From assembly GCA_938028725.1 (NCBI GenBank), contig CALIMH010000004.1, positions 186,001-250,000 of the forward strand: a stretch of DNA of 64,000 bases, given 5' to 3'. The stretch is from an uncultured Anaerolineae bacterium (lineage in GTDB: Bacteria > Chloroflexota > Anaerolineae > J036 > Brachytrichaceae). The position numbers and the translations under genes are program-made. How positions within the stretch are numbered: position 1 is the stretch's first letter; each line of letters begins with the position of its first letter. Shown piece by piece: positions 1-64,000 of the stretch. The notes under the pieces were generated by a model. That model searched no databases. It saw nothing but the letters and a program-made list of their open reading frames with translations, and was not told where the DNA came from.

Positions 1-19
1 CGACCTGACCTCTGCGCGT

Positions 20-2134
20 TCACGATTGCTCCGGATGCCGGGGTGGCTGCTCCGGGCTGTTGACAATCTCCGGCGTGAAATCGCCGAGGCCGTTGCTGAG
101 CAGCACCGGACTCTCGCGGGCGTCCGTGCCGGCGGTCGTGGGCGTCGGCGCATGGGCTCCATTGCCGTTCGAGGCGCCGTTGATCACGACAACCGGCTCA
201 TCTTGCGCGGTGGTGTTGCTGTTGGTTGCGTTGCTGGGGCTGGTTGCTGGATTTGGCTCGTGCAGGAGGGCGCCGGCTTGTTGGTTTTGGCTGCGGCGCA
301 GCTCGGCGATGGTCTGCGCGCGGATGGAGGCCAGCGTGCGCGGGATGACCTCCTCCTCGCTGATCAGCGTGTCAGGGTCTTGGTTGGCCTCGATGATGTC
401 CACAACCTCCTTGCCGTTGAGCGTGTTGCGCGCGAGGAGTTCCTCGGCTAGTGCGGTGACCTCCTTCCAGTGGCGGCGCAGCAGCCGCTCGGTGAACTCC
501 TCCATGCGCAGCCAGAAGTTCTCCAGCGTCTCGTCAGAGCCCATCGCGTTGATGCCGTTATCGTTGCCGAGAAAGCCGCTGTAGCGCATTGCCATGCGTG
601 GGCCGAAGTAGCCGGTCACTGCTAGCCGCCACAGGTTGTACTGCACGTTGCGGTAATCGCCGCCAACCGAGTTATAGATTTGGCCGGTCAGTATTTTCTC
701 GGCAGCGCGCCCGGCCAGCGAAACCACAATGTCGTACACGTAGCGCATCACCGGCTCAATGTGCTGATCCACCGTGTCCACCGGCATCACGTGGCCTTGT
801 GAGCCGGTGGAGAGGCGGACGATGGTGGCGCGCACGATCTTCTGGTCGGGCATGACGTAGTATTGCGCCACGGCATGGCCAGCCTCGTGGTAGGCCAACA
901 CGCGGCGCTGCGACTCCTCCATCTCTTCAACAGGGTTCTCCATGCCCATCACCTGTTCCATGAGGGCGCGGTCAATGTCGCGCTGGCTCACTTTGCGCCG
1001 TCCATCGAAGAAGGCGATGCGCACGGCGTCCTTGGTGATTGCGCCGGCGATGTCAGCGGGGGTCATGCCAGCTGTGTCGGCGACGATGGCCTCCACGTCC
1101 ACTGTCTCATCGTGCTGGATGCGTTTGAGGTAGCCCTGGATGATCTGCCGGCGGCTAGCGCGGTCGGGTGGGTCCACTGCGATCTTGGTGTCCAAGCGGC
1201 CGGAGCGTGTGAGCGCCGGGTCGAGCACTTCAGGGCGGTTGGTGCTGCCCATCCAGATCACGTGCCAATTGCGCTTGGGGCGGTATTCCAGGCCGAACAA
1301 GCCATATATCTTGCGCCAGAATTTCTCGCTGCGCGAGGGCTTGTTCATACCGTCCATTTGGCTGAGCAGCGTGGAGAGCGCAAACATGCCCAAGCCGAAG
1401 CCGGTGAAGCTGCCCATCATCGGCCCGCTGCCGCGCACACCGCCGCGGTTCATGCCGACGGCATCAATCTCGTCAATGTAAGCCACACAAGCGCCGTATT
1501 TCTTCGCCAGGTCGCGCGCCCACTTGCAAAAGCGTAGCACCTTGAGGATGTCCATGCCCCAGAACATGCCCTGGAAGCTGGTGCCTTGCGCGCTGATGAA
1601 AGCCATGCCCGACTCGCCGGCGATCGCTTTGGCCAGCATGGTCTTACCAGTGCCGGGCGGCCCATAGAGCAGCAGCCCACTGATGTAGCGCCCGCCCATC
1701 TGCTCGAACTCCTTGCGGTCGCGCAGCAGGCTCATCCACTGCTTCACCAGCTTGACCAACTGCGGCTGTCCCCAGTAGTCGTCGAACGTCACGGTCGTGT
1801 CATCACCAGGGCGGATGATCTCGGCCTCGGGCCGCGACAGAAACCAGAACAGCAGGCCGAACTGGATAACGATGGTGAACAGCGCCGTGATGATGAAGAC
1901 CACCAGTTGCACCAGCTGCCCCACCACGCTGAAGAAGATGTTGAGCGAGACGTCGTCAATGGTGGCTAGGAAGTAGATGGTGATAGCCAGGCTGACGAGA
2001 ATGAATATCTTGATGAAGCTCTTGATCGCCCGGCGCAGGCGATTGGGCCATCGGTTGTATGGGATGTCAATCTTCTTCTTGCGCTTGGGAGAGGGCAGCA
2101 CGCCCCTCAGGTCCAGCTTGCTCACACTTGCCAT
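20..2134 (-). CDS. FtsH-like membrane AAA+ zinc metalloprotease (704 aa, reduced outer loop)
   Basis: Predicted membrane-anchored ATP-dependent protease that pulls substrates into a zinc peptidase chamber. Numbered from the ATG at 2134: two closely spaced membrane segments (about 39-58 and 68-99), Walker A GPPGTGKT 158-165, pore loop FQGMFWG 187-193, Walker B YIDEID 219-224, arginine-finger region RSGRLD near 310, zinc motif HEAGH 416-420 and probable third ligand Asp493. The last 60-70 residues are low-complexity, rich in Asn, Thr and Pro. A GTG lies two codons upstream, but the GAGGAG site is 9 nt from the ATG and only 3 nt from the GTG, so the ATG is preferred. Unlike ordinary FtsH it has only about ten residues between the membrane segments instead of a folded domain of roughly 70, and an insertion of about 25 residues before sensor 1. 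The family call is firm; orthology to housekeeping FtsH is not. Confidence 0.9.
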   Translation of the reverse strand: MASVSKLDLRGVLPSPKRKKKIDIPYNRWPNRLRRAIKSFIKIFILVSLAITIYFLATIDDVSLNIFFSVVGQLVQLVVFIITALFTIVIQFGLLFWFLSRPEAEIIRPGDDTTVTFDDYWGQPQLVKLVKQWMSLLRDRKEFEQMGGRYISGLLLYGPPGTGKTMLAKAIAGESGMAFISAQGTSFQGMFWGMDILKVLRFCKWARDLAKKYGACVAYIDEIDAVGMNRGGVRGSGPMMGSFTGFGLGMFALSTLLSQMDGMNKPSRSEKFWRKIYGLFGLEYRPKRNWHVIWMGSTNRPEVLDPALTRSGRLDTKIAVDPPDRASRRQIIQGYLKRIQHDETVDVEAIVADTAGMTPADIAGAITKDAVRIAFFDGRRKVSQRDIDRALMEQVMGMENPVEEMEESQRRVLAYHEAGHAVAQYYVMPDQKIVRATIVRLSTGSQGHVMPVDTVDQHIEPVMRYVYDIVVSLAGRAAEKILTGQIYNSVGGDYRNVQYNLWRLAVTGYFGPRMAMRYSGFLGNDNGINAMGSDETLENFWLRMEEFTERLLRRHWKEVTALAEELLARNTLNGKEVVDIIEANQDPDTLISEEEVIPRTLASIRAQTIAELRRSQNQQAGALLHEPNPATSPSNATNSNTTAQDEPVVVINGASNGNGAHAPTPTTAGTDARESPVLLSNGLGDFTPEIVNSPEQPPRHPEQS

Positions 2135-2240
2135 TTGCACAAACTCCTCAACTCGCTTTGCAGCGCAGCCTTAGCTCGACAATCGCAGTATCTCACGATG
2201 GTAACATTGTTGCGCTGCTTTAGCAATCGGTGAGATTTCC

Positions 2241-3719
2241 ATGCCCTCGATCACGCTGCTGGGTCTTGGGCCTGGCGACCCTCAACTCATCACAGGTGAG
2301 GCGCGTGCAATATTAGAGCGCTGCGATGTGGTGTATCTACGCACATCCCAACACCCAGCCGTAGCCGCTTTGCCGCCGGAGCGCCTCCGCACGTTCGACC
2401 ACCTGTATCAAGACGCCGTGGATTTCGCTGACGTGTATCGCCACATTGCTGAGCAGATCGTGGCCATGGCCGAGCAGGGCGAGGATGTGACCTACGCCGT
2501 GCCAGGGCATCCGCTGGTTGGCGAAGCAAGCAGCGCGCTGATCTTGCAGCGCGCAAAAGAGAAGGGCATCCCCGTCCGCGTGATCGCCGGGGTGAGCTTT
2601 GTCGAATCGGTGCTTGCCAAGTTGGCCACCCATCTGGATAACCCGGCCGAGGCCGATCTGCTGCAAGGCTGGCAGATATGCGATGCGTTGGAATTGGCCC
2701 AGGCGCATCATCCGCCGCTCAACCCTGATCGCCCGGCGCTGATCGCGCAGGTGTACTCGCGGTTGGTCGCCTCCGACGTGAAGCTAACCCTGATGAACCA
2801 ATACCCGCCGCGTCATCCCATCTTCATCGTGCGCGAAACCGAAAGCGCGCCGCGTCGGGTGCCGCTGCACGAGCTGGACCACAGCGACGCCTTCGACCAC
2901 TTGACCAGCGTGTGCGTGCCGCCCGTGTCGTCCGCGTCGGGGTTTGAGGCGCTGCAGGAGCTGGTGGCGCACTTGCGCGCGCCGGAGGGTTGTCCCTGGG
3001 ATCGCGAGCAAACGCATGAGTCACTGCGCCACACCTTGCTGGAGGAAACCTACGAGGTCCTGCACGCGATAGACACCGGCGACATGCGCGCCTTGCGCGA
3101 GGAGCTGGGCGATCTGCTGCTCAACGTCGTGATGCAGGTGCAGATCGCCACCGAGGGCGAGGTGTTCCGCATGACCGACGTGATCGCCGATGTGATCGCC
3201 AAGCTGATCCGCCGCCACCCACACGTCTTTGGCGAGGCCCGAGCACACAATGCGGAGCAAGTGCTGGCACAATGGCACGCCCTGAAGCAGCGCGAGCGCG
3301 CCGCAGCAACGGAGACAGCCTCTGCCCTGGACGGGATCGCGCCGACCTTGCCGGCGCTCGCCCAAGCGCAGAAAATGGCGCGCCGCGCCGAGCAGGCTGG
3401 CTTTCGCTGGCAAACTCACGAGGAGCGGCTGCGCAAGGTGCGCGAAGAGCTGGAGGAGGTCATCCACGCGCAGAACGCCGCCCACCGCGCCGAGGAGTTC
3501 GGCGACCTCATCTTCACCATCGCCAACTGGGCTGATGGCTACGGCGTGGACATTGAGACCGCCTCGCGCAACGCCAACCTCAAGTTCGCTCGGCGCTTCC
3601 GCCGCCTGGAATCGTTGGTGCGCGCCCAAGGGCGAGAGTTGGCCGATTTGCCGCCCGAAGCGCTCCAACAGCTTTGGCAACAAGCGAAGTCAGCGGATGA
3701 CCACGCTGCCCGGCCATGA
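2241..3719 (+). CDS. mazG: Tetrapyrrole methylase-like / MazG pyrophosphohydrolase fusion (YabN type)
   Basis: Two-domain protein of 492 aa. Residues 1-220 form a tetrapyrrole (corrin/porphyrin) methylase-like fold starting with GLGPGDP and containing PGHPL 88-92. Residues 235-485 are a MazG nucleoside triphosphate pyrophosphohydrolase: CPWDREQTH 251-259, metal-binding LLEETYEVL with Glu268/Glu272, and EELGDLLL 287-294. A second, degenerate MazG half with EELEEV and EEFGDLIF motifs follows. The MazG part should hydrolyse non-canonical or damaged NTPs (house cleaning). The methylase part is of unknown substrate in this fusion family. The stop overlaps the start of the downstream phosphoesterase (ATGA), so the two are probably translationally coupled. 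No clear Shine-Dalgarno sequence precedes the start. Confidence 0.9.
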   Translation: MPSITLLGLGPGDPQLITGEARAILERCDVVYLRTSQHPAVAALPPERLRTFDHLYQDAVDFADVYRHIAEQIVAMAEQGEDVTYAVPGHPLVGEASSALILQRAKEKGIPVRVIAGVSFVESVLAKLATHLDNPAEADLLQGWQICDALELAQAHHPPLNPDRPALIAQVYSRLVASDVKLTLMNQYPPRHPIFIVRETESAPRRVPLHELDHSDAFDHLTSVCVPPVSSASGFEALQELVAHLRAPEGCPWDREQTHESLRHTLLEETYEVLHAIDTGDMRALREELGDLLLNVVMQVQIATEGEVFRMTDVIADVIAKLIRRHPHVFGEARAHNAEQVLAQWHALKQRERAAATETASALDGIAPTLPALAQAQKMARRAEQAGFRWQTHEERLRKVREELEEVIHAQNAAHRAEEFGDLIFTIANWADGYGVDIETASRNANLKFARRFRRLESLVRAQGRELADLPPEALQQLWQQAKSADDHAARP

Positions 3720-4558
3720 AGCTCGCCGTCCTCTCTGACATCCACGCCAACTTGGTTGCGCTTCAAACCGTGCTGGAGCACCTCGAACAGTGGCGCCCGG
3801 ATGTGGTGGTGGTGGCTGGCGACGTGGTGAACCGAGGCCCACGCCCCAAAGAGTGCTTGCGCCTGGTGCTGCAAAAGCAGCGCGAGGCAGGTTGGCATCT
3901 GCTCATCGGCAACCACGAGGAATACGTCCTCTCTCACACGCGACCCGATGCAGTGCGCTGTGCCTCCCACCTGCCTCTCTTCCAACCATCCGCCTGGACG
4001 TGCGAGCAAGTGGCGGAGGAGCTCAATGCACTATGCAGTTGGCCCTTCTGGCGCGATCTGGCTGCAAACCGTAACGGCGCTGCGGTGCGCATCACCCACG
4101 CCTCGATGCTGGGACTGCGCGATGGCATCTTCCCCGAGACGCACGAGACGGAGCTGGCCTGCAAGATGGGCGACCCGCTGCCGCAGGTGTTTTGTGTGGG
4201 CCACACCCATCAGCCGCTGATCCGCCTGTGCAGCGGCGTGTTGGTGGTCAACGCCGGGGCGGTTGGCGTGCCGTTCGATGGTGACCCGCGTGCCTCCTAC
4301 GCTCAGATCACTTACCATCGCAACGCATGGCACGCCGAGATCGTGCGCCTGCCTTATGACCGCGCACAAGCTGAGCGTGATTTCTACGACAGCACTTTCT
4401 TTACGGGCACTGCGCCAATCGGGCGGGTGGTCTTCCGCGAGTGGCAGCTCTCGCGCGGCTTGCTCTACAGCTTCATGGCCGAGTATGCCGCCCCGGTCCA
4501 GCGCGGCGAGATCGGGCTAGAGGAGGCGGTGAAGCGCTTTCTGTCTGCGCTGAGCTGA
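3716..4558 (+). CDS. Calcineurin-like metallophosphoesterase (YfcE/ApaH-like)
   Basis: 280 aa, cytosolic, single metallophosphoesterase domain. Metal-binding motifs occur in order: DIH 8-10, GDVVNRG at about 35-41, GNHE at about 65-68, and GHTHQP in the second half. These predict a binuclear-metal phosphatase or phosphodiesterase; the substrate cannot be read from sequence. The start ATG lies inside the stop of the mazG fusion gene (4-nt overlap), which links it to nucleotide clean-up. It faces the DUF72 gene tail to tail, with only 11 bp between them. Confidence 0.85.
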   Translation: MKLAVLSDIHANLVALQTVLEHLEQWRPDVVVVAGDVVNRGPRPKECLRLVLQKQREAGWHLLIGNHEEYVLSHTRPDAVRCASHLPLFQPSAWTCEQVAEELNALCSWPFWRDLAANRNGAAVRITHASMLGLRDGIFPETHETELACKMGDPLPQVFCVGHTHQPLIRLCSGVLVVNAGAVGVPFDGDPRASYAQITYHRNAWHAEIVRLPYDRAQAERDFYDSTFFTGTAPIGRVVFREWQLSRGLLYSFMAEYAAPVQRGEIGLEEAVKRFLSALS

Positions 4559-4569
4559 GCGCCGTTGCC

Positions 4570-5418
4570 TCACCAGAGCGGGAGTTGCCTGGCCGTCGGC
4601 GCGTCTGCCGAGCCGAGGGGCGGTAGGGGCAGCTGTTGGCTGACCAGATCATGCAGCAGCAGTGCAAGCGCTGGTGCGTGGGTGTCGTCCGGGTGGTGGG
4701 TGAAGAAGAACACGTCGTTGCCACCTCGAAGCCACTCGGCCACTCGCTGCGCCCAGGGGGACAGCCATGCTGAGTTGGCTGCCAGGTCGGGGTGACCCAC
4801 GTAGCGCACGAAGGCGAAGCCGTTGGCGCAGCAAAAGCGCGCCGGAAAACGCGGCTTGCGCCGTTGTGCCTCGTTTGTAGCTGGGTCGGTGGGCGGCGCG
4901 CTGAAGAGCGGGGCGGTGTCGAACGTGCAGCGCGTCGCACCATGCTGGTGCAGGACAGCGTCGAACGCTGCTTCGGCGGCGCCGAAGAAGTCCGCGTGGC
5001 GCGGCTCAACAGCAATGGGCAGGCTGCGATCCCAGCGCGCAAGCCATGCGTCCAAGTCGGCTAGCTGGGCCGCGCCGAACGAGGGCGGCAGTTGCAGCAA
5101 GCAAGGCCCGCAGCGGTCACCGAGCTGGTGCAGGCGCTCAGCAAACTGCTCGGTCTCTGCCTGGCAGTTGCGCAGCCGCTTGACGTGGCTGATCGCGCGC
5201 GGCACTTTCAGGCAAAAGCGGAAGCCCGCTGGCGTCTCGTGGCGCCAGCGGGCGATGGTCTGGGCGGAAGGTAGTGCGTAGAAGGTGGTGTTGCCCTCCA
5301 CGGTGTTGAGCCGTCGGCTGTAGGCGGCAAGGAACGCCGAGGGTTGGGTGCCTGGTGGGAAGAAGGAGCCGACCCAGCGCTGCTGTCCCCACAGTGGCGT
5401 GCCAACGTAGAGCGTCAT
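4570..5418 (-). CDS. DUF72 (YecE-like) TIM-barrel protein
   Basis: 282 aa. It begins with the family's hallmark YVGTPLWG, followed by RRLNTVEGNTTFY, FRFCLKVPRAISH and a late FFFTHHPDD segment, all typical of DUF72/YecE proteins. No enzymatic role is established for this family. It lies 25 bp downstream of the trpB-like gene on the same strand and may be co-transcribed. There is a Cys-containing QLPPSF core and an LP-rich tail. No membrane segment or signal peptide is present. The start has no convincing Shine-Dalgarno sequence. Confidence 0.85.
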   Translation of the reverse strand: MTLYVGTPLWGQQRWVGSFFPPGTQPSAFLAAYSRRLNTVEGNTTFYALPSAQTIARWRHETPAGFRFCLKVPRAISHVKRLRNCQAETEQFAERLHQLGDRCGPCLLQLPPSFGAAQLADLDAWLARWDRSLPIAVEPRHADFFGAAEAAFDAVLHQHGATRCTFDTAPLFSAPPTDPATNEAQRRKPRFPARFCCANGFAFVRYVGHPDLAANSAWLSPWAQRVAEWLRGGNDVFFFTHHPDDTHAPALALLLHDLVSQQLPLPPLGSADAPTARQLPLW

Positions 5419-5443
5419 CTGGAGGGGGCGCGGTGAGCGGCCA

Positions 5444-6802
5444 TCACACCTGCGGCAGCTCTGCCAGCGCGCGCTGAATTTCCTCCTCAGGCAGGTTATA
5501 GTCCTGCAGCTCGCCGCGCAGATAGCGCTCGTAGGCAGTCATGTCGAAATGCCCATGGCCGCACAGGTTGAACACAATCGTGCGGCTGACGCCCTCCTCG
5601 CGGCAGCGGATCGCCTCGTCCACAGCGCCACGGATGGCGTGGGCGGCCTCCGGAGCAGGGACGATCCCCTCGGTGCGCGCGAAGAGCAGCCCGGCCTCGA
5701 AGGTGGCAAGCTGCGGGACAGCGCGCGCCTCGATGACGCCGGCGCGGTACAGCTCGCACACGCTGCTGGCCATGCCGTGGTAGCGCAACCCCCCGGCGTG
5801 GATGGGGGCTGGCACAAAGCTGTGGCCGAGCGTGTACATCTTGAGCAGGGGCGTCATCATGCTGGTGTCGCCGAAGTCGTAGGCATACACCCCGCGCGTG
5901 AGCGAAGGCGCTGCCGTTGGCTCGATAGCGACCACACGCAGATTGGGCGCTCGGCCGGTCAGCTTGTCGCCGATGAAGGGGTAGGTGAAGCCGGCAAAGT
6001 TGCTGCCGCCGCCGATGGCCCCTACCAAGATGTCGGGATAGACGCCGGCCATCTCAAGTTGGCGCTTGGCCTCCAGGCCGATCACCGTTTGGTGCATCAG
6101 CACGTGGTTCAGCACCGAGCCGAGCGCATACTTGGTCGGCGTCTTGCTGGTGACAGCGTCCTCGACGGCCTCGCTGATGGCGATGCCAAGCGAACCGGGG
6201 GAGTCAGGGTCGGCAGCGAGCACGGCGCGGCCAGCGTTGGTGTCGTTGCTGGGGCTGGGCACCACCTGCGCGCCCCAGGTCTCCATCAACGCACGTCGGT
6301 AGGGCTTCTGCTCGTAGCTGACGCGCACCATGTACACCTTGACCTCGATGTCGAACAACTTGCCGGCAAATGCCAGTGCGCTCCCCCACTGGCCGGCGCC
6401 GGTCTCGGTTGTGATGCGTTTGGTCCCGGCCTGGCGGTTGTAAAACGCCTGAGCGACGGCGGTGTTCGGCTTGTGGCTGCCGGCTGGGCTGACGCCTTCG
6501 TACTTGTAGAAAATCTTGGCGGGGGTTTGCAGCGCGCGCTCCAACCGATGCGCGCGATACAGCGGGGTGGGCCGCCATAGGCGATATACCTCGCGCACCG
6601 GCTCCGGTATCTCGATGTAGCGCTCTTTGGAAACTTCCTGGCGGATCAGCTCCATGGGGAACAGCGGCGCCAGGTCATCTGGGCCAACCGGCTGTTTTGT
6701 GCCTGGGTGGAGCACCGGGGGCAGGTTGAAGGGCAGATCGGCCTGAATGTTGTACCAAGCTTTGGGAATATCCTCCTCGTCGAGGACGAGTTTGGTGTGC
6801 AT
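5444..6802 (-). CDS. trpB: Tryptophan synthase beta chain, TrpB2 type
   Basis: Pyridoxal-phosphate enzyme joining indole and serine to make tryptophan. Numbered from ATG 6802 (452 aa): PLP lysine in GSHKPNTA (Lys111), TETGAGQWG with the conserved Glu133, and phosphate-binding GGGSN. The long N-terminal extension (PKAWYNI.ADLP) and C-terminal [12 protein letters not shown] identify the TrpB2 subfamily, which often works without a partner alpha subunit. No trpA or other trp gene is in the window, so it may act as an indole-salvage enzyme (inference). An in-frame start 12 codons upstream is disfavoured: TACAAC at 6810-6815 sits 7 nt before ATG 6802. Confidence 0.92.
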
Positions 6803-6809
6803 GTGCCCT

Positions 6810-6815
6810 GTTGTA
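6810..6815 (-). promoter_or_regulatory. -10-like box for trpB, near-leaderless start
   Basis: On the minus strand TACAAC, preceded by TG-C (TGCTACAAC, extended -10 form), ends 7 nt before the ATG at 6802. No Shine-Dalgarno sequence at proper spacing is seen. Confidence 0.45.
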
Positions 6816-6840
6816 GCAAAGCTTGGGCAAGTTGGCAAAC

Positions 6841-6877
6841 AAAAAAGGCGGGATGGAGGCAGCCCACGATTCCCGCC
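6841..6877 (-). terminator. Intrinsic terminator downstream of the FmdB gene
   Basis: Inverted repeat GGCGGGA (6847-6853) / TCCCGCC (6871-6877). On the minus strand it is followed directly by six T (6846-6841), the classic rho-independent layout for the gene ending at 6905. Confidence 0.75.
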
Positions 6878-6904
6878 CTCGCTTGCCGCCGCGTTTGCCG
6901 TGTG

Positions 6905-7195
6905 CTAGTTGGATGAAGCGTGGCTCTCGCTCTTCGCCGGCTCTGGGGTCGCGGATGTCTCAGCGCTAGACGTTTGGTCGCTGCTGGTGCCGTTCTTGTT
7001 CCCAGACCCGCTTGATTGCCTGCTGTCGGTGATGTACCAGCCGCTGCCCTTGAAGGTGACCGCAACCTTGCCGACGACGCGATACACATTACCGCTCCCG
7101 CACTCCGGGCACACGCTGATCGGCGGATCGGTGAAGCGCTGGGCACGCTCGAATTGTGTGTTGCAATCAGGACATGCGTACTGATAGGTCGGCAT
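6905..7195 (-). CDS. FmdB/CxxC zinc-ribbon regulatory-type protein
   Basis: 96 aa. Starts MPTYQYACPDC, the FmdB hallmark, with Cys8/Cys11 and a second CPEC pair forming one zinc ribbon, then a conserved FKGSGWYITD segment and a Ser/Thr/Asn-rich tail. The family is annotated as putative regulatory zinc-ribbon proteins; its real role is unknown. Start 7195 is chosen because the zinc-ribbon domain begins there and a perfect TATAAT lies 9 nt upstream; extending upstream would read through that promoter. It is single-gene and is terminated by the hairpin at 6841-6877. Confidence 0.88.
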   Translation of the reverse strand: MPTYQYACPDCNTQFERAQRFTDPPISVCPECGSGNVYRVVGKVAVTFKGSGWYITDSRQSSGSGNKNGTSSDQTSSAETSATPEPAKSESHASSN

Positions 7196-7204
7196 AGCGC
7201 CAAG

Positions 7205-7210
7205 ATTATA
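7205..7210 (-). promoter_or_regulatory. -10 box TATAAT for the FmdB gene
   Basis: Consensus TATAAT on the minus strand, 9 nt before ATG 7195, with no Shine-Dalgarno sequence between. A near-leaderless transcript is predicted. Confidence 0.55.
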
Positions 7211-7296
7211 AGCAGGCGAAGATAAGAAAAGTGTGAGATCCGCTGCCCTGCTCCTGGCGAATGCAATGCCAGGGAGGACGGAGGGCCTCGCCTCCA

Positions 7297-7302
7297 TATA
7301 AT
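7297..7302 (+). promoter_or_regulatory. -10 box TATAAT for the UbiA-family gene
   Basis: Consensus TATAAT followed by only 6 nt before ATG 7309. The predicted transcription start coincides with the start codon (leaderless). Confidence 0.6.
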
Positions 7303-7308
7303 CCTTTC

Positions 7309-8217
7309 ATGCCCAACGCCCGGCTGATCTATCGCTGGCTGCGCCGTCCGCTGCGGGGCGTGGTGCAGCTCACGCGCTACCGCGAATATGTGCTGTTTGT
7401 CACTGTCACCACGCTGTTTGGCGCCAAGTTCGGGGGCGGGGAGTTTGACCTGCGCTTGTTGATCGTCTGGGCGGCCAACATGCTGGTGGTCGCCTTTGCG
7501 TTTATGTATAACGACGTGGAGGACGCCCCCGACGACGCGCTGGATGTGCGTAAAGCGCAGCGCAACCCGATCAGCGCGGGGATGCTCTCGGCAACTACCG
7601 GCCGGCTGATCTGCACCGTCACCGCACTGGTGACCCTGGGCCTGTATGCGCTGCTGGGCGGGATGACGTTCCTGCTGGGAGTACTGAGCTTAGCGCTGGC
7701 GTTTTTGTATTCATGGCGCAGAGCGCGGCTGAAGGCTGTGCCGCTGGCCGACCTCGCTGTGCACAGCCTCTCGCTGGCCGGCTTGCAGTTCCTCTGCGCT
7801 TATTTTGCTTTCGATCAGGGCAAGCCACATAGCTGGCTGTTCTTTCTCTTCGCTGTGCTGATCTCGGTGTATGGCGAGCTGAACAACGAGTTGCGCGACC
7901 TAGCGGTTGATCGGCGCGCTGGCATTCGGCACACCGCGCACTGGCTCGGTGCGCGCGGCACCAAGCTGCTGATGATGGTTGTGCTAAGCGCAGCGCTGGT
8001 GATGCTGGGCCTGTTCCTTTGGCTGGAGATGATCCCGCTGTGGCTGGTGATCGTGCCAATCACCGTGGCGCCGATGCTGTTCGCCGAGCAAATGTGGCGG
8101 TTGTTGCGCTGTCGCTGCCTGCTGATAGAACAGCGCGAGGTGATGCACGAGCCGGCGCTGGTGACAGGCCTGCTCACTGTTCTCGCTTGGTTCGTGGGCG
8201 AGCAGCTAATCTTCTAG
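7309..8217 (+). CDS. UbiA-family prenyltransferase
   Basis: 302 aa integral membrane protein with about eight hydrophobic segments. The first aspartate-rich motif YNDVEDAPDD has Asn68, Asp72 and Asp76; the second is NNELRDLAVDRRAG. These bind Mg2+-diphosphate of a prenyl donor. Members transfer prenyl groups to aromatic, quinone, haem or lipid acceptors; the acceptor here cannot be assigned and no ubi/men gene is adjacent. Start 7309 is supported by the TATAAT immediately upstream; the longer 5' extension overlaps that promoter. Its stop overlaps the stop of the convergent HIT-like gene by 4 bp (CTAG). Confidence 0.85.
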   Translation: MPNARLIYRWLRRPLRGVVQLTRYREYVLFVTVTTLFGAKFGGGEFDLRLLIVWAANMLVVAFAFMYNDVEDAPDDALDVRKAQRNPISAGMLSATTGRLICTVTALVTLGLYALLGGMTFLLGVLSLALAFLYSWRRARLKAVPLADLAVHSLSLAGLQFLCAYFAFDQGKPHSWLFFLFAVLISVYGELNNELRDLAVDRRAGIRHTAHWLGARGTKLLMMVVLSAALVMLGLFLWLEMIPLWLVIVPITVAPMLFAEQMWRLLRCRCLLIEQREVMHEPALVTGLLTVLAWFVGEQLIF

Positions 8218-9275
8218 GCGCGCAGCGCGCCCTCAAGCTGCGCGCGCGCTGCGAACGGGTCTGCGGCAATCACCGCCTGGGCGTAGAGGTCCACTGCACC
8301 GATGTCAGATGAGCGTAAGCGGGTGCTGCCGCGATCTCCGATCCGCAGGATGACCGGAAAGCCCTCCCAGCCCGCTTGCGAGCCGAATAGTGGCGGCATG
8401 AACGCCACCACGTTGAAGCATTCCAAGCTCAGCGTGCGGATCACTGTGTGAAGGGCGTTTGCCAGCGCGTCGTCGAGTGCGTTGGCCAGCAGCCAAGTCT
8501 CGCGCGGGCGCAGCGGTGTGAGATACACCAGCCCGCTCACATCCGCCAAGCGAAAGGTCAGCCCCACATCGGCGTGCGCCGCGAACAGGTCGGCGAAGTA
8601 GTCGATGCCGTGCGCGCGGCGATAAGCCTGGGCATCGCGGCGGAGGCGCTCGACGCCGGCGTAGTGTGTTCCCCGCGCCAGTGCCACTTGAGCGTGGGCG
8701 TGCGAGATGGATGCGCCGGCTTTCAGACCCGCGTTCCAAGTCCACAAGAAGAAGCGGGCCTGTGGGTCATAGGCATGAGCGCGACATGCCCATTCCAGCG
8801 AGACCCGAAAGCAATCGCACAGGTGCGCAGCGGTGAGGCGGTGGATATCCGGCTCATCGAAGATCACCACGCTGCCCCATCCCTCCCAGCGGGCAATGTT
8901 GCTCGCGGTGATGCAGTGCGCGCCTTGGGCGCGCCCAAACACGTCCGCCGGCGTGGTTCGCAGCGGATCGGCGAAGATGTCCTCGTCGGCTTGGAGAGGC
9001 TGAGGGGCATCGCTCATGGGCAGCGGCCTGCGCGCGCGCAAGGGGTTGAAGGCCGCGCTCTCCAGCGTCACCCGGTTGGTCACGCGGATCACGCGCTGGC
9101 GCTCAACTGCGCCCCAATCGCCGAAGCGCTGCTGTGCCCATGCGCGCAGCTCAGGCGTTAGGTGCAGCACGCCCTCGCTCACGTCGACGCGGAAGATGCG
9201 CCGAAACCGCGCCTGGGCCTGAGGTGCCAACGTGGCGATCAGCGCCGGCAGGTCGGCTATGCTGAGTGAAGACAT
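8214..9275 (-). CDS. HIT-superfamily HxHxQ nucleotidyltransferase-like protein
   Basis: 353 aa. Contains SISHAHAQVAL with His192-Ala-His194-Ala-Gln196, the HxHxQ variant seen in galactose-1-phosphate uridylyltransferases and Ap4A phosphorylases, in which the nucleophilic His forms a nucleotidyl intermediate. Upstream, the FNPLRARRP and CITASNIARWEGWGSVVIFDEPD segments resemble the N-terminal half of such two-domain proteins. A GalT/DUF4922-like nucleotidyltransferase or phosphorylase is likely, but no sugar or nucleotide gene nearby defines the substrate. It converges on the UbiA gene with overlapping stops. Confidence 0.6.
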   Translation of the reverse strand: MSSLSIADLPALIATLAPQAQARFRRIFRVDVSEGVLHLTPELRAWAQQRFGDWGAVERQRVIRVTNRVTLESAAFNPLRARRPLPMSDAPQPLQADEDIFADPLRTTPADVFGRAQGAHCITASNIARWEGWGSVVIFDEPDIHRLTAAHLCDCFRVSLEWACRAHAYDPQARFFLWTWNAGLKAGASISHAHAQVALARGTHYAGVERLRRDAQAYRRAHGIDYFADLFAAHADVGLTFRLADVSGLVYLTPLRPRETWLLANALDDALANALHTVIRTLSLECFNVVAFMPPLFGSQAGWEGFPVILRIGDRGSTRLRSSDIGAVDLYAQAVIAADPFAARAQLEGALRA

Positions 9276-9603
9276 GGCAGGGTAGGGCGATGCATGAGGT
9301 CGTCAGTGTACATGAGCCCAGCATCGTGGACAAGCTGGTCGCTAGGTGCGGCATGGTTGTGTCGCGCGCCAATTGATGTGAGCTGTTGCGTTGTGTCACC
9401 GCGGCACAGAGCACTACTGGTGTGTTAAAATAAAGCACACACGGGGCCGTGGGTTATTGCCGCCTGCGGCTTCTTCTTTTGCCACAGGCAAGCATCTGAG
9501 CAGTGCGCGCAAATGGGCAGAGCCTGCGTTGTCCCGTGTGGGTTCGAGGTCAGTAGCGTGTATTGCGCTGCTAGGGGTCTTTGGATGAGGAGGAGTATGC
9601 GAC
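9276..9603 (+). promoter_or_regulatory. speD upstream region (328 bp, no gene)
   Basis: Contains a TAAAAT -10-like box at 9426-9431 and therefore a leader of about 170 nt, unusually long for this window. Within it a short GC hairpin at 9459-9470 is followed by TTCTTCTTTT (9471-9480), resembling a weak attenuator, and a TTGCC-ACA-GGCAA hairpin follows. A strong AGGAGGAG site lies at about 9588-9595, 8-9 nt before ATG 9604. A regulated leader is possible but unproven. Confidence 0.35.
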
Positions 9604-9990
9604 ATGAACGGGCTACATCTGATTGCGGACCTCTACGGTTGCCGCTGCGATCCGAGCTTGCTAGAGAGCAAGAATCGCCTTCAGCGCGTGTGTGTGCAAG
9701 CGTGCCGCGATGCCGGCCTGGGCACACTCGGTGCATTCTTCTATCAGTTCTATCACTCCAACGGCGCAGAGGCCGGCGTCACCGGCGCGGTGGTGCTGGC
9801 GGAGTCGCATCTTGCTATTCACACCTGGCCTGAGCGCGGTGATGTCACGCTAGATGTGTACGTGTGCAACTACACCCGTGACAACTCCGACCGCGCCAGG
9901 GCGCTCTTCGAGCGGCTTATCCAGGTGTTGCAACCTGAGCAAGCTGTCACCCAAGCTGTGGTGCGAGGCCAAGTGGTGGAGGCAGCATGA
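9604..9990 (+). CDS. speD: S-adenosylmethionine decarboxylase proenzyme (prokaryotic type)
   Basis: 128 aa proenzyme that cleaves itself between Glu67 and Ser68 (LAES-HLAIHTWPE) to create the pyruvoyl cofactor. It decarboxylates S-adenosylmethionine to give the aminopropyl donor for polyamine synthesis. Conserved FYQFY and the Cys in DVYVCNY (Cys88) fit the small Thermotoga/Bacillus-type enzyme. A strong Shine-Dalgarno sequence precedes it, unlike many genes here. Its TGA overlaps the ATG of speE (ATGA), so the two enzymes of the spermidine branch are translationally coupled. Confidence 0.96.
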   Translation: MNGLHLIADLYGCRCDPSLLESKNRLQRVCVQACRDAGLGTLGAFFYQFYHSNGAEAGVTGAVVLAESHLAIHTWPERGDVTLDVYVCNYTRDNSDRARALFERLIQVLQPEQAVTQAVVRGQVVEAA

Positions 9991-10856
9991 CAGAGAGGCA
10001 GCGTGTCTCTGAGGCGCTCGCACCCGACGCAGGTTACTACTTTGACAACGCAGTGTTGCTCGAGGCGGGGCAGAGCCAGTTTCAAACCTACGAGGTCTGG
10101 CAGCTGCCCCGCTTCGGGCGCTTCCTGCGCCTGGACGCGGCGGCCATGGTCAGCGAGGGCGATGAATTCATCTACCACGAGAGCTTGGTGCATGTGCCGG
10201 CGCTGGCCCATCCTGATCCGCGCCGCGCGCTTGTGCTTGGTGGTGGCGACGGTGGCGCGATAGAGGAGCTGCTCAAGTATCCCTCCATGCAACATGTGGT
10301 GCTGGTTGAGCTGGATGCAACCGTGGTTGAGCTGGCCCGCCGCTACTTTCCTGCGATGCACCGTGGCGCTTTCGATGACCCTCGCGTGGAGTTGCGCATT
10401 CAAGACGGCTTAGTGTACGTGCGAGAAGTGGCGCCGCAGCTCGGCCTACAGTTCGACTTGATCTTCCTCGACCTCACCGACCCATGGAGCGGCGCCAAGG
10501 AGCTTTTCGGTGCCCCATTCTTGCGCGATTGCAAGGCACTGCTCACCTCACAAGGGGCGCTGGCCACGCACGTCGGCTCGCCCTACCATCAGCCCAACGA
10601 AGTCCGCCATGTGATGGCAGACCTGCAGCATGTCTTTCGCAACGTGTATCTGCACGTCCACTACATCCCCACCTTTGGCGCAAGCTGGGGGCTGGCAGTG
10701 GCCTCCGACGCGCTGGACTGCGCTGCGCTGACGCCACAGGAGATCAACCACCGCATCACAGCGCGCGGCCTATGCGATTTGCAGCACATAGACGGCGAGG
10801 TGTATCGCGCAGCGGGCACGCTGCCGGCACACTTGCGCCGCTTGCTAGGGCTGTGA
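9987..10856 (+). CDS. speE: Spermidine synthase / polyamine aminopropyltransferase
   Basis: 289 aa. Transfers the aminopropyl group from decarboxylated AdoMet to a diamine or polyamine. Visible are the SAM-binding VLGGGDGG at about 83-90, the acidic VVLVELDATVVELARRYF strand-loop, and catalytic-loop LDLTDP. The region after the loop (WSGAKELF) differs from the usual PxGPAxxLY, so the acceptor may be other than putrescine, for example agmatine or a longer amine (inference). Immediately downstream of, and overlapping, speD. Confidence 0.93.
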   Translation: MTERQRVSEALAPDAGYYFDNAVLLEAGQSQFQTYEVWQLPRFGRFLRLDAAAMVSEGDEFIYHESLVHVPALAHPDPRRALVLGGGDGGAIEELLKYPSMQHVVLVELDATVVELARRYFPAMHRGAFDDPRVELRIQDGLVYVREVAPQLGLQFDLIFLDLTDPWSGAKELFGAPFLRDCKALLTSQGALATHVGSPYHQPNEVRHVMADLQHVFRNVYLHVHYIPTFGASWGLAVASDALDCAALTPQEINHRITARGLCDLQHIDGEVYRAAGTLPAHLRRLLGL

Positions 10857-10896
10857 AAGCGGTGAAATATCCGCGCTCACAGACGCATCCAGGCGA

Positions 10897-10902
10897 TACA
10901 AT
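10897..10902 (+). promoter_or_regulatory. -10 box TACAAT for the GNAT gene
   Basis: TACAAT with 8 nt to the GTG start at 10911 and no Shine-Dalgarno sequence. A leaderless GTG-initiated message is predicted. Confidence 0.55.
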
Positions 10903-10910
10903 CGCATTCA

Positions 10911-11876
10911 GTGTTTGCAGGTGCATCCACTTTCACCCACAACCCTCACATTCGTCAGTTAGACCCATGGCGAGATGGTCGAGCGCTGGCTGCCCTGCTC
11001 GAATCAGCATTCGCTGAGGAAGCGCTGGAGAGCGACAACCGTCGGCTAATCAACGCCCTGCGTTCCTACGCCTTGTGGGATGCCCTGTGGCTTGCAGCCG
11101 GCACCAGCTTCGTTTGGATAGAAGACGGCGCGCTAGTGGGCAACGCCTCCATCCAGCGTAACCCCTCGCGACGCGACACATGGATCGTGGGCAATGTCGC
11201 CACCCAAGCTGAGTATCGCAACCGAGGCATTGGGCGGGCGCTGGTAGAAGCGTGCATCAACTACGCCGCGGCGCGTCGCGCGCGTTACGTGGCGTTGCAG
11301 GTGGATGCTACCAATGCGCCGGCCCGCCATCTCTACGAGAAGCTCGGTTTTGTCCCACTAGTGGAGGTCACGCAGTACGTGCGCGCTTCGTTGCGTGGCG
11401 AGCCGCTCCCACTCATGCCCCCTGCCAGTCTTGTGCGCCATGCGTGCCACACCGATCGCCAGCCGCTGTGGGAGCTTTCCCGCCGCGTGTTGCCCACCGC
11501 CCTCTCCTTCGCCGAGGCTGTGGACGACAGTGTGTATCGGCTGGGCATACGCTGGTCCCTGGTCAACGCGCTCAACGGGAATGCAGAGGCTTGGATGGTG
11601 CTGCCAAGCCAAGATGGGGACGCGCTGTGCGCAGCCGCGCGGACGCGGGTGAACTACGATGGCGCCTACCACTACTTTGAGCTACTGCTCGCGCCGGAGT
11701 GCTCGGCGGAAGCAGGAAGGCCACTGGCGCTGCAAGCGTTACAACGCCTGGAGCGCTTCTTGCCCAAGCCGATCTTCGCTGCCCAACCGCATCCCAACCC
11801 ATCGGCGCATCAGATTTTGTGCAGTTGCGGATTTCGCCCCCGCCGCGTCCTCGTGCACATGCGCCTAGAACTGTGA
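10911..11876 (+). CDS. GNAT-family N-acetyltransferase with extra C-terminal domain
   Basis: 321 aa from a GTG start placed 8 nt after TACAAT. Residues of about 15-155 form a GNAT fold: acetyl-CoA pyrophosphate loop RNRGIGRAL, then YVALQVDATNAPARHLYEKLGFVPL, the usual motif A/B order. The remaining 160 residues look like a second, degenerate GNAT-like half without a clear CoA loop. Substrate unknown. The gene ends 3 bp before mutM, so the two are probably co-transcribed; whether the acetyltransferase has any role in repair is not shown. Confidence 0.82.
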   Translation: MFAGASTFTHNPHIRQLDPWRDGRALAALLESAFAEEALESDNRRLINALRSYALWDALWLAAGTSFVWIEDGALVGNASIQRNPSRRDTWIVGNVATQAEYRNRGIGRALVEACINYAAARRARYVALQVDATNAPARHLYEKLGFVPLVEVTQYVRASLRGEPLPLMPPASLVRHACHTDRQPLWELSRRVLPTALSFAEAVDDSVYRLGIRWSLVNALNGNAEAWMVLPSQDGDALCAAARTRVNYDGAYHYFELLLAPECSAEAGRPLALQALQRLERFLPKPIFAAQPHPNPSAHQILCSCGFRPRRVLVHMRLEL

Positions 11877-11879
11877 CAG

Positions 11880-12674
11880 ATGCCGGAGCTGCCGGAGGTA
11901 GAGACCATCCTGCGCACCCTGCAGGCGAGTGGCCTGGTCGGTCGCATGATTACGCGCGTGCGCGTGTGCTGGCCGCGAGAAGTGGCGCACCCTTCCGCTG
12001 ATGAGTTTGTCCGGCGCCTACAGGGAAATCGGTTCGTGGGCATCGCGCGACACGGCAAGTACGCGCTCCTCCACTTGTCCGATGGCACGTTGGTGGTGCA
12101 TCTGCGCATGAGTGGACGACTGGAGCTGGTGCCGCTGGAGCACTGCTGCGGGCCACACGTGCGCCTCGTGTGGGAGCTGGACGATGGCCGTGCCCTGCGC
12201 TTTGAGGATGCGCGCAAGTTCGGGCGCGCTTGGTGGCTGAAGGACCCCCGCACTCTGCTCGACAAACTAGGCCCCGATGCGCTCGTCGTGGAGGCTGAAA
12301 CGTTTGCCCATCGCCTGGCTGCTCGGCGTGGTGCGCTGAAGGCGCTCCTCCTGGATCAGTCATTTGTGGCGGGGGTGGGCAACATCTATGCGGACGAGGC
12401 GCTCTTTCGTGCTGGTTTGCATCCTCGCCGACTTGCCCAAACGCTCCAGCAACATCAGCGACAAGCGCTGTATCGTGCCTTGCGCGAGACATTGCTCGAC
12501 GGCATCGCTGCAAATGGCGCAAGCTTTGATTGGGTGTATCCTGGCGGCCATTTCCAGAATCATTTTCAGGTTTACGGTCGCGCGGGTTTGGCTTGCGTGC
12601 GCTGTGCAACGCCTATCGTTCGCATCCGCGTGGCACAGCGTAGCACCTACTTCTGCCCTCAGTGCCAGCAGTGA
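11880..12674 (+). CDS. mutM: Formamidopyrimidine-DNA glycosylase (Fpg/MutM)
   Basis: 264 aa bifunctional glycosylase/AP lyase that removes 8-oxoguanine and other oxidised purines from DNA. N-terminal catalytic PELPEVE (Pro2 nucleophile after Met removal), the conserved lysine in HGKYALLHL, helix-two-turn-helix SFVAGVGNIYADEALF, and a C-terminal zinc finger CVRC..CPQC. Length and motif order are standard. It follows the GNAT gene by 3 bp. Confidence 0.96.
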   Translation: MPELPEVETILRTLQASGLVGRMITRVRVCWPREVAHPSADEFVRRLQGNRFVGIARHGKYALLHLSDGTLVVHLRMSGRLELVPLEHCCGPHVRLVWELDDGRALRFEDARKFGRAWWLKDPRTLLDKLGPDALVVEAETFAHRLAARRGALKALLLDQSFVAGVGNIYADEALFRAGLHPRRLAQTLQQHQRQALYRALRETLLDGIAANGASFDWVYPGGHFQNHFQVYGRAGLACVRCATPIVRIRVAQRSTYFCPQCQQ

Positions 12675-12919
12675 GCGCTGCGCCTGGCTTGTCAGTTGTT
12701 TGTAAAGTCCTCCTTATCTAGTGCTCAATTTCACTATCAGAAGCTATCTGGTCGACAGAGGCAACTCGAAGATGAATGTTTTTGATAGTAGGGAAGCCTT
12801 ACGATAGAAGTCGCAAGCCTTGCATCGGGCAGCGTGGAAATCCCAGCTATCCCAAGTCGGTTGGGATAAATCTGCGATAAATCTGCGATAAGTGCCTAGC
12901 CGTAGGTGAGCGAGTAGCG
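12675..12919 (+). promoter_or_regulatory. Upstream region of the HMG-CoA synthase gene with hairpin and 11-bp repeats
   Basis: No gene in this 245-bp gap. It holds an 8-bp inverted repeat TATCCCAA / TTGGGATA (12848-12855 / 12861-12868) merging into two perfect direct copies of GATAAATCTGC (12865-12875, 12876-12886) and a partial third. The spacing of 11 bp is one helical turn. An AGGTGAG site near 12903-12909 may serve as ribosome binding site for ATG 12920. Reads like an operator array for the mevalonate genes (inference). Confidence 0.45.
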
Positions 12920-13984
12920 ATGGAAGTGATGAAGCCTGTGCGACCGGTGGGCATTGTGGGCTACGGGGCTTACGTGCCGCGGTATCGCTTGATCGTTGAA
13001 GAAGTGTCTCAGGTGTGGACGGGAGGCAATGTGGTACCGCCCGTGCGTGAGAAAGCAGTGCCAGGATTGGACGAGGACGTAGCGACAATGAGCATCGAGG
13101 CAGCGCGCAACGCCGTGGCGCGCGCGCAACGCGTGTGCCCTGGTTTCTCCCCCCAGCAGCTACGGGCCGTTTGGGTGGGTAGCGAGTCGCATCCCTACGC
13201 TGTGAAGCCAACCGGCACCATCGTGGCTGAGGCGCTGGGCACTTCGCCCTACATTCAGGCCGGCGATTGGCAGTTCGCCTGCAAGGCCGGCACCGAGGCG
13301 CTTCAAGCTGCCATCGGCTTTGTCGGCAGCGGTATGGCTGACTATGCCCTCGCCATCGGTATGGACGCTGCCCAGGGGCGGCCCGGTGACGCGCTGGAAT
13401 ACACCGCCGGCGCGGGCGGCGCCGCCTTCATCCTCGGCCCGCTGGATTTCGCGCTGGTGGAGATCGAGGGGTCAATCTCCTACGTGACGGACACGCCGGA
13501 CTTCTGGCGGCGGCAATACGAGAAGTTCCCTGAGCACGCTGGCCGCTTCACCGGCGAGCCGGCCTACTTCCACCACATCAGCTCGGCAGCTACTGCGCTA
13601 ATGGAAGCCATGAAGCTGACGCCAGCGGACTTCACCTATGCGGTATTCCACCAGCCGAACGTCAAGTTCCCGCTCAAAGTGGGCGAGGAGCTAGGCTTTC
13701 GGCGCGAGCAACTGAAGCCCGCTTTGCTCGTGAACGAAATCGGCAACACCTACGCCGGCTCCGCGCTCATCGGGCTGACGGCGGTGCTCGATGTTGCCCA
13801 GCCCGGCGAGCGCATCCTGCTCACCTCGTTTGGCAGCGGAGCGGGCAGCGATGCCTTTTGCCTGCAGGTGCGCGCGCCAGCGCCACACGACGGCGTGTGG
13901 ACTACGCGCCAATACGTGCAGCGACGCCGGCCAATTAACTACGCGCAGTACTCGCGGCTAAAGGGAAACTACAAGCTCAACTGA
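12920..13984 (+). CDS. Hydroxymethylglutaryl-CoA synthase, archaeal type
   Basis: 354 aa. Condenses acetyl-CoA with acetoacetyl-CoA to HMG-CoA, the committed entry into the mevalonate route to isoprenoids. Thiolase-fold signatures: catalytic Cys121 in [11 protein letters not shown], His244 in FHQPN, and a GSGAGSDAF end motif. The N-terminus [14 protein letters not shown] and the length match archaeal HMG-CoA synthases rather than the longer eukaryotic/Gram-positive form. It is first of three genes (HMGS, thiolase, DUF35), the arrangement known from archaea in which the three proteins form one complex channelling acetoacetyl-CoA. Regulated possibly through the 11-bp repeats upstream. Confidence 0.93.
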
Positions 13985-13989
13985 GAGAC

Positions 13990-15147
13990 ATGCGAGACGT
14001 TTCCATCATCGGCATTGGCCAGACTAAGGTCGGCGAGCATTGGGATAAGAGCTTGCGCGAGCTAGCCTTTCAGGCGCTAGAAGCCGCCATGCATGACGCC
14101 CAAGTGGAGCGCGTGGACGCGCTGTACGTCGGCAACATGCTCTCGGGCGAACTCACCGGCCAGGAGCACCTCGGCGCCCTGGTGGCTGATTTTGCTGGCT
14201 TGCGCGGCATCGAGGCCATGAAAATCGAGGCCGCTTGTGGGAGCGGTGCCGCTGCGTTGCGCGTCGGCTACATCGCAGTGGCAGGCGGGCTGTGTGACAT
14301 CGTCGCCTGCATCGGCGTGGAGAAAATGACTGACAAGCAAGGCGACATCGCCACCAGCAGCTTAGCTACTGCCGCGGACGCTGACTATGAGGCCCTGCAC
14401 GGATTGAGCTTTGTCGGCATCAACGCGCTGTTAATGCGCCGCTACATGCACGAGCACGGCTACCGCAAGGAAGACTTCGCCAACTTCGCCATCAACGCGC
14501 ACGCCAACGCGACGCGCAACCCCTACGCGATGTTCCCTCACCCGATCACCGCCCAACAGTTTGCTGAGGCCAAGCCAGTGGCGGACCCGATCAACCTGCT
14601 GGACTCGTCGCCGATCGCAGACGGCGCCGCGTGCGTCATTCTTGCGCCGACGTCCATCGCGCGCGAGTTCACCGACAAGCCGGTGCGCGTCCGGGCCATC
14701 ACTGTCGCCACCGACACAGTGGCCGTGCACGACCGCCGTGATCCGCTCTACCTGGAGGGTGCCGCGATCAGCGCCCAGAAGGCGTATGCCATGGCTGGCG
14801 TTGGCCCAGCCGACATTGACTTGTTCGAGCTACATGACGCCTTCACCATCATGAGCGCGCTCTCACTGGAGGCAGCCGGATTCGCCCAGCGGGGCAAGGG
14901 GGTGGCGCTAGCGCTGGACAATGCCATCTCGCTGGATGGCCACATCCCCATTACTACCATGGGCGGCTTGAAGGCGCGCGGGCATCCAGTCGGAGCAACC
15001 GGCATGTATCAAATCGTTGAGGTGGCGATGCAGTTGCGCGGCGAGGCTGGCCCAAATCAAGTGCGCAACGCCCGCTTGGGCATGGCACAAAACATCGGCG
15101 GCAGCGGCGCTACCGTGATCACCACTATCCTCGAGGCAGACCAGTGA
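13990..15147 (+). CDS. Acetoacetyl-CoA thiolase, archaeal/SCP2 type
   Basis: 385 aa. Makes acetoacetyl-CoA from two acetyl-CoA. Nucleophile Cys83 in EAACGSGAAAL, base His in ELHDAFT, and GHPVGATG near the end. The usual second catalytic Cys (CxG of classical thiolases) is replaced in QNIGGSGAT, the pattern of archaeal and SCP-x thiolases. It starts 5 bp after the HMG-CoA synthase stop, so the unfavourable thiolase reaction can be pulled forward by the synthase in a complex. Confidence 0.92.
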   Translation: MRDVSIIGIGQTKVGEHWDKSLRELAFQALEAAMHDAQVERVDALYVGNMLSGELTGQEHLGALVADFAGLRGIEAMKIEAACGSGAAALRVGYIAVAGGLCDIVACIGVEKMTDKQGDIATSSLATAADADYEALHGLSFVGINALLMRRYMHEHGYRKEDFANFAINAHANATRNPYAMFPHPITAQQFAEAKPVADPINLLDSSPIADGAACVILAPTSIAREFTDKPVRVRAITVATDTVAVHDRRDPLYLEGAAISAQKAYAMAGVGPADIDLFELHDAFTIMSALSLEAAGFAQRGKGVALALDNAISLDGHIPITTMGGLKARGHPVGATGMYQIVEVAMQLRGEAGPNQVRNARLGMAQNIGGSGATVITTILEADQ

Positions 15148-15202
15148 TCAGTGCGCAGGCGGTTGCGCCTGCGGTAGCAAACAAATTCGAGCGAGATAGC
15201 TT

Positions 15203-15622
15203 ATGGAAGTAGCACGATTCTGGCGAACAACTGAGCAGCGTTACCGGCTGGTGGGCGAGGTTTGCCCACGCTGTCACACAAAGATCTTTCCACCGCGCGA
15301 CGTATGCCCGGCCTGTGAAGCCGAAGCTAAGACCCTTTATCAGTTCAGCGGCAAGGGCGAGGTGTACTCTTTCACCACCATCCACAGCGCGCCGCGCGGC
15401 TTCGAGAAATACGCGCCATACATGGTGGCGCTAGTGCGCTTGGAGGAAGGGCCGTTGGTCACCGCTCAGCTCACCGACGTGGATGAATCCGAGGTGTACA
15501 TCGGGATGCCGGTCGAGATGGTGACGCGCGTGCTGCGCGAAGATGACAAGCGCGGCATGATCGTGTACGGCTATAAGTTCCGTCCCGTCCGCCAGGCTGA
15601 GGCCGAGCGCCAACTAGCGTAG
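15203..15622 (+). CDS. DUF35 / OB-fold acyl-CoA-binding zinc-ribbon protein
   Basis: 139 aa with rubredoxin-like zinc ribbon Cys21-x2-Cys24-x10-Cys35-x2-Cys38 followed by an OB fold (GKGEVYSFTTIH, YMVALVRLEEGP). In archaea the homologue bridges thiolase and HMG-CoA synthase and contributes to a shared CoA-binding site. The gene follows the thiolase by 55 bp on the same strand, so that role is the best inference. No catalytic residues of its own are expected. Confidence 0.9.
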   Translation: MEVARFWRTTEQRYRLVGEVCPRCHTKIFPPRDVCPACEAEAKTLYQFSGKGEVYSFTTIHSAPRGFEKYAPYMVALVRLEEGPLVTAQLTDVDESEVYIGMPVEMVTRVLREDDKRGMIVYGYKFRPVRQAEAERQLA

Positions 15623-15658
15623 AGCGGCAAGGCTGTGGCTGAGGTTGTGACAGCGCAA

Positions 15659-16015
15659 TCACGGCGCTGGGTTGAATATCGCGCTGATGAACAACGGCAG
15701 CCCTGTCTGGCTGTCCTCAACGGTCAGCAGGAAGGGACGGTCCACGCGCATCACGAAAGGTTCTCCCGCTGAGGGCAGTAAAGCAGTCTCAACCATCTCC
15801 ACCGCGGTGACTGCTGCAGCCTCTGCCCCCAACTCGTTGACTTCCAGGAGTGTGCGCTGCTGAACCTCAGAGATACGGATTGGCGGCATCTGGTGTGTCG
15901 CAGGGGCAGCTGTTGGCGAGCTTGGTTGCGGCGCGGGGGCAGGAGAGGCGCAGCTTGCCAACAGCAGCGCCAGCATCAGCAATGTTGCGGGAGGTGGCTT
16001 CAGCGCAATAAGCAT
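15659..16015 (-). CDS. Miniature serpin-like lipoprotein (reactive-centre loop and C-terminal strands only)
   Basis: 118 aa. A lipoprotein signal ends in lipobox L19-A-S-C22, followed by a Pro/Ala/Ser linker (23-46). The rest matches only the C-terminal quarter of a serpin: strand RISEVQQRTLLEVNE, the hinge ELGAEAAAVT (60-69, serpin P17-P8 pattern EEGTEAAAAT), a loop to about residue 88, then the DRPFLLTVEDSQTG and PLFISAIFNP strands (92-116). A whole serpin needs about 350-400 residues, and no other serpin segment is in the surrounding DNA. TACACT lies 7 nt before the ATG, and the frame and signal peptide are intact, so it may be a functional gene rather than debris. Inhibition by the normal loop-insertion mechanism is impossible without sheet A. 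A deletion derivative is the alternative. Confidence 0.7.
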   Translation of the reverse strand: MLIALKPPPATLLMLALLLASCASPAPAPQPSSPTAAPATHQMPPIRISEVQQRTLLEVNELGAEAAAVTAVEMVETALLPSAGEPFVMRVDRPFLLTVEDSQTGLPLFISAIFNPAP

Positions 16016-16022
16016 AGCTTGC

Positions 16023-16028
16023 AGTGTA
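16023..16028 (-). promoter_or_regulatory. -10 box TACACT for the mini-serpin gene
   Basis: TACACT on the minus strand, 7 nt before ATG 16015, no Shine-Dalgarno sequence; leaderless start predicted. Confidence 0.5.
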
Positions 16029-16048
16029 GCGCTGATGCTGCCGTGGCA

Positions 16049-16858
16049 CTACGTGGCTGCGTCCATAAGGCGTTGGCGGGCGAGCCGGACTGCGTCGGGG
16101 TTTATGTCAATGCCAACCCATCGCCGGCCCAGCTGCTGGGCGGCCACCAGCGTGGTGCCAGAGCCGCAGAACGGGTCAAGCACCCAATCGCCGGGTCGGC
16201 TGGCCAGCGTGAGGATGCGCTCCAACAGCGCCACTGGCTTCTGCGTGGGGTAGCCGACGCGCTCGCGTGCGGTAGGGCTGATGGCGGGGATGTCCCACAC
16301 GTCGCTGAGCAGCTTACCTTCCTTCAAGTAATAGCGGCGGCCGTAGCTCAGCATGTAGCGTCGGCCGTCTGCATCGTGATGGCGATACTTATTCAGCATA
16401 GCTGGGGTGGGTGGCTCGCGCAGCGGTTGGAAGCAGTAGTTGCGCGAGCGGGCGTACCAGAAGATCGTGTCGTGTTTGCGAGGAAGGTGGCGGCTGCTGC
16501 GCGCTGCGCCAAGGCCATAGCGCCAGATGATCTCGTTGACGAATTGCCCCTCGCCGCGCTCCACTTCAAACACCTCATCCAGCAACAGGCGCACGTGGTG
16601 GCTGAGCCGCCAATCGCAGTGGAAGAACAGCGAACCTTCCGTCGAGAGCAGGCGGTGCATTGCTTGCAGGCGTGGGCGCATCCAGTGGATGTAGTCGGTC
16701 GGCGAGCCGAGCGCGTCGTCGAAGTGGCCGTTGGTGGCCACACGGCGCGAAGCGGTGTTGAAGGGTGGGTCGAGGTAAATTAGCGCGAAGCTCGCGGCCG
16801 GCAAGGAGGAGAGCACTGCCAGGCAATCGGCGCAGAACAACTGCGAGGCTGGCATCAT
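16049..16858 (-). CDS. N4/N6 DNA methyltransferase (beta class), no partner nuclease
   Basis: 269 aa. Catalytic motif IV LIYLDPPFNT (Asp30-Phe33) comes first and SAM-binding motif I DPFCGSGTTLVAA (from about 228) last, the beta-class order of N6-adenine/N4-cytosine methylases. GYPTQKPVALLERIL precedes motif I as in PF01555 members. Its ATG overlaps the stop of the upstream TauE-family gene (ATGA), fixing the start; reading further upstream only enters the permease in another frame. No restriction endonuclease or specificity gene is nearby, so it is an orphan or epigenetic methylase. The recognition site cannot be predicted. Confidence 0.9.
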   Translation of the reverse strand: MMPASQLFCADCLAVLSSLPAASFALIYLDPPFNTASRRVATNGHFDDALGSPTDYIHWMRPRLQAMHRLLSTEGSLFFHCDWRLSHHVRLLLDEVFEVERGEGQFVNEIIWRYGLGAARSSRHLPRKHDTIFWYARSRNYCFQPLREPPTPAMLNKYRHHDADGRRYMLSYGRRYYLKEGKLLSDVWDIPAISPTARERVGYPTQKPVALLERILTLASRPGDWVLDPFCGSGTTLVAAQQLGRRWVGIDINPDAVRLARQRLMDAAT

Positions 16859-17649
16859 ATCGCGCGAACGAACAAGTAGGCTGAGGCGACCAGGCCCATC
16901 AGCACGACAAATCGGCGTAGCAGCGTCTGGTCCACGCGCTTGGCCAACCGCGCGCCGAGGTAACCGCCCAACATGCCGCCGGCGCCCATGAGGATGGCCA
17001 GCGGCCAATTCACAATGCCGCTGAGGGCGAAAAACAGCAGTGCCACACCGTTGATAATGGCGGCGAGGCCAGTCTTGAGCGCGTTCATGCGATGGATGTC
17101 TTGCAAGCCCATTAGGCTGAGCGAAGCCAGCATCAAGATGCCGATGCCGGCGCCGAAGTAGCCGCCATAGGTGGCGACAAACAACTGAAAGCCGATCCCC
17201 CAGAGGCGCGCCAGCATTGAGACGCGCCCCTCGTTGGCGTGTTGGATGGTCTCGATGTTCCGGGCAGCGATGCGGTCGAAAACATCGCGAGCGGCAAAAA
17301 TAAGCGTGGCGAACAGCACGAGCACCGGCACGATCAGGCTGAACAGCGCCGGTGGCGTGCGCGTGAGCAGCAGCGCACCCAGCAGCCCGCCTGCCAGGCT
17401 GGGCAAGAACAGCACCACCCACAGCTTGCACATCGGCTTCAGGTCCTCACGGTAAGCCCACACACTGCCTAACGTCCCTGGCCAAAGTGCCGCTGTGTTG
17501 GTGGCGTTGGCGATGATTTTATCCACACCAAATATCACCAAGGCAGGGAAGGCGATCAAGCTGCCGCCGCCTGCCACCGCGTTGATTGCGCCGCCGACAC
17601 ATGCAGCAAGGAACAGCACAGCCAAGCCGATGAGATATGTCCAATCCAT
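16855..17649 (-). CDS. TauE/SafE-family sulfite/organosulfonate exporter-like permease
   Basis: 264 aa with about eight membrane helices. GGxxNAVAGGGSLIAFPALVIFG near the N-terminus and GGMLGGYLGARLAKRV in the second half are the two internal repeats of the TauE/SafE family. Members move sulfite, sulfoacetate or related anions, but most are uncharacterised. ATG 17649 is chosen because the preceding 28 codons are hydrophilic and unlike the family. The stop overlaps the methyltransferase start, an odd partnership. A 155-bp stretch upstream to 17804 shows nothing recognisable. Confidence 0.85.
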   Translation of the reverse strand: MDWTYLIGLAVLFLAACVGGAINAVAGGGSLIAFPALVIFGVDKIIANATNTAALWPGTLGSVWAYREDLKPMCKLWVVLFLPSLAGGLLGALLLTRTPPALFSLIVPVLVLFATLIFAARDVFDRIAARNIETIQHANEGRVSMLARLWGIGFQLFVATYGGYFGAGIGILMLASLSLMGLQDIHRMNALKTGLAAIINGVALLFFALSGIVNWPLAILMGAGGMLGGYLGARLAKRVDQTLLRRFVVLMGLVASAYLFVRAI

Positions 17650-17804
17650 GTGGCCGCTAAGCGAAGTGGTAGTGCGTGAACGTTGTCCCGTGCATCGCCT
17701 GGCTCGCGTGGCATCCACCAGGCGGCCGGGCAAGGGTCAAGCATAACCCAACTTGCAGCTTGGAGCGGCTTGTGGCTTGAGCACGCGGCGGCTGCGTCAG
17801 CAGC

Positions 17805-19121
17805 TTATAGCTCGTTCCCGTCAGTGCTGACCTGCGCGCAGCCCACCAGCCGAATGCCAGCCACCAGGTTAGCGTGGATGCGGTTTTGCTGGATCAGGCT
17901 ATCGCGCGCGCGCTCTAGTTGCACGCCGATGCGATTGTCGCGGATGATGTTGCGAAGGATGCGCACGCCGCGACAGCGTGGGCCGGCATAGTTGGCGCCG
18001 CGCTGCGTCCAGACGTGCACGGCCACGTCGTTGTGCTCGAAGCGGTTGTCGCTGACCTCGGTGTCGAAGCTCTCAGCTTGCTCGGGGAAGAATTCGGCAA
18101 ATAGCGCTGTGCCGCGCTGATCGCGGTCGTTCGCCCATAGTTGCACGCCGACGCCGTTGCGCTCGAATTGGTTGCGACGGATCACGTTGTTTGCGCCATG
18201 CTCGATCGCAACGCCGGCGGTGCGGTTGCCGGCGATGTGGTTGTCCTCCACCACGTTTTGGCGTGACCAGCCCAACCAGAAGCCGTAGTTGCAGAAGTCG
18301 GCGCGATTGTGGCGGAAAATGTTGCCCGTCGAGAAGGTGGCCTCAAAGGCGATGTTTGGGCTGAAGCTGGCGTCGTTGTGCTCGAAGAGGTTGTGGTTGC
18401 ATGGCGTCTTGATCTGGTCGCGGTGGAAGCCGCCGAGGAAGACGCCGTCCCCGCTGCTGCGCAGCTTGTTGTGGCGCACCACGTTGTGCGACGAGTTGCA
18501 CATGATGACCAGCGCGGCGGCGTCCGCACCGTTGTGGTATTGCTCAGCATCTCGGCTCGCAGCGTAGATGCGGCAGCAGAAATCGGCCACATTACGCTCG
18601 ATCGTGTTGTGCGATGACTCGTACAGCAGGATGCCGGCGCCGCTGTTGTAGCTGGCGTCGTTGCCGATCACTTGGATATTCTCGCAGCCGTACAACATGA
18701 TGCCGTTCTGCTGATGCTGCACGTCGTTGTTGAGGATAAAACCGTCCTTCACGCCGCCGAGCAAGATGCCGCCGCCGTAGGCTTGGGTCAGCGGCAACCA
18801 CACATCCAAAAAAGCAGTTGGCGGCGGCAGCTCGTGTGTGTGGCGCACCCGACAGCGCTCCACGCACACATTGGCGCTGCCGCTGACGTAAATGCCATGA
18901 TAGAAGCGCTCCACTGCCAAGCCGCGGATCGTCACGCCGCTGCACTGCTGCACCCGCACGCCAACCCCCTGGCAATCCGTGCCGATAATCACCACTCCCT
19001 CGCCGTTCAGCGTGACGTGATCGCCTTTCACCGTGATGCCATGTGGCAGGTGATACACACCCGGCTTCAACGTCGTGTCGCTGGTGATCACCATGCCGTC
19101 CTCTGGGATAACCTCGCGCAT
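17805..19121 (-). CDS. Right-handed parallel beta-helix (PbH1/NosD-like) repeat protein
   Basis: 438 aa made almost wholly of beta-helix turns of about 22-24 residues with recurring patterns such as NxIxxN, GIxLxxSxxNxI and HNxxxxN. This is the fold of pectate-lyase-like and NosD-type carbohydrate-interacting proteins. No signal peptide, membrane segment or lipobox is visible, so it appears cytosolic, which is unusual for this fold. Catalytic residues cannot be assigned. A probable AAGGTG ribosome site lies 10 nt before the ATG. It is divergent from the UDG gene with 33 bp between starts. Confidence 0.8.
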   Translation of the reverse strand: MREVIPEDGMVITSDTTLKPGVYHLPHGITVKGDHVTLNGEGVVIIGTDCQGVGVRVQQCSGVTIRGLAVERFYHGIYVSGSANVCVERCRVRHTHELPPPTAFLDVWLPLTQAYGGGILLGGVKDGFILNNDVQHQQNGIMLYGCENIQVIGNDASYNSGAGILLYESSHNTIERNVADFCCRIYAASRDAEQYHNGADAAALVIMCNSSHNVVRHNKLRSSGDGVFLGGFHRDQIKTPCNHNLFEHNDASFSPNIAFEATFSTGNIFRHNRADFCNYGFWLGWSRQNVVEDNHIAGNRTAGVAIEHGANNVIRRNQFERNGVGVQLWANDRDQRGTALFAEFFPEQAESFDTEVSDNRFEHNDVAVHVWTQRGANYAGPRCRGVRILRNIIRDNRIGVQLERARDSLIQQNRIHANLVAGIRLVGCAQVSTDGNEL

Positions 19122-19154
19122 CTTCAGCCACCTTTGCGCCGCTTATTGTGCCTG

Positions 19155-19880
19155 ATGAACGGCCGCCTGGTTGATGGCACAATCGGCACGCTGATGCAGG
19201 AGGCCTTGGCCGCGCTACATGCGGAGATCGTGGCGTGTCAGGCCTGCCCTCGGCTGGTGAGTTGGCGCGAGCAGGTGGCGCGCGCCAAGCGCCGTGCCTT
19301 TCGCGCCTGGGACTACTGGGGCAGGCCGCTGCCTGGCTTCGGCGATCCGCAGGGGCGCTTGGTGATCGTCGGCCTCGCGCCGGCTGCGCACGGCGGCAAC
19401 CGCACCGGCCGCCTCTTCACGGGCGATCGCTCTGGCGACTTCCTCTTCGCAGCGCTGCATGCGGCTGGCTTTGCCAATCAGCCGCGTTCCGTTGCCCGCG
19501 ATGACGGGCTTGTCCTGCGCGATTGCTACATCGTGGCCGCGCTGCGCTGTGCGCCCCCGGACAATCGGCCCACCTCCGAGGAGCTGCGCCGCTGCCGGCC
19601 CTTTCTGGTGCGCGAGCTGTCTCTGTTGACGTGCGCGCGTGTATATGTCGCGTTGGGCCGAGTGGCGTTTGAGGCCCTGGCGCGTGTGATGGGCCTCGCC
19701 CCTCTCCCGCGCTTTGCACACGGCTTGAGGCTGAAGCACGACCACATCACCATCATCGCTTCCTACCATCCCAGCCAGCGCAACACCTTGACCGGCCTGC
19801 TCACCCTGCCGATGCTCACGGCGATCTTCGAGCAAGCGCGGGAGCTGCTTGATGAACATGGCGAGGCCGGCGCAGGTTAG
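19155..19880 (+). CDS. Uracil-DNA glycosylase, family 5 (UdgB-like)
   Basis: 241 aa. Removes uracil (and in this family often hypoxanthine or other deaminated bases) from DNA. Motif 1 GLAPAAHGGNRTGRLFTGDRSG carries the family-5 signature (polar Asp/Asn of other families absent), and motif 3 is SYHPSQRN. Four cysteines for an iron-sulphur cluster are expected, and Cys28/Cys31 (ACQACPRL), the Cys in LRCAPP and the Cys in RRCRPF are in place. Start 19155 gives standard length. Together with MutM it gives the window two base-excision enzymes, consistent with a warm habitat (inference). Confidence 0.9.
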   Translation: MNGRLVDGTIGTLMQEALAALHAEIVACQACPRLVSWREQVARAKRRAFRAWDYWGRPLPGFGDPQGRLVIVGLAPAAHGGNRTGRLFTGDRSGDFLFAALHAAGFANQPRSVARDDGLVLRDCYIVAALRCAPPDNRPTSEELRRCRPFLVRELSLLTCARVYVALGRVAFEALARVMGLAPLPRFAHGLRLKHDHITIIASYHPSQRNTLTGLLTLPMLTAIFEQARELLDEHGEAGAG

Positions 19881-19936
19881 AGGAAGGGGCACGACGAGCG
19901 ATCGGGCAGCGTTACCAGACAGGCTCGCCTTGATGA

Positions 19937-22741
19937 TCACGGTGCTGCTGAATTGCCGGGACGCTGCCGAGCCCGCCGCACCCATTTATGGGCCTCGCGC
20001 ACCCATAGCACAGCGCTCGCCGCCCCCACACAGCCCAGCCAATCTTCAATGGTAAGTGGCGTGGTGTGGAAGGCCAGCTGGAGCGGCGGGGCGTAGATCA
20101 CCGCCACCTGAAGCGCCGCTGAGGTGAGCACAGCCAGCCATAGCCAGGGGTTGCGCCACAGGTCGGCGAAAGCGGAACGGCGCTCCGAGCGCGAGTTGAA
20201 GGCGTTGAAGAGCTGCGCCAGCACCAAAGTGTTGAAAGCCATCGTGCGGGCGTAATCTAAGCTGCCGCTGCCAGCGATCCAGCCACCTGGCAGCGCCGCG
20301 TCCAAGACCACGAGCGTGCTGATCGCCATCACCAAGCCACTCACGAACATGCCGAAGGCCATCTCGGCGTTGATCACGGGCTCGTGGCGCGGGCGCGGCT
20401 GCTGACGCATCGCGTCAACGTCGGGTGGGTCTACGCCGAGGGCGAGCGCCGGCCCGGCGTCGGTGATGAGGTTGATCCACAGGATTTGCACGGCCAACAG
20501 CGGCAGGATCAGCTCCTCGCTGCCAAGCTCGCGCAGGCCGATCACACTTGCAAGCAGCACCCCTAGGAACATCGTGATCACCTCGCCAAGGTTGGAAGAG
20601 AGCAAATAGCGCAAGAAGCGGCGGATGTTGGCGAAGATCGTCCGTCCTTCTTCCACCGCACCCACGATGGAGGCGAAGTTGTCGTCCACCAGCACCATGT
20701 CGGCGGCCTCCTTGGCCACGTCGGTGCCGGTGATGCCCATCGCCACGCCGATGTCGGCGTAGCGCAGCGCCGGTGCGTCGTTGACGCCGTCCCCGGTCAT
20801 GGCGACCACATGGCCCTGCTCGCGCAAAGCCTTGACCAAGCGCAGCTTATGCTCAGGGCTGACGCGGGCGTAGCAGGAGACGCGCGGCACCACCTCGCGC
20901 AGGGTAGCCTCTTGCATCGCGTCCAATTCGGCGCCGGAGATGACCGGCGCGTCGGCCTCAGCGATCCCCACCTCGCTGGCGATGGCCTGCGCGGTGAGCG
21001 GATGATCGCCGGTGATCATCACTACGCGGATGCCGGCCTGCTGGGCGCGCGCCACCGCCTCTTTCGCCTCCGGTCGTGGTGGGTCGCTGATCCCGATCAC
21101 ACCGACGAACACGAACTGCTCCTCTGGTAAGGGGGACTCGGACGATGGCGCAGTGGACAAAGGGCGGTAGGCTATGCCGATCGTGCGCATCCCCTGGCTG
21201 GCCAGCCGATCTACCAGGTGGCGGATCGCCTCACGCCGCTCAGCGCGAAGGGGTTGCACCTGCTTGCCGAATTGCTCGGCGGCACAACGCTGCAACAACA
21301 CGTCCGGCGCGCCCTTGGCGCATAGCAACAGCCCTCCGTCCGGGTCGCGGTGCAGCGTGCTCATCATCTTGCGCTCGGATGAAAACGGTTGCTCGGCCAA
21401 GCGAGGGAAGCGCTCGTGCAATGTCTGGTAGCTCAAGCCGAGCTTCGCAGCGGCCACCAGCAGCGCGCCCTCTGTGGGATCGCCTTGCACCATCCAGCGG
21501 CCATCGCGCTGGGTGAGCGCGCTGTTGTTGGCCAGGGCAGCAATGCGCAGCGCTAGCTCCACCTCCGCGGCGAGGGCGGCGTTGTGGATGGGCTGCCCTT
21601 CGTGCAGCGCCTCACCATAAGGCGCGTAGCCGCTGCCGGTGAACGTGACCTCGCCGCTAGCTGTGCAGGCGCGGCGAGCGGTCATCTCCCCGAGGGTAAG
21701 TGTGCCGGTTTTGTCGGTGCAAATCACATCCGAGGCGCCGAGCGTCTCCACGGCAGCGAGCTTGCGCACGATGGCGTTGCGTCGCGCCATGCGCTGTACC
21801 CCGATCGCCAGCAGGATGGTGAGCACCGTCGCAAGACCCTCCGGCACGGCCGCCACTGCCAGCGACACGCCGAACAACATCACGCTGATTAACCCCGGCG
21901 TGTTGCGCACTGGCTGGGTGAGCAGCGTGACCAGCACGATCACCACGGCGGTGACCACCACCGCGACGCCCAGCCAGCGGCCGGTGCGCGCGATCTCCTG
22001 TTGGAGCGGTGTGGGGTCGTCTGTGGTTTGTTGGAGCAACGTGGCCACCTTGCCAATCTCGGCTTGTGCGCCAGTGGCGACAACTACAGCCTTGCCGTGG
22101 CCATACACAGCGATAGTGCTGCCGAACACCATGTTGCGCCGCTCGTTGAGCGGCGTGGCGTCACCACAGGGCGCGGCAGTCTTGAGCACCGGCACGCTCT
22201 CACCGGTGAGCGCGGCCTCATTGGTTTGCAGGGCAGCCACTTCGAACAGCCGTGCATCAGCGGCGATGGTGTCGCCTTCCTCCACGATCAGCACATCGCC
22301 GGGCACAACCTCGCGCGCTGGGATCTCGCAGCGTTCCCCCGCGCGTATCACACTGGCAGTGGCAGCTGCCATTGTCTTCAGCGCAGCGAGCGAGCGCTCT
22401 GCACGCTGCTCTTGAATGAAGCCCAGCGCAGCGTTGAAGAGCACAATGGCGAGGATGGCGAGCGATTCAAACGGCAAGCTGGTCTCGCGCTCGATCAGCC
22501 ACACGACCAACGAGATGGCGGTTGCTGCTAACAACAGCAGCACCAACGGGCTTTCAAACTGAGCGAGCAGTCGCCGCCATGCGGGCACCGGCGGCGCAGA
22601 GGGCAGCTCGTTCCATCCGTACTGCGCCAGTCGGCGTTGGGCCTCATCATGAGAAAGGCCACGTTGCAGATCGGTTTGCAGCGCGGCCGCTATCTCTGCG
22701 AGGGGCGCGCTGTGTGCTCGAAGCTGGATGGCGCTTCGCAT
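19937..22741 (-). CDS. P-type ATPase, Ca2+-transporting (P2A) type
   Basis: 934 aa. ATP-driven cation pump with about ten membrane helices. Actuator TGES 179-182, M4 PEGL 300-303, phosphorylated Asp343 in DKTGTLT, hinge TGDGVNDAPAL, and M6 NLITDAGPALALG, whose Asn, Thr and Asp correspond to the SERCA calcium site. These point to Ca2+ (possibly Mn2+) export. Start 22741 is used because the region before it is unlike the family and has a GGAG 8 nt upstream of this ATG. It faces the membrane-protein gene 22919 divergently. Confidence 0.92.
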   Translation of the reverse strand: MRSAIQLRAHSAPLAEIAAALQTDLQRGLSHDEAQRRLAQYGWNELPSAPPVPAWRRLLAQFESPLVLLLLAATAISLVVWLIERETSLPFESLAILAIVLFNAALGFIQEQRAERSLAALKTMAAATASVIRAGERCEIPAREVVPGDVLIVEEGDTIAADARLFEVAALQTNEAALTGESVPVLKTAAPCGDATPLNERRNMVFGSTIAVYGHGKAVVVATGAQAEIGKVATLLQQTTDDPTPLQQEIARTGRWLGVAVVVTAVVIVLVTLLTQPVRNTPGLISVMLFGVSLAVAAVPEGLATVLTILLAIGVQRMARRNAIVRKLAAVETLGASDVICTDKTGTLTLGEMTARRACTASGEVTFTGSGYAPYGEALHEGQPIHNAALAAEVELALRIAALANNSALTQRDGRWMVQGDPTEGALLVAAAKLGLSYQTLHERFPRLAEQPFSSERKMMSTLHRDPDGGLLLCAKGAPDVLLQRCAAEQFGKQVQPLRAERREAIRHLVDRLASQGMRTIGIAYRPLSTAPSSESPLPEEQFVFVGVIGISDPPRPEAKEAVARAQQAGIRVVMITGDHPLTAQAIASEVGIAEADAPVISGAELDAMQEATLREVVPRVSCYARVSPEHKLRLVKALREQGHVVAMTGDGVNDAPALRYADIGVAMGITGTDVAKEAADMVLVDDNFASIVGAVEEGRTIFANIRRFLRYLLSSNLGEVITMFLGVLLASVIGLRELGSEELILPLLAVQILWINLITDAGPALALGVDPPDVDAMRQQPRPRHEPVINAEMAFGMFVSGLVMAISTLVVLDAALPGGWIAGSGSLDYARTMAFNTLVLAQLFNAFNSRSERRSAFADLWRNPWLWLAVLTSAALQVAVIYAPPLQLAFHTTPLTIEDWLGCVGAASAVLWVREAHKWVRRARQRPGNSAAP

Positions 22742-22906
22742 AGGGCTCTCCGCCGCTTGTGTGGAGGCTTGCACAATGTGAAAGTGTAACTGCACTTCAC
22801 TGCTGGGTGAAGTCGGGTTGTGGCGACAGGGAACGCCTCCGATGCGCAAACTGAGCAGTCGCTTGCGTGCGGCTAAACGAAGCAGCAGCCGCCTCGACGC
22901 CTTTGC

Positions 22907-22912
22907 TACACT
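22907..22912 (+). promoter_or_regulatory. -10 box TACACT, leaderless start at 22919
   Basis: TACACT with 6 nt to ATG 22919 and no Shine-Dalgarno sequence. Confidence 0.5.
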
Positions 22913-22918
22913 CGCAGC

Positions 22919-23815
22919 ATGAGCGATGCCTTGGCGCAAGGGCTGGATGGCCTTGCCGAAGCAGCCGCACGCCTGCATAGCACTCGCATCGTTCGCCTGA
23001 TCTTCGTTGCCTTGTCGCTTGGCTCAGTGATGGGCCTGATGGTCGCCCAGCCTAGCCGCGTGGAGAACCAGAGCATCCGCGACACCACGCCGGCCGAGAT
23101 CGACATTGGCAGCATTGGCACGTATGTGCGCGTCACCGGCATCCTCGACACACAAGGGGCCTACCGCACTCAATACCGTCTCGGTGTCATCCAATTGCAG
23201 GGTGGCCGCTACATTCCGTTGGTCGTGCCCGGCAGCGCGGGCGCGGTGTATGTCCTGGACGAGGGCCTACCGCCTCATGCCCCGGATGAGTTCGTCACCG
23301 TGGTGGGTCAGGTGATGACCGGCATCGGGGCGCAACCGCCGCTCTTCATCCAAGTTGGCTATCCGCCCAACGTGGTGCTGGCGCACACGCTGGCGCGCTG
23401 TAGCGGCGTTGCGCTGCTAGGTTTGCTGACGCTAGCAGCGCTCGGCGCGTGGATGCGCGGGCAGAGTTACGCGCTGGCTTTGCCGTTTGCAACGCCGCGC
23501 GATCAGCACGCTGCGCCGGACTTGCTCTGGTTCGGCAGCTTGGGCCGCGCGTATGACGAGGCCGTAGTCCGTAATGCGGCCGCCAGCTTTCAAGCCACGC
23601 CGTTCCAGGGGCAACTAGAGGGGGCGGGCTGGCAGGTGGTGATTCGGCGGCTGCGTGCAGCGCAACGCTTCACGGTCGCTAGCAGATGGGGCCGCTTGGC
23701 TGCAGCGCGCGTGACGTTTGAGGACAACCACGGCTTGCCACGCCGCGGTGTGATCGCGGCGCGCAACCGCGCGATCCTCGATGCAGTGTTGCAGGTGCTC
23801 AGCTACTTGCGCTAA
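22919..23815 (+). CDS. Uncharacterised two-helix membrane protein
   Basis: 298 aa, family not recognised. Membrane helix at about 24-44, an external domain of about 110 residues with OB-like beta character (GTYVRVTGILDTQG, FVTVVGQVMTG), a second helix at about 157-176, and a cytosolic C-terminal domain with a basic segment (WQVVIRRLRAAQRFTVASRWG). The outer domain resembles the short OB/NfeD-like modules found in membrane proteins, but I would not assign a function. Divergent from the Ca2+-ATPase. Confidence 0.7.
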   Translation: MSDALAQGLDGLAEAAARLHSTRIVRLIFVALSLGSVMGLMVAQPSRVENQSIRDTTPAEIDIGSIGTYVRVTGILDTQGAYRTQYRLGVIQLQGGRYIPLVVPGSAGAVYVLDEGLPPHAPDEFVTVVGQVMTGIGAQPPLFIQVGYPPNVVLAHTLARCSGVALLGLLTLAALGAWMRGQSYALALPFATPRDQHAAPDLLWFGSLGRAYDEAVVRNAAASFQATPFQGQLEGAGWQVVIRRLRAAQRFTVASRWGRLAAARVTFEDNHGLPRRGVIAARNRAILDAVLQVLSYLR

Positions 23816-24182
23816 GCACGTCACCACGCGACGCCGTTCTTCAGGCGCTCTTTGCACACTGGCTTGTTGTGATGCAGCGTGCCGGCTTAGGCCTGCTTGT
23901 CTCCCCGGCTTTCCCAGCTGCCGAGCACGGAGGGGATGTCGCCCTCTGCGTTGAGCCGCTCGCCGTCGTGCTGCGGGCTACGTGCACGTGTGCGTCGGGG
24001 GAGACCCCGCCTTCGTGGGAGGGATGGCCGATGGGGCCGCATAACCGCACAGCGCTGTGGCCAATAGCCCTCGGCTCATCCACTTCCGCAACGCTCTCCA
24101 TCGCTTCTCCACATCTACAGCATACCCTAGTAGATGCTTGGCCCGAAGTGGCAAAGCAAAGCTGTGCAAAGGAGGTTATGCC
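23816..24182 (+). promoter_or_regulatory. Intergenic region (367 bp) before the Tat-exported protein
   Basis: No convincing gene on either strand. The only structure I see is a 7-bp inverted repeat CATCTAC / GTAGATG at 24112-24118 and 24130-24136 with an 11-nt spacer, possibly an operator, and an AAGGAGG-type ribosome site shortly before ATG 24183. Confidence 0.4.
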
Positions 24183-25001
24183 ATGAACCGAAGAGCTTTT
24201 CTTAAAACAAGCGCCGGCGCAGGTGTTGCAGTCTTGGCAGCAGCTGTTGGCATGGGAGGCGCAGCAACTGCGCGCGCGCACCACGGTGGTCGCGGCAGAT
24301 GGAGCGCGCAGCCGTTCGGCTTTGGTGGCAAGTTCGGCAGCCCGGCTGATGCCGACATCATCGCAAAGACGCTGGGCATCACAGTGGATGAGCTGATGCG
24401 CGCGCTGGAGAGCGGCAAGTCGGTTGCTGACGTCGCCACGGAGAAGAAGGTGGCGCTGAGCGCAGTGGTGGATGCGATCCTTGCTGAGCACCAGCGACGG
24501 CTTGAGCTTGCTGTGGCCGCCGGACGGTTGACCTCGGCGCAGGCCGAGGCCGTGCTGGCTAACCTGCGCACGGTGCTGCCGGCGCAGTTGCAGGTGAGGC
24601 CGGTGGCCGGCCTCCCGCCGTTGCCGGCGCCGTTCGGGCTGCCAGCCAAAGGCGGCCGAAAAGTGGGGCGTGACCTCACCTCTCGCCTGCCGCTATCTGT
24701 TGTCGCCGACGCGATGGGCATTTCAGTCAGCGAGCTGCGCGCTGCGTTGCAGAGCGGCAAATCAATCGCTGAGATCGCCAAAGAGAAGAACGTCGCGCTG
24801 GCGACACTCACCGAAGCTGTGGAGAATGCAGCCAAGCGTGAGTTGGACTACTTGGTGAGCGCCGGGCACATCACCCAGGCCCAGGCTGATGCCTGGTTGG
24901 AGACACTAAAGGCGAATCTGCCATTGCTCCTCCAACTGAAGCACCCGCCCTATCGGAGCGGCAGCGCGCCTGCGCGGTGGCTGAGCGACCCAACCATGTG
25001 A
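24183..25001 (+). CDS. Tat-exported protein with two homologous helical repeats
   Basis: 272 aa. N-terminus MNRRAFLKTSAGAGVAVLAAA is a Tat signal (twin Arg, FLK) with probable cleavage after ARA. The mature part is Gly/His-rich at first and then holds two similar blocks, 57-137 and 171-252. Each runs: ADxxGIxVxELxxALxSGKSxAxxAxEKxVAL, a helix, then AGxxTxAQAxAxLxxLxxxLP. The pattern is like DUF2680-type clay/spore-coat-like exported repeats of Firmicutes. Function unknown. A strong AAGGAGG precedes the start. Folded export through Tat suggests a cofactor or fast folding (inference). Confidence 0.75.
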   Translation: MNRRAFLKTSAGAGVAVLAAAVGMGGAATARAHHGGRGRWSAQPFGFGGKFGSPADADIIAKTLGITVDELMRALESGKSVADVATEKKVALSAVVDAILAEHQRRLELAVAAGRLTSAQAEAVLANLRTVLPAQLQVRPVAGLPPLPAPFGLPAKGGRKVGRDLTSRLPLSVVADAMGISVSELRAALQSGKSIAEIAKEKNVALATLTEAVENAAKRELDYLVSAGHITQAQADAWLETLKANLPLLLQLKHPPYRSGSAPARWLSDPTM

Positions 25002-25113
25002 GCGCGATTGAGTCCTGCTTGCGCCAAGCGCATCGCATCGTAGGAGCGCACAATCACTGTGCGCTCCGTATTAGTCTGTCGGCCTACTCAGCCATCCTCC
25101 GACGTGGTGTGCA

Positions 25114-25119
25114 TACACT
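25114..25119 (+). promoter_or_regulatory. -10 box TACACT for the response-regulator gene
   Basis: TACACT with 7 nt to ATG 25127. Leaderless start predicted for the two-component operon. Confidence 0.5.
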
Positions 25120-25126
25120 TAAAGGC

Positions 25127-25837
25127 ATGAGCGCTCGCATCTTGGTGGTGGATGACGACAAGAACATCGCCCGGCTGTTGCGAGACTACCTGGAGCAGGA
25201 GGGCTTTATCGTCTTCACCGCCCATGATGGCGAAACGGCCCTGCACATCATCCGCCGCGAGCGGCCCGATTGCGTTGTGCTTGACCTCATGCTGCCCGCG
25301 CGCGATGGCTGGAGTGTGACCCGCGTGGTGCGCAGTGACGAGCAGCACGCGGCCACTCCCATCCTCATGCTCACTGCCCGCGTGGACGATGTGGACAAAG
25401 TGGTCGGCCTGGAGCTGGGCGCAGATGATTACGTGACCAAGCCCTTTAACCCGCGCGAAGTGGTGGCGCGCGTCAAAGCCATCCTGCGGCGATCTCGCCT
25501 CGGCCCGCGTCCGCCAGCCGTGTTGCAGGTGGGCGAGCTCTGCTTGAACGATGCAGAACACACTGTCACGGTCGGTGGCAAGCCGGTGGATTTGACGCCC
25601 ACCGAGTTTAGGATTCTGCGCGCGCTGATGACATATCCCAACTACGCCTTCACACGCGCGGAGCTGATCGAGAAGGCGCTCGGCTTCAGCTACGAGGGCA
25701 TGGATCGCACAGTAGATAGCCACATTAAGAACTTGCGCCGCAAGATCGAACCCGACCCTGCCTCTCCGACCTACATCGAGACCGTGATCGGCGTCGGCTA
25801 TCGCTTGCGCGACCCCGCCCGCCATCCACTGCCATGA
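25127..25837 (+). CDS. OmpR/PhoB-family response regulator
   Basis: 236 aa. Receiver domain 1-120 with acidic pocket Asp9-Asp11, phospho-acceptor Asp53 (VLDLMLP) and the conserved Lys in YVTKPF. DNA-binding winged helix from about 135 with TPTEFRILRALM and the recognition region VDSHIKNLRRKIEPDP, ending YIETVIGVGYRL. Start ATG 25127 begins the receiver directly and sits 7 nt after a -10 box; upstream extension is promoter sequence. The stop overlaps the kinase start (ATGA), making one operon. Confidence 0.95.
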   Translation: MSARILVVDDDKNIARLLRDYLEQEGFIVFTAHDGETALHIIRRERPDCVVLDLMLPARDGWSVTRVVRSDEQHAATPILMLTARVDDVDKVVGLELGADDYVTKPFNPREVVARVKAILRRSRLGPRPPAVLQVGELCLNDAEHTVTVGGKPVDLTPTEFRILRALMTYPNYAFTRAELIEKALGFSYEGMDRTVDSHIKNLRRKIEPDPASPTYIETVIGVGYRLRDPARHPLP

Positions 25838-27267
25838 ACCGGCTATGGGCTCGCCTGGCGCTCGCGTTCGTCGCCATCTCGCTGCTCACGGCAGGGTTGG
25901 CCGCCGCGTTGATCGCGAGCAACGTCAATCAGCAGTTCCGCGGTTATTTGGTGCAACCCAGCGTGGTCCTGCGAGGCCCGGTGCGAGCAACCCTAGAAGA
26001 ACACTACGCGATGTATGGCTCGTGGGAGAACCTCGATCGCACCATCAATCAACTACGCCGTGTCTGGATGTTGCGGCCTGGCAGAATCCTTCGCGGCAGA
26101 CCACTGCTTGAGGACAACATCGCGTTAGTGATCGCAGATGAGTCCGGGCGCGTGGTCTTCGACGAGCAGGGCCAGCAGCAAAACAAGCGGGTGCCGCCGG
26201 AGGTGATCGGGCGCGCGCTGCCGCTGGTGGTGGAGGACCGCGTGGTCGGCTACGCGCTGACAGTAGCCGTCACCGAAAGCGTGCTCGGCCAGCCAGAACA
26301 GAGCTTTCTGGACGGGGTGCGCAACTCCATCCTGGTTGCGGCGCTGATCTCGGCCCTCGCCGGTGTGCTCAGCGGCGCGGTGATCAGCCAGATGGTGGCA
26401 CGCCCTCTCAACAGGCTGGCTGAGGCTGCTCATGCCTTCGCTCAGCGTGAGTGGGGCTTTCGTGTGCAGCCAGAGCGCCTCTCAGGCATCTCTGAGCTGC
26501 GCGATGTGGCGCTAGCGCTGGACACCATGGCGCGCTCGCTCCAGCGCAGTGATCAGCAACGCCGCAACCTGATGGCGGACATCGCCCACGAACTGCGCAC
26601 CCCTCTGGCCGTCATTCAAGGCTCGCTGCGCGCACTGCTCGACGGGATACGACCACTTAGCCCCAACGAGATCGCGGCCATCTACGATGAGACGCGCTTG
26701 TTGGCGCGCCTGGTGGACGATGTGCGCGAGCTGTCGCTGGCCGAGTCGCACCAGCTACCGCTGCGTGTTGCTGTGCTGGATATCAGCGATGCGCTGCGCG
26801 AAGCCACAGAGCGGCTTCAGCCGGTTGCCGAGATGCAACAGGTGCGGCTGTTGCTACAACTGCCCGACCAGCGCCTGGGCGTCCACGCAGACCCGGACCG
26901 GCTTCGGCAGGTGGTGCATAACTTGGTCACAAACGCGCTACGCCACACACCTGCCGGCGGCGCAGTCACACTTTGCGCACAGTCGGAGGGCGCGATGGTG
27001 CGAGTGGTCGTACACGACACCGGCAGCGGGATCGCCCCCGAAGACTTGCCGCATGTATTTGATCGGTTCTATCGCGCCGACCGCGCTCGCACGCGAGGCA
27101 GTGGTGGCTCTGGGCTTGGACTGGCGATCGTCAAGTCGCTGGTTCAGTTGATGGGCGGCGAGGTCGGCGTTGAGAGTGCGCTCGGCCGGGGAAGCCGCTT
27201 TTGGTTCACCTTGCCGCGGGCCGAGGCCGCGCCGCCGCCAACCTCCCTCTTCACACAACCTGCATGA
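25834..27267 (+). CDS. Membrane sensor histidine kinase (BaeS-like)
   Basis: 477 aa. Membrane helix about 8-30, an external sensor domain of roughly 130 residues, second helix about 165-188, HAMP linker RPLNRLAEAAHAFAQREW, phospho-acceptor His252 in DIAHELRTPLAV, then an ATPase domain with HNLVTNALRHTP (N box), DTGSGIAPEDLPHVFDRFYR (G1) and GSGLGLAIVKSLV (G2). Translationally coupled to the response regulator, hence its cognate partner. The stimulus is unknown; a BaeS-like architecture hints at envelope stress. Confidence 0.93.
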   Translation: MNRLWARLALAFVAISLLTAGLAAALIASNVNQQFRGYLVQPSVVLRGPVRATLEEHYAMYGSWENLDRTINQLRRVWMLRPGRILRGRPLLEDNIALVIADESGRVVFDEQGQQQNKRVPPEVIGRALPLVVEDRVVGYALTVAVTESVLGQPEQSFLDGVRNSILVAALISALAGVLSGAVISQMVARPLNRLAEAAHAFAQREWGFRVQPERLSGISELRDVALALDTMARSLQRSDQQRRNLMADIAHELRTPLAVIQGSLRALLDGIRPLSPNEIAAIYDETRLLARLVDDVRELSLAESHQLPLRVAVLDISDALREATERLQPVAEMQQVRLLLQLPDQRLGVHADPDRLRQVVHNLVTNALRHTPAGGAVTLCAQSEGAMVRVVVHDTGSGIAPEDLPHVFDRFYRADRARTRGSGGSGLGLAIVKSLVQLMGGEVGVESALGRGSRFWFTLPRAEAAPPPTSLFTQPA

Positions 27268-27362
27268 GCGCGGCGCGCGATCTCCTCACGTCGACTTCTT
27301 CGAACTGTGCCACAATCAAAAGGGCCGCCCAACAACGAGGCCGGCTGGGCAGAGTGTGAGCA

Positions 27363-28325
27363 GTGAAAAGCCAGGCGAGCCGCAGCATGCGAACGGTTGT
27401 CATCACTGCGCTGGGCGCAGTGGGGTTGAGCTGGCTAGCGTGGTCACAGCGGCAAGTCAACCACGCCCTGCCGCTGACAGCTGCGCTGGAGGGCAAATTG
27501 GTGCACTTCCGCGGCAAGCGCGCGGGCGACTTGGCTTATTACTCCAGTCAACGCGATAGCCACTCGCCGCCGCTGCTGCTGCTGCACTCGATCAACGCGG
27601 CGGCCTCCAGCTTTGAGATGAAGCCGATTTACGACCATTTCGCGCCCCGCCGCCTCGTGCTTGCGCTGGACCTGCCCGGCTTCGGCTTTTCAGCGCGCGG
27701 CGAGCGCAACTACACCCCCGCGCTCTTCCGCGACGCCATCCTCGACTTACTCGACCAGCTAGGCGCCAGCGCTGTGGATGCCGTGGCGCTCTCGCTCAGC
27801 GCGGAGTTCCTCGCGCTGGCTGCCCAGCAACAGCCGGCCCGCTTCCGCCGTCTGGTGTTCCTCTCGCCGACCGGCTTCAGCCGCCGCAACGACCGCCCGC
27901 GCTACAGCCCTGGGTTGCTGCGCCTCCTCTCTGCCGCGCCGTGGCGTCAGGCGCTCTTCGACGCGCTCACCTCTCAACCCAGCCTGTGGTTCTTCCTGAC
28001 GACCAGCCAGCGCCGTCCGCTCCAGCGTGAGCTGCTGAACTACGCCTATCGCACCAGCCATCAACCCGGTGCGCCATTTGCGCCGTTTGCGTTCGTGGCC
28101 GGCAAGTTGTTTACGCCTGGCATCTTTCGCGTGTATCGCGCGCTCACCCAACCCACCTTGGTGATGTACGGCCAGGACCCTTTCATCGCTTACGATCGCG
28201 CCGACGAGCTGCGCCGCCAAGGCAACTGGCGCATCATTGCGCTGCAGGGCGCCGGCGCCTTAGTGCACTGGGATACCCCGTGCGATGTGAACGCCGAGAT
28301 CGCAAGGTGGATCGAGCAGCCTTAA
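27363..28325 (+). CDS. Membrane-anchored alpha/beta hydrolase
   Basis: 320 aa from a GTG; an ATG at 27387 is an alternative start just before the single N-terminal anchor helix. Hydrolase fold: LLLLHSINAAASSFEMKP (oxyanion region), DLPGFGFSARG, nucleophile elbow VALSLSAEF with Ser144 the probable nucleophile, acid in YGQDPFIAYD and His in LVHWDTP. The elbow has Ala-x-Ser-x-Ser instead of Gly-x-Ser-x-Gly. Substrate unknown; an esterase or lipid hydrolase acting outside the membrane is plausible. It stands alone between the two-component pair and thrC. Confidence 0.8.
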   Translation: MKSQASRSMRTVVITALGAVGLSWLAWSQRQVNHALPLTAALEGKLVHFRGKRAGDLAYYSSQRDSHSPPLLLLHSINAAASSFEMKPIYDHFAPRRLVLALDLPGFGFSARGERNYTPALFRDAILDLLDQLGASAVDAVALSLSAEFLALAAQQQPARFRRLVFLSPTGFSRRNDRPRYSPGLLRLLSAAPWRQALFDALTSQPSLWFFLTTSQRRPLQRELLNYAYRTSHQPGAPFAPFAFVAGKLFTPGIFRVYRALTQPTLVMYGQDPFIAYDRADELRRQGNWRIIALQGAGALVHWDTPCDVNAEIARWIEQP

Positions 28326-28380
28326 GCAGCGCACATGACCCATCGCGGCTGGTTTCCCCTTGCATGAAACTGGGCTTTGC

Positions 28381-28386
28381 TACAAT
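28381..28386 (+). promoter_or_regulatory. -10 box TACAAT for thrC
   Basis: TACAAT with 10 nt to ATG 28397, no Shine-Dalgarno sequence. Near-leaderless start predicted for thrC-thrB. Confidence 0.5.
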
Positions 28387-28396
28387 CCCCACACGC

Positions 28397-29482
28397 ATGA
28401 GCGCGCTTGCATCGCCCAAGGTGATCGCCTGGAGCGGCGTCATCGCTCACTACCGCGAGCGGCTCGACATCGCGCATCACGTCGCGCCGGTGACACTGCT
28501 CGAAGGCAACACCCCTTTGATCCCCGCTCCCCGCTTGGCCGACGCACTCGGCGGCGGCTTTGAGCTGTTCCTCAAGTACGAGGGTCTCAACCCCACCGGT
28601 TCTTTCAAAGATCGCGGCATGACCACCGCCATCACTCAGGCCGTGGCGGATGGCGCGCGCGCCGTGATCTGCGCCAGCACTGGTAACACTGCTGCGAGCG
28701 CGGCGGCCTACGCGGCCCGTGCTGGTCTGACCTGCGTCGTGTTGGTGCCGGAGGGCAAAATCGCGGCGGGGAAGCTAGCTGGCGCGTTGAGCTATGGCGC
28801 GCAAGTGATCGCCATCAACGGCAACTTCGACGATGGCCTGCGCATGGTGCGTGAGGCCAGCCGATGTGCGCCCATCGTGCTGGTCAACAACATCAACCCT
28901 GCTCGTTTGCAAGGGCAAAAAACCGCCGCTTTTGAAATTTGCGACGTCCTCGGCAGCGCGCCGGATTGGCTTTGCCTGCCGGTCGGCAACGCCGGCAACA
29001 TCACTGCATACTGGATGGGGTTCAGTGAATACCACCGCGATGGCCTGATCGCGCAGCGGCCGCGGCTGCTGGGCGCGCAAGCGGCAGGCGCAGCGCCGAT
29101 CGTGCACGGGCGCGTGTTTGACAAGCCCGAGACGCTCGCCACCGCGATCCGCATCGGCAATCCCGTTCGCTGGCAAGAGGCATTGGCTGCGCTGCGCGAG
29201 AGCAACGGCTACATCACCGATGTCACCGACGACGAGATTCTCAATTGGCACCGGCTGGTGGCGCGCTTGGAGGGCGTGTTTGTCGAGCCGGCCTGCGCTG
29301 CCAGCTTGGCCGCCATTGCGAAAGGACGACGCGAGGGCTGGTTCGACCCGCGTGGTCAGCGCGTGGTGTGCGTGATGACCGGCCACGGGCTGAAAGACCC
29401 CGACACTGCAATGCGCAGCTTCGCCGCGCCGATCACCATCGAGCCGCGCCTAGAGGCGTTGCTGGAGGCCGTGAAGCTCTGA
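28397..29482 (+). CDS. thrC: Threonine synthase
   Basis: 361 aa. PLP enzyme converting O-phosphohomoserine to threonine. PLP lysine Lys71 in NPTGSFKDRGM, ASTGNTAASAAAYAARAG phosphate loop, and LPVGNAGNITAYWMG. Length fits the short bacterial/archaeal class. ATG 28397 begins a sensible N-terminus and follows TACAAT. thrB starts 15 bp downstream, so the last two steps of threonine synthesis form one operon; hom and asd are not in the window. Confidence 0.95.
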   Translation: MSALASPKVIAWSGVIAHYRERLDIAHHVAPVTLLEGNTPLIPAPRLADALGGGFELFLKYEGLNPTGSFKDRGMTTAITQAVADGARAVICASTGNTAASAAAYAARAGLTCVVLVPEGKIAAGKLAGALSYGAQVIAINGNFDDGLRMVREASRCAPIVLVNNINPARLQGQKTAAFEICDVLGSAPDWLCLPVGNAGNITAYWMGFSEYHRDGLIAQRPRLLGAQAAGAAPIVHGRVFDKPETLATAIRIGNPVRWQEALAALRESNGYITDVTDDEILNWHRLVARLEGVFVEPACAASLAAIAKGRREGWFDPRGQRVVCVMTGHGLKDPDTAMRSFAAPITIEPRLEALLEAVKL

Positions 29483-29497
29483 AGCGCCACTTCATCC

Positions 29498-30424
29498 ATG
29501 GCGCCGCTGCTCACTGTTCGCATCCCCGCCACCAGCGCCAACCTCGGCCCCGGCTTCGATGCGTTGGGCTTAGCGCTCGACTTATGGAACACCTTCGAGC
29601 TGCACGGGGCGGATCAACACGGCGTCACCGTCGAGTCGCACGGTGAGGGCGCTGACATCTTGCCCACTGACCGCAGCCATCTGGTCGTGCGCACCATGCT
29701 GGACGAGATCGCCATGCACGTGCCGCCAGAAGACCAGGTGAGGGGATATCACATCGTGTGTCGCAATGCCGTGCCCTGCGGCAGCGGGCTGGGCTCCAGC
29801 TCCACCGCAACGCTGGCCGGCCTGATCTTCGCCTATGCGTTGTTAGACCCGCAAGGCTTCCGCACGCCATCAGGACAGAACCGCATCCTCACACGCGCTT
29901 TCGAGATTGAAGGCCATGGCGACAACGTCGCGCCGGCGCTGCTAGGCGGCTTGGTGATCGTTTCGGCGCATGACGGCGAGGTGCTGGCGCAAAAGGTGGC
30001 CCTGCCGCCGTTGAAAGTGGTGGTGTGCGTGCCGCAGTTTTACTTCATGACCACTCACGCCCGCTCCATGTTGCCACTGCACTACTCGCGAGCCGACGCG
30101 GTGTTTAACATCGGGCGCGCCATGCTGGTGGTGGAGGCGCTGCGGACGGGCGACATGAAGCTGCTCCAGAAATCGCTGGCAGACCGCATCCACGAACCCT
30201 ACCGACTGCCCGCCATACCCGGCGCCCTCGAAGCCAAACGCGCCGCGCTCGCGCAAGGCGCCTTGGCCGTCACCTTGAGCGGGGCAGGGCCGGGGATGTT
30301 GGCCTTCGCCAACGCTGACCACGACGCGATCGGCGTCGCTATGCAGTCGGCGTTTGCTGCGGCCGGACTGCGCGCGCGCTACTGGGTGCTCGAGGTCAGC
30401 CCGCGCGGCGCGCAGATTGTTTGA
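29498..30424 (+). CDS. thrB: Homoserine kinase (GHMP family)
   Basis: 308 aa. Phosphorylates homoserine for threonine synthase. N-terminal PATSANLGPGFDALGLALDLWN, ATP-binding PCGSGLGSSSTATLAG, and C-terminal LSGAGPGMLAF are the three GHMP-kinase motifs in order. Directly downstream of thrC on the same strand; thrC-before-thrB order is a common variant. Confidence 0.95.
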   Translation: MAPLLTVRIPATSANLGPGFDALGLALDLWNTFELHGADQHGVTVESHGEGADILPTDRSHLVVRTMLDEIAMHVPPEDQVRGYHIVCRNAVPCGSGLGSSSTATLAGLIFAYALLDPQGFRTPSGQNRILTRAFEIEGHGDNVAPALLGGLVIVSAHDGEVLAQKVALPPLKVVVCVPQFYFMTTHARSMLPLHYSRADAVFNIGRAMLVVEALRTGDMKLLQKSLADRIHEPYRLPAIPGALEAKRAALAQGALAVTLSGAGPGMLAFANADHDAIGVAMQSAFAAAGLRARYWVLEVSPRGAQIV

Positions 30425-30487
30425 CATACCTCCCAGTTGCGCTTACAATCTGTGCCGTCGGAATCTCACTCCCTGGACTGGAGACGC

Positions 30488-31588
30488 ATGGCTAGTGTCA
30501 CTTTTGAACACGTGACGAAGCGGTTCGGCGACGTGGTCGCGGTGAATGACCTCAACATCTCAATCGCTGATCGGGAGTTCCTCGTCTTCGTTGGCCCCTC
30601 TGGCTGTGGCAAGACAACCTCACTGCGCATGTTGGCTGGGCTGGAAGAGGTGACGGAAGGGAACATCTACATCGGCGATCGGCTGGTGAACGACGTGCCG
30701 CCGAAGGATCGGGACATCGCGATGGTGTTCCAGTCCTACGCCCTCTACCCGCACATGTCGGTGTATGACAACATGGCGTTCGGCTTGAAGCTGCGTCGTG
30801 TGCCCAAGGACGAGATTGATCGGCGTGTGAAAGAGGCCGCGCGTCGGCTTGGCATCGAACACCTGCTCAACCGTAAGCCCAAGCAGCTCTCCGGCGGCCA
30901 ACGCCAGCGCGTGGCCGTAGGGCGCGCGATCGTGCGCAACCCCGCGGTGTTCCTGATGGACGAGCCGCTCTCCAACCTGGACGCCAAGCTGCGCGTGCAG
31001 GCGCGCGCAGAGATCAGCAAGCTGCACATGGAGCTGGGCACCACCTTCATCTACGTCACCCACGACCAAACCGAGGCCATGACCATGGGCACCCGCATCG
31101 CAGTGATGAAGGATGGCGTGCTCCAGCAGATTGACACCCCCCAAACGCTGTACGAGCGGCCGGATAACGTGTTCGTCGCCGGCTTTATCGGCAGCCCGTC
31201 CATGAACTTCTTCGACGCTACCCTCACCAGCAATGGCAAGGACCTCTTCGTGGACACTGGCGCCTTCCGGGTGAAAGTGCCCGAAAACCGTGCTGCGCCC
31301 TATCGCCCCCATGTCGGCAAGCAGGTGATCTTCGGCATCCGCCCTGAGGACTGCCACGATCCGGAGTACGCACCACCAGGTATCCACCAAGCCATCGTCG
31401 AGGCAACAGTGGAGGTGTTTGAGCAGCTCGGCCACGAGGTGATCCTGTACCTGGCGGTCAACGGCCAGAGCTTCTTGGCGCGCGTTGACCCGCGCACACG
31501 CGCCCGCGTGGGCAACGTGGTGGGCATCGCCATGAACCTGGACAACATGCATATCTTCGACAAGCAAACAGAGCGCGCCATCCGCTAA
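30488..31588 (+). CDS. ABC transporter ATP-binding protein, MalK/UgpC/MsmK type
   Basis: 366 aa. Walker A GPSGCGKTT, Q-loop FQSYALYPHMSVYDNM, signature LSGGQRQRVA, Walker B FLMDEPLSNLDA, switch THDQTEAM, then a C-terminal TOBE regulatory domain (FGIRPEDCHDP). This class powers importers of sugars, sugar phosphates or polyols. No permease or binding-protein gene is next to it, so it probably serves several transporters encoded elsewhere, as MsmK does in some Gram-positives (inference). Start 30488 is set by the domain; TACAAT at 30445-30450 gives a normal leader of about 30 nt. A strong terminator follows. Confidence 0.93.
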   Translation: MASVTFEHVTKRFGDVVAVNDLNISIADREFLVFVGPSGCGKTTSLRMLAGLEEVTEGNIYIGDRLVNDVPPKDRDIAMVFQSYALYPHMSVYDNMAFGLKLRRVPKDEIDRRVKEAARRLGIEHLLNRKPKQLSGGQRQRVAVGRAIVRNPAVFLMDEPLSNLDAKLRVQARAEISKLHMELGTTFIYVTHDQTEAMTMGTRIAVMKDGVLQQIDTPQTLYERPDNVFVAGFIGSPSMNFFDATLTSNGKDLFVDTGAFRVKVPENRAAPYRPHVGKQVIFGIRPEDCHDPEYAPPGIHQAIVEATVEVFEQLGHEVILYLAVNGQSFLARVDPRTRARVGNVVGIAMNLDNMHIFDKQTERAIR

Positions 31589-31628
31589 ACGCTAACCAAC
31601 CACTCGGAATTACCCCGAGGAGGACGCC

Positions 31629-31675
31629 AAAGCGTTTTGCTGCACGTCACCGTGCAGCAAAACGCTTTTCTTCCG
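31629..31675 (+). terminator. Long perfect intrinsic terminator
   Basis: An 18-bp perfect stem (31629-31646 with 31651-31668, loop TCAC) followed by a T-rich tail TTTTCTTCC. It ends the ABC ATPase transcript. The opposite strand lacks a good T-tract. Confidence 0.9.
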
Positions 31676-31679
31676 TGTG

Positions 31680-32633
31680 TCACTCTTTCACCAAAGTGCG
31701 GAAGTAGGCGATGGTGTGGGCCAGCCCCTCCTCCAGCGACACACGCGGCTCCCAGCCCAAGATCGTGCGCGCGCGCGTGATGTCTGGACAGCGGCGCTGG
31801 GGGTCATCCGCGATGCGCGCCGGGGGTGGCTGGTGAAAGACGATTTCGCTGGTGCACTCTGGCCCGGCAGCAGCTTTGACAGCGTGGGCGAACTGCAGGA
31901 TCGTCATTTCATGCGGGTTGCCGATGTTGACGGGGAGTGTCTCCTCGCTCCAGAGCAAGCGCAGCATGCCGTCCACCAAGTCTGTGACGTAGCAGAAGGC
32001 GCGCGTGGCGCTGCCGTCGCCATATACGGTGATCGGCAGGTTGTTCACCGCCTGGTAGATGAAGTTGGGTACGACGCGGCCGTCGCGGATGTCCATGCGC
32101 GGGCCGTATGTGTTGAAGATGCGCACGATGCGCGTCTGCAAGCCATAGTAGCGGTGGTAGGCCATTGTCATTGCCTCAGCAAAGCGCTTCGCCTCGTCGT
32201 ACACGCTCCGCACACCGATGGGGTTCACATGGCCCCAGTAGGTTTCTTTCTGCGGGTGCTCCAGCGGATCGCCATACACCTCGCTGGTGCTCGCCTGCAA
32301 GAAGCGCGCGCCCTTGCGCCGCGCCAGTTCAAGCGCGTGATACGTGCCGTGTGACCCGACCAGCATGGTCTCGATAGGGTTGTCCAAGTAGCCGACGGGG
32401 CTGGCCGGCGATGCCAAGTTCATCACCGCGTCCAGCGGCCCGTCCACGTCGCAGCCCTGGGTGATGTCTTGCTGGATAAACGTGAAGCGGGGGTGGTCGC
32501 GCAGATGAGCGATGTTGTTCGGCGAGCCGGTGATGAAGTTGTCCATCGCGATCACTTCGTGCCCCTCCGCGATCAGGCGATCGCAGAGGTGAGAGCCGAT
32601 AAACCCCGCGCCGCCGGTGACAAGAATGCGCAT
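31680..32633 (-). CDS. UDP-glucuronate decarboxylase (UXS-like) SDR-family enzyme
   Basis: 317 aa extended SDR. NAD-binding [15 protein letters not shown] at the N-terminus, [18 protein letters not shown], catalytic TSEVYGDP and [10 protein letters not shown] (Tyr-x3-Lys), and [21 protein letters not shown], a set typical of UDP-xylose synthases/UDP-glucuronate decarboxylases. It would supply UDP-xylose or a 4-keto sugar for cell-surface glycans. A GAGGA site lies about 10 nt upstream, inside the end of the small gene before it; the two are 2 bp apart and likely co-transcribed. Confidence 0.9.
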
Positions 32634-32635
32634 AC

Positions 32636-32860
32636 TTACTGTTCCTCTGATGATGTCTGCTTGGGTGCTTTGTTGCCAATCTTAACCAATTGCACTTGCG
32701 CTTGGTAGCCCTTCTGCGCGTCATCACCCAAAGAGATTTTGCTGTTCGCAAAGTAGCCCACGCTGCCGGTGCTGAACTCCTTTGGGCTGAGCAGCAGCAT
32801 GCCGACTTCCCTATCGTTTACGTAAAACTTCACCTTGACGATGATAGGTCCGTTCGTCAT
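32636..32860 (-). CDS. Small hypothetical protein upstream of UXS
   Basis: 74 aa, not recognised. Predicted mostly beta ([20 protein letters not shown]), then a charged tail KQTSSEEQ. No signal peptide. ATG 32860 is preferred because TATCAT (32870-32875 on the minus strand) lies 9 nt before it; a longer upstream form would run into the 50-bp repeat array. It ends 2 bp before the UXS start and faces the rluE-like gene divergently across that array. Confidence 0.6.
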
Positions 32861-32884
32861 CGCACTATGATGATAGCGCACGCG

Positions 32885-32923
32885 ATGCGCTACATAGCCT
32901 TGTTCAAGCAACACGGTGTATAA
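32885..32923 (+). CDS. 12-codon mini-ORF, first upstream copy of the rluE start
   Basis: ATG at 32885 encodes MRYIALFKQHGV and ends at TAA 32921-32923. The peptide matches the N-terminus of the downstream synthase (MHYIALFKPYGV). A GATGAT hexamer lies 10 nt upstream. It could be a leader peptide or a decaying duplicate; no ribosome-binding site is present. Confidence 0.35.
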   Translation: MRYIALFKQHGV

Positions 32924-32934
32924 TAGCGCGCGTG

Positions 32935-32973
32935 ATGCGCTACATAGCTTTGTTCAAGCTGCATGGTATATGA
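32935..32973 (+). CDS. 12-codon mini-ORF, second upstream copy of the rluE start
   Basis: ATG at 32935 encodes MRYIALFKLHGI and ends at TGA 32971-32973. TATAAT at 32919-32924 lies 10 nt upstream, making it as well placed for leaderless translation as the real gene. Function unproven. Confidence 0.4.
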   Translation: MRYIALFKLHGI

Positions 32974-32984
32974 TAACGCGCGTG

Positions 32985-33653
32985 ATGCACTACATAGCCT
33001 TGTTCAAGCCATATGGTGTGCTGTCCTGCTTCACCCACGAGCTGCAGCAGGGCGAGCGGCCCAAACGCACGCTCAGTGAGTTTGGGCTGCCACCTGGTGT
33101 GTATGCAGCCGGGCGCTTGGACGTGGACAGCGAAGGGCTGCTGCTGCTCAGCGATGACGGTCGGTTCATCCACCGCGTCACACACCCGCGTTACAAGCAG
33201 CCTAAAACGTACTGCGTCCTGGTCGAAGGCGTGCCCACCACTGACAAGCTTGCCCAACTGCGACACGGTGTGATCGTCAAAGGCTATCGCACGCAGCCAT
33301 GTGAGGTGGAATTGCTGAGCAACCCCCCAGCCTTGCCCCCTCGGGAGAAGCCAGTCACGCCGCACGGACCGACCGCTTGGCTGATGCTCACGCTGCGCGA
33401 GGGGAAGAAGCGCCAGATACGCCACATGACCGCTGCCGTTGGCCTGCCCACCTTACGGCTGGTGCGCGTGCAAATCGGGTGTGTCAAACTCGATGGACTG
33501 CTGCCCGGCCAATGGCGCGACTTGACGCCAGCCGAGGTGCGTGGCTTGATGCATCCGCTGCCGCAGCGCACCACCGATGCCCGCCCGCAGCAAGTACGGC
33601 CGCATGCCCATCAACATGGCAAATCACGACGGATTTGCTCAGCAAACTCATGA
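32985..33653 (+). CDS. RluE/RsuA-family 23S rRNA pseudouridine synthase
   Basis: 222 aa. Converts uridine to pseudouridine in rRNA. N-terminus YIALFKPYGVLSCFTHE, catalytic Asp46 in AGRLDVDSEGLLLLS, RYKQPKTYCVLVEG, and REGKKRQIRHMTAAVGLPTLRLVRVQIG near the end. There is no S4 domain, which favours RluE over RsuA. ATG 32985 (TATGAT 10 nt before, no Shine-Dalgarno sequence) aligns with the family start; the first codons are present twice more upstream. The stop overlaps a possible upstream start of dinG, indicating an operon. Confidence 0.9.
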   Translation: MHYIALFKPYGVLSCFTHELQQGERPKRTLSEFGLPPGVYAAGRLDVDSEGLLLLSDDGRFIHRVTHPRYKQPKTYCVLVEGVPTTDKLAQLRHGVIVKGYRTQPCEVELLSNPPALPPREKPVTPHGPTAWLMLTLREGKKRQIRHMTAAVGLPTLRLVRVQIGCVKLDGLLPGQWRDLTPAEVRGLMHPLPQRTTDARPQQVRPHAHQHGKSRRICSANS

Positions 33654-33676
33654 AACAACCAGCTTGGAGCATAACC

Positions 33677-36604
33677 ATGACGCGAAGATTAGTCTGTTTG
33701 GATATCGAGACCACCGGCAGCGATCCGCAACAGGATGCCATTCTAGAGGTGGCTGTGGTGGTGTTTCAGGGCCCAAAAGTGATAGAGGAGTGGGGTAGCT
33801 TGGTGCGTGTGGATCGCCCCGTGCCGCCACATATCAGGCAGCTCACAGGTATCACTGACGAGGAAGTTCAACGCGAAGGTCAACCGCTCAACGATTGCTT
33901 GAACAAGTTGCAGGCGCTGATTGGGACTGATCCTATCATCGGCCACAACATCGCCTTTGACATGAGCTTTTTCGCCAGGCTGTCACCTCCGCCGGCGTTT
34001 GTCAAAAATTCGACGCTGGACACCTTTGAGCTGGCCTCTGTCCTTGTGCCTCACGCTGGGCGCTATTCGCTGGAGATGCTGTTGCATCACCTGCAATTGC
34101 AGGCCCCCGGCCGGGCGCACCGCGCCTTGAACGATGCACGCGCCACCTACCAGCTTTACAACAAGTTGTTTGAGCGCGCGCTGGCGTTGCCTGAAGAGGT
34201 GGTCGAGCAAATCGCAAAGCTCTACGACGGCCGGCAGTGGCAGATAGGGCTGTTCTGGCAGGAAGTGCGCAAGGCTCAGCAGCGGGGCACATTCAACACC
34301 AGCTTGGGCGCGGCGCTCTCCTCCGCCTTGCGCCCGGGTCGCGACGGCAAGAACTCCTTGCAACGGCGCTTTGTCCAAAGCCAGTTGGCCGGCGAGCCGC
34401 TGAAGCCAAACCAAACTTTACAACTACTGGAAACCGAACAGCTTGTCGCCATGCTTGGGCCGGACGCCCCCTTCGCCAGAAGCATGGATGGCTACGAGAT
34501 CCGCGAGCAGCAAATTGACATGATGCGCCGCGTGAGCGAGGCGTTCAACAGTCAACAAGATATGGTGCTCATCGAAGCTGGCACCGGTACCGGCAAGAGC
34601 ATGGCATATCTAGTGCCCTCGCTCGTCTGGTCCTCGCAAAACAACGCGCGCGTGGTGGTGAGCACCAACACGGTGAATTTGCAGGAGCAGCTCATCCAGA
34701 AGGACGTGCCGCTCGTCCAGCGGGCGTTGGGCTTGGATAATGTCCGCGTTGTAGTGATGAAGGGGAAGGGACATTACCTGTGTCATCTCCGGCTCACTCA
34801 AGCGCTTCGCGAGGGCCCGCGCAATGCCGAAGAGGCGCGCGTGCTGAGCAAGATTCTGATTTGGCTGCCCAGCACGCTGGAGGGCGACGGTGATGAACTG
34901 TTCTTGCCCACGCCGGCGGAACGGGACGTTTTTTATCATCTCTCCGCCGATAGCCCATCCTGCAACGCCAACACTTGCAGCGCTGCGAACTGCTTCTTCT
35001 ATCAAGCGCGCCAGCGTGCTGAGCGCGCCCATGTGGTGATCGTCAATCACGCCTTGCTGTTGGCCGATGTCGCGGTGGACAATCGCGCGCTGCCTGAGTA
35101 TCAGTATCTCGTCGTGGACGAGGCTCATCACTTGGAATCCGCCACCACCAGCGCGTTGCGCTGGCGCATCGGCCTGGGCGATATCGAACGTGAGTTGAGC
35201 GACTTAGGCGTTCGCGGCAACGACGCCGGCTTGCTTCCTGAGATCGCAGCCCAGGCGCGTCGCTCGTTGCATGGCAACCAGAGCAATGCTATCGAGGAGC
35301 GGTGCAAAAGCGCCCTGCAGAGCGCCACAGCCCTCAGCCAACATGCCAGCAAGACCTTCGAGGCGTTGGGGCAGTGTGCCCAGCAGCATGCGCCTGCCGA
35401 GCAGAACGACTACGCCCAGCGCATGCGTCTGACTGATGACCTGCGCCGGCAGTCAGAGTGGTCCAAGGTGGAGAGCGCTGCTGAGCATTTCCTCCACGCT
35501 TGCGATGCGTTGGTGCGCGAGCTGAGAAATTTGAGCCAGTTCATTACCAACAACGTTGCGCTCACGGTGCTGGGGGACTTTGAAGGAGCGCTGGCGCGAC
35601 TCAACGGTGCAGTAAAATTCTTCACAGACCTGAGCGAGCGGCTGAACCATCTGTTCTTCAATCCCTCTCCGCAGCACATCTACTGGGCTGAATTCCATGC
35701 TGCTGGCCGCAGCAAGGCGAAGCAACCCCCTCTCCCTCTCACGCTGAATATCGCGCCGCTCGAAGTGGGCAGCATGTTGCGCGAGCACCTCTGGAACAAG
35801 AAGTCGGTTGTGGTGCTGACCTCCGCCACGCTGCGAACCACTACTGCCGACGAGCAAGGCCGCAGCGCGCAGCCATCATTTCACTTCATCAAGCAGCGGC
35901 TGGGTGCTGAAGAGGCCAATGAGCTGGCGATTGACTCGCCGTTTGATTACGAGGCCAACGCGCTGCTGTACCTGGTCAGCGACATGCCGGAGCCCACTCA
36001 GCCTCACTACCAGCAGCGCCTCAATGCAGGCTTGATTGAGCTTTTCACTGCGTCGCAAGGCCGAGGCTTGGCGCTCTTCACCAGCTACAGCCAACTGCGC
36101 GCCTCGGCGCGCGCCATTGGCCCTGCCCTCGACCAGCGGGGCATTGTGACGCTGGAGCAGAGCGGCACCAGCTCGCGCAGCGCGCTGATTGACAACTTCC
36201 GCAAGCACAAGCAAGCCGTCTTGCTCGGCACGCGCAGCTTCTGGGAAGGTGTGGACATTCAGGGAGAGCAGCTCAGCGTGGTGGCGATTTGCAAGCTGCC
36301 TTTCGACGTGCCGAACGATCCCATCTTTGCGGCGCGCAGTGAGACCTTTGCCAACCCTTTTGGCGATTACTTGCTCCCGGAGGCGGTGCTGCGCTTCCGC
36401 CAAGGCTTCGGTCGGCTGATCCGCAGCAAACGCGACCGGGGTGTGGTGGTAGTCTTCGATAGCCGCGTGCTGAACAAAAGCTATGGGGAGGCCTTTGTGC
36501 GAGCTTTGCCGCCGGTGACCGTGCGGCGCGCACCACTTGCTGAGCTGAGCCGCGCAGTGCAGGATTGGTTGCAGCGCAGCCCGGTGGTTGAAAGGGATAA
36601 TTGA
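33677..36604 (+). CDS. dinG: DinG-type helicase with N-terminal DEDDh exonuclease
   Basis: 975 aa. Residues 1-170: DnaQ-like 3'-5' exonuclease with Asp9/Glu11 (LDIETTG), Asp95 (HNIAFD), His148 and Asp153. Then an XPD/DinG superfamily 2 helicase: Walker A at 302-308 (GTGTGKS), four cysteines Cys369, Cys429, Cys434, Cys439 for a 4Fe-4S cluster, DEAH 481-484, and C-terminal SFWEGVDIQGE and QGFGRLIRSKRDRG motifs. The start at 33677 has GGAG 8 nt before it; ATG 33650, overlapping the rluE stop, is the alternative. DinG resolves R-loops, G-quadruplexes or flaps. It is followed by a HerA module, suggesting a shared DNA-processing role. Confidence 0.93.
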   Translation: MTRRLVCLDIETTGSDPQQDAILEVAVVVFQGPKVIEEWGSLVRVDRPVPPHIRQLTGITDEEVQREGQPLNDCLNKLQALIGTDPIIGHNIAFDMSFFARLSPPPAFVKNSTLDTFELASVLVPHAGRYSLEMLLHHLQLQAPGRAHRALNDARATYQLYNKLFERALALPEEVVEQIAKLYDGRQWQIGLFWQEVRKAQQRGTFNTSLGAALSSALRPGRDGKNSLQRRFVQSQLAGEPLKPNQTLQLLETEQLVAMLGPDAPFARSMDGYEIREQQIDMMRRVSEAFNSQQDMVLIEAGTGTGKSMAYLVPSLVWSSQNNARVVVSTNTVNLQEQLIQKDVPLVQRALGLDNVRVVVMKGKGHYLCHLRLTQALREGPRNAEEARVLSKILIWLPSTLEGDGDELFLPTPAERDVFYHLSADSPSCNANTCSAANCFFYQARQRAERAHVVIVNHALLLADVAVDNRALPEYQYLVVDEAHHLESATTSALRWRIGLGDIERELSDLGVRGNDAGLLPEIAAQARRSLHGNQSNAIEERCKSALQSATALSQHASKTFEALGQCAQQHAPAEQNDYAQRMRLTDDLRRQSEWSKVESAAEHFLHACDALVRELRNLSQFITNNVALTVLGDFEGALARLNGAVKFFTDLSERLNHLFFNPSPQHIYWAEFHAAGRSKAKQPPLPLTLNIAPLEVGSMLREHLWNKKSVVVLTSATLRTTTADEQGRSAQPSFHFIKQRLGAEEANELAIDSPFDYEANALLYLVSDMPEPTQPHYQQRLNAGLIELFTASQGRGLALFTSYSQLRASARAIGPALDQRGIVTLEQSGTSSRSALIDNFRKHKQAVLLGTRSFWEGVDIQGEQLSVVAICKLPFDVPNDPIFAARSETFANPFGDYLLPEAVLRFRQGFGRLIRSKRDRGVVVVFDSRVLNKSYGEAFVRALPPVTVRRAPLAELSRAVQDWLQRSPVVERDN

Positions 36605-36609
36605 AGCCA

Positions 36610-37242
36610 ATGGAAGCCACGCATGGGCAGAATGCTTCTGGCGTTGGGGAGGCGCTGAACGGCCGCGTCATTCGCTCCAGCATCGAGACGTTTGTCTTTG
36701 GCACGCGCGTGCCTGAACAAGCCACTCCGGCGTGCGGGTCACTGGTCAAGGTATCGGCCGTCAACGAAAAGGTCACCTTGATCGGCGTCATCTACGACAT
36801 CGCGGTGCAGGAAAATGCGCTCACCCGCATGATAGCCCGCGCGTCCAGCGAGGACCTGCGCGGTGAGGAAAGCGCGCTGCGCGAGCAAGCGTTTGTCGAA
36901 GGCTCTGTGTTGTGTCTAGGCTATCTTGATGCCCGGGGGCGCGCGCGCTACACCTTTCCTGCTCAGCCGCCCTGGCTTCTGGATAAAGTGCTGAATTGCG
37001 AAGATGACGAGATACGCCGCTTCACCAGCAACCCTCGCTTTCTTGTGCCAATACTGCGATCCCGCGCGATTGGGCTGTCCTACAGCAGACTCATCGTTGC
37101 CACCATTGAGCGCGCTGCGTCGTTGCACGCTGATCGGCGGGCTTTTATCGAAAGCTGCGCCGAGGAGTTGGCCCGCCAGTTGAGTGACCGTCCCGTGGAA
37201 TTGGATGACTTGCTACGTGAGCTGGAGGTGCTGTATGAGTGA
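36610..37242 (+). CDS. Small HAS-barrel-like protein encoded with HerA
   Basis: 210 aa, no confident family. The first 120 residues are beta-rich (GRVIRSSIETFVFGTRV, VTLIGVIYDIAVQ, RARYTFPAQPP), resembling the HAS barrel that starts HerA-type ATPases; the rest is helical and acidic. Sequence looks unlike NurA nuclease: I cannot find its acidic metal motifs. A TTG at 36601 would extend it by three codons and overlap dinG. It overlaps the herA start by 8 bp, so it likely binds or regulates that ATPase. Confidence 0.6.
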   Translation: MEATHGQNASGVGEALNGRVIRSSIETFVFGTRVPEQATPACGSLVKVSAVNEKVTLIGVIYDIAVQENALTRMIARASSEDLRGEESALREQAFVEGSVLCLGYLDARGRARYTFPAQPPWLLDKVLNCEDDEIRRFTSNPRFLVPILRSRAIGLSYSRLIVATIERAASLHADRRAFIESCAEELARQLSDRPVELDDLLRELEVLYE

Positions 37243-38920
37243 AGCAAAGCCCTTTCCAGAAGAGTTCTTCAACGCGAAGACGACCGCTTCGCAGACCGAG
37301 ACTTTGGGAGTGGTGATCGGCGGTTCGCTAGCTGATGGGGTCCTTGTGCGGCTTAACAGGCAAACCGTGGTGGAGGGACTACGGGTCGGTTCGTATATCG
37401 CTGCTCAGGGCCAAACTGGTCGCACTTTTTTTGGCTACATCTCTGATGTTGAGCTGAGCACCTTCAACGCTGCGCTAGTGCCCCCGGACGAATCCACGCT
37501 GCGGCGCTTTGCCTACGAAGCCAGCGCGCTCAACAAAGTGGTTCAAGTCAAACTGGAGCTGGTATCTGAGAACAACGAGCTGAGGACAGCGCGCAGCGTG
37601 CCCGCACATTTTGCTATTGTGCGCCGCTTAACGAAAGCGGAGGCTCAACGGATTTTTAGTTCTCAAGAATCGCGAAGCCATCGGTTGGGCTACCTACTGG
37701 ATGACAAGGATGTTGAAGTGCGCCTCAACCTACAACAGTTGACTGAGCGCAGCACAGGTGTGTTTGGCCGTAGCGGCACCGGCAAGACTTTCCTGACGCT
37801 CCCCTTGCTGGCCTCGATCATCCAACACCAGGTGGCCAACGTGCTGGTGTTCGATATGCACAACGACTACGGCTACAACCTGAAAGGTGATGGCAATTCC
37901 CAACGGCCCGGCTTGAAACGGCTGAGCAATATCCAAGACCGCGTTGTCGTCGTCACCCTAGACGAGCGGTCTTCGATGCGGCGCTCCTCAGGTTACGAGA
38001 TCGCCCTAAAAATTGGTCTAGACGAGATCGAGCCAGAGGACCTGGAGACGCTACGAGACGTGCTCGGTTTCAATGAGGCGCAGATCAGCACCATCCACGT
38101 GCTGCCCAAGCTTTTCAACCCTGAAAGGTGGATTTACGTGTTGGCGGGCCGAGGGACGGGGGAGGAAAAGCAGCGACTCGCGAAGCTGTTTGATAGCGGG
38201 CAGTTGGTCGAGAGCACCTTCAACGCCATCCAGCGTAAGCTCAATCGCCTGCTCAACTTTGAGTTTATCACTGAGAAAAGCACCGGCGCCGTGGACAAAG
38301 TGATCAATTACCTCAGCACAAATCGCAGCGTGGTGGTGGAGTTCGGCGAGTTTGGTCGTTGCACTGCCGCTTATGTGCTGGTGGCTAACTTGCTGACCCG
38401 GCGCATCCACGACACTTACGTGATGCTGAAGGAGGAGGCCGAAGCTCAAGGGAGTGACGACTCGCCTCATCTGGTCATCGTGGTTGAGGAAGCTCATCGG
38501 TTTCTTGACCCCAAGGTGGCGAATCTCACCACGTTCGGAACCATCGCGCGCGAGATGCGCAAATACAACGTCACGCTGCTCATCGTGGATCAGCGCCCAA
38601 GCCAGATTGACCGCGAAGTGATGAGCCAAATCGGCACACGCATCACTTTTGCGTTGAGTGACGAGCAAGACATCAACGCCGTGGTCACTGGCTTAAGAGA
38701 CTCACAACGCTTGAGGTTAATGCTGGCCTCGCTAGATAGCAAGCAGCAGGCGCTGGTGATGGGTCATGCGGTGAAAATGCCAGTGCTGGTGCGCACCCTC
38801 GACTATGACCAGAGCGTATGGCGCGCATACGCGCACTCGCTCGACCGGCTGACGCCAGAGGAACAGCTTGCGAAGAGCCTGCAGATGATACGCCCCCAGG
38901 TTGAGGCGGACTTGCTGTAG
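37235..38920 (+). CDS. HerA/DUF87-type hexameric DNA-pumping ATPase
   Basis: 561 aa. N-terminal HAS barrel (about 20-95), then a FtsK-HerA ATPase: Walker A GRSGTGKT 178-185, Walker B HLVIVVEEAHRF, sensor LLIVDQRPSQID, and a C-terminal ALVMGHAVKMPVLVR strand as in HerA. Such ATPases move along double-stranded DNA and in archaea work with the nuclease NurA in end resection; some bacterial versions drive anti-phage complexes. Here the partners are DinG (an exonuclease-helicase) and the small barrel protein, not NurA. Confidence 0.88.
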   Translation: MSEAKPFPEEFFNAKTTASQTETLGVVIGGSLADGVLVRLNRQTVVEGLRVGSYIAAQGQTGRTFFGYISDVELSTFNAALVPPDESTLRRFAYEASALNKVVQVKLELVSENNELRTARSVPAHFAIVRRLTKAEAQRIFSSQESRSHRLGYLLDDKDVEVRLNLQQLTERSTGVFGRSGTGKTFLTLPLLASIIQHQVANVLVFDMHNDYGYNLKGDGNSQRPGLKRLSNIQDRVVVVTLDERSSMRRSSGYEIALKIGLDEIEPEDLETLRDVLGFNEAQISTIHVLPKLFNPERWIYVLAGRGTGEEKQRLAKLFDSGQLVESTFNAIQRKLNRLLNFEFITEKSTGAVDKVINYLSTNRSVVVEFGEFGRCTAAYVLVANLLTRRIHDTYVMLKEEAEAQGSDDSPHLVIVVEEAHRFLDPKVANLTTFGTIAREMRKYNVTLLIVDQRPSQIDREVMSQIGTRITFALSDEQDINAVVTGLRDSQRLRLMLASLDSKQQALVMGHAVKMPVLVRTLDYDQSVWRAYAHSLDRLTPEEQLAKSLQMIRPQVEADLL

Positions 38921-38925
38921 TGACA

Positions 38926-38962
38926 AGAGGGGTCGCGCGCAGTTCAGCGGCACGACCCCTCT
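38926..38962. terminator. Shared inverted repeat between convergent herA and nuoI
   Basis: AGAGGGGTCG (38926-38935) pairs perfectly with CGACCCCTCT (38953-38962), stem of 10 bp. No T-tract on either side, so a terminator for both convergent units is likely but may be rho-assisted. Confidence 0.5.
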
Positions 38963-38982
38963 GCCTTGATAGCAGTGAGCGC

Positions 38983-39660
38983 TTACGCGCTCGCTGGTGG
39001 TTGTGTTGACGAGGGAGCGGCTGCCGGGTTGGCTGCTGCCTTTGCTTTGGCTTCAGCGGCGGCGCGCTTCTTCTCCTCCTCTGCTGCTTTCTCTGCTAAC
39101 TCGCGCTGCCAGTCAGAGGGATGGATGGCGGCGTGGTAAGTGTCCGGCTTGGTCAAGATGTGTTTGTCGTGGATGAGGCGCTTGTGCGGTTGCTCCTCCG
39201 GGTAGTAGCTCAGCTCGTAGTTGTGGTCCATCTTGATGGCATCGAAGGGGCAAAACTCGGCACAGTAGCCACAGTTCATGCAGATAGTGGTGTCAATGTA
39301 GAACTGTTTGGGCTGAGGCACGGGCCGCTTGGTGACCGGGTCCTCGGTGCGCACGATCCAGATGCACTGCGGTGGGCAGACTTTGGCGCAGATGCCGCAC
39401 GAGGTGCATTTGTCGTCGTTGGTCTGCGTGTCCTTCACCAGGAATGGAATGTAGCGGAAGTTCTCCGGCAGCGGTAAGCGCTCCTTGGGATACTCCACCG
39501 TGACCAGGCCGCGGTTTTTAGGGCTTTGTCGGCGCAAGGGGCGTGGCTGTTGCACGCCGCTTTTGTTCAAGATGTATTTCAGGTCCTCGGCGTAGGTGTC
39601 AATGAAGTGGCGCAGCGTGACGCCGAGGCCTTTCAGGATGCCAATTCCCATCAAGCTCAT
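38983..39660 (-). CDS. nuoI: NADH-quinone oxidoreductase subunit I
   Basis: 225 aa. Carries complex I clusters N6a and N6b in two ferredoxin motifs, CTSCGICAKVCPPQC and CMNCGYCAEFCPFDAI, passing electrons toward NuoB. An N-terminal amphipathic helix contacts the membrane arm. The C-terminus is a long Ala/Lys/Glu tail (about residues 185-225) not needed in typical NuoI. Good AAGGAGG site 8 nt before ATG. Last gene of the iscX-nuoB-nuoCD-nuoI run. Confidence 0.95.
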   Translation of the reverse strand: MSLMGIGILKGLGVTLRHFIDTYAEDLKYILNKSGVQQPRPLRRQSPKNRGLVTVEYPKERLPLPENFRYIPFLVKDTQTNDDKCTSCGICAKVCPPQCIWIVRTEDPVTKRPVPQPKQFYIDTTICMNCGYCAEFCPFDAIKMDHNYELSYYPEEQPHKRLIHDKHILTKPDTYHAAIHPSDWQRELAEKAAEEEKKRAAAEAKAKAAANPAAAPSSTQPPASA

Positions 39661-39680
39661 GGCGTGTCCTCCTTGCCTTT

Positions 39681-41597
39681 TCAGCGATCCACCTCGCCCA
39701 GCACAATGTCCAGCGAGCCAAGGATGACAACAGCGTCGGCCACTTTGTGGCCCACCACCATCTCTTTGAGCGAGTTCAGGTTGATGAAAGAGCTGGAGCG
39801 CACGTGGTAGCGGTAAGCGTTCTGGCCACCATCGCTGACCAAGTAGAAGCCCAGCTCACCTTTGGGTGTCTCCACGCGGCCGTAGGCTTGGCCAGCGGGC
39901 ACGCGGTGGTTATATGCCTTCTTGCCGGCTTGGATATCGCCCCAGCGTGTGTCCTCCATTTGCTTGAGGCACTGTTGGACGATGCGCAGCGACTGGCGCA
40001 TCTCCATCACGCGCACGCGGTAGCGGTCGTACACATCCGCGCCATAGAGCACGGGGATGTCAAAATCGAAGCGGTCGTAGATGCCGTAGGGGTCAACGCG
40101 GCGAATGTCGTAGGGCACGCCCGCAGCGCGGATGCAAGGGCCGGTGAGGCTGTAGTTGATGCTGCGATCGGCGGGGAGGTAGCCCACGCCGATCGTCCGA
40201 GCGCGCACGATCTCGTTATCCGTGAGCAGTGCTTCCAGCTCGTCAATCTTGCGCGGGATGCGCTCGAAGGCTAGCTCCTTGGCGTGCGCGAGTTGCGCCT
40301 CGGTCAGGTCGCGGGCGACGCCGCCGAAGCGGAAGTAGTTGCACATCAGCCGGCTGCCGGTCACCGACTCAAACAGGTCGAGGATCAGATCGCGCTCGGT
40401 GATGAAGTACAGCGCCGGGGTGTAGAACGCGCCGAGGTCGTTGAGCAAGAAGCCAATCGCCCAGAAGTGCGATTGGATGCGGGTCAGCTCTGCCATGAGC
40501 ACGCGCAGATACTCAGCGCGCTCTGTGGGCTTGATGCCCATCATCTTCTCGACGGTGAGCACGTAGCCCCACTCGTTTGCCAAGCCGCAGATGTAATCTA
40601 GGCGGTCGGTGTAGGGGATGTTGTGCAGCCAGGTGTTGCGCTCGCCGATCTTCTCGTGGTTGCGATGCAAGTAGCCTAGCGCCAGCTTGAGGTCGGTGAC
40701 TGTCTCGCCATCCAGCTTCACCACCATGCGCAGCACACCGTGAGTGGAAGGGTGCTGCGGCCCCATGTTCACGATGATTTGGTCGGTTTGCAGCTCGTCT
40801 AACGCGGTTGCGGCTCCGCCGTTGCGCTCTGCTGCCGCGGTGGCGGTGCCATTTTGCTGAGTAGTGAGCGCGCTGCCGTCGCTCTGCACGACGCGCACGC
40901 CGTGCATCATGGAGTCGTAAAGCCCGGCGTCTGGGTTGGCGACGAAGCTGAGCGGGTCGAAGCCGGGCGGGTAGTTGACGTTGTCCTCCCAGGGCACGCG
41001 CTCCTCGGCCAGCTTGTGATCGCCGCCCGGCCAGCGCGACTCAAAGGGCTTGGTGTCGCCCTCGTAGTAGGGTTCGTGCCAGTCCTTGCGCAGCGGCCAG
41101 CCGTAAAAGCCCTCCCAGAGCAGGATGCGCCGCAGATCGGGATGCCCCTCGAAGGGGATGCCGAACATGTCGTACACCTCGCGCTCCTGAAAGTCGGCGC
41201 CGGCGTATACAGCGGTGAGTGAGGGCAGCGGCTCGCTCAGGTCGTTGCCTTGCGGGCGTGGCACGCGCGCTTTGAAGGTGAGTGGCTCGCCGCCAGTGCT
41301 GCGCTGCACCTGATACACCACCTCAAAGTAACCTTCCTTGATGTAGTCCACGGCTGTGAGGTTGGTGATGCTGTCGTATTTCAGCTCATCGCGCAGGTAA
41401 CGCGCCACGTCGACCAGGCGGCGCTTGTCGTTCACCAGCACGCCGACAAATGGGGCAGGTGTGATCAGCGCTTCACCGAAGTGCTGCTGGAGTTGCTGCA
41501 TCTCCGGCGTCAGCACGGCCAACTTGGGGGCTGCTGCTTTGGCGCCATGCCCAGCAGCGGGCTTGGCAGCAGGAGGATTGGTTGGGGTCTGCGACAT
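39681..41597 (-). CDS. nuoCD: Fused NADH-quinone oxidoreductase subunit C/D
   Basis: 638 aa joining the 30-kDa NuoC domain (about 30-200, with FQEREVYDMFGIPFEGHPDLRRILL) to the 49-kDa NuoD domain (about 270-638, with MGPQHPSTHGVLRM, GYLHRNHEKI and YRYHVRSSSFINL). A variable Gln/Asn/Ala linker lies between. NuoD forms the quinone pocket with NuoB; the conserved HPSTHG and Tyr in YDIRRVDPYG are present. AAGGAG 9 nt upstream. The fusion occurs in enterobacteria too, but probably arose separately (inference). Confidence 0.95.
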   Translation of the reverse strand: MSQTPTNPPAAKPAAGHGAKAAAPKLAVLTPEMQQLQQHFGEALITPAPFVGVLVNDKRRLVDVARYLRDELKYDSITNLTAVDYIKEGYFEVVYQVQRSTGGEPLTFKARVPRPQGNDLSEPLPSLTAVYAGADFQEREVYDMFGIPFEGHPDLRRILLWEGFYGWPLRKDWHEPYYEGDTKPFESRWPGGDHKLAEERVPWEDNVNYPPGFDPLSFVANPDAGLYDSMMHGVRVVQSDGSALTTQQNGTATAAAERNGGAATALDELQTDQIIVNMGPQHPSTHGVLRMVVKLDGETVTDLKLALGYLHRNHEKIGERNTWLHNIPYTDRLDYICGLANEWGYVLTVEKMMGIKPTERAEYLRVLMAELTRIQSHFWAIGFLLNDLGAFYTPALYFITERDLILDLFESVTGSRLMCNYFRFGGVARDLTEAQLAHAKELAFERIPRKIDELEALLTDNEIVRARTIGVGYLPADRSINYSLTGPCIRAAGVPYDIRRVDPYGIYDRFDFDIPVLYGADVYDRYRVRVMEMRQSLRIVQQCLKQMEDTRWGDIQAGKKAYNHRVPAGQAYGRVETPKGELGFYLVSDGGQNAYRYHVRSSSFINLNSLKEMVVGHKVADAVVILGSLDIVLGEVDR

Positions 41598-41615
41598 GGG
41601 CTTGCTCCTTGAGAG

Positions 41616-42245
41616 TCAGGCGTTCTGTGACTCAGCTGCCTTCGCGCGAATGGCTTCGGCGCGGCGCATATCCACCAGGTCCGGCCCAAGCATGGGCACT
41701 GGGATGATGTCGTCAGTGCCGGGGCGATACCACGGCACGTTGCGCAGCGATTGTTTCTCGATCTTCTCTTGCAGCTTCAAGAAGCTGTGCAACAGCGCTT
41801 CAGGGCGCGGAGGGCAGCCGGTGATGTAGACGTCTACGGGGATGAATTTGTCAATGCCGGAGACCACGTTGTAGCCCTCTTTGAACGGGCCGCCGGCCGT
41901 GGCGCAAGCGCCCATCGCGATCACGTAGCGCGGCTCCGGCATCTGGTTATACAGGCGCACAATTTGGGGGACCATCTTCTTCGTCACTGTGCCGGAGACG
42001 ATCATGAGGTCGGCCTGGCGTGGGCTGGCGCGCATCAGCTCCCATCCAAAGCGGGCCAAGTCGTGGCGGCTGGCGGCGGTGGCGATCATCTCGATGGCGC
42101 AGCAAGCCAGGCCGAACAGCATCGGCCACACGCTGCGTTTGCGACCCCAGTTGTAGATTTTGTCCAGCGTGGTGATGAAGACATTGTTCCGAAGCTCCTC
42201 TGGCACACGCGGATCGTTTTGCAACTCAGCAGTTAGTTCTGTCAT
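41616..42245 (-). CDS. nuoB: NADH-quinone oxidoreductase subunit B
   Basis: 209 aa. Holds terminal cluster N2: Cys48-Cys49 (GLACCAIEM), Cys114 (GACATAGG) and Cys144 ([11 protein letters not shown]). ATG 42245 is chosen; AAGGAG lies 13 nt upstream, slightly far. A GTG at 42293 would add 16 codons and overlap iscX, and remains possible. nuoA, normally directly upstream of nuoB, is absent and iscX takes its place. Confidence 0.94.
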
Positions 42246-42274
42246 AACAAAAGGTGACTCCTTCTCGAGCAGAG

Positions 42275-42484
42275 TTACTTCAGCTCGACCCACTCGGCAC
42301 GGATGCCATCGAGCAGCTCAGGCACCCCGCCGGATGTGTCGTCTGCAAAGCCGTCAAGCTGCACCACCCATTGCCGCAGTTCCGCGTCGGAAACTTGAAG
42401 TGGGTCAACGTGAGGATATGCGCGGCGCAGCAGTAGCGCAATCGCATACACATCATCCCAGTAGAGCGGATCACGCGCAGTCAC
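42275..42484 (-). CDS. iscX: IscX-like iron-sulphur assembly protein
   Basis: 69 aa, acidic, single helical domain. [32 protein letters not shown] and LDGFADD match IscX (YfhJ), which binds the cysteine desulphurase IscS and iron and tunes cluster assembly. GTG start; TATAAT lies 11 nt before it. It heads a run encoding cluster-rich complex I subunits, so it may supply or regulate clusters for them (inference). No iscS/iscU/hscAB is nearby. Confidence 0.85.
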
Positions 42485-42495
42485 TCGACTTCGGG

Positions 42496-42501
42496 ATTAT
42501 A
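42496..42501 (-). promoter_or_regulatory. -10 box TATAAT for iscX-nuoB-nuoCD-nuoI
   Basis: Consensus TATAAT on the minus strand, 11 nt before the GTG at 42484 and with no Shine-Dalgarno sequence between. The only evident promoter for this run. Confidence 0.55.
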
Positions 42502-42682
42502 CAAACGTGACTGATGAGCGGCTGAGAACTGGGCCGCAAACGCCCTCGGCGCAGCGCACCGCACTGCTCCACATTGGACCTCCAAGCCTAGATGAGGGAC
42601 GCGTGAAAGCAATGTTGCTGCACCGGCAGAACGGTCTTGAATTGAAAGTGGATTTCCGAGAATCCGCAGGAGGTAAAACGTG

Positions 42683-43288
42683 ATGGCGAAGAAGATTCTC
42701 TTCCTAGTTGGTGACTACGTGGAGGACTATGAGGTGATGGTGCCTTTCCAGGCCTTGGCCGCGATGGGCTACCAAGTGCATGCCGCTTGCCCTGGCAAGC
42801 AAGCTGGTGAGTTTGTCCGCACGGCTGTACATGACTTCGAAGGTGATCAGACTTACAGCGAGAAGCGCGGCCACAACTTCAAGCTGAACAAGACGTTCGA
42901 CGAGATCAACGAGGCGGAGTACGACGGCCTGGTGATCCCCGGCGGCCGCGCGCCGGAGTACATCCGCCTGAACAAGCGGGTGTTGGAGATCACACGGCAC
43001 TTCTTCGATGCCAACAAGCCTGTCGCTGCGATTTGCCATGGCCCACTTGTCTTGGCGGCAGCCGGCGTGTTGAAGGGGCGCCACTGCACGGCCTACCCGG
43101 CCGTCGGCCCGGATATGAGCGAGGCTGGCGCGCGCTACGAGGAAATGCCAGCCGACCGCGCTGTGACCGAAGGCAACCTAGTCACCGCTCCGGCCTGGCC
43201 GGCCCATCCCGACTGGATCGCCCAGTTTGTTAAACTGCTCGGCGCACGGATCGAGATCGAACCACAACCCATTGCCGCTTTGGCGTGA
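42683..43288 (+). CDS. DJ-1/PfpI-superfamily protein
   Basis: 201 aa. Flavodoxin-like fold with the nucleophile elbow [14 protein letters not shown] (Cys-His) and an acidic partner early (VEDYEV) as in PfpI/DJ-1 proteases, glyoxalases and deglycases. Activity may be stress-related deglycation or peptidase-like; it cannot be narrowed. AGGAGGT lies 8 nt before ATG 42683 (a GTG three bases earlier is less well placed). A strong terminator follows, making a single-gene unit. Confidence 0.88.
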
Positions 43289-43315
43289 GGTGCTGCGGTT
43301 GGGATAGTTGACCAG

Positions 43316-43357
43316 GCGACACATCCACCCCGAGCGGGTGGATGTGTCGCTTGATTT
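43316..43357 (+). terminator. Intrinsic terminator after the DJ-1/PfpI gene
   Basis: 15-bp perfect stem GCGACACATCCACCC (43316-43330) with its complement at 43336-43350, loop CGAGC, then TTGATTT. Confidence 0.85.
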
Positions 43358-43399
43358 GGGGATGCAGCCATCCTAGCGTGGGTCGAGTAAGCTAGGGGC

Positions 43400-44761
43400 A
43401 TGGCACGTAGCCGACAGTTCATCCAGCTCAAAACGGAGCTGCCCGGCCCCAACAGCCGCGCGCTGATCGCCCGACGCGAAGCCAGCATGCCCGCCGGCTT
43501 CGGCAAGTCCACCCAGATCGCTGTGCGCCGAGCGCATGGCGCGCTTGTGGAGGACGTGGATGGTAACATCTTGCTCGACTTCGCCGGCGGCATTGGCGCG
43601 CTGAACGTGGGGCACACGCCGGCGGAAGTGGTGGCGGCGATCAAAGCACAGGCAGAGCAGTTGATCCACATTTGCGCGCTGGTGGCCACCACCGAGCCGC
43701 ATGTGGCGCTGGCCGAAAAGCTCAACAGCATCGTGCCGATCAGCGGCCCAACCAAGGCGATGATCGCCAGCACCGGCGCCGAAGCCGTGGAGCAGGCCGT
43801 GCAGATCGCGCGCGCCGCGACTGGCCGGCCGGCTGTCATCGCCTTCGAAGGCGCGTATCACGGGCGCACGCTGCTCACCCAGACGCTCACCAGCAAGTAT
43901 GCTCTCTTCAAGAAAGGCTTCGGCCCTTTCGCGCCGGAGGTGTATCGCGCGCCTTTCCCCTATCTCTATCGCACCGCTGTCGGCACCGACTTGAGTGACG
44001 CCCAAAAGCTGGAGCTGGTGTGGGAGGCGTTCGAGCGCCTGCTGGTGGCGCACATCATGCCGGAGCATGTCGCTGCTGTGGTGATCGAGCCAGTACAGGG
44101 GGAGGGCGGCTTCATCCCTGCGCCGAAAGCGTTCATGCGTCGCCTGCGCGAGACGTGCACACGGCACGGCATCGTGCTGGTTGTGGACGAGGTGCAATCG
44201 GGCATGGGGCGCACCGGCCGCATGTTCGCCATCGAGCACTATGATGTGGAGCCAGACATCATCACGCTGGCGAAGAGCGTGGGTGGCGGCATGCCCATCG
44301 CTGCCACCGTCGGGCGTGCGGAGCTGATGGACAAGGTGCACTTGGGGGGATTAGGCGGCACTTACAGCGGCAACCCTGTTGCGTGCGCAGCGGCGTTGCA
44401 AGCGATCGCGCTGATCGAGCGAGACAATCTCTGCGCGCGCGCTGCGCATCTCGGCCAGCTCGCCGGGGCGCGGTTGCGCCAGATGCAGGAGCGCTACGCC
44501 ATCATCGGCGACGTGCGCGGGCTAGGGGCAATGCTTGCACTCGAGTTCGTCGCCGACCGCCAGACGCGCCAGCCGCTCAGCGTGGAGCGCACGTGGGCCA
44601 TCGTGCAAGACGTGGCCAACCACGGTGTGTTGGCCATTCGCTGTGGTTTGTATTCCAACGGCCTGCGCTTCCTCTTCCCGCTGGTGATCACCGAAGCCCA
44701 GCTTCACGAAGGTCTGGATGTGGTGGAAGAGGCGATCGCGCGGGCAGATGCCCAGCGCTAA
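43400..44761 (+). CDS. Class-III PLP aminotransferase (4-aminobutyrate/acetylornithine-like)
   Basis: 453 aa. GALNVGHTPAEVVAAI, AFEGAYHGRT, EPVQGEGGFIPAP, VLVVDEVQSGMGRTGRMFA and the PLP lysine in ITLAKSVGGGMP are ordered class-III aminotransferase motifs; the closest pattern is GabT-like omega-aminotransferases. The amino donor (GABA, ornithine, diamines or beta-alanine) is unresolved. A weak TAAGCT lies 6 nt before the ATG. It converges on the lytic transglycosylase with 6 bp between stops. Confidence 0.9.
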   Translation: MARSRQFIQLKTELPGPNSRALIARREASMPAGFGKSTQIAVRRAHGALVEDVDGNILLDFAGGIGALNVGHTPAEVVAAIKAQAEQLIHICALVATTEPHVALAEKLNSIVPISGPTKAMIASTGAEAVEQAVQIARAATGRPAVIAFEGAYHGRTLLTQTLTSKYALFKKGFGPFAPEVYRAPFPYLYRTAVGTDLSDAQKLELVWEAFERLLVAHIMPEHVAAVVIEPVQGEGGFIPAPKAFMRRLRETCTRHGIVLVVDEVQSGMGRTGRMFAIEHYDVEPDIITLAKSVGGGMPIAATVGRAELMDKVHLGGLGGTYSGNPVACAAALQAIALIERDNLCARAAHLGQLAGARLRQMQERYAIIGDVRGLGAMLALEFVADRQTRQPLSVERTWAIVQDVANHGVLAIRCGLYSNGLRFLFPLVITEAQLHEGLDVVEEAIARADAQR

Positions 44762-44767
44762 GCCAGC

Positions 44768-47278
44768 TCACTCAGGAGCGTAAATCCGATGGTAAATCGC
44801 GTAGTTTGCGCCCACCGTGCGGATGTAGGTGCGTGTCTCGTCAAAGGTGATGTTGAGGTAGAACAGGTCCGGATCGCCGCCGCTGCGCTCCTTCCAGCGC
44901 AAGCTATTGCCGGGGCCGCCGTTGTAGGCGGCTAACGCGGCGTACAAGTCGCCGCCGAAGAAGTTGCGTTGCTTGGCCAAGTAATGCGTCCCAAAACGCA
45001 CACTGACGATTGGCTTTTGCAACTCGGCGGAGGTGTAGCCTGGTGGCCAGCGCAGCTCGTTGTAAATCTCGCGGCCGGTGCTGGGGATCACTTGCATCAG
45101 CCCGCTAGCTGCGGCCGGCGACACGGCGAACGGCTCAAACAAGCTCTCCTGGCGGATCAGCGCGAAGATGAGCAGCGGGTCAAGCGCATACGCGCGCGCT
45201 TGCTCCAGCACCAGCTCGGCATAGTAAGTGGGGTAGAGCAAGGCCGCGAGGAAGCGCGGCATCTGCGAGGGCGTGCGCGCCGGCGAGAGGCGCATTAGCG
45301 CGTCGGCGGCAGCAATCGAGGCGCGGTAAGCGCCGATGCGCTGAAAGTGCAGCACCAATTGATAGAGCGCCAGTGGGTCGCGCCCAAACGAGGCGCGCAA
45401 GCCATCGAACTCCGCGCGTGCCTCTGGCCAAAACCCCAGCTCCCAAAGCCAGTTGCCGCGCATGAAGCGCGCGTCGCTGCGAATGTCCTCGCGCAGCGCG
45501 TCCAGCGGCGTGGCTTCTGGCAAGCTGAGCCACTCGCGCAGCCAACGTTCCGCCTCCTGCTGCTCGGCTGCGGTGACCGGCCGCAGGGTCTCGGCGAAGG
45601 GTAGCGAGAGCGGCGCACGGGTGGGGTCACGGAGCAACTCTGCAGCCCGCGTCCCCTCATACGAGTCCGGCGCCAGCTCCACCAGCGCGTTCAGCACAGC
45701 GGTGGCGCTCGTGGTTTCGCCAGCGGCCAGATAGGCTTTGCCTAACCACAGCCGCGCGCTCAACGCTGCGGGCTGGTCGGGGTAACGCACCACCAGGGCG
45801 CGGCTCCACTCGGCCACTGCCTCCCATTGCCCCAAGCGGTAATGGATGGCAGCGACGCGCAGCAGCGCTTCGGCAGCGCGTTCGGCGTTGGGATGCAGCT
45901 CAGCGGCGCGACGATAGGCGGCGAGCGCATCAGCCAACAGGGTGGCGTCGCGGGCGAGCTGCTGGGCTGCGTCGAGCAGTGCCTCGGCAGCGCGCGCGTC
46001 GGGCGGGGCGTGCTGCAGCAGCGCGCTGAGCGCGGCGCGGGCTTCCTCGTAGCGGCCTTGGCCGGCCAGCAGCTTCGCCTTCTCGGCCAGCGCGATGGCT
46101 GCAAATGGGCTGGAGGGCGGGTTCTCTATGATGGTGCGGTCGAGATTGCGCAGCGCGTCGGCAGGGCTGCCCATCTGCAGGTAGTTGAGCGCGCTCCAGT
46201 AACGGATCTCGTTCGCTCGCTCCGGCGTGGCCGTGATGGCGCGCCGAAAGGCGTCGCGAGCGAGCGCGTATTGGCGGTTGTGGTAGTTCACGATGCCGCG
46301 TTGCAGCTCGTCCACTGGTTGCCCAGCGCGCAGCAGCGCCTGCAATGCCGAAAGCGCTTGAGGGGTGCGCGGGTGGTGGTCAACTAAAGCCTGCATGTAT
46401 CTGAACGCCTCGGCGTGGCGGCCGGCCACCTGCAAGACCTGCGCCAGCTCCCACAGGATGCGTGCCCGGTAGTTCGCCACCTGTGCGCGGGCGAGGATAG
46501 CCTCATACTCAGCAACTGCGCCATCGAAATCGCCGCTGAGCTGAAGCGCCACCGCCAGCTTCTCGCGGCGGGCAAACTCCTCAGCCATGGTGGGTGCTGC
46601 GGCAACGCTGCGGCGGAGGTAGGGCACTGCTTCGGCAGGCTGGTTGGCGTTGAGCAGCGCCTCGCCAAGCCACCAGTTCAACCACGGGGAGAGTGGGGTG
46701 TCGCTTTGCAGCGCGGCTGAGTACGCCGCAGTTGCCGCAAGAGCGCTGCCGGCTTGGGCTTGGGTGCGCCCCTGCAACACCAGCGCGCGAACGCGCGTTG
46801 CTTGGTCTTCGCTGCGGGCCAGTTGGGCAAGCAGCGCCATGGCAGCGTCGGGGTCATTCTGGCGGAGATGCCATTGCGCCAACGCGAGCATGACCGACTC
46901 GCGCCAGGCGGTGTCAGGCTCTGCACCGAGCAACGCGCCGCTGGCCATGGCAATCGCTGTGGTGTAATCGCCGATGAAGGCAGCACGACGCGCCGCCTCG
47001 AACAGCGTGCGCGGGCTAGGTGTCGGGGTGGGCGCCGGCGTGGGCGTCGGCGTCGGTGGGAGGGTGGGAGAAGGCGGGGGCGTTGATGTGGACGGCAGCG
47101 CTGCGTCGGCGCAAGCGGCGCCGATCATCACAACCAGCAGCCAAGCCCATCGGCGCAACGGTTGCCCTCGGCGCTGTGACAAAGGCTGGGCGCGGCGCGA
47201 GGAGGACGCCGGCAAAACGCGCAGCGTCGCGCTGCGAGGCGCGTCCGCATCTGTGCGCGGCGAGGTGTGCTGGCACAC
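44768..47278 (-). CDS. TPR-containing lytic transglycosylase (Slt70-like)
   Basis: 836 aa from GTG. A hydrophobic export segment (about 44-58) ends in IGAAC, a borderline lipobox, followed by a Pro/Thr linker (about 62-90). TPR-like helical pairs occupy about 95-590. The C-terminal SLT domain has catalytic Glu711 in LIRQESLFEPFAVSPAAASGLMQVIPSTG and AALAAYNGG. It cleaves peptidoglycan glycan strands with 1,6-anhydro product. The superhelical middle is much longer than in most Slt proteins and probably forms the usual toroid. TACACT is 8 nt before the GTG. Confidence 0.9.
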   Translation of the reverse strand: MCQHTSPRTDADAPRSATLRVLPASSSRRAQPLSQRRGQPLRRWAWLLVVMIGAACADAALPSTSTPPPSPTLPPTPTPTPAPTPTPSPRTLFEAARRAAFIGDYTTAIAMASGALLGAEPDTAWRESVMLALAQWHLRQNDPDAAMALLAQLARSEDQATRVRALVLQGRTQAQAGSALAATAAYSAALQSDTPLSPWLNWWLGEALLNANQPAEAVPYLRRSVAAAPTMAEEFARREKLAVALQLSGDFDGAVAEYEAILARAQVANYRARILWELAQVLQVAGRHAEAFRYMQALVDHHPRTPQALSALQALLRAGQPVDELQRGIVNYHNRQYALARDAFRRAITATPERANEIRYWSALNYLQMGSPADALRNLDRTIIENPPSSPFAAIALAEKAKLLAGQGRYEEARAALSALLQHAPPDARAAEALLDAAQQLARDATLLADALAAYRRAAELHPNAERAAEALLRVAAIHYRLGQWEAVAEWSRALVVRYPDQPAALSARLWLGKAYLAAGETTSATAVLNALVELAPDSYEGTRAAELLRDPTRAPLSLPFAETLRPVTAAEQQEAERWLREWLSLPEATPLDALREDIRSDARFMRGNWLWELGFWPEARAEFDGLRASFGRDPLALYQLVLHFQRIGAYRASIAAADALMRLSPARTPSQMPRFLAALLYPTYYAELVLEQARAYALDPLLIFALIRQESLFEPFAVSPAAASGLMQVIPSTGREIYNELRWPPGYTSAELQKPIVSVRFGTHYLAKQRNFFGGDLYAALAAYNGGPGNSLRWKERSGGDPDLFYLNITFDETRTYIRTVGANYAIYHRIYAPE

Positions 47279-47286
47279 TCAGTGCA

Positions 47287-47292
47287 AGTGTA
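47287..47292 (-). promoter_or_regulatory. -10 box TACACT for the lytic transglycosylase
   Basis: TACACT on the minus strand, 8 nt before GTG 47278; no Shine-Dalgarno sequence. Confidence 0.45.
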
Positions 47293-47382
47293 ACAGAGAG
47301 CACTTCGCAGCTGCGCGTCATGCTGAATCAGACCGGCGGGGAGGAAGGTTGTTTTAAGCTTTGGGCGTAGGATAGAGAGGCT

Positions 47383-48363
47383 ATGAGTCGTCGCTTAGCG
47401 AGTTTGCTGATCGCTGCCGGCTTAGTACTGATGGGGTCATCCGCAGCACAAGCGCAGTCTCAACGTCCGTCCGAAGTGTTGCTGCGTGGCCAGTCTGCAC
47501 AGGTGACGCGCGTGATCAGCGGCGACACCATCGAGGTGATCACCTCAGAAGGTAAGCCGTTGACGGTGCGCTACATTGGTGTCGCTGCCCCAGCGTTGGA
47601 GGCGTGTTACGGCGCTGCGTCTCGCTCAGCCAACGCGGCGCTGGTGCAGGGCAAGCGCGTGATCCTGGAGCAAGACACCACCGACCAACTAGAGGACGGC
47701 GTCGCGCCGCGCTACGTGTATCTGATCAACGGCCGCATGGTGAACATGCTGCTGGCAGAGCAGGGCGCCGTAGTGGCCCAAGTGCGCCTGCCCGACACGC
47801 GTTACCAGCGTGCCATAGAGCAGGCCTCGACAAGCGCGGAACAAGTCAGGCGCGGCGGCTGGGCGCGCTGTGGGTGGCAGGCGCAAGCGCGCCTGGTCTC
47901 GCCTGGTCAATGTGTGGCCATTGCACTTGCGGAGTTGGAGCGGCGCGTGGAGAGGCCGGCCCCGCTGGGCGCGCTGCGCGATGGCGATTGTGTGGTTGTG
48001 CCCGACGCGCCCGGCGCAGCCACGCGCTTCGACTACCATCCCGCCGGCAGCGTGGTGACGCTAGGTGAAGGGTTGCTGCGCTGGAAGGACGGCGTGGTGC
48101 TGATCGAGCAGCGCGCTGAGGATGGCGTGCTAGTGGCGCATGTGTCCGAGTGGCGCCGTAAACCACCGGTCAAGGTCACGCTCGGCAGCGTCACCTTCAC
48201 CATACCATCCAGAGAGCGCGAACTGTTTCAAGCTGTCCTGCCGCTGGAGCGCGACCCGGTCTATCCGGAGATCGTGCGGCTGCCGATAGTTGGCACGTGG
48301 GTGATGCGCGAGCGGCCGGGTGGGCGCTTCGAGGCGCTAGTGGATTTCTTCGAGGCGCGCTGA
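47383..48363 (+). CDS. Exported SNase-like protein lacking the catalytic triad residues
   Basis: 326 aa. Sec signal peptide (1-24, cleavage after AQA). Residues of about 38-165 match the staphylococcal-nuclease/TNase barrel: VISGDTIEV (Asp48), VRYIGV (Arg63), PRYVYL (Arg110). The stretch aligned with nuclease Asp40-Thr41-Pro42-Glu43 is Ala68-Ala69-Pro70-Ala71, so a calcium ligand and the general base are missing; nuclease activity is unlikely. The C-terminal 150 residues include paired cysteines and beta strands of no known family. It might bind nucleic acid or protein at the cell surface (inference). Weak TAGGAT 9 nt before the ATG overlaps an AGAGAGG ribosome-site candidate. Confidence 0.75.
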   Translation: MSRRLASLLIAAGLVLMGSSAAQAQSQRPSEVLLRGQSAQVTRVISGDTIEVITSEGKPLTVRYIGVAAPALEACYGAASRSANAALVQGKRVILEQDTTDQLEDGVAPRYVYLINGRMVNMLLAEQGAVVAQVRLPDTRYQRAIEQASTSAEQVRRGGWARCGWQAQARLVSPGQCVAIALAELERRVERPAPLGALRDGDCVVVPDAPGAATRFDYHPAGSVVTLGEGLLRWKDGVVLIEQRAEDGVLVAHVSEWRRKPPVKVTLGSVTFTIPSRERELFQAVLPLERDPVYPEIVRLPIVGTWVMRERPGGRFEALVDFFEAR

Positions 48364-48385
48364 CAGACTCCTCTAGGCGCTTGCT

Positions 48386-50032
48386 TCACAACATCGTCGG
48401 AGGGTGATATTCGCCGAACACGCGCCGCAGCACGCTGCCGATCTCACCGACCGTGACGCCCCCTTCGACGCATGCGATCAAGCAGGGCATGATGTTATCG
48501 CGCCCGCGCGCCACCTGCTCCAGTTGCGACAGCAGCTCGGCCACTGTGCTGGAGTTGCGGGTGGCGCGCCATTGGCGCAGCCGCTCTCGTTGGCGCGCCT
48601 CCACTTCAGGGTTGACGCGGAACTTGGCTTGAGCGGTGCGGTGGTCAGCTTCCGATTCTGTGAAAGCGTTGACGCCGACGATGACGCGCTCCCCGCGCTC
48701 GACAGCCTGTTGATAGCGATAGGCGGATTCGGCGATCTGCGCCTGCATCCAGCCGCTCTCGATGGCGCGCACAGCTCCGCCTAGCGCGTCAATCTTGGCG
48801 ATCAACGCAGCGGCGCGGCGCTCGATCTCGTCGGTGAGATGCTCGATCACGTAGGAGCCGGCGAGCGGGTCCACGGTGTCGGCCACGCCGGTCTCGTAGG
48901 CGATGATCTGCTGAGTGCGCAGCGCTAACCGCGCGGATGCCTCGGTGGGCAGTTGGAGCGCCTCGTCCCAACCGTTGGTGTGCAGACTTTGTGTGCCGCC
49001 CAGGACGGCCGCGAGCGCTTGCAACGTCACGCGCACCACGTTGTTGAGCGGTTGCTGCGCGGTGAGCGTGCTACCGCCGGTCTGGGTGTGGAAGCGCAGC
49101 ATCCAACTGCGAGGGTCGCGCGCGCCGAAGCGCTCGCGCATGATCTTGGCCCAAAGCCGACGCGCGGCGCGGAACTTGGCGATCTCCTCTAGGAAGTCGT
49201 TGTGGGCGTTAAAAAAGAAGGTGAGCTGGCCGGCGAAGGCGTCCACATCCAACCCGGCCTCGATTGCGGCTTGGGTGTAGGCAATGGCGTTCGCTAGCGT
49301 GAACGCCACCTCCTGCACCGCTGTGCTGCCCGCCTCGCGGATGTGGTAGCCGCTAATACTGATGGTGTTCCAATGGGGCAGGTGGTCCTTGCAAAAAGCA
49401 AAGATGTCGGTCACCAGTCGCATGGAGTGCTGCGGTGGGAAGATGTACAGGCCGCGCGCGGCGTATTCCTTCAGGATGTCGTTTTGCGTGGTGCCACGCA
49501 GCTTGCGCATCACCTCTGGTGAGCCGCCGGCTTGTTCCTTCGCCACCGCGATGTAGAGCGCCAGCAGCACAGCCGCCGGTGCGTTGATCGTCATGCTGGT
49601 GCTCACCTGGTCGAGTGGGATGCCCGCGAATAGCTCGCGCATGTCGTTGAGCGTGCTGATGCTCACGCCCACCCTGCCCACCTCGCCGGCCGCCAGTGGG
49701 TCGTCGGCGTCCATGCATAGTTGAGTGGGCAGGTCGAAGGCGACCGATAGGCCGGTTTGGCCTTGCGAGAGCAGAAAGCGATAGCGCGCGTTGCTATCTT
49801 GAGCGGTGGAGAAGCCAGCGTATTGGCGCATCGTCCACAACCGCGAGCGATACATGGTGGGGTGGATGCCGCGCGTGAAAGGGAACTCGCCGGGCATTTC
49901 GCAGCCGTCTGGCCCGTAGGCCACATCCAACGGGATGCCGGAGGCCGTCTCGAAAGAGGGCTTGCGTTGGGGAGCGCGCTTCAGCGCTGGCTCAAGCACG
50001 TCGCGCTCCCATGCAGCGCGAGATTCGCTCAC
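48386..50032 (-). CDS. Methylmalonyl-CoA mutase catalytic (large) subunit
   Basis: 548 aa, only the TIM-barrel substrate domain; the B12-binding domain must come from a separate protein not in the window. [19 protein letters not shown] has the Tyr typical of methylmalonyl-CoA mutase (Phe in isobutyryl-CoA mutase). [42 protein letters not shown] and [14 protein letters not shown] complete the fold. Reversible conversion of methylmalonyl-CoA and succinyl-CoA in propionate or odd-chain metabolism. The GTG start follows TACAAT by 7 nt. Divergent from serS. Confidence 0.92.
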
Positions 50033-50039
50033 ATAAGCA

Positions 50040-50045
50040 ATTGTA
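50040..50045 (-). promoter_or_regulatory. -10 box TACAAT for the methylmalonyl-CoA mutase gene
   Basis: TACAAT on the minus strand, 7 nt before GTG 50032. Leaderless GTG start predicted. Confidence 0.5.
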
Positions 50046-50095
50046 AGAGCGTGGCCAAAATCATCGCCCGCTGGCGTTGACCATGCGCGCAGGTT

Positions 50096-50101
50096 TACAA
50101 T
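50096..50101 (+). promoter_or_regulatory. -10 box TACAAT for serS
   Basis: TACAAT, 22 nt before ATG 50124, leaving a leader of roughly 15 nt. No acceptable -35: TTGACC at 50077 is only 13 nt away. Confidence 0.45.
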
Positions 50102-50123
50102 CCTCGCTTGTCACATCAGCCTT

Positions 50124-51398
50124 ATGCTCGACATGAACTTGCTGCGCAAAGAACCTGAAGTTGTCCGTCGCGCCTTGCAGCAACGCGGTGAAGACCCTGC
50201 CCCAGTTGACGTCATTCTGGAGTTAGACGCGCGCCGGCGCAACATCCTGGGCCGCTCTGAGCAACTGCGTGCGCTGCGCAATCAGGTGAGCAAAGAGATC
50301 GGCCGCATGGCCGACGAGGCGGCCCGCGAGGCCAAGCGCGCAGAGATGCGCCGGGTGGGCGACGAGATCGCCGCCCTGGAATCAGAGCTGCGTGAAGTGG
50401 AGACCCAGCTGGAAGCGCGCGTGTCTGAGCTGCCCAACATCCCAGACCCGCGCGCGCCGCTGGGCGCGAGCGAGGCCGATAACGTGGTTGTGCGTGAGGT
50501 GGAAGGCTCGCTGCCGTCGCCGCGCTTCACGCCGCTGCCGCATTGGGAGATCGGCACACGGTTGGGGATCATTGATTTCGAGCGCGGTGTCAAGTTGAGC
50601 GGCACGCGCTTTTACGTGCTCAACCATTGGGGCGCGCGCTTGCAACGCGGCCTGATCGCTTGGATGCTCGACCTGCGCCAACGCCAGGGATACGAGGAGC
50701 GCTACTTGCCATTCATGGTCAAGTCGCACGTGATTTACGCCGCCGGCCAATTGCCTAAGTTCCGCGACAACTTGTACCACGACGCAGAGGAGGACTTTTG
50801 GTGGGTGCCAACTGCCGAAGTGCCGCTCACCAGCCTGCACGCGGATGAGATCCTCAGCGCCGACCAGCTGCCCCGGCTCTATGCTGCCTACACCCCTTGC
50901 TTCCGCCGAGAGAAGATGAGCGCCGGCCGCGACGTGCGCGGCATCAAGCGCGGCCATCAGTTTGACAAGGTGGAGATGTACGCCTTCACCAAGCCAGAGG
51001 ACAGCGACCACTACCACCAAAAAATGCTCGCCGACGCCGAGGAGACGCTCCAGTTGCTCGGCCTGACGTATCGCGTCAAGCTGCTGTGCACAGCAGACCT
51101 CGGTTTTGCTTCGCGCTTGACTTACGACATTGAGGTTTGGGCACCAGGAGTGCAGGAGTGGTTGGAGGTCAGCTCTGTGAGCAACGTGGGCGACTTTCAG
51201 GCGCGGCGCGCCGGCGTCAAATTCCGCCGCGAGCCGGGCGCCAAGCCAGAGTTTGTGCACACCCTCAACGGCAGTGGCCTGGGTTTGCCGCGCACGATGA
51301 TCGCGATCTTGGAAAATTACCAGCAAGCCGATGGCAGCGTGATAGTGCCGCAGGTTTTGCGACCCTACGTCGGCACCGATCGCATCAGCTCGCCCTGA
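50124..51398 (+). CDS. serS: Seryl-tRNA synthetase
   Basis: 424 aa class-II synthetase. N-terminal coiled-coil arm (about 25-100, [15 protein letters not shown] and [18 protein letters not shown]) grips the tRNA variable arm. Motif 2 [21 protein letters not shown] and motif 3 [19 protein letters not shown] form the active site. Length and order are standard. Single-gene unit with its own promoter. Confidence 0.97.
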
Positions 51399-51470
51399 GC
51401 GACAAGCGGGGTGGATGAGCGCTGTCCAAGCTGTAGCGACCTTTAATCTTGCCGTGCTTTTATCTCAGCC

Positions 51471-52238
51471 ATGAGCGCAGAACCGATCGTGCTAATCGGC
51501 GGTTTCGGGTCGCATTGGAAGGACTACCGCGCGGCAGCCCAACACTTGGCCAACGTGGCCCAGCGGCGCGTGTTCATCGCCAATCTCACCCGCTTGAGCT
51601 GGATGGTCGGCGGGCTGACCGACTACGAGGTGTTGCTGCGACGCGCCGCCGCTGCGATTCAGCATGCGCTGCAAGTGAGCGGTGCATCACGCGTCATTGT
51701 GGTGGGGCACAGTGCCGGTGGGATCATCGGCAGGGCCTACTTGGGCGACCGCGCCTGGAAGCCCCATCATCACGCTTGGCACGGCTATCGCCACGTGTCG
51801 CACCTAATCATGGTGGGCAGCCCGCTCCAGGAGCTGAGCAGCCGTGGCTATCGGCGTGCCTCGCGCGCAGCAAGCTGGGTCGCCCGCACGTATCCCGATG
51901 CCTACTATGCTGACCAAGGCGTGCGCTATGGCGTGGTGCGCAGCCGCTTCGTCTTCGGCAAGCGCGATGGCACACCTCTCGAGCGAATGGCGTGGGTCAA
52001 CTACCGCTTCATCAGCGGCGAAGGTGAGCAGTGGGGAGATGGCGTCGTGCCAACTCAAATGAGCACGTTGCGCGGCGCTGCTTGTGTGGAGCTGGAGGGG
52101 GTGGCGCACTCACCTGCGTGGCAGCCCTGGTTCTTTGGCGATGAGGAGACTATCCGCTCCTGGTGGGAGCCGCTGATGCGCTCCGCTGAGCAAGCGGCGG
52201 CATTCCCCACGGCGCATGCCGTGGCGGGCGCCGGGTAG
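51471..52238 (+). CDS. Lipase/esterase-like alpha/beta hydrolase
   Basis: 255 aa, no signal peptide. Starts PIVLIGGFGSHWKDYR; nucleophile Ser81 in VVGHSAGGIIGRAYL, acid Asp190 in WGDGVVP, base His213 in GVAHSP, giving a full triad in order. The pattern is that of triacylglycerol-lipase or PGAP1-like hydrolases, and homologues occur widely in Cyanobacteria and Chloroflexota. Substrate unknown. It lies 72 bp after serS and converges on the M20 peptidase gene. Confidence 0.85.
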   Translation: MSAEPIVLIGGFGSHWKDYRAAAQHLANVAQRRVFIANLTRLSWMVGGLTDYEVLLRRAAAAIQHALQVSGASRVIVVGHSAGGIIGRAYLGDRAWKPHHHAWHGYRHVSHLIMVGSPLQELSSRGYRRASRAASWVARTYPDAYYADQGVRYGVVRSRFVFGKRDGTPLERMAWVNYRFISGEGEQWGDGVVPTQMSTLRGAACVELEGVAHSPAWQPWFFGDEETIRSWWEPLMRSAEQAAAFPTAHAVAGAG

Positions 52239-52304
52239 GGTTGCGTGGCCGGAACGCGACTCCCTCGGTGTCGCGGTTGCGCGTGGCGCTGCCTCCCTCC
52301 CGCT

Positions 52305-53687
52305 TTAGCTGGTGGCGCTTAGCTGGATCATGAAGCGCACGCTGGCTTCGATGCCCTTCTCGAAGCTGGCCAGCGCGAATCGCTCATTGGGCGCGTGGAT
52401 GTTGTCCTCTGGCAAGCCGAACCCCATCAGCACCACCGGCTTTTGTAGGGTGTGTGCGAACTCATGCACGACCGGGATCGAACCACCCTCTAACTCGAAC
52501 AATGGCTCTGCGCCGAAGGTAGCTGTGGCCGCTTGTACGGCAGCGCGCATGGCGTGGTTGTCCAGTGGCAGCAAGGTGGGCGGTGAACCTGGGCCTATGC
52601 GCATCTCGAGCGTGACGCCAGGCGGACAGCGCTGCTCAAAAAAGCGGCGGATGGCTGCGCCGACGTGGGCCGGCTCTTGGTATGGCACAAGCCGACACGT
52701 GACTTTGGCGTGTGCCTCGGCGGGAATGATGGTCTTGATGCCAGGGCCTGTGTAGCCGCCCCACATGCCGTTGACCTCAAAAGTGGGCCGGATGCCTCTG
52801 CGCTCCACAGGGGTGAACTCTGGCTCGCCGAAAGCCTGCAGCGCGCCGGTCTCTTTCTTGATCTCTGCTTCGCCCCAGGCGCAGCGGGCCAGTTGTGCAC
52901 GCTCCGCAGCGTCCAAGGCGCGCACGCCGTCGTAGAAGCCGGGTATCAAGACGCGCCCCTCTCGATCTTTTGCTTCGGCCAACAGTTGTGCCAGCGCCAT
53001 GATCGGGTTTTGCACATTGCCGCCGTAGTGGCCGGAGTGCACATCGTGCTCAAGCGCGCGGACGGTGATGTCAAGGTCGAGCAAGCCGCGCAACCCGTAG
53101 ATGATGGTGGGCTGTTGCAAGCTGCGCATAGCGCTATCGCTGATGAGCACGCAGTCGCACTTCAGCAGCTCGGGGTGTTCGCGCACGAATCGGCTCAGGT
53201 GTGTGCTGCCGATCTCCTCCTCGCCTTCGAGCAACACTTTCACGTTGATGGGCAGTGCGCCGGTGGTGCAGAGCAGGCACTCCAGCGCCTTGATGTGCGC
53301 AAAGTGCTGGCCTTTGTTGTCGTCTGCACCGCGCGCGACGATGTAGCCCCCTCGCAGGCTTGGCTCAAATGGCGGCGTGTGCCATAGCTCCAGCGGTTCA
53401 GCCGGCTGAACGTCGTAGTGGCCATAAATCAGCACAGTGGGCGCGTGGGTGTGGGAGCTTTTCCACTCGGCGTACACCAAAGGAGCGCCCTCGGTCGTCA
53501 GCAGCTCAGCAGACAGGCCGCGCTGGCGCAGGTGCTCCACAACCCACAGAGCCGCCATCTTTACGTCGCGCTCGTGCTCGGGCTGCGCGCTCACCGAGGG
53601 GATGGTGAGATATTCGCACAGCTCCTGCACAAATGCGTCGCGGTGTTCGCGCGCGTAGGCGAGGGCCTCTTCTAGCAAGTCGCTCAT
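52305..53687 (-). CDS. M20-family dipeptidase
   Basis: 460 aa zinc peptidase. Metal ligands in IYGHYDVQPAEP (His90, Asp92) and GADDNKGQ, catalytic EGEEEIGS, lid (dimerisation) domain in the middle, and a final His region NERFALASFEKG. Highest similarity in pattern is to carnosinase-like/PepV-type dipeptidases that act on unblocked dipeptides in the cytosol. TACAAT (53699-53704) lies 11 nt before the ATG; AAGGA abuts the start too closely to act as a ribosome site. Confidence 0.92.
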   Translation of the reverse strand: MSDLLEEALAYAREHRDAFVQELCEYLTIPSVSAQPEHERDVKMAALWVVEHLRQRGLSAELLTTEGAPLVYAEWKSSHTHAPTVLIYGHYDVQPAEPLELWHTPPFEPSLRGGYIVARGADDNKGQHFAHIKALECLLCTTGALPINVKVLLEGEEEIGSTHLSRFVREHPELLKCDCVLISDSAMRSLQQPTIIYGLRGLLDLDITVRALEHDVHSGHYGGNVQNPIMALAQLLAEAKDREGRVLIPGFYDGVRALDAAERAQLARCAWGEAEIKKETGALQAFGEPEFTPVERRGIRPTFEVNGMWGGYTGPGIKTIIPAEAHAKVTCRLVPYQEPAHVGAAIRRFFEQRCPPGVTLEMRIGPGSPPTLLPLDNHAMRAAVQAATATFGAEPLFELEGGSIPVVHEFAHTLQKPVVLMGFGLPEDNIHAPNERFALASFEKGIEASVRFMIQLSATS

Positions 53688-53698
53688 TCCTTGCGGCG

Positions 53699-53704
53699 AT
53701 TGTA
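53699..53704 (-). promoter_or_regulatory. -10 box TACAAT for the M20 dipeptidase
   Basis: TACAAT on the minus strand, 11 nt before ATG 53687. Confidence 0.45.
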
Positions 53705-53822
53705 TCCTGGGGGCATCGTGGCCTGCTCCGCTCGACGGTGGAGGGGTGGGCTGAGGGCATGCGGTGAGCCGTGCGAGTATGTCTGAAGGCTCACTCGCGT
53801 TGTTTCACACTGGTGGGAGACG

Positions 53823-54719
53823 ATGAACGGCAGTGGTGCCTCCTATCTTCGCGCGGCGCCAGCTATGTTAGGCTCGGCGTTCGCCACCGGCAGCGCGGTA
53901 GTGCTCACGCGGCTGGGCATTGCCGACATGTCGCCGTGGATGTTTGTTGCGCTGCGCATGGTGCTGGCATCGGCGATGGTGCTCGGCGTGGCAGTGGCGC
54001 TGGGACGACGTCCCCTGTTGGCATCGCGTCCTCGCTGGCCTCAGATGGGATTGCTCGGCGTGGTGAACGCTGCGCTGCCGATCGTTGCTTCGACGCTGGC
54101 GCTGAGGTATGTGTCGAGCACAATCCTGTCGTTGCTGTTTGCGCTGATGCCATTGTTTACCTCGCTCCTCGCGCATATGGCGTTGGCCGACGAGCGGATG
54201 AGCCTCACAAAAGCAGCCGGCTTGGTGGTTGGCCTGTTCGGTGTGGCGCTGCTCCTGCTGACGGGCAGCACTGGCGTGGCGACACAAGCGTTTGATTGGC
54301 ACGGCTATGCGCTGGGCTTCGCTGGCGTGTTCGGCGCAGCAATCTCAAGTGTGTACATCCGGCGGTGTTTCGCCAGCGAGGACTTGTGGGTGCTGACGGC
54401 AGTTCAGCAGGTAGCTGCTGCCGCAGTGGTGGTAGCGATCGTGGTGCTGATCGGCCAGTGGTCGCTGGCGCAGGTGTCTGTTACAACAGCTGCGCTGGTG
54501 GCTTATGTGGCTTTGATGAACTCGGTGATCAGCTTCTTCCTGTTCATGTATCTGAACCAGCGCTTCAGCGCGACAGCAGCCGCGTTGCCCTCGTATCTCA
54601 TTCCGCTGGTCACCGCCGTGTTGGGCGCGGCGGTGTTGGGCGAAGTGGTGACGCTGCCGATGGTGGCAAGCGGCGCGCTGATCGTGGGCGGTCTGTGGTT
54701 GGTCAACCGCGCAGCTTAG
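53823..54719 (+). CDS. EamA/DMT-family transporter
   Basis: 298 aa with ten predicted membrane helices in two EamA repeats (first ends near 140 with GLFGVALLLLTG, second near 290 with GALIVGGLWLV). Members export amino acids or other small metabolites. GGGAG lies just upstream of the ATG. The gene is convergent with the ATP-grasp gene, sharing the stop bases TTAG, so it might export the product of that neighbouring pathway (speculative). Confidence 0.87.
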   Translation: MNGSGASYLRAAPAMLGSAFATGSAVVLTRLGIADMSPWMFVALRMVLASAMVLGVAVALGRRPLLASRPRWPQMGLLGVVNAALPIVASTLALRYVSSTILSLLFALMPLFTSLLAHMALADERMSLTKAAGLVVGLFGVALLLLTGSTGVATQAFDWHGYALGFAGVFGAAISSVYIRRCFASEDLWVLTAVQQVAAAAVVVAIVVLIGQWSLAQVSVTTAALVAYVALMNSVISFFLFMYLNQRFSATAAALPSYLIPLVTAVLGAAVLGEVVTLPMVASGALIVGGLWLVNRAA

Positions 54720-55630
54720 ACGTCGCGGCGGAAGGGCAGAATTTGGGGGCGCGGTTGCTGGGCCAAGCGGATGCACACATCGGCCATCTTTTCCACGCAC
54801 CAGCGATGGTATTCGTAGCCGGTGGAGTTGATGTCCATGTCTGGCGCTGGGTTCATGAAGTCTATGGCGTAAGGTTCGCCGTCGCGGATCGCCCACTCGA
54901 CAGTGTTCATGTCGTAGCCCAGCGCACGCATCAAGCGTAGTGAATCGGCCACGATGCGGTCGTACAGATCGTTCGGTAGATCGTGCTTGCTGTAGCGGCG
55001 CTGGGTGGGGTCGTATTTCGCTACATACACTTCTTCTTGGCCGATGCACATGCAGCGCACGTAGTTATCCCAGCGGATATACTCCTGCATCACCATGGTG
55101 AGCAGGCCGCTTTCGTTGTAGCGCGCGAATAGCTCTTCCAGGGAATGGACGATGTTGATGTTTTTCCAGCCTCCGCCGTGGGCGTCTTTGAGCACGACGG
55201 GGAAGCCACCGAGGTATTCCACGTGCTGTTCCCACGGCACCGGATACACCAAGTTGCGCAAGCTCTCAGTGGGGACAATGCCGGGCACATAGTCCTTATT
55301 GGGCAGCACCACAGTCTTCGGGCTTTTGATGCCCAGTTGGGTGGCTAGGGAGGCCTCGAAGAACTTGTCATCCGCGCTCCACATGAAGGGGTTGTTGATC
55401 ACGTATGTGCCCTGCAGCATGGCGTTTTTCAGGTAGCTGCGGTAGTAAGGCACTTCGTGAGAGATGCGGTCAACTAACACGGCATAAGGACAAGGCTCAT
55501 TCATGCGCGTGCCGCCTAGCCGCGCAAACTCAGCCGTCACGCCGCAATTACGCTCGTTGACCTCTTCGATGAATGCCGGTGGCCAAGACCACTCGCGCCC
55601 AACCAGGATGCCAATTTTGAGTTCGCTCAT
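54716..55630 (-). CDS. ATP-grasp ligase (RimK/D-Ala-D-Ala ligase-like)
   Basis: 304 aa. ATP-grasp fold: N-terminal pre-ATP domain (KIGILVGREWSWPPAF), nucleotide-binding Lys148 in FPVVLKDAHGGGW, MVMQEYI, and Mg2+ ligands in YAIDFMNPAPDMD. Such enzymes activate a carboxylate as acyl phosphate and join it to an amine. The N-terminal GREWSWPPAFIEEVN is unlike standard RimK or Ddl. It is last of a three-gene run after an intracellular subtilase and an esterase, spaced 41 bp and 12 bp. GAAAGGG lies about 10 nt before the ATG. Substrates unknown. Confidence 0.82.
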   Translation of the reverse strand: MSELKIGILVGREWSWPPAFIEEVNERNCGVTAEFARLGGTRMNEPCPYAVLVDRISHEVPYYRSYLKNAMLQGTYVINNPFMWSADDKFFEASLATQLGIKSPKTVVLPNKDYVPGIVPTESLRNLVYPVPWEQHVEYLGGFPVVLKDAHGGGWKNINIVHSLEELFARYNESGLLTMVMQEYIRWDNYVRCMCIGQEEVYVAKYDPTQRRYSKHDLPNDLYDRIVADSLRLMRALGYDMNTVEWAIRDGEPYAIDFMNPAPDMDINSTGYEYHRWCVEKMADVCIRLAQQPRPQILPFRRDV

Positions 55631-55671
55631 AAGCTCTTATTTCCCTTTCGATCGCTGCAGGCAGGGGCGGT

Positions 55672-56397
55672 TCAATCGTGCCCGCCCACGTAAAGCTGCA
55701 TCATGCGTTGCCAATATGGCCAGTCGTGTGCCCAGCCATCCCAGATGCGCAGGGCATTGCCAATGCCCTTGCGCCATAGAATAGCCGACAAGTGCTCCGA
55801 CTCGCCGCGCAGCGGGTCATCGCGCCCGACGGCCAGGATGATGTCTATGCGCCTGAGCGCTTCTAGCCGTCCCCACTCGTGCTCGTGCTGGATAAAGTCC
55901 ATCGGGTTGTTGAAGTACACGTTGTCGTCGCTGTAGCCGTTGGTGAAGCGCTTAATGTCGTAGATGCCGCTCATGCCGATCGCGCGCCCGACCAAGTGGG
56001 GGTATTTGAAGGCGAAACAGATAGCGTGATAAGCGCCGAAGCTGGCGCCTGCGGTGATGAGGAACGGGTTTGGGTTGATAGTGGTGCTGAGCGGCAACAC
56101 CTCGTCGGTGATGTAGCGCAGGTATTGTGTTTGCCGCCAGCCACGATGGCCCGGATGGGCGCTGTGGTTGTACCAGCTCTCGTCGTCCACGCTGTCAACG
56201 CAGAATGCCTGCAACCAGCCCTGCGTGAGGTGGTGTCCGAGGCAGTGGTGGCCAAACATGCCCCGATCTTCCCACTCGTAGAAGCGACCGCGCGACGTGG
56301 GAAAGACCAGCAGCCGGGCGCCGCTGTGACCGAGGACCAGCAGCTCCATCTCGCGCCCAAGCGAGGGGCTCCACCAACGATGATATTGGCGTTGCAT
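55672..56397 (-). CDS. Esterase-family (EsteraseD-like) alpha/beta hydrolase
   Basis: 241 aa, cytosolic. Nucleophile Ser119 in TAGASFGAYHA, acid Asp193/194 in VGRDDPLRGES and base His224 in GWAHDWPYW complete the triad; SGIYDIKRFTNGY after the nucleophile is typical of the S-formylglutathione-hydrolase/esterase family. The ATG lies 12 bp after the subtilase stop without a ribosome site. Consistent pairing with an ATP-grasp gene would imply that one makes and the other breaks an ester or amide bond (inference). Confidence 0.82.
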   Translation of the reverse strand: MQRQYHRWWSPSLGREMELLVLGHSGARLLVFPTSRGRFYEWEDRGMFGHHCLGHHLTQGWLQAFCVDSVDDESWYNHSAHPGHRGWRQTQYLRYITDEVLPLSTTINPNPFLITAGASFGAYHAICFAFKYPHLVGRAIGMSGIYDIKRFTNGYSDDNVYFNNPMDFIQHEHEWGRLEALRRIDIILAVGRDDPLRGESEHLSAILWRKGIGNALRIWDGWAHDWPYWQRMMQLYVGGHD

Positions 56398-56409
56398 GAG
56401 GTATCTGCG

Positions 56410-57582
56410 CTAAGTGAGCGGGTAATCTGATTCTACAAAGCGAGCCAATGCCGCAGCTATGGCCTGCCTGGCTTGAACCACGCCGGCGCCTTGTCGCTCC
56501 AGCGGCACATCATCCAACGGTTGTGCAGTCTGCATCATAATCTCCTTCACCTCGGTTGGCGAAAGCGTAGGATTTGCCTCCAGCATCTGGGCCGCTAGGG
56601 ACGAGACGATCGCGGCTGCGAACGAGGTGCCATCCACGTGTTGGTAGTGGGGGTGCACCAATTTCTCCTGGTTGATGCGCTGGCGAATGGCCCGCCTGGC
56701 CATGTTTAGGTCACCTGCTGTGACTTCGCTGCCGAGCCAACGCTTGGCCATGGGGGTGTGCAGCAACCGACGCAGCGTGAGATCGTCCGCGCGCTCCAAC
56801 TTCCAGAGTAAGTCGGCCTCGCGATGGGTGCGCGTGTTGGGCAGCATGGGGGCGGCCAGCCATGCTGCCGGTGCAAGCAGCTCCGGCTTCATCACGCCAT
56901 ACGCGCCTCGCCCGAAGCTGGAGTGGTACATCTGCCAGCGTTGGGGAGTGAGCGTGTTGCGGTCGTCCACGCCGCCCACGGTGATCGCCGAGGCCGCGCT
57001 AGCGGGAGGGATGATGCGGCGTGTGCCGCTGTTGCCGGCAGCGCACACCACCACAATGCCTTGCTTGACCACCTCCTCCACCAGTGTGTCGAGGGGGGTT
57101 GGGCGGCCTGTGCTGGGGATATCGCCACCCACGGCGATGTTGACCACACGCACGCGGAAGCGGCTTGCGTTCTCCAGCACCCAACGTAGCCCCCGCGCGA
57201 TGTCCCGCTCTGTGATGTGGGTGCTGCCCACTTGCCCCACTCGCACCAACACCACCTGCGCGTCAGGCGCTAGGCTGGTGTAGCGATACATGCTGGCGTA
57301 GCCATTGCCCGCACACACGCAACTGGTCATCGTGCCATGCCACTGGGTGACGTGCCGTGTCAAACCCGGCAACGCTGACTCGCGCGGCCGCAGCAGGCGG
57401 GCGTCCACGTGCCACAGGATGCGATTGCGTGGCCGGGTCAAGTCCGCATGGGGGTAGAAGCCGGAGTCAATCAGCGCAATGGTTACCCCTTTGCCTGTGA
57501 AGCGCGTGTCGGCCTGCATGCGCAAAGGCGTTGGCAGTGGTAGCTCGACATCCTCTAGGTCGTTGACAAAGGGCAGCATCAT
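56410..57582 (-). CDS. Intracellular S8 (subtilisin-like) serine protease
   Basis: 390 aa from ATG 57582. Catalytic Asp39 (ALIDSGF), His82 (WHGT), oxyanion Asn184 (AAGNSG) and Ser320 (DGTSFAAA). No signal peptide and no propeptide before the catalytic domain, so it should act in the cytosol. Between KPELLAPA and the serine there is an insertion of about 75 residues, charged and helical (DLLWKLERADDLTLRRLL). The TACTTT (57593-57598) lies 10 nt upstream of the start. The esterase gene starts 12 bp after its stop. Target is unknown; a processing role on a peptide made or modified by the downstream genes is a hypothesis. Confidence 0.88.
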   Translation of the reverse strand: MMLPFVNDLEDVELPLPTPLRMQADTRFTGKGVTIALIDSGFYPHADLTRPRNRILWHVDARLLRPRESALPGLTRHVTQWHGTMTSCVCAGNGYASMYRYTSLAPDAQVVLVRVGQVGSTHITERDIARGLRWVLENASRFRVRVVNIAVGGDIPSTGRPTPLDTLVEEVVKQGIVVVCAAGNSGTRRIIPPASAASAITVGGVDDRNTLTPQRWQMYHSSFGRGAYGVMKPELLAPAAWLAAPMLPNTRTHREADLLWKLERADDLTLRRLLHTPMAKRWLGSEVTAGDLNMARRAIRQRINQEKLVHPHYQHVDGTSFAAAIVSSLAAQMLEANPTLSPTEVKEIMMQTAQPLDDVPLERQGAGVVQARQAIAAALARFVESDYPLT

Positions 57583-57592
57583 GTGAGAGGAC

Positions 57593-57598
57593 AAAGTA
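57593..57598 (-). promoter_or_regulatory. -10-like TACTTT for the subtilase/esterase/ATP-grasp run
   Basis: TACTTT on the minus strand, 10 nt before ATG 57582, no Shine-Dalgarno sequence. Weaker match than the others. Confidence 0.35.
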
Positions 57599-57673
57599 AG
57601 ATACCACAAGGCGCCCACGCGGGGCCAATCGGGCATGTCTGACAGGCCGCTCGCCACGCGCCTGTGAATGCGG

Positions 57674-57679
57674 TTTAAT
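57674..57679 (+). promoter_or_regulatory. -10-like TTTAAT for leuB
   Basis: TTTAAT, 9 nt before ATG 57689, no Shine-Dalgarno sequence. Confidence 0.4.
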
Positions 57680-57688
57680 CAACCACCT

Positions 57689-58768
57689 ATGGTGTTACGC
57701 ATCGCTGTCTTGCCTGGCGATGGCATTGGCCCGGAAGTGTGCGCTGAGGCAGTGCGCGTGTTGCAAGCCCTTAACCTCGACCTTGACATCCACACTGCTG
57801 ACGTCGGTGGCTGCGCGATTGAACGATTTGGCACGGCGCTGCCGGAACACGCGCTTCGCCTGGCGCAGGATGCAGATGCGGTCTTGTTCGGCGCGGTGGG
57901 CACACCTCGATTCGACCAAGACCCGTCGGCCACGGTGCGGCCGGAGCAGGCCATCCTTGGGCTGCGCAAAGCGTTGGACCTCTTCGCCAATCTCCGCCCA
58001 GTTCGGACGTTCGACGCGCTGCTGGATGCCTCGCCGCTGAAGCCAGAGATCGTGCGCGGCACCGATCTCATCATCCTGCGCGAGCTAACCGCCGGCGCCT
58101 ATTTTGGCAAGCCACAAGGACAAGTTGGCCAACCGCCAGACCGTTCTGCTGTGGACACCACCTCTTACACCGAGGCGGAAATTCGCCGACTGCTGATCAT
58201 GGCTTTCGAGCTGGCGCGCGGGCGCAAACGCAAAGTGACCCAGGCCGACAAAGCCAACGTGATGGCCACCGGCAGACTCTGGCGCGCCGTGGCCCATGAG
58301 CTGCGCGAGGAATATCCCGATGTGACCTACGAGGACATGTATGCCGACGCGTGCGCCATGCACTTGCTGCGCAATCCCCGCAACTTCGACATCATCGCAA
58401 CCGAGAACCTGTTCGGTGACATTCTGAGCGACGAGGCCTCCATGTTGGCCGGCTCGCTGGGGATGCTGCCCAGCGCATCGCTCGGCGATGCGCTCAACCG
58501 TCATGGCTATCGGCGCGGCTTGTACGAGCCGATCCACGGCGCAGCACACGACATCGCCGGCCAGGGCGTTGCTAACCCGCTTGCCATGATCCTCAGCGCA
58601 GCGATGATGCTGCGCTGGTCGTTCGGCCTAGTGGAGCAGGCCGGGCGCATCGAGCGCGCCGTCGCCCGCGCGCTGGACGACGGCTTGCGCTGCCGTGACA
58701 TTGCAAGCCCTGGCACAACGGTGCTCGGCACGCGCGAGATGGCGCAAGCGGTGATAGACCGCTTGTGA
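57689..58768 (+). CDS. leuB: 3-isopropylmalate dehydrogenase
   Basis: 359 aa. Oxidative decarboxylation in leucine synthesis. LPGDGIGPEV start, LRKALDLFANLRPVR substrate region with the conserved arginines, RELTAGAYFGKP, the DKANVMATGRLWR motif, Mg2+ site ENLFGDILSDEAS, and EPIHGAAHDIAGQ. The motif set favours isopropylmalate over isocitrate. No other leu gene adjoins it. lpd begins 16 bp downstream, an unrelated but probably co-transcribed neighbour. Confidence 0.95.
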   Translation: MVLRIAVLPGDGIGPEVCAEAVRVLQALNLDLDIHTADVGGCAIERFGTALPEHALRLAQDADAVLFGAVGTPRFDQDPSATVRPEQAILGLRKALDLFANLRPVRTFDALLDASPLKPEIVRGTDLIILRELTAGAYFGKPQGQVGQPPDRSAVDTTSYTEAEIRRLLIMAFELARGRKRKVTQADKANVMATGRLWRAVAHELREEYPDVTYEDMYADACAMHLLRNPRNFDIIATENLFGDILSDEASMLAGSLGMLPSASLGDALNRHGYRRGLYEPIHGAAHDIAGQGVANPLAMILSAAMMLRWSFGLVEQAGRIERAVARALDDGLRCRDIASPGTTVLGTREMAQAVIDRL

Positions 58769-58770
58769 TG

Positions 58771-58776
58771 GATAAT
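58771..58776 (+). promoter_or_regulatory. -10-like GATAAT upstream of lpd
   Basis: GATAAT in the 16-bp leuB-lpd gap, 8 nt before ATG 58785. It could give lpd its own leaderless transcript. Confidence 0.35.
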
Positions 58777-58784
58777 CGCAGGTC

Positions 58785-60224
58785 ATGGCATCTGTTCCTG
58801 TGGCGAAGTCGCACGGCGAGTATGACCTCGCTGTGCTTGGTGCCGGGCCGGGCGGTTACGTGGCGGCCATTCGTGCCGCTCAGCTTGGTTTGAAAGTGGC
58901 GCTCATCGAGCGCGAGCAACTGGGCGGCATTTGCCTGAACTGGGGGTGTATCCCGACCAAGGCGCTGCTCCATAACGCTGAGCTCGTGCACGCTCTGCGC
59001 TCCGGCGAGCGATACGGCATTTACTTCGACAACTTACGGGTGGACTACGCTCGCGCCTACAAGCGCAGCCGTGAAGTGAGCCAGCGGCTGGTGAAAGGCG
59101 TTGAGTTCTTGATGCGCAAAAACGATGTCAAGGTGATCTTCGGCAGCGGCACGCTGATCGCGCCCGACGCCATCCTCGTCGAGAACCGCGCTGACGAGCA
59201 AGTGGTGAAAGCGCGCAACATCATCGTCGCCACCGGCGCGCACCCCTTGACGTTGCCGTTTTTGCTGCCGGATGGTTCGCGGGTGTTTACCTACCGTCAG
59301 TTGCTCGAGGTGCAACGCGTGCCAAGTTCCATGATCGTGATCGGCTCCGGCGCAATCGGCATGGAATTCGCCTGGCTGTTCAACGCCTACGGCGTGGAGG
59401 TGACGGTGTTGGAAGCCCTGCCGCGCATCATGCCGATGGAGGACGAGGAGGTTAGCGCCGAAATGGTGCGTTCCTTCAACCGCGACGGCATCAAGATGAT
59501 CGCTGGCGCAAAAGTGGTGGACGCTAAAGTGGATGAGAAGGGCGTGGAGGTGATCTTCGAGGATGCTGCCGGTGCGCGCGCCTCATCGCGCGGGGAGTGG
59601 GCACTGGTTGCTGTGAGCGTGGTGCCTAACACGCGCGACATCGGCTTGGAGAAGGCGGGTGTCGCCTTGAACAAGGCCGGTTACATCGAAGTGGATGAGC
59701 AGATGCAAACCAACGTGCCCGGTGTGTACGCGGTTGGGGATGTGACCGGAAAGCTGCGCCTTGCGCACGTCGCTTCTGCACAAGGCATCGTGGCGGCGGA
59801 GGCGATCGCTGCGCGCATGGGCAAGTATCATGGCCATGTGCCAAAGCTTGACTACCAGGCCATGCCTCGCTGCACCTACACCCACCCCCAAGTCGCCAGC
59901 ATGGGCCTCACTGAGGCGCAGGCCCGCGAGCAGGGCTATGAGGTCAAGGTCAGCAAGTTCCCGCTGCGCGCCAATGGTAAGTCGCTTGCGCTAGACAACA
60001 CCGACGGGTTTGTGAAGATCGTCGCCGACGCCAAGTATGGCGAAATCCTTGGTGTGCATTGCGTTGGGCCGGGTGTCACTGAGCTGCTGCCGGAGTTTGT
60101 GCTGGCGAAGTCGGCTGAGCTGACGACGGAGGAGATCGCGCGCGCAGTGCACGCTCACCCCACGCTAAGCGAGGCGCTCATGGAAGCGGCACACGGCGTG
60201 CTCGGCTTGCCCATCCACGTTTGA
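58785..60224 (+). CDS. lpd: Dihydrolipoyl dehydrogenase
   Basis: 479 aa flavoprotein disulphide reductase (E3). FAD-binding GAGPGGYVAAIRAAQLG, redox pair Cys50/Cys55 in GGICLNWGCIPTK, NAD-binding GSGAIGMEFA, AVGDVTG, and the C-terminal His-x4-Glu in HAHPTLSEALMEA. Reoxidises lipoyl groups of 2-oxoacid dehydrogenases or glycine cleavage; the E1/E2 partners are not in the window. Confidence 0.94.
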   Translation: MASVPVAKSHGEYDLAVLGAGPGGYVAAIRAAQLGLKVALIEREQLGGICLNWGCIPTKALLHNAELVHALRSGERYGIYFDNLRVDYARAYKRSREVSQRLVKGVEFLMRKNDVKVIFGSGTLIAPDAILVENRADEQVVKARNIIVATGAHPLTLPFLLPDGSRVFTYRQLLEVQRVPSSMIVIGSGAIGMEFAWLFNAYGVEVTVLEALPRIMPMEDEEVSAEMVRSFNRDGIKMIAGAKVVDAKVDEKGVEVIFEDAAGARASSRGEWALVAVSVVPNTRDIGLEKAGVALNKAGYIEVDEQMQTNVPGVYAVGDVTGKLRLAHVASAQGIVAAEAIAARMGKYHGHVPKLDYQAMPRCTYTHPQVASMGLTEAQAREQGYEVKVSKFPLRANGKSLALDNTDGFVKIVADAKYGEILGVHCVGPGVTELLPEFVLAKSAELTTEEIARAVHAHPTLSEALMEAAHGVLGLPIHV

Positions 60225-60240
60225 CGCGCTGCTGCGCCTT

Positions 60241-60768
60241 CTATCGAGCAGGGGTGTTTTGTCCTAGTTGGCGGTTGGCCAACACCGCACCGAGCGTGCC
60301 GAACAGCCAGCCGAAGAGCAACGCGAAGAGTAGATAGCCGAACAAAAAGGAAATGTCTTGGCCGCGGAAGTACTCGGCGCCAAGCACCAAGTTTTGCTCG
60401 CGGATCGCGGCAAGCTGCTCCGGCGTCATTTGGGCCATGCGGATGGCTGCGCTCTCCTCAGTGACGCTCAACCAGTTGATGAAGTTGTAAACCATGAAGG
60501 GTAGGGCGTAAGCGAGCGCCGCGTACAGGCCGCCGGTCACGCCGCCGGCGCGTCCACTCGGACGGTGGTGCAGGATCGCCGCGCGTGCAGAAGCGATCCC
60601 GCCGGCCAACGCGACGGCGGCGGCCATCACGCAGTGCATCGTCAAAAAGTTGCTGGAAAGCCCCAGCATCACAAGGCCGACTATCAGCCCAACCGCTGCC
60701 ATGAACAGGCCGCGCTTGCGTGCGGCGGATGCTGCGGCAAGTTCCGCTGCTGTGCGTGTCCTTTTCAT
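60241..60768 (-). CDS. Small membrane protein A of the MoxR/VWA cluster
   Basis: 175 aa with about four membrane helices and a short soluble loop MTPEQLAAIREQN before the last pair. Its layout (two helices, loop with a TPEQLA or PAEQLA motif, two helices) mirrors its upstream neighbour, so the pair look like diverged duplicates of a DUF4199-like protein. No function known. AAGGAG about 10 nt before ATG. Last gene in the AAA-VWA run. Confidence 0.65.
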   Translation of the reverse strand: MKRTRTAAELAAASAARKRGLFMAAVGLIVGLVMLGLSSNFLTMHCVMAAAVALAGGIASARAAILHHRPSGRAGGVTGGLYAALAYALPFMVYNFINWLSVTEESAAIRMAQMTPEQLAAIREQNLVLGAEYFRGQDISFLFGYLLFALLFGWLFGTLGAVLANRQLGQNTPAR

Positions 60769-60797
60769 GTTGCGCTGTCTCCTTAAATGTCACTTGC

Positions 60798-61313
60798 TTA
60801 CGGACGCCGGGCCGAGTGGCGAGTGCGAGCAAACGATAGGCCGCCCAGCGCCCCTAGTGCGAGGCCCATCGTCGGCAGGCTCAACCCGCAGCAAGCGATG
60901 GTGAGGCCCAGCGAGATTTGCGTCAGCAACCGTAGGTCCAGCCCCATGTGACGTGCCTCAGCAAGCTGCTCTGCTGGCAGTTGGGCTGCCACCTCCGACT
61001 CCAGCGCGCTCACCACCGCGGGGTCGAGCGCGAACGCGAGCATCACGGCGGTGATGGTGAGCGAAACGAACAAGCCGGCGATCAGCCCGCCGATCGCGCC
61101 GACGTTCCGAGCGATGTTGGTTTGGTAAGCGCGGCTTTGGCGCGCGGCGTAGTAGCCAGCAGCCGGCATGCCGAGCAGGATGATGACCAGCCCCAGCACG
61201 CGCATCTCCACTGTTTGTGCGCTCTGCTGAGCGAGCGCAGCCAGGGCCAGCGTCAGGCCTGCGATCAGGCCGACTTGCAGCGCAGGTCGCAGATCGGTAG
61301 CGTGGCTTGGCAT
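60798..61313 (-). CDS. Small membrane protein B of the MoxR/VWA cluster
   Basis: 171 aa, four to five membrane helices; loop LPAEQLAEARHMGLDLR sits before the last helices as in protein A. ATG 61313 is chosen since upstream residues are in the tail of the VWA gene. It is 11 bp from that gene and 29 bp before protein A. Function unknown; possibly a membrane target or anchor of the AAA-VWA pair. Confidence 0.65.
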   Translation of the reverse strand: MPSHATDLRPALQVGLIAGLTLALAALAQQSAQTVEMRVLGLVIILLGMPAAGYYAARQSRAYQTNIARNVGAIGGLIAGLFVSLTITAVMLAFALDPAVVSALESEVAAQLPAEQLAEARHMGLDLRLLTQISLGLTIACCGLSLPTMGLALGALGGLSFARTRHSARRP

Positions 61314-61324
61314 GAGGCAGCGAA

Positions 61325-62710
61325 CTAATGAGTATGGAACAATGAGTCGATCGCGTCCGATAACTGTTGCAGCGTGGCCACGTGGTGGACAGCAGTGCAG
61401 AAGGGGGCGTAGTCCCACATGTCGCTATCTCCTGTGCCCCATTGAATGGGCGGCTCTGGGTTGAACCAGATGATGCGCTTGCTGCGCATCTTAATCCGCT
61501 GCATCAAGTCGAGGCGCGGGTCGTTGAAGTTGTTCCGCCCATCCCCAACAATGATCACGGTAGTGCGCGGGTCAATGGCGTCGCTGTAATCGCGGCAGAA
61601 CGTCTCCAGGCTGTGGCCCAAGTCGGTGTTGTAGTAGCCCGGCGGCAGCGCTTGGAGCACGAGCTGCACAGCCTGCTGCGGGCGATGCTCGGCGAAGATC
61701 ATGCTGACTTCGTGCATATCGCCGATGAAGGCAAACGAACGCGCCTTGCTGATTTGGTCCTGCATCTCGTACATCATGCGCAGCATGAACTCCGCGATGG
61801 GCCGCATCGAGGTGCTCACGTCCACGATCATCGTGATCTTGGGTTTGAGGACGCGGCGCTTGAAGCGCAGCGCGATCGGCACGCCCATATGGCGCAAGTT
61901 GTGGCGCAGTGTGCCTCGGGCGTCGAAGTGGCCGCGTTTGCCTCGGCGCAGGCGCAAGGCTGCGCGCGAGCGCAGGCGCGCCACCAACCGTCGCACGTGG
62001 TTGCGCAGCTCGTTGGCTTCGGCTTCGCTCAATGAGGCCAAGGGCTTGTGCATCAAGTCGTCAATGCGCTGGCGGCGCGGCACATTCTCAGCCTGCCTCA
62101 GTAAGCTTTGCCCAACAAAGCGCGACACTTGCTCGCGCAGGGCTTCCGCGTTGCCCATCACCGTTTCGCGGATCTCTTGGTTGCCTTCTGCGCTCATGCC
62201 CTGTTGCTTGAGCTGCTTGAGCAGGGCTTCTAAAGCGTCGCGCACCTGTTCCGGCGTGAGGTTCATCAGGCGCAACATGCGCTGGGTGAGCCAATCTCGC
62301 AGTTGTGGATTGCCGCGCATGTTTCTGTTGAGGCCTGCCTGCTGAGCAAACTGCTCCAGTTGCTCGCGAGTGGGGCGTTGGCCTTGAGCTAGCCATCGCA
62401 TGAGCTGCTGAAGCTGCTCGCGCAGATGCTCGATGGCGCGCTCAAGCTGCTCCTGCTGCTGCTGGCTCAGCCCTCGGGCTGGTTGGAGCGGCGGACCTTC
62501 GTGACCGAAGTAAAGCGGGAAGTACTGCTCGAACACCGACACGTCGGCCGGCTCTTTAATCAAGGTGGCCTTGAGTGCATCCTTAAATCGCTCGCGGCTC
62601 TCCACCCCAAGGATGTGGATCGCGCGCATCGCCTCCGCGCTCTCGGCGATGGAGATGCGCACGCCGGCGCTGCGCAGCGCCGTGATGAATTGAACAATTC
62701 GCTCGTCCAT
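61325..62710 (-). CDS. CoxE-like VWA-domain protein
   Basis: 461 aa. N-terminal helical and Gln-rich region (about 75-115, SQQQQEQLERAIEHLREQL), then a von Willebrand A domain from about 290 with MIDAS TMIVDVSTSM, the Thr (NTDLGH) and Asp (VIIVGDGRNN) of the metal site. Such proteins pair with MoxR AAA ATPases in chelatase-like complexes that insert metals or mature enzymes. The AAA gene ends 19 bp upstream on the same strand, completing that pair. Confidence 0.9.
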   Translation of the reverse strand: MDERIVQFITALRSAGVRISIAESAEAMRAIHILGVESRERFKDALKATLIKEPADVSVFEQYFPLYFGHEGPPLQPARGLSQQQQEQLERAIEHLREQLQQLMRWLAQGQRPTREQLEQFAQQAGLNRNMRGNPQLRDWLTQRMLRLMNLTPEQVRDALEALLKQLKQQGMSAEGNQEIRETVMGNAEALREQVSRFVGQSLLRQAENVPRRQRIDDLMHKPLASLSEAEANELRNHVRRLVARLRSRAALRLRRGKRGHFDARGTLRHNLRHMGVPIALRFKRRVLKPKITMIVDVSTSMRPIAEFMLRMMYEMQDQISKARSFAFIGDMHEVSMIFAEHRPQQAVQLVLQALPPGYYNTDLGHSLETFCRDYSDAIDPRTTVIIVGDGRNNFNDPRLDLMQRIKMRSKRIIWFNPEPPIQWGTGDSDMWDYAPFCTAVHHVATLQQLSDAIDSLFHTH

Positions 62711-62729
62711 AGTGTTGCGCCCAGTTTGG

Positions 62730-63656
62730 TTAGCGCACTCCCAGGTCTGTGCTGCGCCGGCCGCCGCTCAGGGCACGGCGCGCGCGTTGGATGTCGCTCT
62801 CGTGCTTTAGGATCACCGACAACGTGTCGTTGAGCGTCTTCTCGTCCAAATGCCGAGCGTTGATCGCCAACAGTGCCTTCGCCCAGTCCACCGTTTCTGC
62901 GACGCTGGGCGACTTTTTGAGGTCTAGCCCACGCAGCTTTTGCACGATCTCCACGCATTGTCGCGCGACACTAGGGGCGAGCTGAGGCACACGCATCTGC
63001 ACAATGCGCAGCTCGCTCTCGAAGCTGGGGTAATCCACGAACAGGTACAGCGCACGGCGCTTCAGCGCCTCGCTCAGCTCGCGCGTGTTGTTGCTGGTGA
63101 GCACCACCATGGGTTGATGCACAGCCTTGAGCGTGCCCAGTTCCGGGACGCTCACCTGAAAGTCGCTCAGCACCTCCAGCAGGAAGGCTTCAAATTCAGC
63201 ATCTGCTCGGTCTATCTCGTCAATGAGCAACACAACCGGCTTTTCGCTGAGAATGGCGCGAAGGAGAGGGCGCGGCAGCAAAAAGCGCTTGGAGAAGAAC
63301 ACGTTCTCCTCCTTGGCCAGCAAGTCGGCGGCTTCGCTCAAGGTGCTGGCCGCTGCCATGGTTTGGTTGAGCTTGTCCCGCAGTAGCTGGGTGTAGAGCA
63401 TTTGCTTGGAGTACTCCCACTCGTAGAGCGCTTTGGACTCGTCCAAGCCCTCGTAGCACTGCAGCCGGATCAGCTCGCGCCCGGATGCGGCCGCCCAAGC
63501 TTTGGCCAGCTCGGTCTTTCCGACGCCGGCCGGCCCCTCCGCCAGGATCGGCTTGCCCATGCGCTCTGCGAGGAATACAACAGTGGCGATCTCATCAGAG
63601 GCAAGGTATTGCTGGGCCAACAGCGCTTGGGCTACCTCATCAATCGAGTTGAACAT
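62730..63656 (-). CDS. MoxR-family AAA+ ATPase
   Basis: 308 aa. Walker A LAEGPAGVGKTELA, Walker B VVLLIDEIDRAD, sensor 1 VLTSNNTRELSEALKRR with the arginine finger. MoxR-type lid follows. ATG 63656 has TATCCT 6 nt upstream; ATG 63671 is the alternative. First of four genes (AAA, VWA, two membrane proteins). The target it remodels is not evident: no CO dehydrogenase, nitrite or methanol enzyme is nearby. Confidence 0.9.
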   Translation of the reverse strand: MFNSIDEVAQALLAQQYLASDEIATVVFLAERMGKPILAEGPAGVGKTELAKAWAAASGRELIRLQCYEGLDESKALYEWEYSKQMLYTQLLRDKLNQTMAAASTLSEAADLLAKEENVFFSKRFLLPRPLLRAILSEKPVVLLIDEIDRADAEFEAFLLEVLSDFQVSVPELGTLKAVHQPMVVLTSNNTRELSEALKRRALYLFVDYPSFESELRIVQMRVPQLAPSVARQCVEIVQKLRGLDLKKSPSVAETVDWAKALLAINARHLDEKTLNDTLSVILKHESDIQRARRALSGGRRSTDLGVR

Positions 63657-63662
63657 GCGGAA

Positions 63663-63668
63663 AGGATA
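63663..63668 (-). promoter_or_regulatory. -10-like TATCCT for the MoxR gene
   Basis: TATCCT on the minus strand, 6 nt before ATG 63656; no Shine-Dalgarno sequence. Confidence 0.35.
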
Positions 63669-63767
63669 CATCACGTTCCGATGTCGGCCTGGGCTAGCCT
63701 TACAGCGGTCTAACGCAGGGCACAAAGGGGCAAGCTACGCTGTGGCCCGACACGGCTTTTCGCTGAG

Positions 63768-64000
63768 GTGCAACGCGAAGCGTTGATCGCATACGGTGGC
63801 TGGGATGGGCATCAGCATGACCGGCGGGCAGTGAGTGGCGCACGGCAACGGCCGACGCTACCGTGTGCGCGCGTGTGGCATCCTAGCCCGATCACTGACG
63901 GAGTGGACGACTTCGACGTGTGCACCGAGCAGGACTACATGCACACGGACCCGGCGCTGCCGCCGGTGCTCACCATGATGGCGCGTGGGTTGCTCTGGGC
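63768..64000 (+). pseudogene. Decayed ThuA-like gene, running off the window
   Basis: From the GTG at 63768 one frame stays open to the window end. It gives ALIAYGGWDGHQ, the conserved start of ThuA (trehalose-utilisation/class I amidotransferase-like) proteins, then after only about 25 residues HPSPITDGVDDFDV and CTEQDYMHTDPA, which in intact homologues lie some 110 residues further on. Just before the second block another frame reads GNGRRYRVRA, also ThuA-like, indicating a frameshift near 63870-63878 as well as an internal deletion. Interpretation as a pseudogene is an inference; the 3' end is unseen. Confidence 0.6.

Follow-up and report, generated by a model that had tools for sequence, protein, structure and literature searches.

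A short gene in the 64 kb window (the whole stretch of DNA analysed here) is most probably a relic, private to its lineage, of a surface lipoprotein serpin that lost its body by an in-frame deletion and now lies away from its original site. The gene is a minus-strand open frame of 118 codons, starting at 16015 and stopping at 15659, in which a lipoprotein leader is fused in frame to a serpin C-terminus (Table 1). Its product probably has no serpin function.

Table 1. The short gene, its parts and its neighbours in the window
Feature	Position	Strand	Basis
118-codon ORF, lipoprotein leader plus serpin C-terminus	15659..16015	-	Sequence, profile search, genome search
Lipoprotein signal, residues 1-22 (MLIALKPPPATLLMLALLLASC); lipobox LASC, Cys22 at 15950-15952	15950..16015	-	Sequence
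Pro/Ala/Ser-rich linker, residues 23-42, like that of full-length family members	15890..15949	-	Comparison with family serpins
Serpin C-terminal segment, residues 43-118: end of s5A, hinge, reactive-centre loop, s1C, s4B, s5B (Pfam profile 302-370)	15662..15889	-	Homology
Hinge P17-P8, ELGAEAAAVT, residues 61-70	15806..15835	-	Alignment with 39 full-length serpins
Gln53, replacing the shutter histidine (His334 of alpha1-antitrypsin; 39/39 class serpins)	15857..15859	-	Alignment
Val99, replacing Ile (invariant, 39/39)	15719..15721	-	Alignment
Ser111, replacing Gly (Gly386 of alpha1-antitrypsin; invariant, 39/39)	15683..15685	-	Alignment
DNA N6/N4 methyltransferase gene, directly upstream of the short gene, same strand, 33 nt gap	16049..16858	-	Relatives' orthologues without a nearby serpin
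TauE/SafE-type permease gene, overlapping the methyltransferase start	16855..17733	-	Sequence
ChsH2/DUF35-type OB-fold gene, convergent with the short gene	15203..15622	+	Relatives' orthologues without a nearby serpin

The 118-residue protein is a serpin by homologous descent. Its match to PF00079 is well above chance (E 1.5e-15; 57.7 bits against a cut-off of 27), and among PDB serpins phmmer gave 5ncs_A as the best hit (3.8e-9); NCBIfam gave no match. The first-pass annotation, which had proposed a profile search to see which match states are covered, had placed a 118-residue protein at 15659-16015, and both the position and the length are correct, the strand being minus (16015 to 15659). 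The intact lipoprotein signal ending at Cys22 that it described is borne out by the lipobox L-A-S-C, and the hinge ELGAEAAAVT and the DRPF and FISAIFNP strands were all located, the latter two at residues 91-95 (as VDRPF) and 109-116. Its account of the segment as the last quarter of a serpin holds as regards the C-terminus but not the extent: the significant match is of 76 residues and covers only the end of the profile (302-370 of 370), which at 69 of 370 positions is the last fifth. Judged by the N-terminal lipobox and cysteine, the protein would be a bacterial lipoprotein.

To trap a protease, a serpin inserts its cleaved loop into sheet A. A complete serpin fold including sheet A takes about 350-400 residues; here only the part matched by the end of the profile is present. 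Since sheet A is absent, the protein should be unable to act as a serpin or to trap a protease. The genome, 94.5% complete (2.28 Mb in 19 contigs) and the sole one representing its genus, has no serpin match besides the short gene, and neither a second serpin nor a fragment of a serpin body was found elsewhere in it; a split serpin, with its body encoded at another locus, is ruled out by this single match. No compact fold was predicted by AlphaFold2, which with 37 homologous C-termini returned a mean pLDDT of 63.6 and a pTM of 0.28; only the s4B-s5B hairpin (residues 91-118) was confident, with s5A and the loop near 50. The prediction fits a peptide that once depended on a body now gone.

The gene is shortened relative to the intact homologues of its relatives. 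Within the family (28 genomes; Chloroflexota, Anaerolineae) full-length serpins occur in four other genera, g3, g6, g7 and g8, and nearly all of them carry a lipobox leader and a Pro-rich linker; the lipoprotein part of the short gene is therefore inherited and ordinary. When placed in a tree of full-length serpins, the window segment comes out as sister of genus g3 (support of 98 for the joint clade and 91 for g3 alone), and its terminal branch is about twice as long as that of its nearest relative, L092 (0.86 vs 0.40).

In g3 (genome G015), g6, g7 and g8 the serpin gene immediately follows either the yvcK-gap pair or gap, and most of the relatives with a serpin have it behind the pair. These two genes, which were recognised from sequence without a profile search, are also neighbours in the genome of the window (gap 87% identical); they lie about 66 kb away on the same contig, with no serpin left beside them. 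At this locus (L120, G000:C4:256000-275000) yvcK and gap occupy 12041-14564, and 55 nt separate gap from a convergent gene for an unrelated 745-residue protein. A full-length serpin at the same locus in the relatives was also considered and rejected, none being found beside their DUF35 or methyltransferase orthologues. Since both the yvcK-gap site of this genome and the relatives' DUF35 and methyltransferase sites are without a serpin, the ancestral site has lost its gene and the short form stands at a new site. The deletion may have come before or after the move.

The search for PF00079 covered 396 class genomes and 400 drawn from the phylum, overlapping sets that hold about 740 distinct Chloroflexota genomes. 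No second intact gene joining a lipoprotein leader to a serpin C-terminus was found in the class genomes, in the phylum genomes or among 80 cross-bacterial loci. Other matches confined to the C-terminus in the class and phylum searches lay at contig ends or in genes broken by frameshifts or stops, or were remnants lacking a lipoprotein leader; most of the class matches away from contig ends were inspected in sequence, and the phylum matches were judged by coordinates and frames only. The GTDB species contigs gave no match when searched with the 118-residue protein alone. Scanning them with the C-terminal alignment yielded the 80 loci that were kept, and in all but three of them the match is preceded by an open frame of 300 residues or more. 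One of the three (L200) is masked by N; the others, L152 (Sporosarcina thermotolerans) and L153 (a Leptolyngbyaceae MAG), each hold at about 1400-2720 a full-length lipoprotein serpin with, apparently, one frameshift. Isolated leaderless serpin C-terminal remnants were seen in other Anaerolineae genomes (L111, 2072-2347; L112, 990-1232; L110, 1645-2061), which suggests repeated partial loss of serpins within the class. The first-pass annotation had taken absence of the short form from all relatives, together with a full-length serpin at the same locus there, as the mark of a private deletion. The short form is indeed missing from the relatives, but the full-length genes do not occupy the corresponding position; the ancestral site lies elsewhere on the same contig and has lost its serpin.

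Three of the 14 positions that are invariant in 39 full-length serpins of the class are changed in the window protein (His to Gln at 53, Ile to Val at 99 and Gly to Ser at 111), compared with none or one otherwise invariant position altered in each of the 39. The first of these is the conserved shutter histidine, present in 39/39. In alpha1-antitrypsin it is His334, whose bonding partner in the shutter is Asn186 of strand 3A (PMC8198886); the short protein lacks this strand. The inhibitory hinge is kept, with 7/7 invariant positions unchanged (P17 Glu, P15 Gly, small P12-P9 and P8 Thr); with 0/7 changed in the hinge against 3/7 elsewhere, the contrast does not reach significance (one-sided exact p about 0.10).

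In codon models omega = 1 over the whole terminal branch was rejected (LRT 18.6), a branch which spans the full-length period and whose synonymous sites are saturated, its length being at the bound. Because it includes the time spent as a full-length gene and is saturated, dN/dS cannot separate selection before the deletion from selection after it. When neutral tails of 0.05, 0.2, 0.3 and 0.4 substitutions per codon were added in a two-phase codon model, its likelihood fell by 0.3, 1.2, 1.8 and 2.5 log units respectively; a neutral phase is not required, up to about 0.3 neutral substitutions per codon are tolerated and zero is preferred. The three changes among 14 invariant positions suggest a neutral tail of roughly 0.25-0.3, which is within the tolerated limit. 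After 0.3 neutral substitutions per codon the chance of finding no stop codon is about 0.56, and the open frame is therefore no evidence of function; the frame is unbroken, as noted at first pass, and its survival is unremarkable.

The permease and methyltransferase genes upstream likely form one transcription unit. Since the short gene starts 33 nt past the methyltransferase stop on the same strand, read-through would be the more natural route to a transcript. A TACACT hexamer does sit 7 nt before the ATG, where it had been read as a promoter-like sign of expression, but the 64 kb window holds 41 sites of this grade, matching the sigma-70 consensus at 8/12 or better, and a stricter promoter scan found none, so that the hexamer is no evidence of expression. 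The methyltransferase gene is solitary; its orthologues (about 60-68% identity) are present in most family genomes, without the window's neighbour genes beside them. On the other side, HMG-CoA-synthase-like, thiolase and ChsH2/DUF35-type genes stand in a row on the plus strand at 12920-15622, a cluster kept in nearly all relatives examined.

In the most probable history, an in-frame deletion of about 300 codons would have removed the serpin body between the linker that follows the lipid-anchored cysteine and strand s5A, with the junction presumably at or near the C-terminal end of the Pro/Ala/Ser linker. The leader, the reactive-centre loop and strands s1C-s4B-s5B would have remained. The yvcK-gap-serpin locus has been emptied of its serpin in this genome, and the shortened copy lies elsewhere, behind the methyltransferase gene. 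If transcribed at all, probably by read-through, the gene would yield a lipid-anchored, largely unfolded peptide, and the relic would be recent enough for its frame to have survived. A deletion relic was among the options named at first pass and is the one that the results favour: no relative searched has the short form, full-length lipoprotein serpins occur among those relatives, and residues that depend on the body are changed. Against it stand the unbroken frame, the preserved leader and whole hinge, and codon models that need no neutral phase.

The intact leader, linker, hinge and loop speak for a functional protease bait, an anchored and exposed loop that is cleaved as a substrate and so spares other surface proteins, or that inhibits weakly and reversibly. 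The non-significant tendency of changes to fall outside the hinge (p about 0.10) points the same way, as do the free serpin C-terminal peptides that occur in humans and are reportedly active (PMC5249162, PMC4921625). However, hinge conservation serves insertion into sheet A and not a substrate role, no second genome has the short form, no fold is predicted, and there is neither promoter nor ribosome-binding evidence for the gene. The bait proposed at first pass thus gained no positive support from conservation in a second genome, fold or promoter, and is unlikely; that a lipid-anchored loop peptide was selected as sacrificial surface bait after loss of the body is slightly less likely again. 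The other role suggested there, a ligand acting in trans by inserting into sheet A of another serpin and so blocking or modulating it, has a precedent in vitro, where hinge peptides do this to Manduca serpin-3 (PMC7359039). It is unsupported within the cell, as no other serpin match exists in a genome 94.5% complete and the target would have to be foreign or encoded in the missing ~5%; we regard it as very improbable indeed.

Two further explanations concern how the gene arose. Mis-assembly of the draft could have shortened a full-length gene, and the assembly is indeed in 19 contigs with one genome representing the genus; but the gene is internal to a contig of 291 kb, its junction is clean and in frame, and changes at body-specific invariant residues would not be expected in a working serpin that had been mis-assembled. 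An artefact is accordingly improbable. Alternatively, a serpin C-terminus may have been joined at the new site to the leader of another lipoprotein, a possibility that gains from the locus not being syntenic with any relative's serpin locus. The leader and Pro/Ala/Ser linker are of the type seen in the family's own serpins, which makes an internal deletion the simpler account, although leaders, being short and variable, cannot prove it; a new fusion is a shade more improbable than an artefact. A relocated deletion relic remains the preferred reading.

As a relic, the gene records that one lineage with a small genome has lost its surface serpin. We know of no natural anchored serpin loop without a serpin; should the short form prove to be produced and maintained by selection, it would be the first, and it would set the loop's role as bait apart from the body's role in trapping. 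Why most prokaryotes have lost serpins is an open question (PMC8233489), to which the relic adds a small data point.

Several known systems resemble the short gene in part. Short C-terminal transcripts and peptides of human alpha1-antitrypsin (PMC5249162, PMC4921625) share with it a C-terminus apart from the body, but their source is alternative transcription or proteolysis in the presence of a full-length gene, and they are unanchored and of unrelated origin; since such human peptides are known, a bodiless serpin C-terminus is in itself no novelty. The loop peptides that insert into sheet A (PMC7359039) likewise present a hinge without a body, but are synthetic and need a target serpin, of which there is none in this genome. 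The Anaerolineae remnants L111 and L112 consist, like the short gene, of about 80 C-terminal residues with no body; unlike it, they are without a lipoprotein leader and look decayed. The full-length lipoprotein serpins of genus g3 (L092, L090 and L091) have the same lipobox leader and Pro-rich linker and a C-terminal segment 51-55% identical by BLASTP. Unlike the short gene, which is without about 300 residues, the full-length serpins of the family have the entire fold of ~370 residues and keep the invariant His, Ile and Gly.

Follow-up and report, generated by a model that had tools for sequence, protein, structure and literature searches.

A tandem triplication of a predicted -10 element and start codon ahead of an rluE-type pseudouridine synthase gene in a Chloroflexota genome

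Introduction

Why should the beginning of a gene be repeated three times? The question arises in a 64,000-nucleotide stretch of DNA (the window) from a 19-contig, 2.28-Mb genome assembly of a Chloroflexota lineage (Anaerolineae) in the same family as Candidatus Roseilinea, where a 50-bp segment that includes the start of a pseudouridine synthase gene is present in three tandem copies. Two kinds of bacterial gene start are relevant here. Leaderless genes with a TANNNT motif ~12 bp before the start are known in bacteria, including Chloroflexi (PMC3160421), and near-symmetric -10 elements give divergent starts that are usually 18 bp apart, the definition allowing 7-25 bp (PMC10268837). The array is probably a triplicated module that combines a bidirectional -10 element with a leaderless start, in which copy 3 is live while copies 1 and 2 act as extra promoters, decay as duplicates, or both.

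The 50-bp array

Two repeat searches find three ungapped copies of 50 bp on the plus strand (copy 1, 32870-32919; copy 2, 32920-32969; copy 3, 32970-33019), with pairwise identities of 84-86% (8, 7 and 8 mismatches per 50 positions). The triplication proposed in the initial annotation is real, but its coordinates are shifted by +1 relative to the reported 32869-33018. Tandem Repeats Finder describes it as period 50, 3.0 copies, 84% matches and score 212 over 32870-33017, the highest score among five arrays in the window. The array is found once in the genome, and the three occurrences of the unit core all lie within 32870-33019. It is also the only tandem array detected across a gene start in a 777-kb sample of the genome, other arrays with a period of at least 20 being located mostly within ORFs. 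Two large tandem repeats were seen outside the window, one within an ORF (period 282 x 1.9; G000:C4:150768-151294) and one at a contig end (period 153 x 4.2; G000:C6:1-644).

As the array was read from the assembled sequence of a genome in 19 contigs, an artefact of assembly deserves mention. An expansion error would, however, yield identical copies, whereas any two of these show 7-8 mismatches in 50 positions. The sequence is also coherent across the junctions and in the flanks, and such an origin is therefore hardly credible. Tandem duplication is supported; ten relatives of genera g3 and g6 carry a single copy against three in the window. The event cannot be called recent, as had been suggested, because the copies diverge by 14-16%.

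Genes flanking and overlapping the array

The array leads into a gene for an rluE-type 23S rRNA pseudouridine synthase of 222 aa (32985-33653, plus strand). The product matches PF00849 (3.5e-18) and scores above the cut-off of the broad model TIGR00093 (5.4e-46), in agreement with the function first assigned to it; the best specific model is that of RluE (NF008487, 2.5e-44), at 151 bits against an equivalog cut-off of 284. On the other side lies a divergent ORF of 74 aa (32636-32860, minus strand), which adjoins rluE in g3 and g6 as well and for which a family-model search gave no known family. A DinG/DnaQ-type helicase-exonuclease is encoded downstream of rluE. The rluE frame is open across copies 2 and 3 as far as GTG 32916, so that a false 23-aa N-terminal extension may be annotated. 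Such an extension (a 245-aa open frame) was considered and rejected, because the start in close relatives lies a single codon upstream of the window's rluE ATG. In two loci of genus g8 (L133 in G007 and L134 in G013) the rluE match is split in two, which suggests that the middle of the protein carries an insertion in this genus.

The ATG codons of copies 1, 2 and 3 are at 32885, 32935 and 32985. The first opens mini-ORF 1, MRYIALFKQHGV (32885-32923, plus strand), with its TAA stop (32921-32923) inside TATAAT 32919-32924; the second opens mini-ORF 2, MRYIALFKLHGI (32935-32973, plus strand), with its TGA stop (32971-32973) inside TATGAT 32969-32974. Both are dead ends of 12 codons terminated by the predicted -10 hexamer of the following copy, just as initially described; this arrangement arises because a 50-bp unit shifts the frame, 50 not being divisible by 3, and because a junction T precedes ATNATA. 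From each stop to the following ATG there are 11 nt, the ATG after mini-ORF 2 being that of rluE. Only the frame of copy 3 runs on, as MHYIALFKPYGVLSCF..., into the pseudouridine synthase. The eight-residue beginning, first read as the same in every copy, reads MRYIALFK for copies 1 and 2, whereas copy 3 has MHYIALFK. The KP codons that are universal in relatives are kept only in copy 3, as part of conserved KPYG codons, and their loss from copies 1 and 2 is as expected of sequence that no longer encodes the enzyme.

Predicted -10 elements and copy junctions

At the outer edge of copy 1, the sequence ATGATA reads TATCAT on the minus strand (32870-32875), 9 nt from the ATG of the divergent gene, whose predicted -10 it is; through it, copy 1 appears to have kept the ancestral link to this gene. 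The element looks like a -10 on both strands, in the window and in the ten relatives, as a symmetric promoter should. It is thus a candidate pseudo-symmetric bidirectional -10 common to rluE and the divergent gene, which the initial annotation overlooked.

On the side that faces rluE, the base preceding ATGAT is G or C in relatives and T, the last base of the previous copy, at both junctions of the window. The junction T improves the predicted -10 to TATAAT between copies 1 and 2 (32919-32924, plus strand) and to TATGAT between copies 2 and 3 (32969-32974, plus strand), the latter being the predicted -10 of rluE. Judged by these motifs, the junctions would have produced better -10 hexamers and the mini-ORF stops in one event. 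Both hexamers stand 10 nt before an ATG (32935 and 32985), within the ~10-12 bp typical of leaderless starts. The same spacing had been claimed for all three copies, and here copy 1 departs from it: the hexamer in register there, GATGAT (32869-32874), makes a poor -10, which counts against the favoured explanation. An alternative TATGAT lies 3 bp upstream (32866-32871, plus strand), with a 13-nt spacer. A consensus scan of the array for a -35/-10 promoter found none. Inspection of the sequence before ATG 32985 revealed no Shine-Dalgarno-like stretch, so that the simplest route to translation of rluE would be a near-leaderless transcript originating in copy 3.

Placement of -10 hexamers across the genome

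Is such an arrangement usual in this genome? The placement of -10 hexamers was assessed in the 777-kb sample, where 240 divergently placed genes supplied 360 candidate ATGs. Within the interval -18 to -12 ahead of these ATGs, 39 starts of TATAAT (one mismatch or none) were counted, whereas the rate at positions further upstream predicts 7.8; the hexamer ranks first among all 20 of its permutations, used as a control, every other one reaching less than half of 39. For TANNNT the same test counts 55 where 21.8 are expected, and the signal is present in each half of the sample. Gene starts were derived from ORFs instead of being called by a trained program, a simplification that should weaken the signal, not create it. 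Given this five-fold enrichment of TATAAT-like hexamers, near-leaderless starts appear to be common in the genome, and the leaderless-type placement first proposed for the array agrees with the way divergently placed genes are built here. Shine-Dalgarno-like sequences are likewise enriched in the sample; with both signals enriched, the genome seems to use both modes of initiation.

Comparison with relatives

The comparison loci all come from outside the window's genus. The ten family relatives (three of g3, seven of g6) have the same divergent pair with a single start, and all 27 comparison loci other than the window's, within the family or outside it, contain a single copy of the rluE start. 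When the first 33 nt are compared with the sequence upstream of them, the best hit reaches at most 19/33 in these 27 loci versus 29/33 in the window. As the other loci carry one copy, the array seems, by comparison with the other genera compared, to be limited to the window's lineage.

The single-copy loci also show what was triplicated. In the g3 and g6 relatives the gap between the divergent gene and rluE is 22-30 bp and contains ATGATA in 10/10 cases. TATCAT, on the minus strand, is 9-10 nt from the ATG of the divergent gene, and on the plus strand 8-15 nt separate the end of NATGAT from the rluE ATG; each of the seven g6 genomes has a 9-nt spacer on both strands. There, 23 bp separate the two start codons, which fits the 7-25 bp range if both genes are leaderless. 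The plus-strand hexamer of the single-copy relatives is weak (GATGAT or CATGAT), and their rluE promoter may therefore sit elsewhere. A single pseudo-symmetric ATGATA is kept across genera (window 32861-32884 and loci L004-L008, L010, L011, L013, L014 and L016). The divergent genes that share it are probably leaderless, to judge from the spacing, with start codons as close as 22 bp.

Selection, operator and RNA structure

Does the array do more than multiply a start? One proposal is a selected expression device, in which three tandem leaderless promoters, together with termination-reinitiation, raise or regulate rluE. The -10 hexamers improved at the junctions and the stops placed 11 nt before the next ATG agree with it, and longer transcripts would need coupling, as no Shine-Dalgarno-like sequence precedes 32985. 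That no indel disturbs the exact 50-bp spacing and that the first eight codons are nearly intact also counts against simple drift and could hint at selection. However, a conserved core along the unit is not significant (permutation p = 0.16, any 26-bp window allowed), the changes are too few for a test of peptide constraint, and none of the relatives compared conserves the array. Nothing shows selection on the mini-peptides, and we regard a selected device as unlikely. A chain of leaderless modules, in which each mini-ORF passes ribosomes on to the next start, so that every one of the three promoters yields productive transcripts and rluE output grows with the number of copies, is more doubtful still.

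The array might instead contain operators. An inverted repeat, TAGCGC-N7-GCGCTA, is perfect in copies 1 and 2 and could bind a regulator; it is, however, broken in copy 3 and absent from the relatives' loci, and its one other site in the genome equals the number obtained with a backward control pattern. The recurrence of this palindrome is not that of a regulon; it was rejected as an operator, and we give an operator array very little weight. Nor is it at all probable that the repeats build a regulatory RNA leader or attenuator. The mini-ORFs may be transcribed, as such a leader would require, but the RNA folding z-score of the array is +0.84 (weaker than most shuffled sequences), an Rfam search returned no family match, a scan for terminators no terminator-like site, and mini-ORFs 1 and 2 contain no run of one regulatory codon. 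These tests on the array show neither an operator nor an RNA structure.

Discussion

Because the folding, Rfam, inverted-repeat and conservation tests are unremarkable, extra promoters that are retained or drifting are favoured over a selected device. The triplicated segment would comprise a pseudo-symmetric bidirectional -10, a leaderless-type start and the first 11-12 codons of rluE. Its outer copy would still drive the divergent gene via TATCAT, and copy 3 would provide the real, near-leaderless start of rluE. Copies 1 and 2 would be dead-end starts whose sequence drifts, except that they probably still attract RNA polymerase; their promoters would yield longer transcripts led by a leaderless 12-codon mini-ORF, from whose stop reinitiation at the ATG 11 nt further on is possible. 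We infer transcription from each copy, with a neutral or mildly tuning role.

The array is a clean natural case of a short tandem duplication multiplying predicted promoters together with start codons, the predicted -10 being bettered at the junctions. It also exposes a compact layout conserved in the family, in which two divergent, probably leaderless genes would share one symmetric -10. If the extra copies are active, they offer a natural test of competition or coupling between leaderless starts.

A literature search for leaderless starts combined with tandem duplication produced no relevant paper. Tandem promoters can arise by short segmental duplication. The array resembles them in that a segment bearing a promoter lies head to tail before a gene, and differs in that its unit extends past the start codon into the first codons, so that each extra copy carries a stop-terminated mini-ORF. 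As in the symmetric bidirectional promoters of bacteria (Warman et al., 2021, as described in PMC10268837), one AT-rich element would serve as a -10 on both strands, with two close divergent starts; compared with what is described there, the genes here are predicted to be leaderless or nearly so, and the element is kept across genera and triplicated in the window. Leaderless TANNNT genes (PMC3160421) share with rluE a hexamer that begins 16 nt before the ATG, the lack of a Shine-Dalgarno sequence and the genome-wide enrichment, whereas the array places three hexamer-plus-ATG modules ahead of rluE, two of them dead ends. The triplicated bidirectional -10/leaderless start module is thus new in its particulars and, as a short tandem duplication, ordinary in kind.
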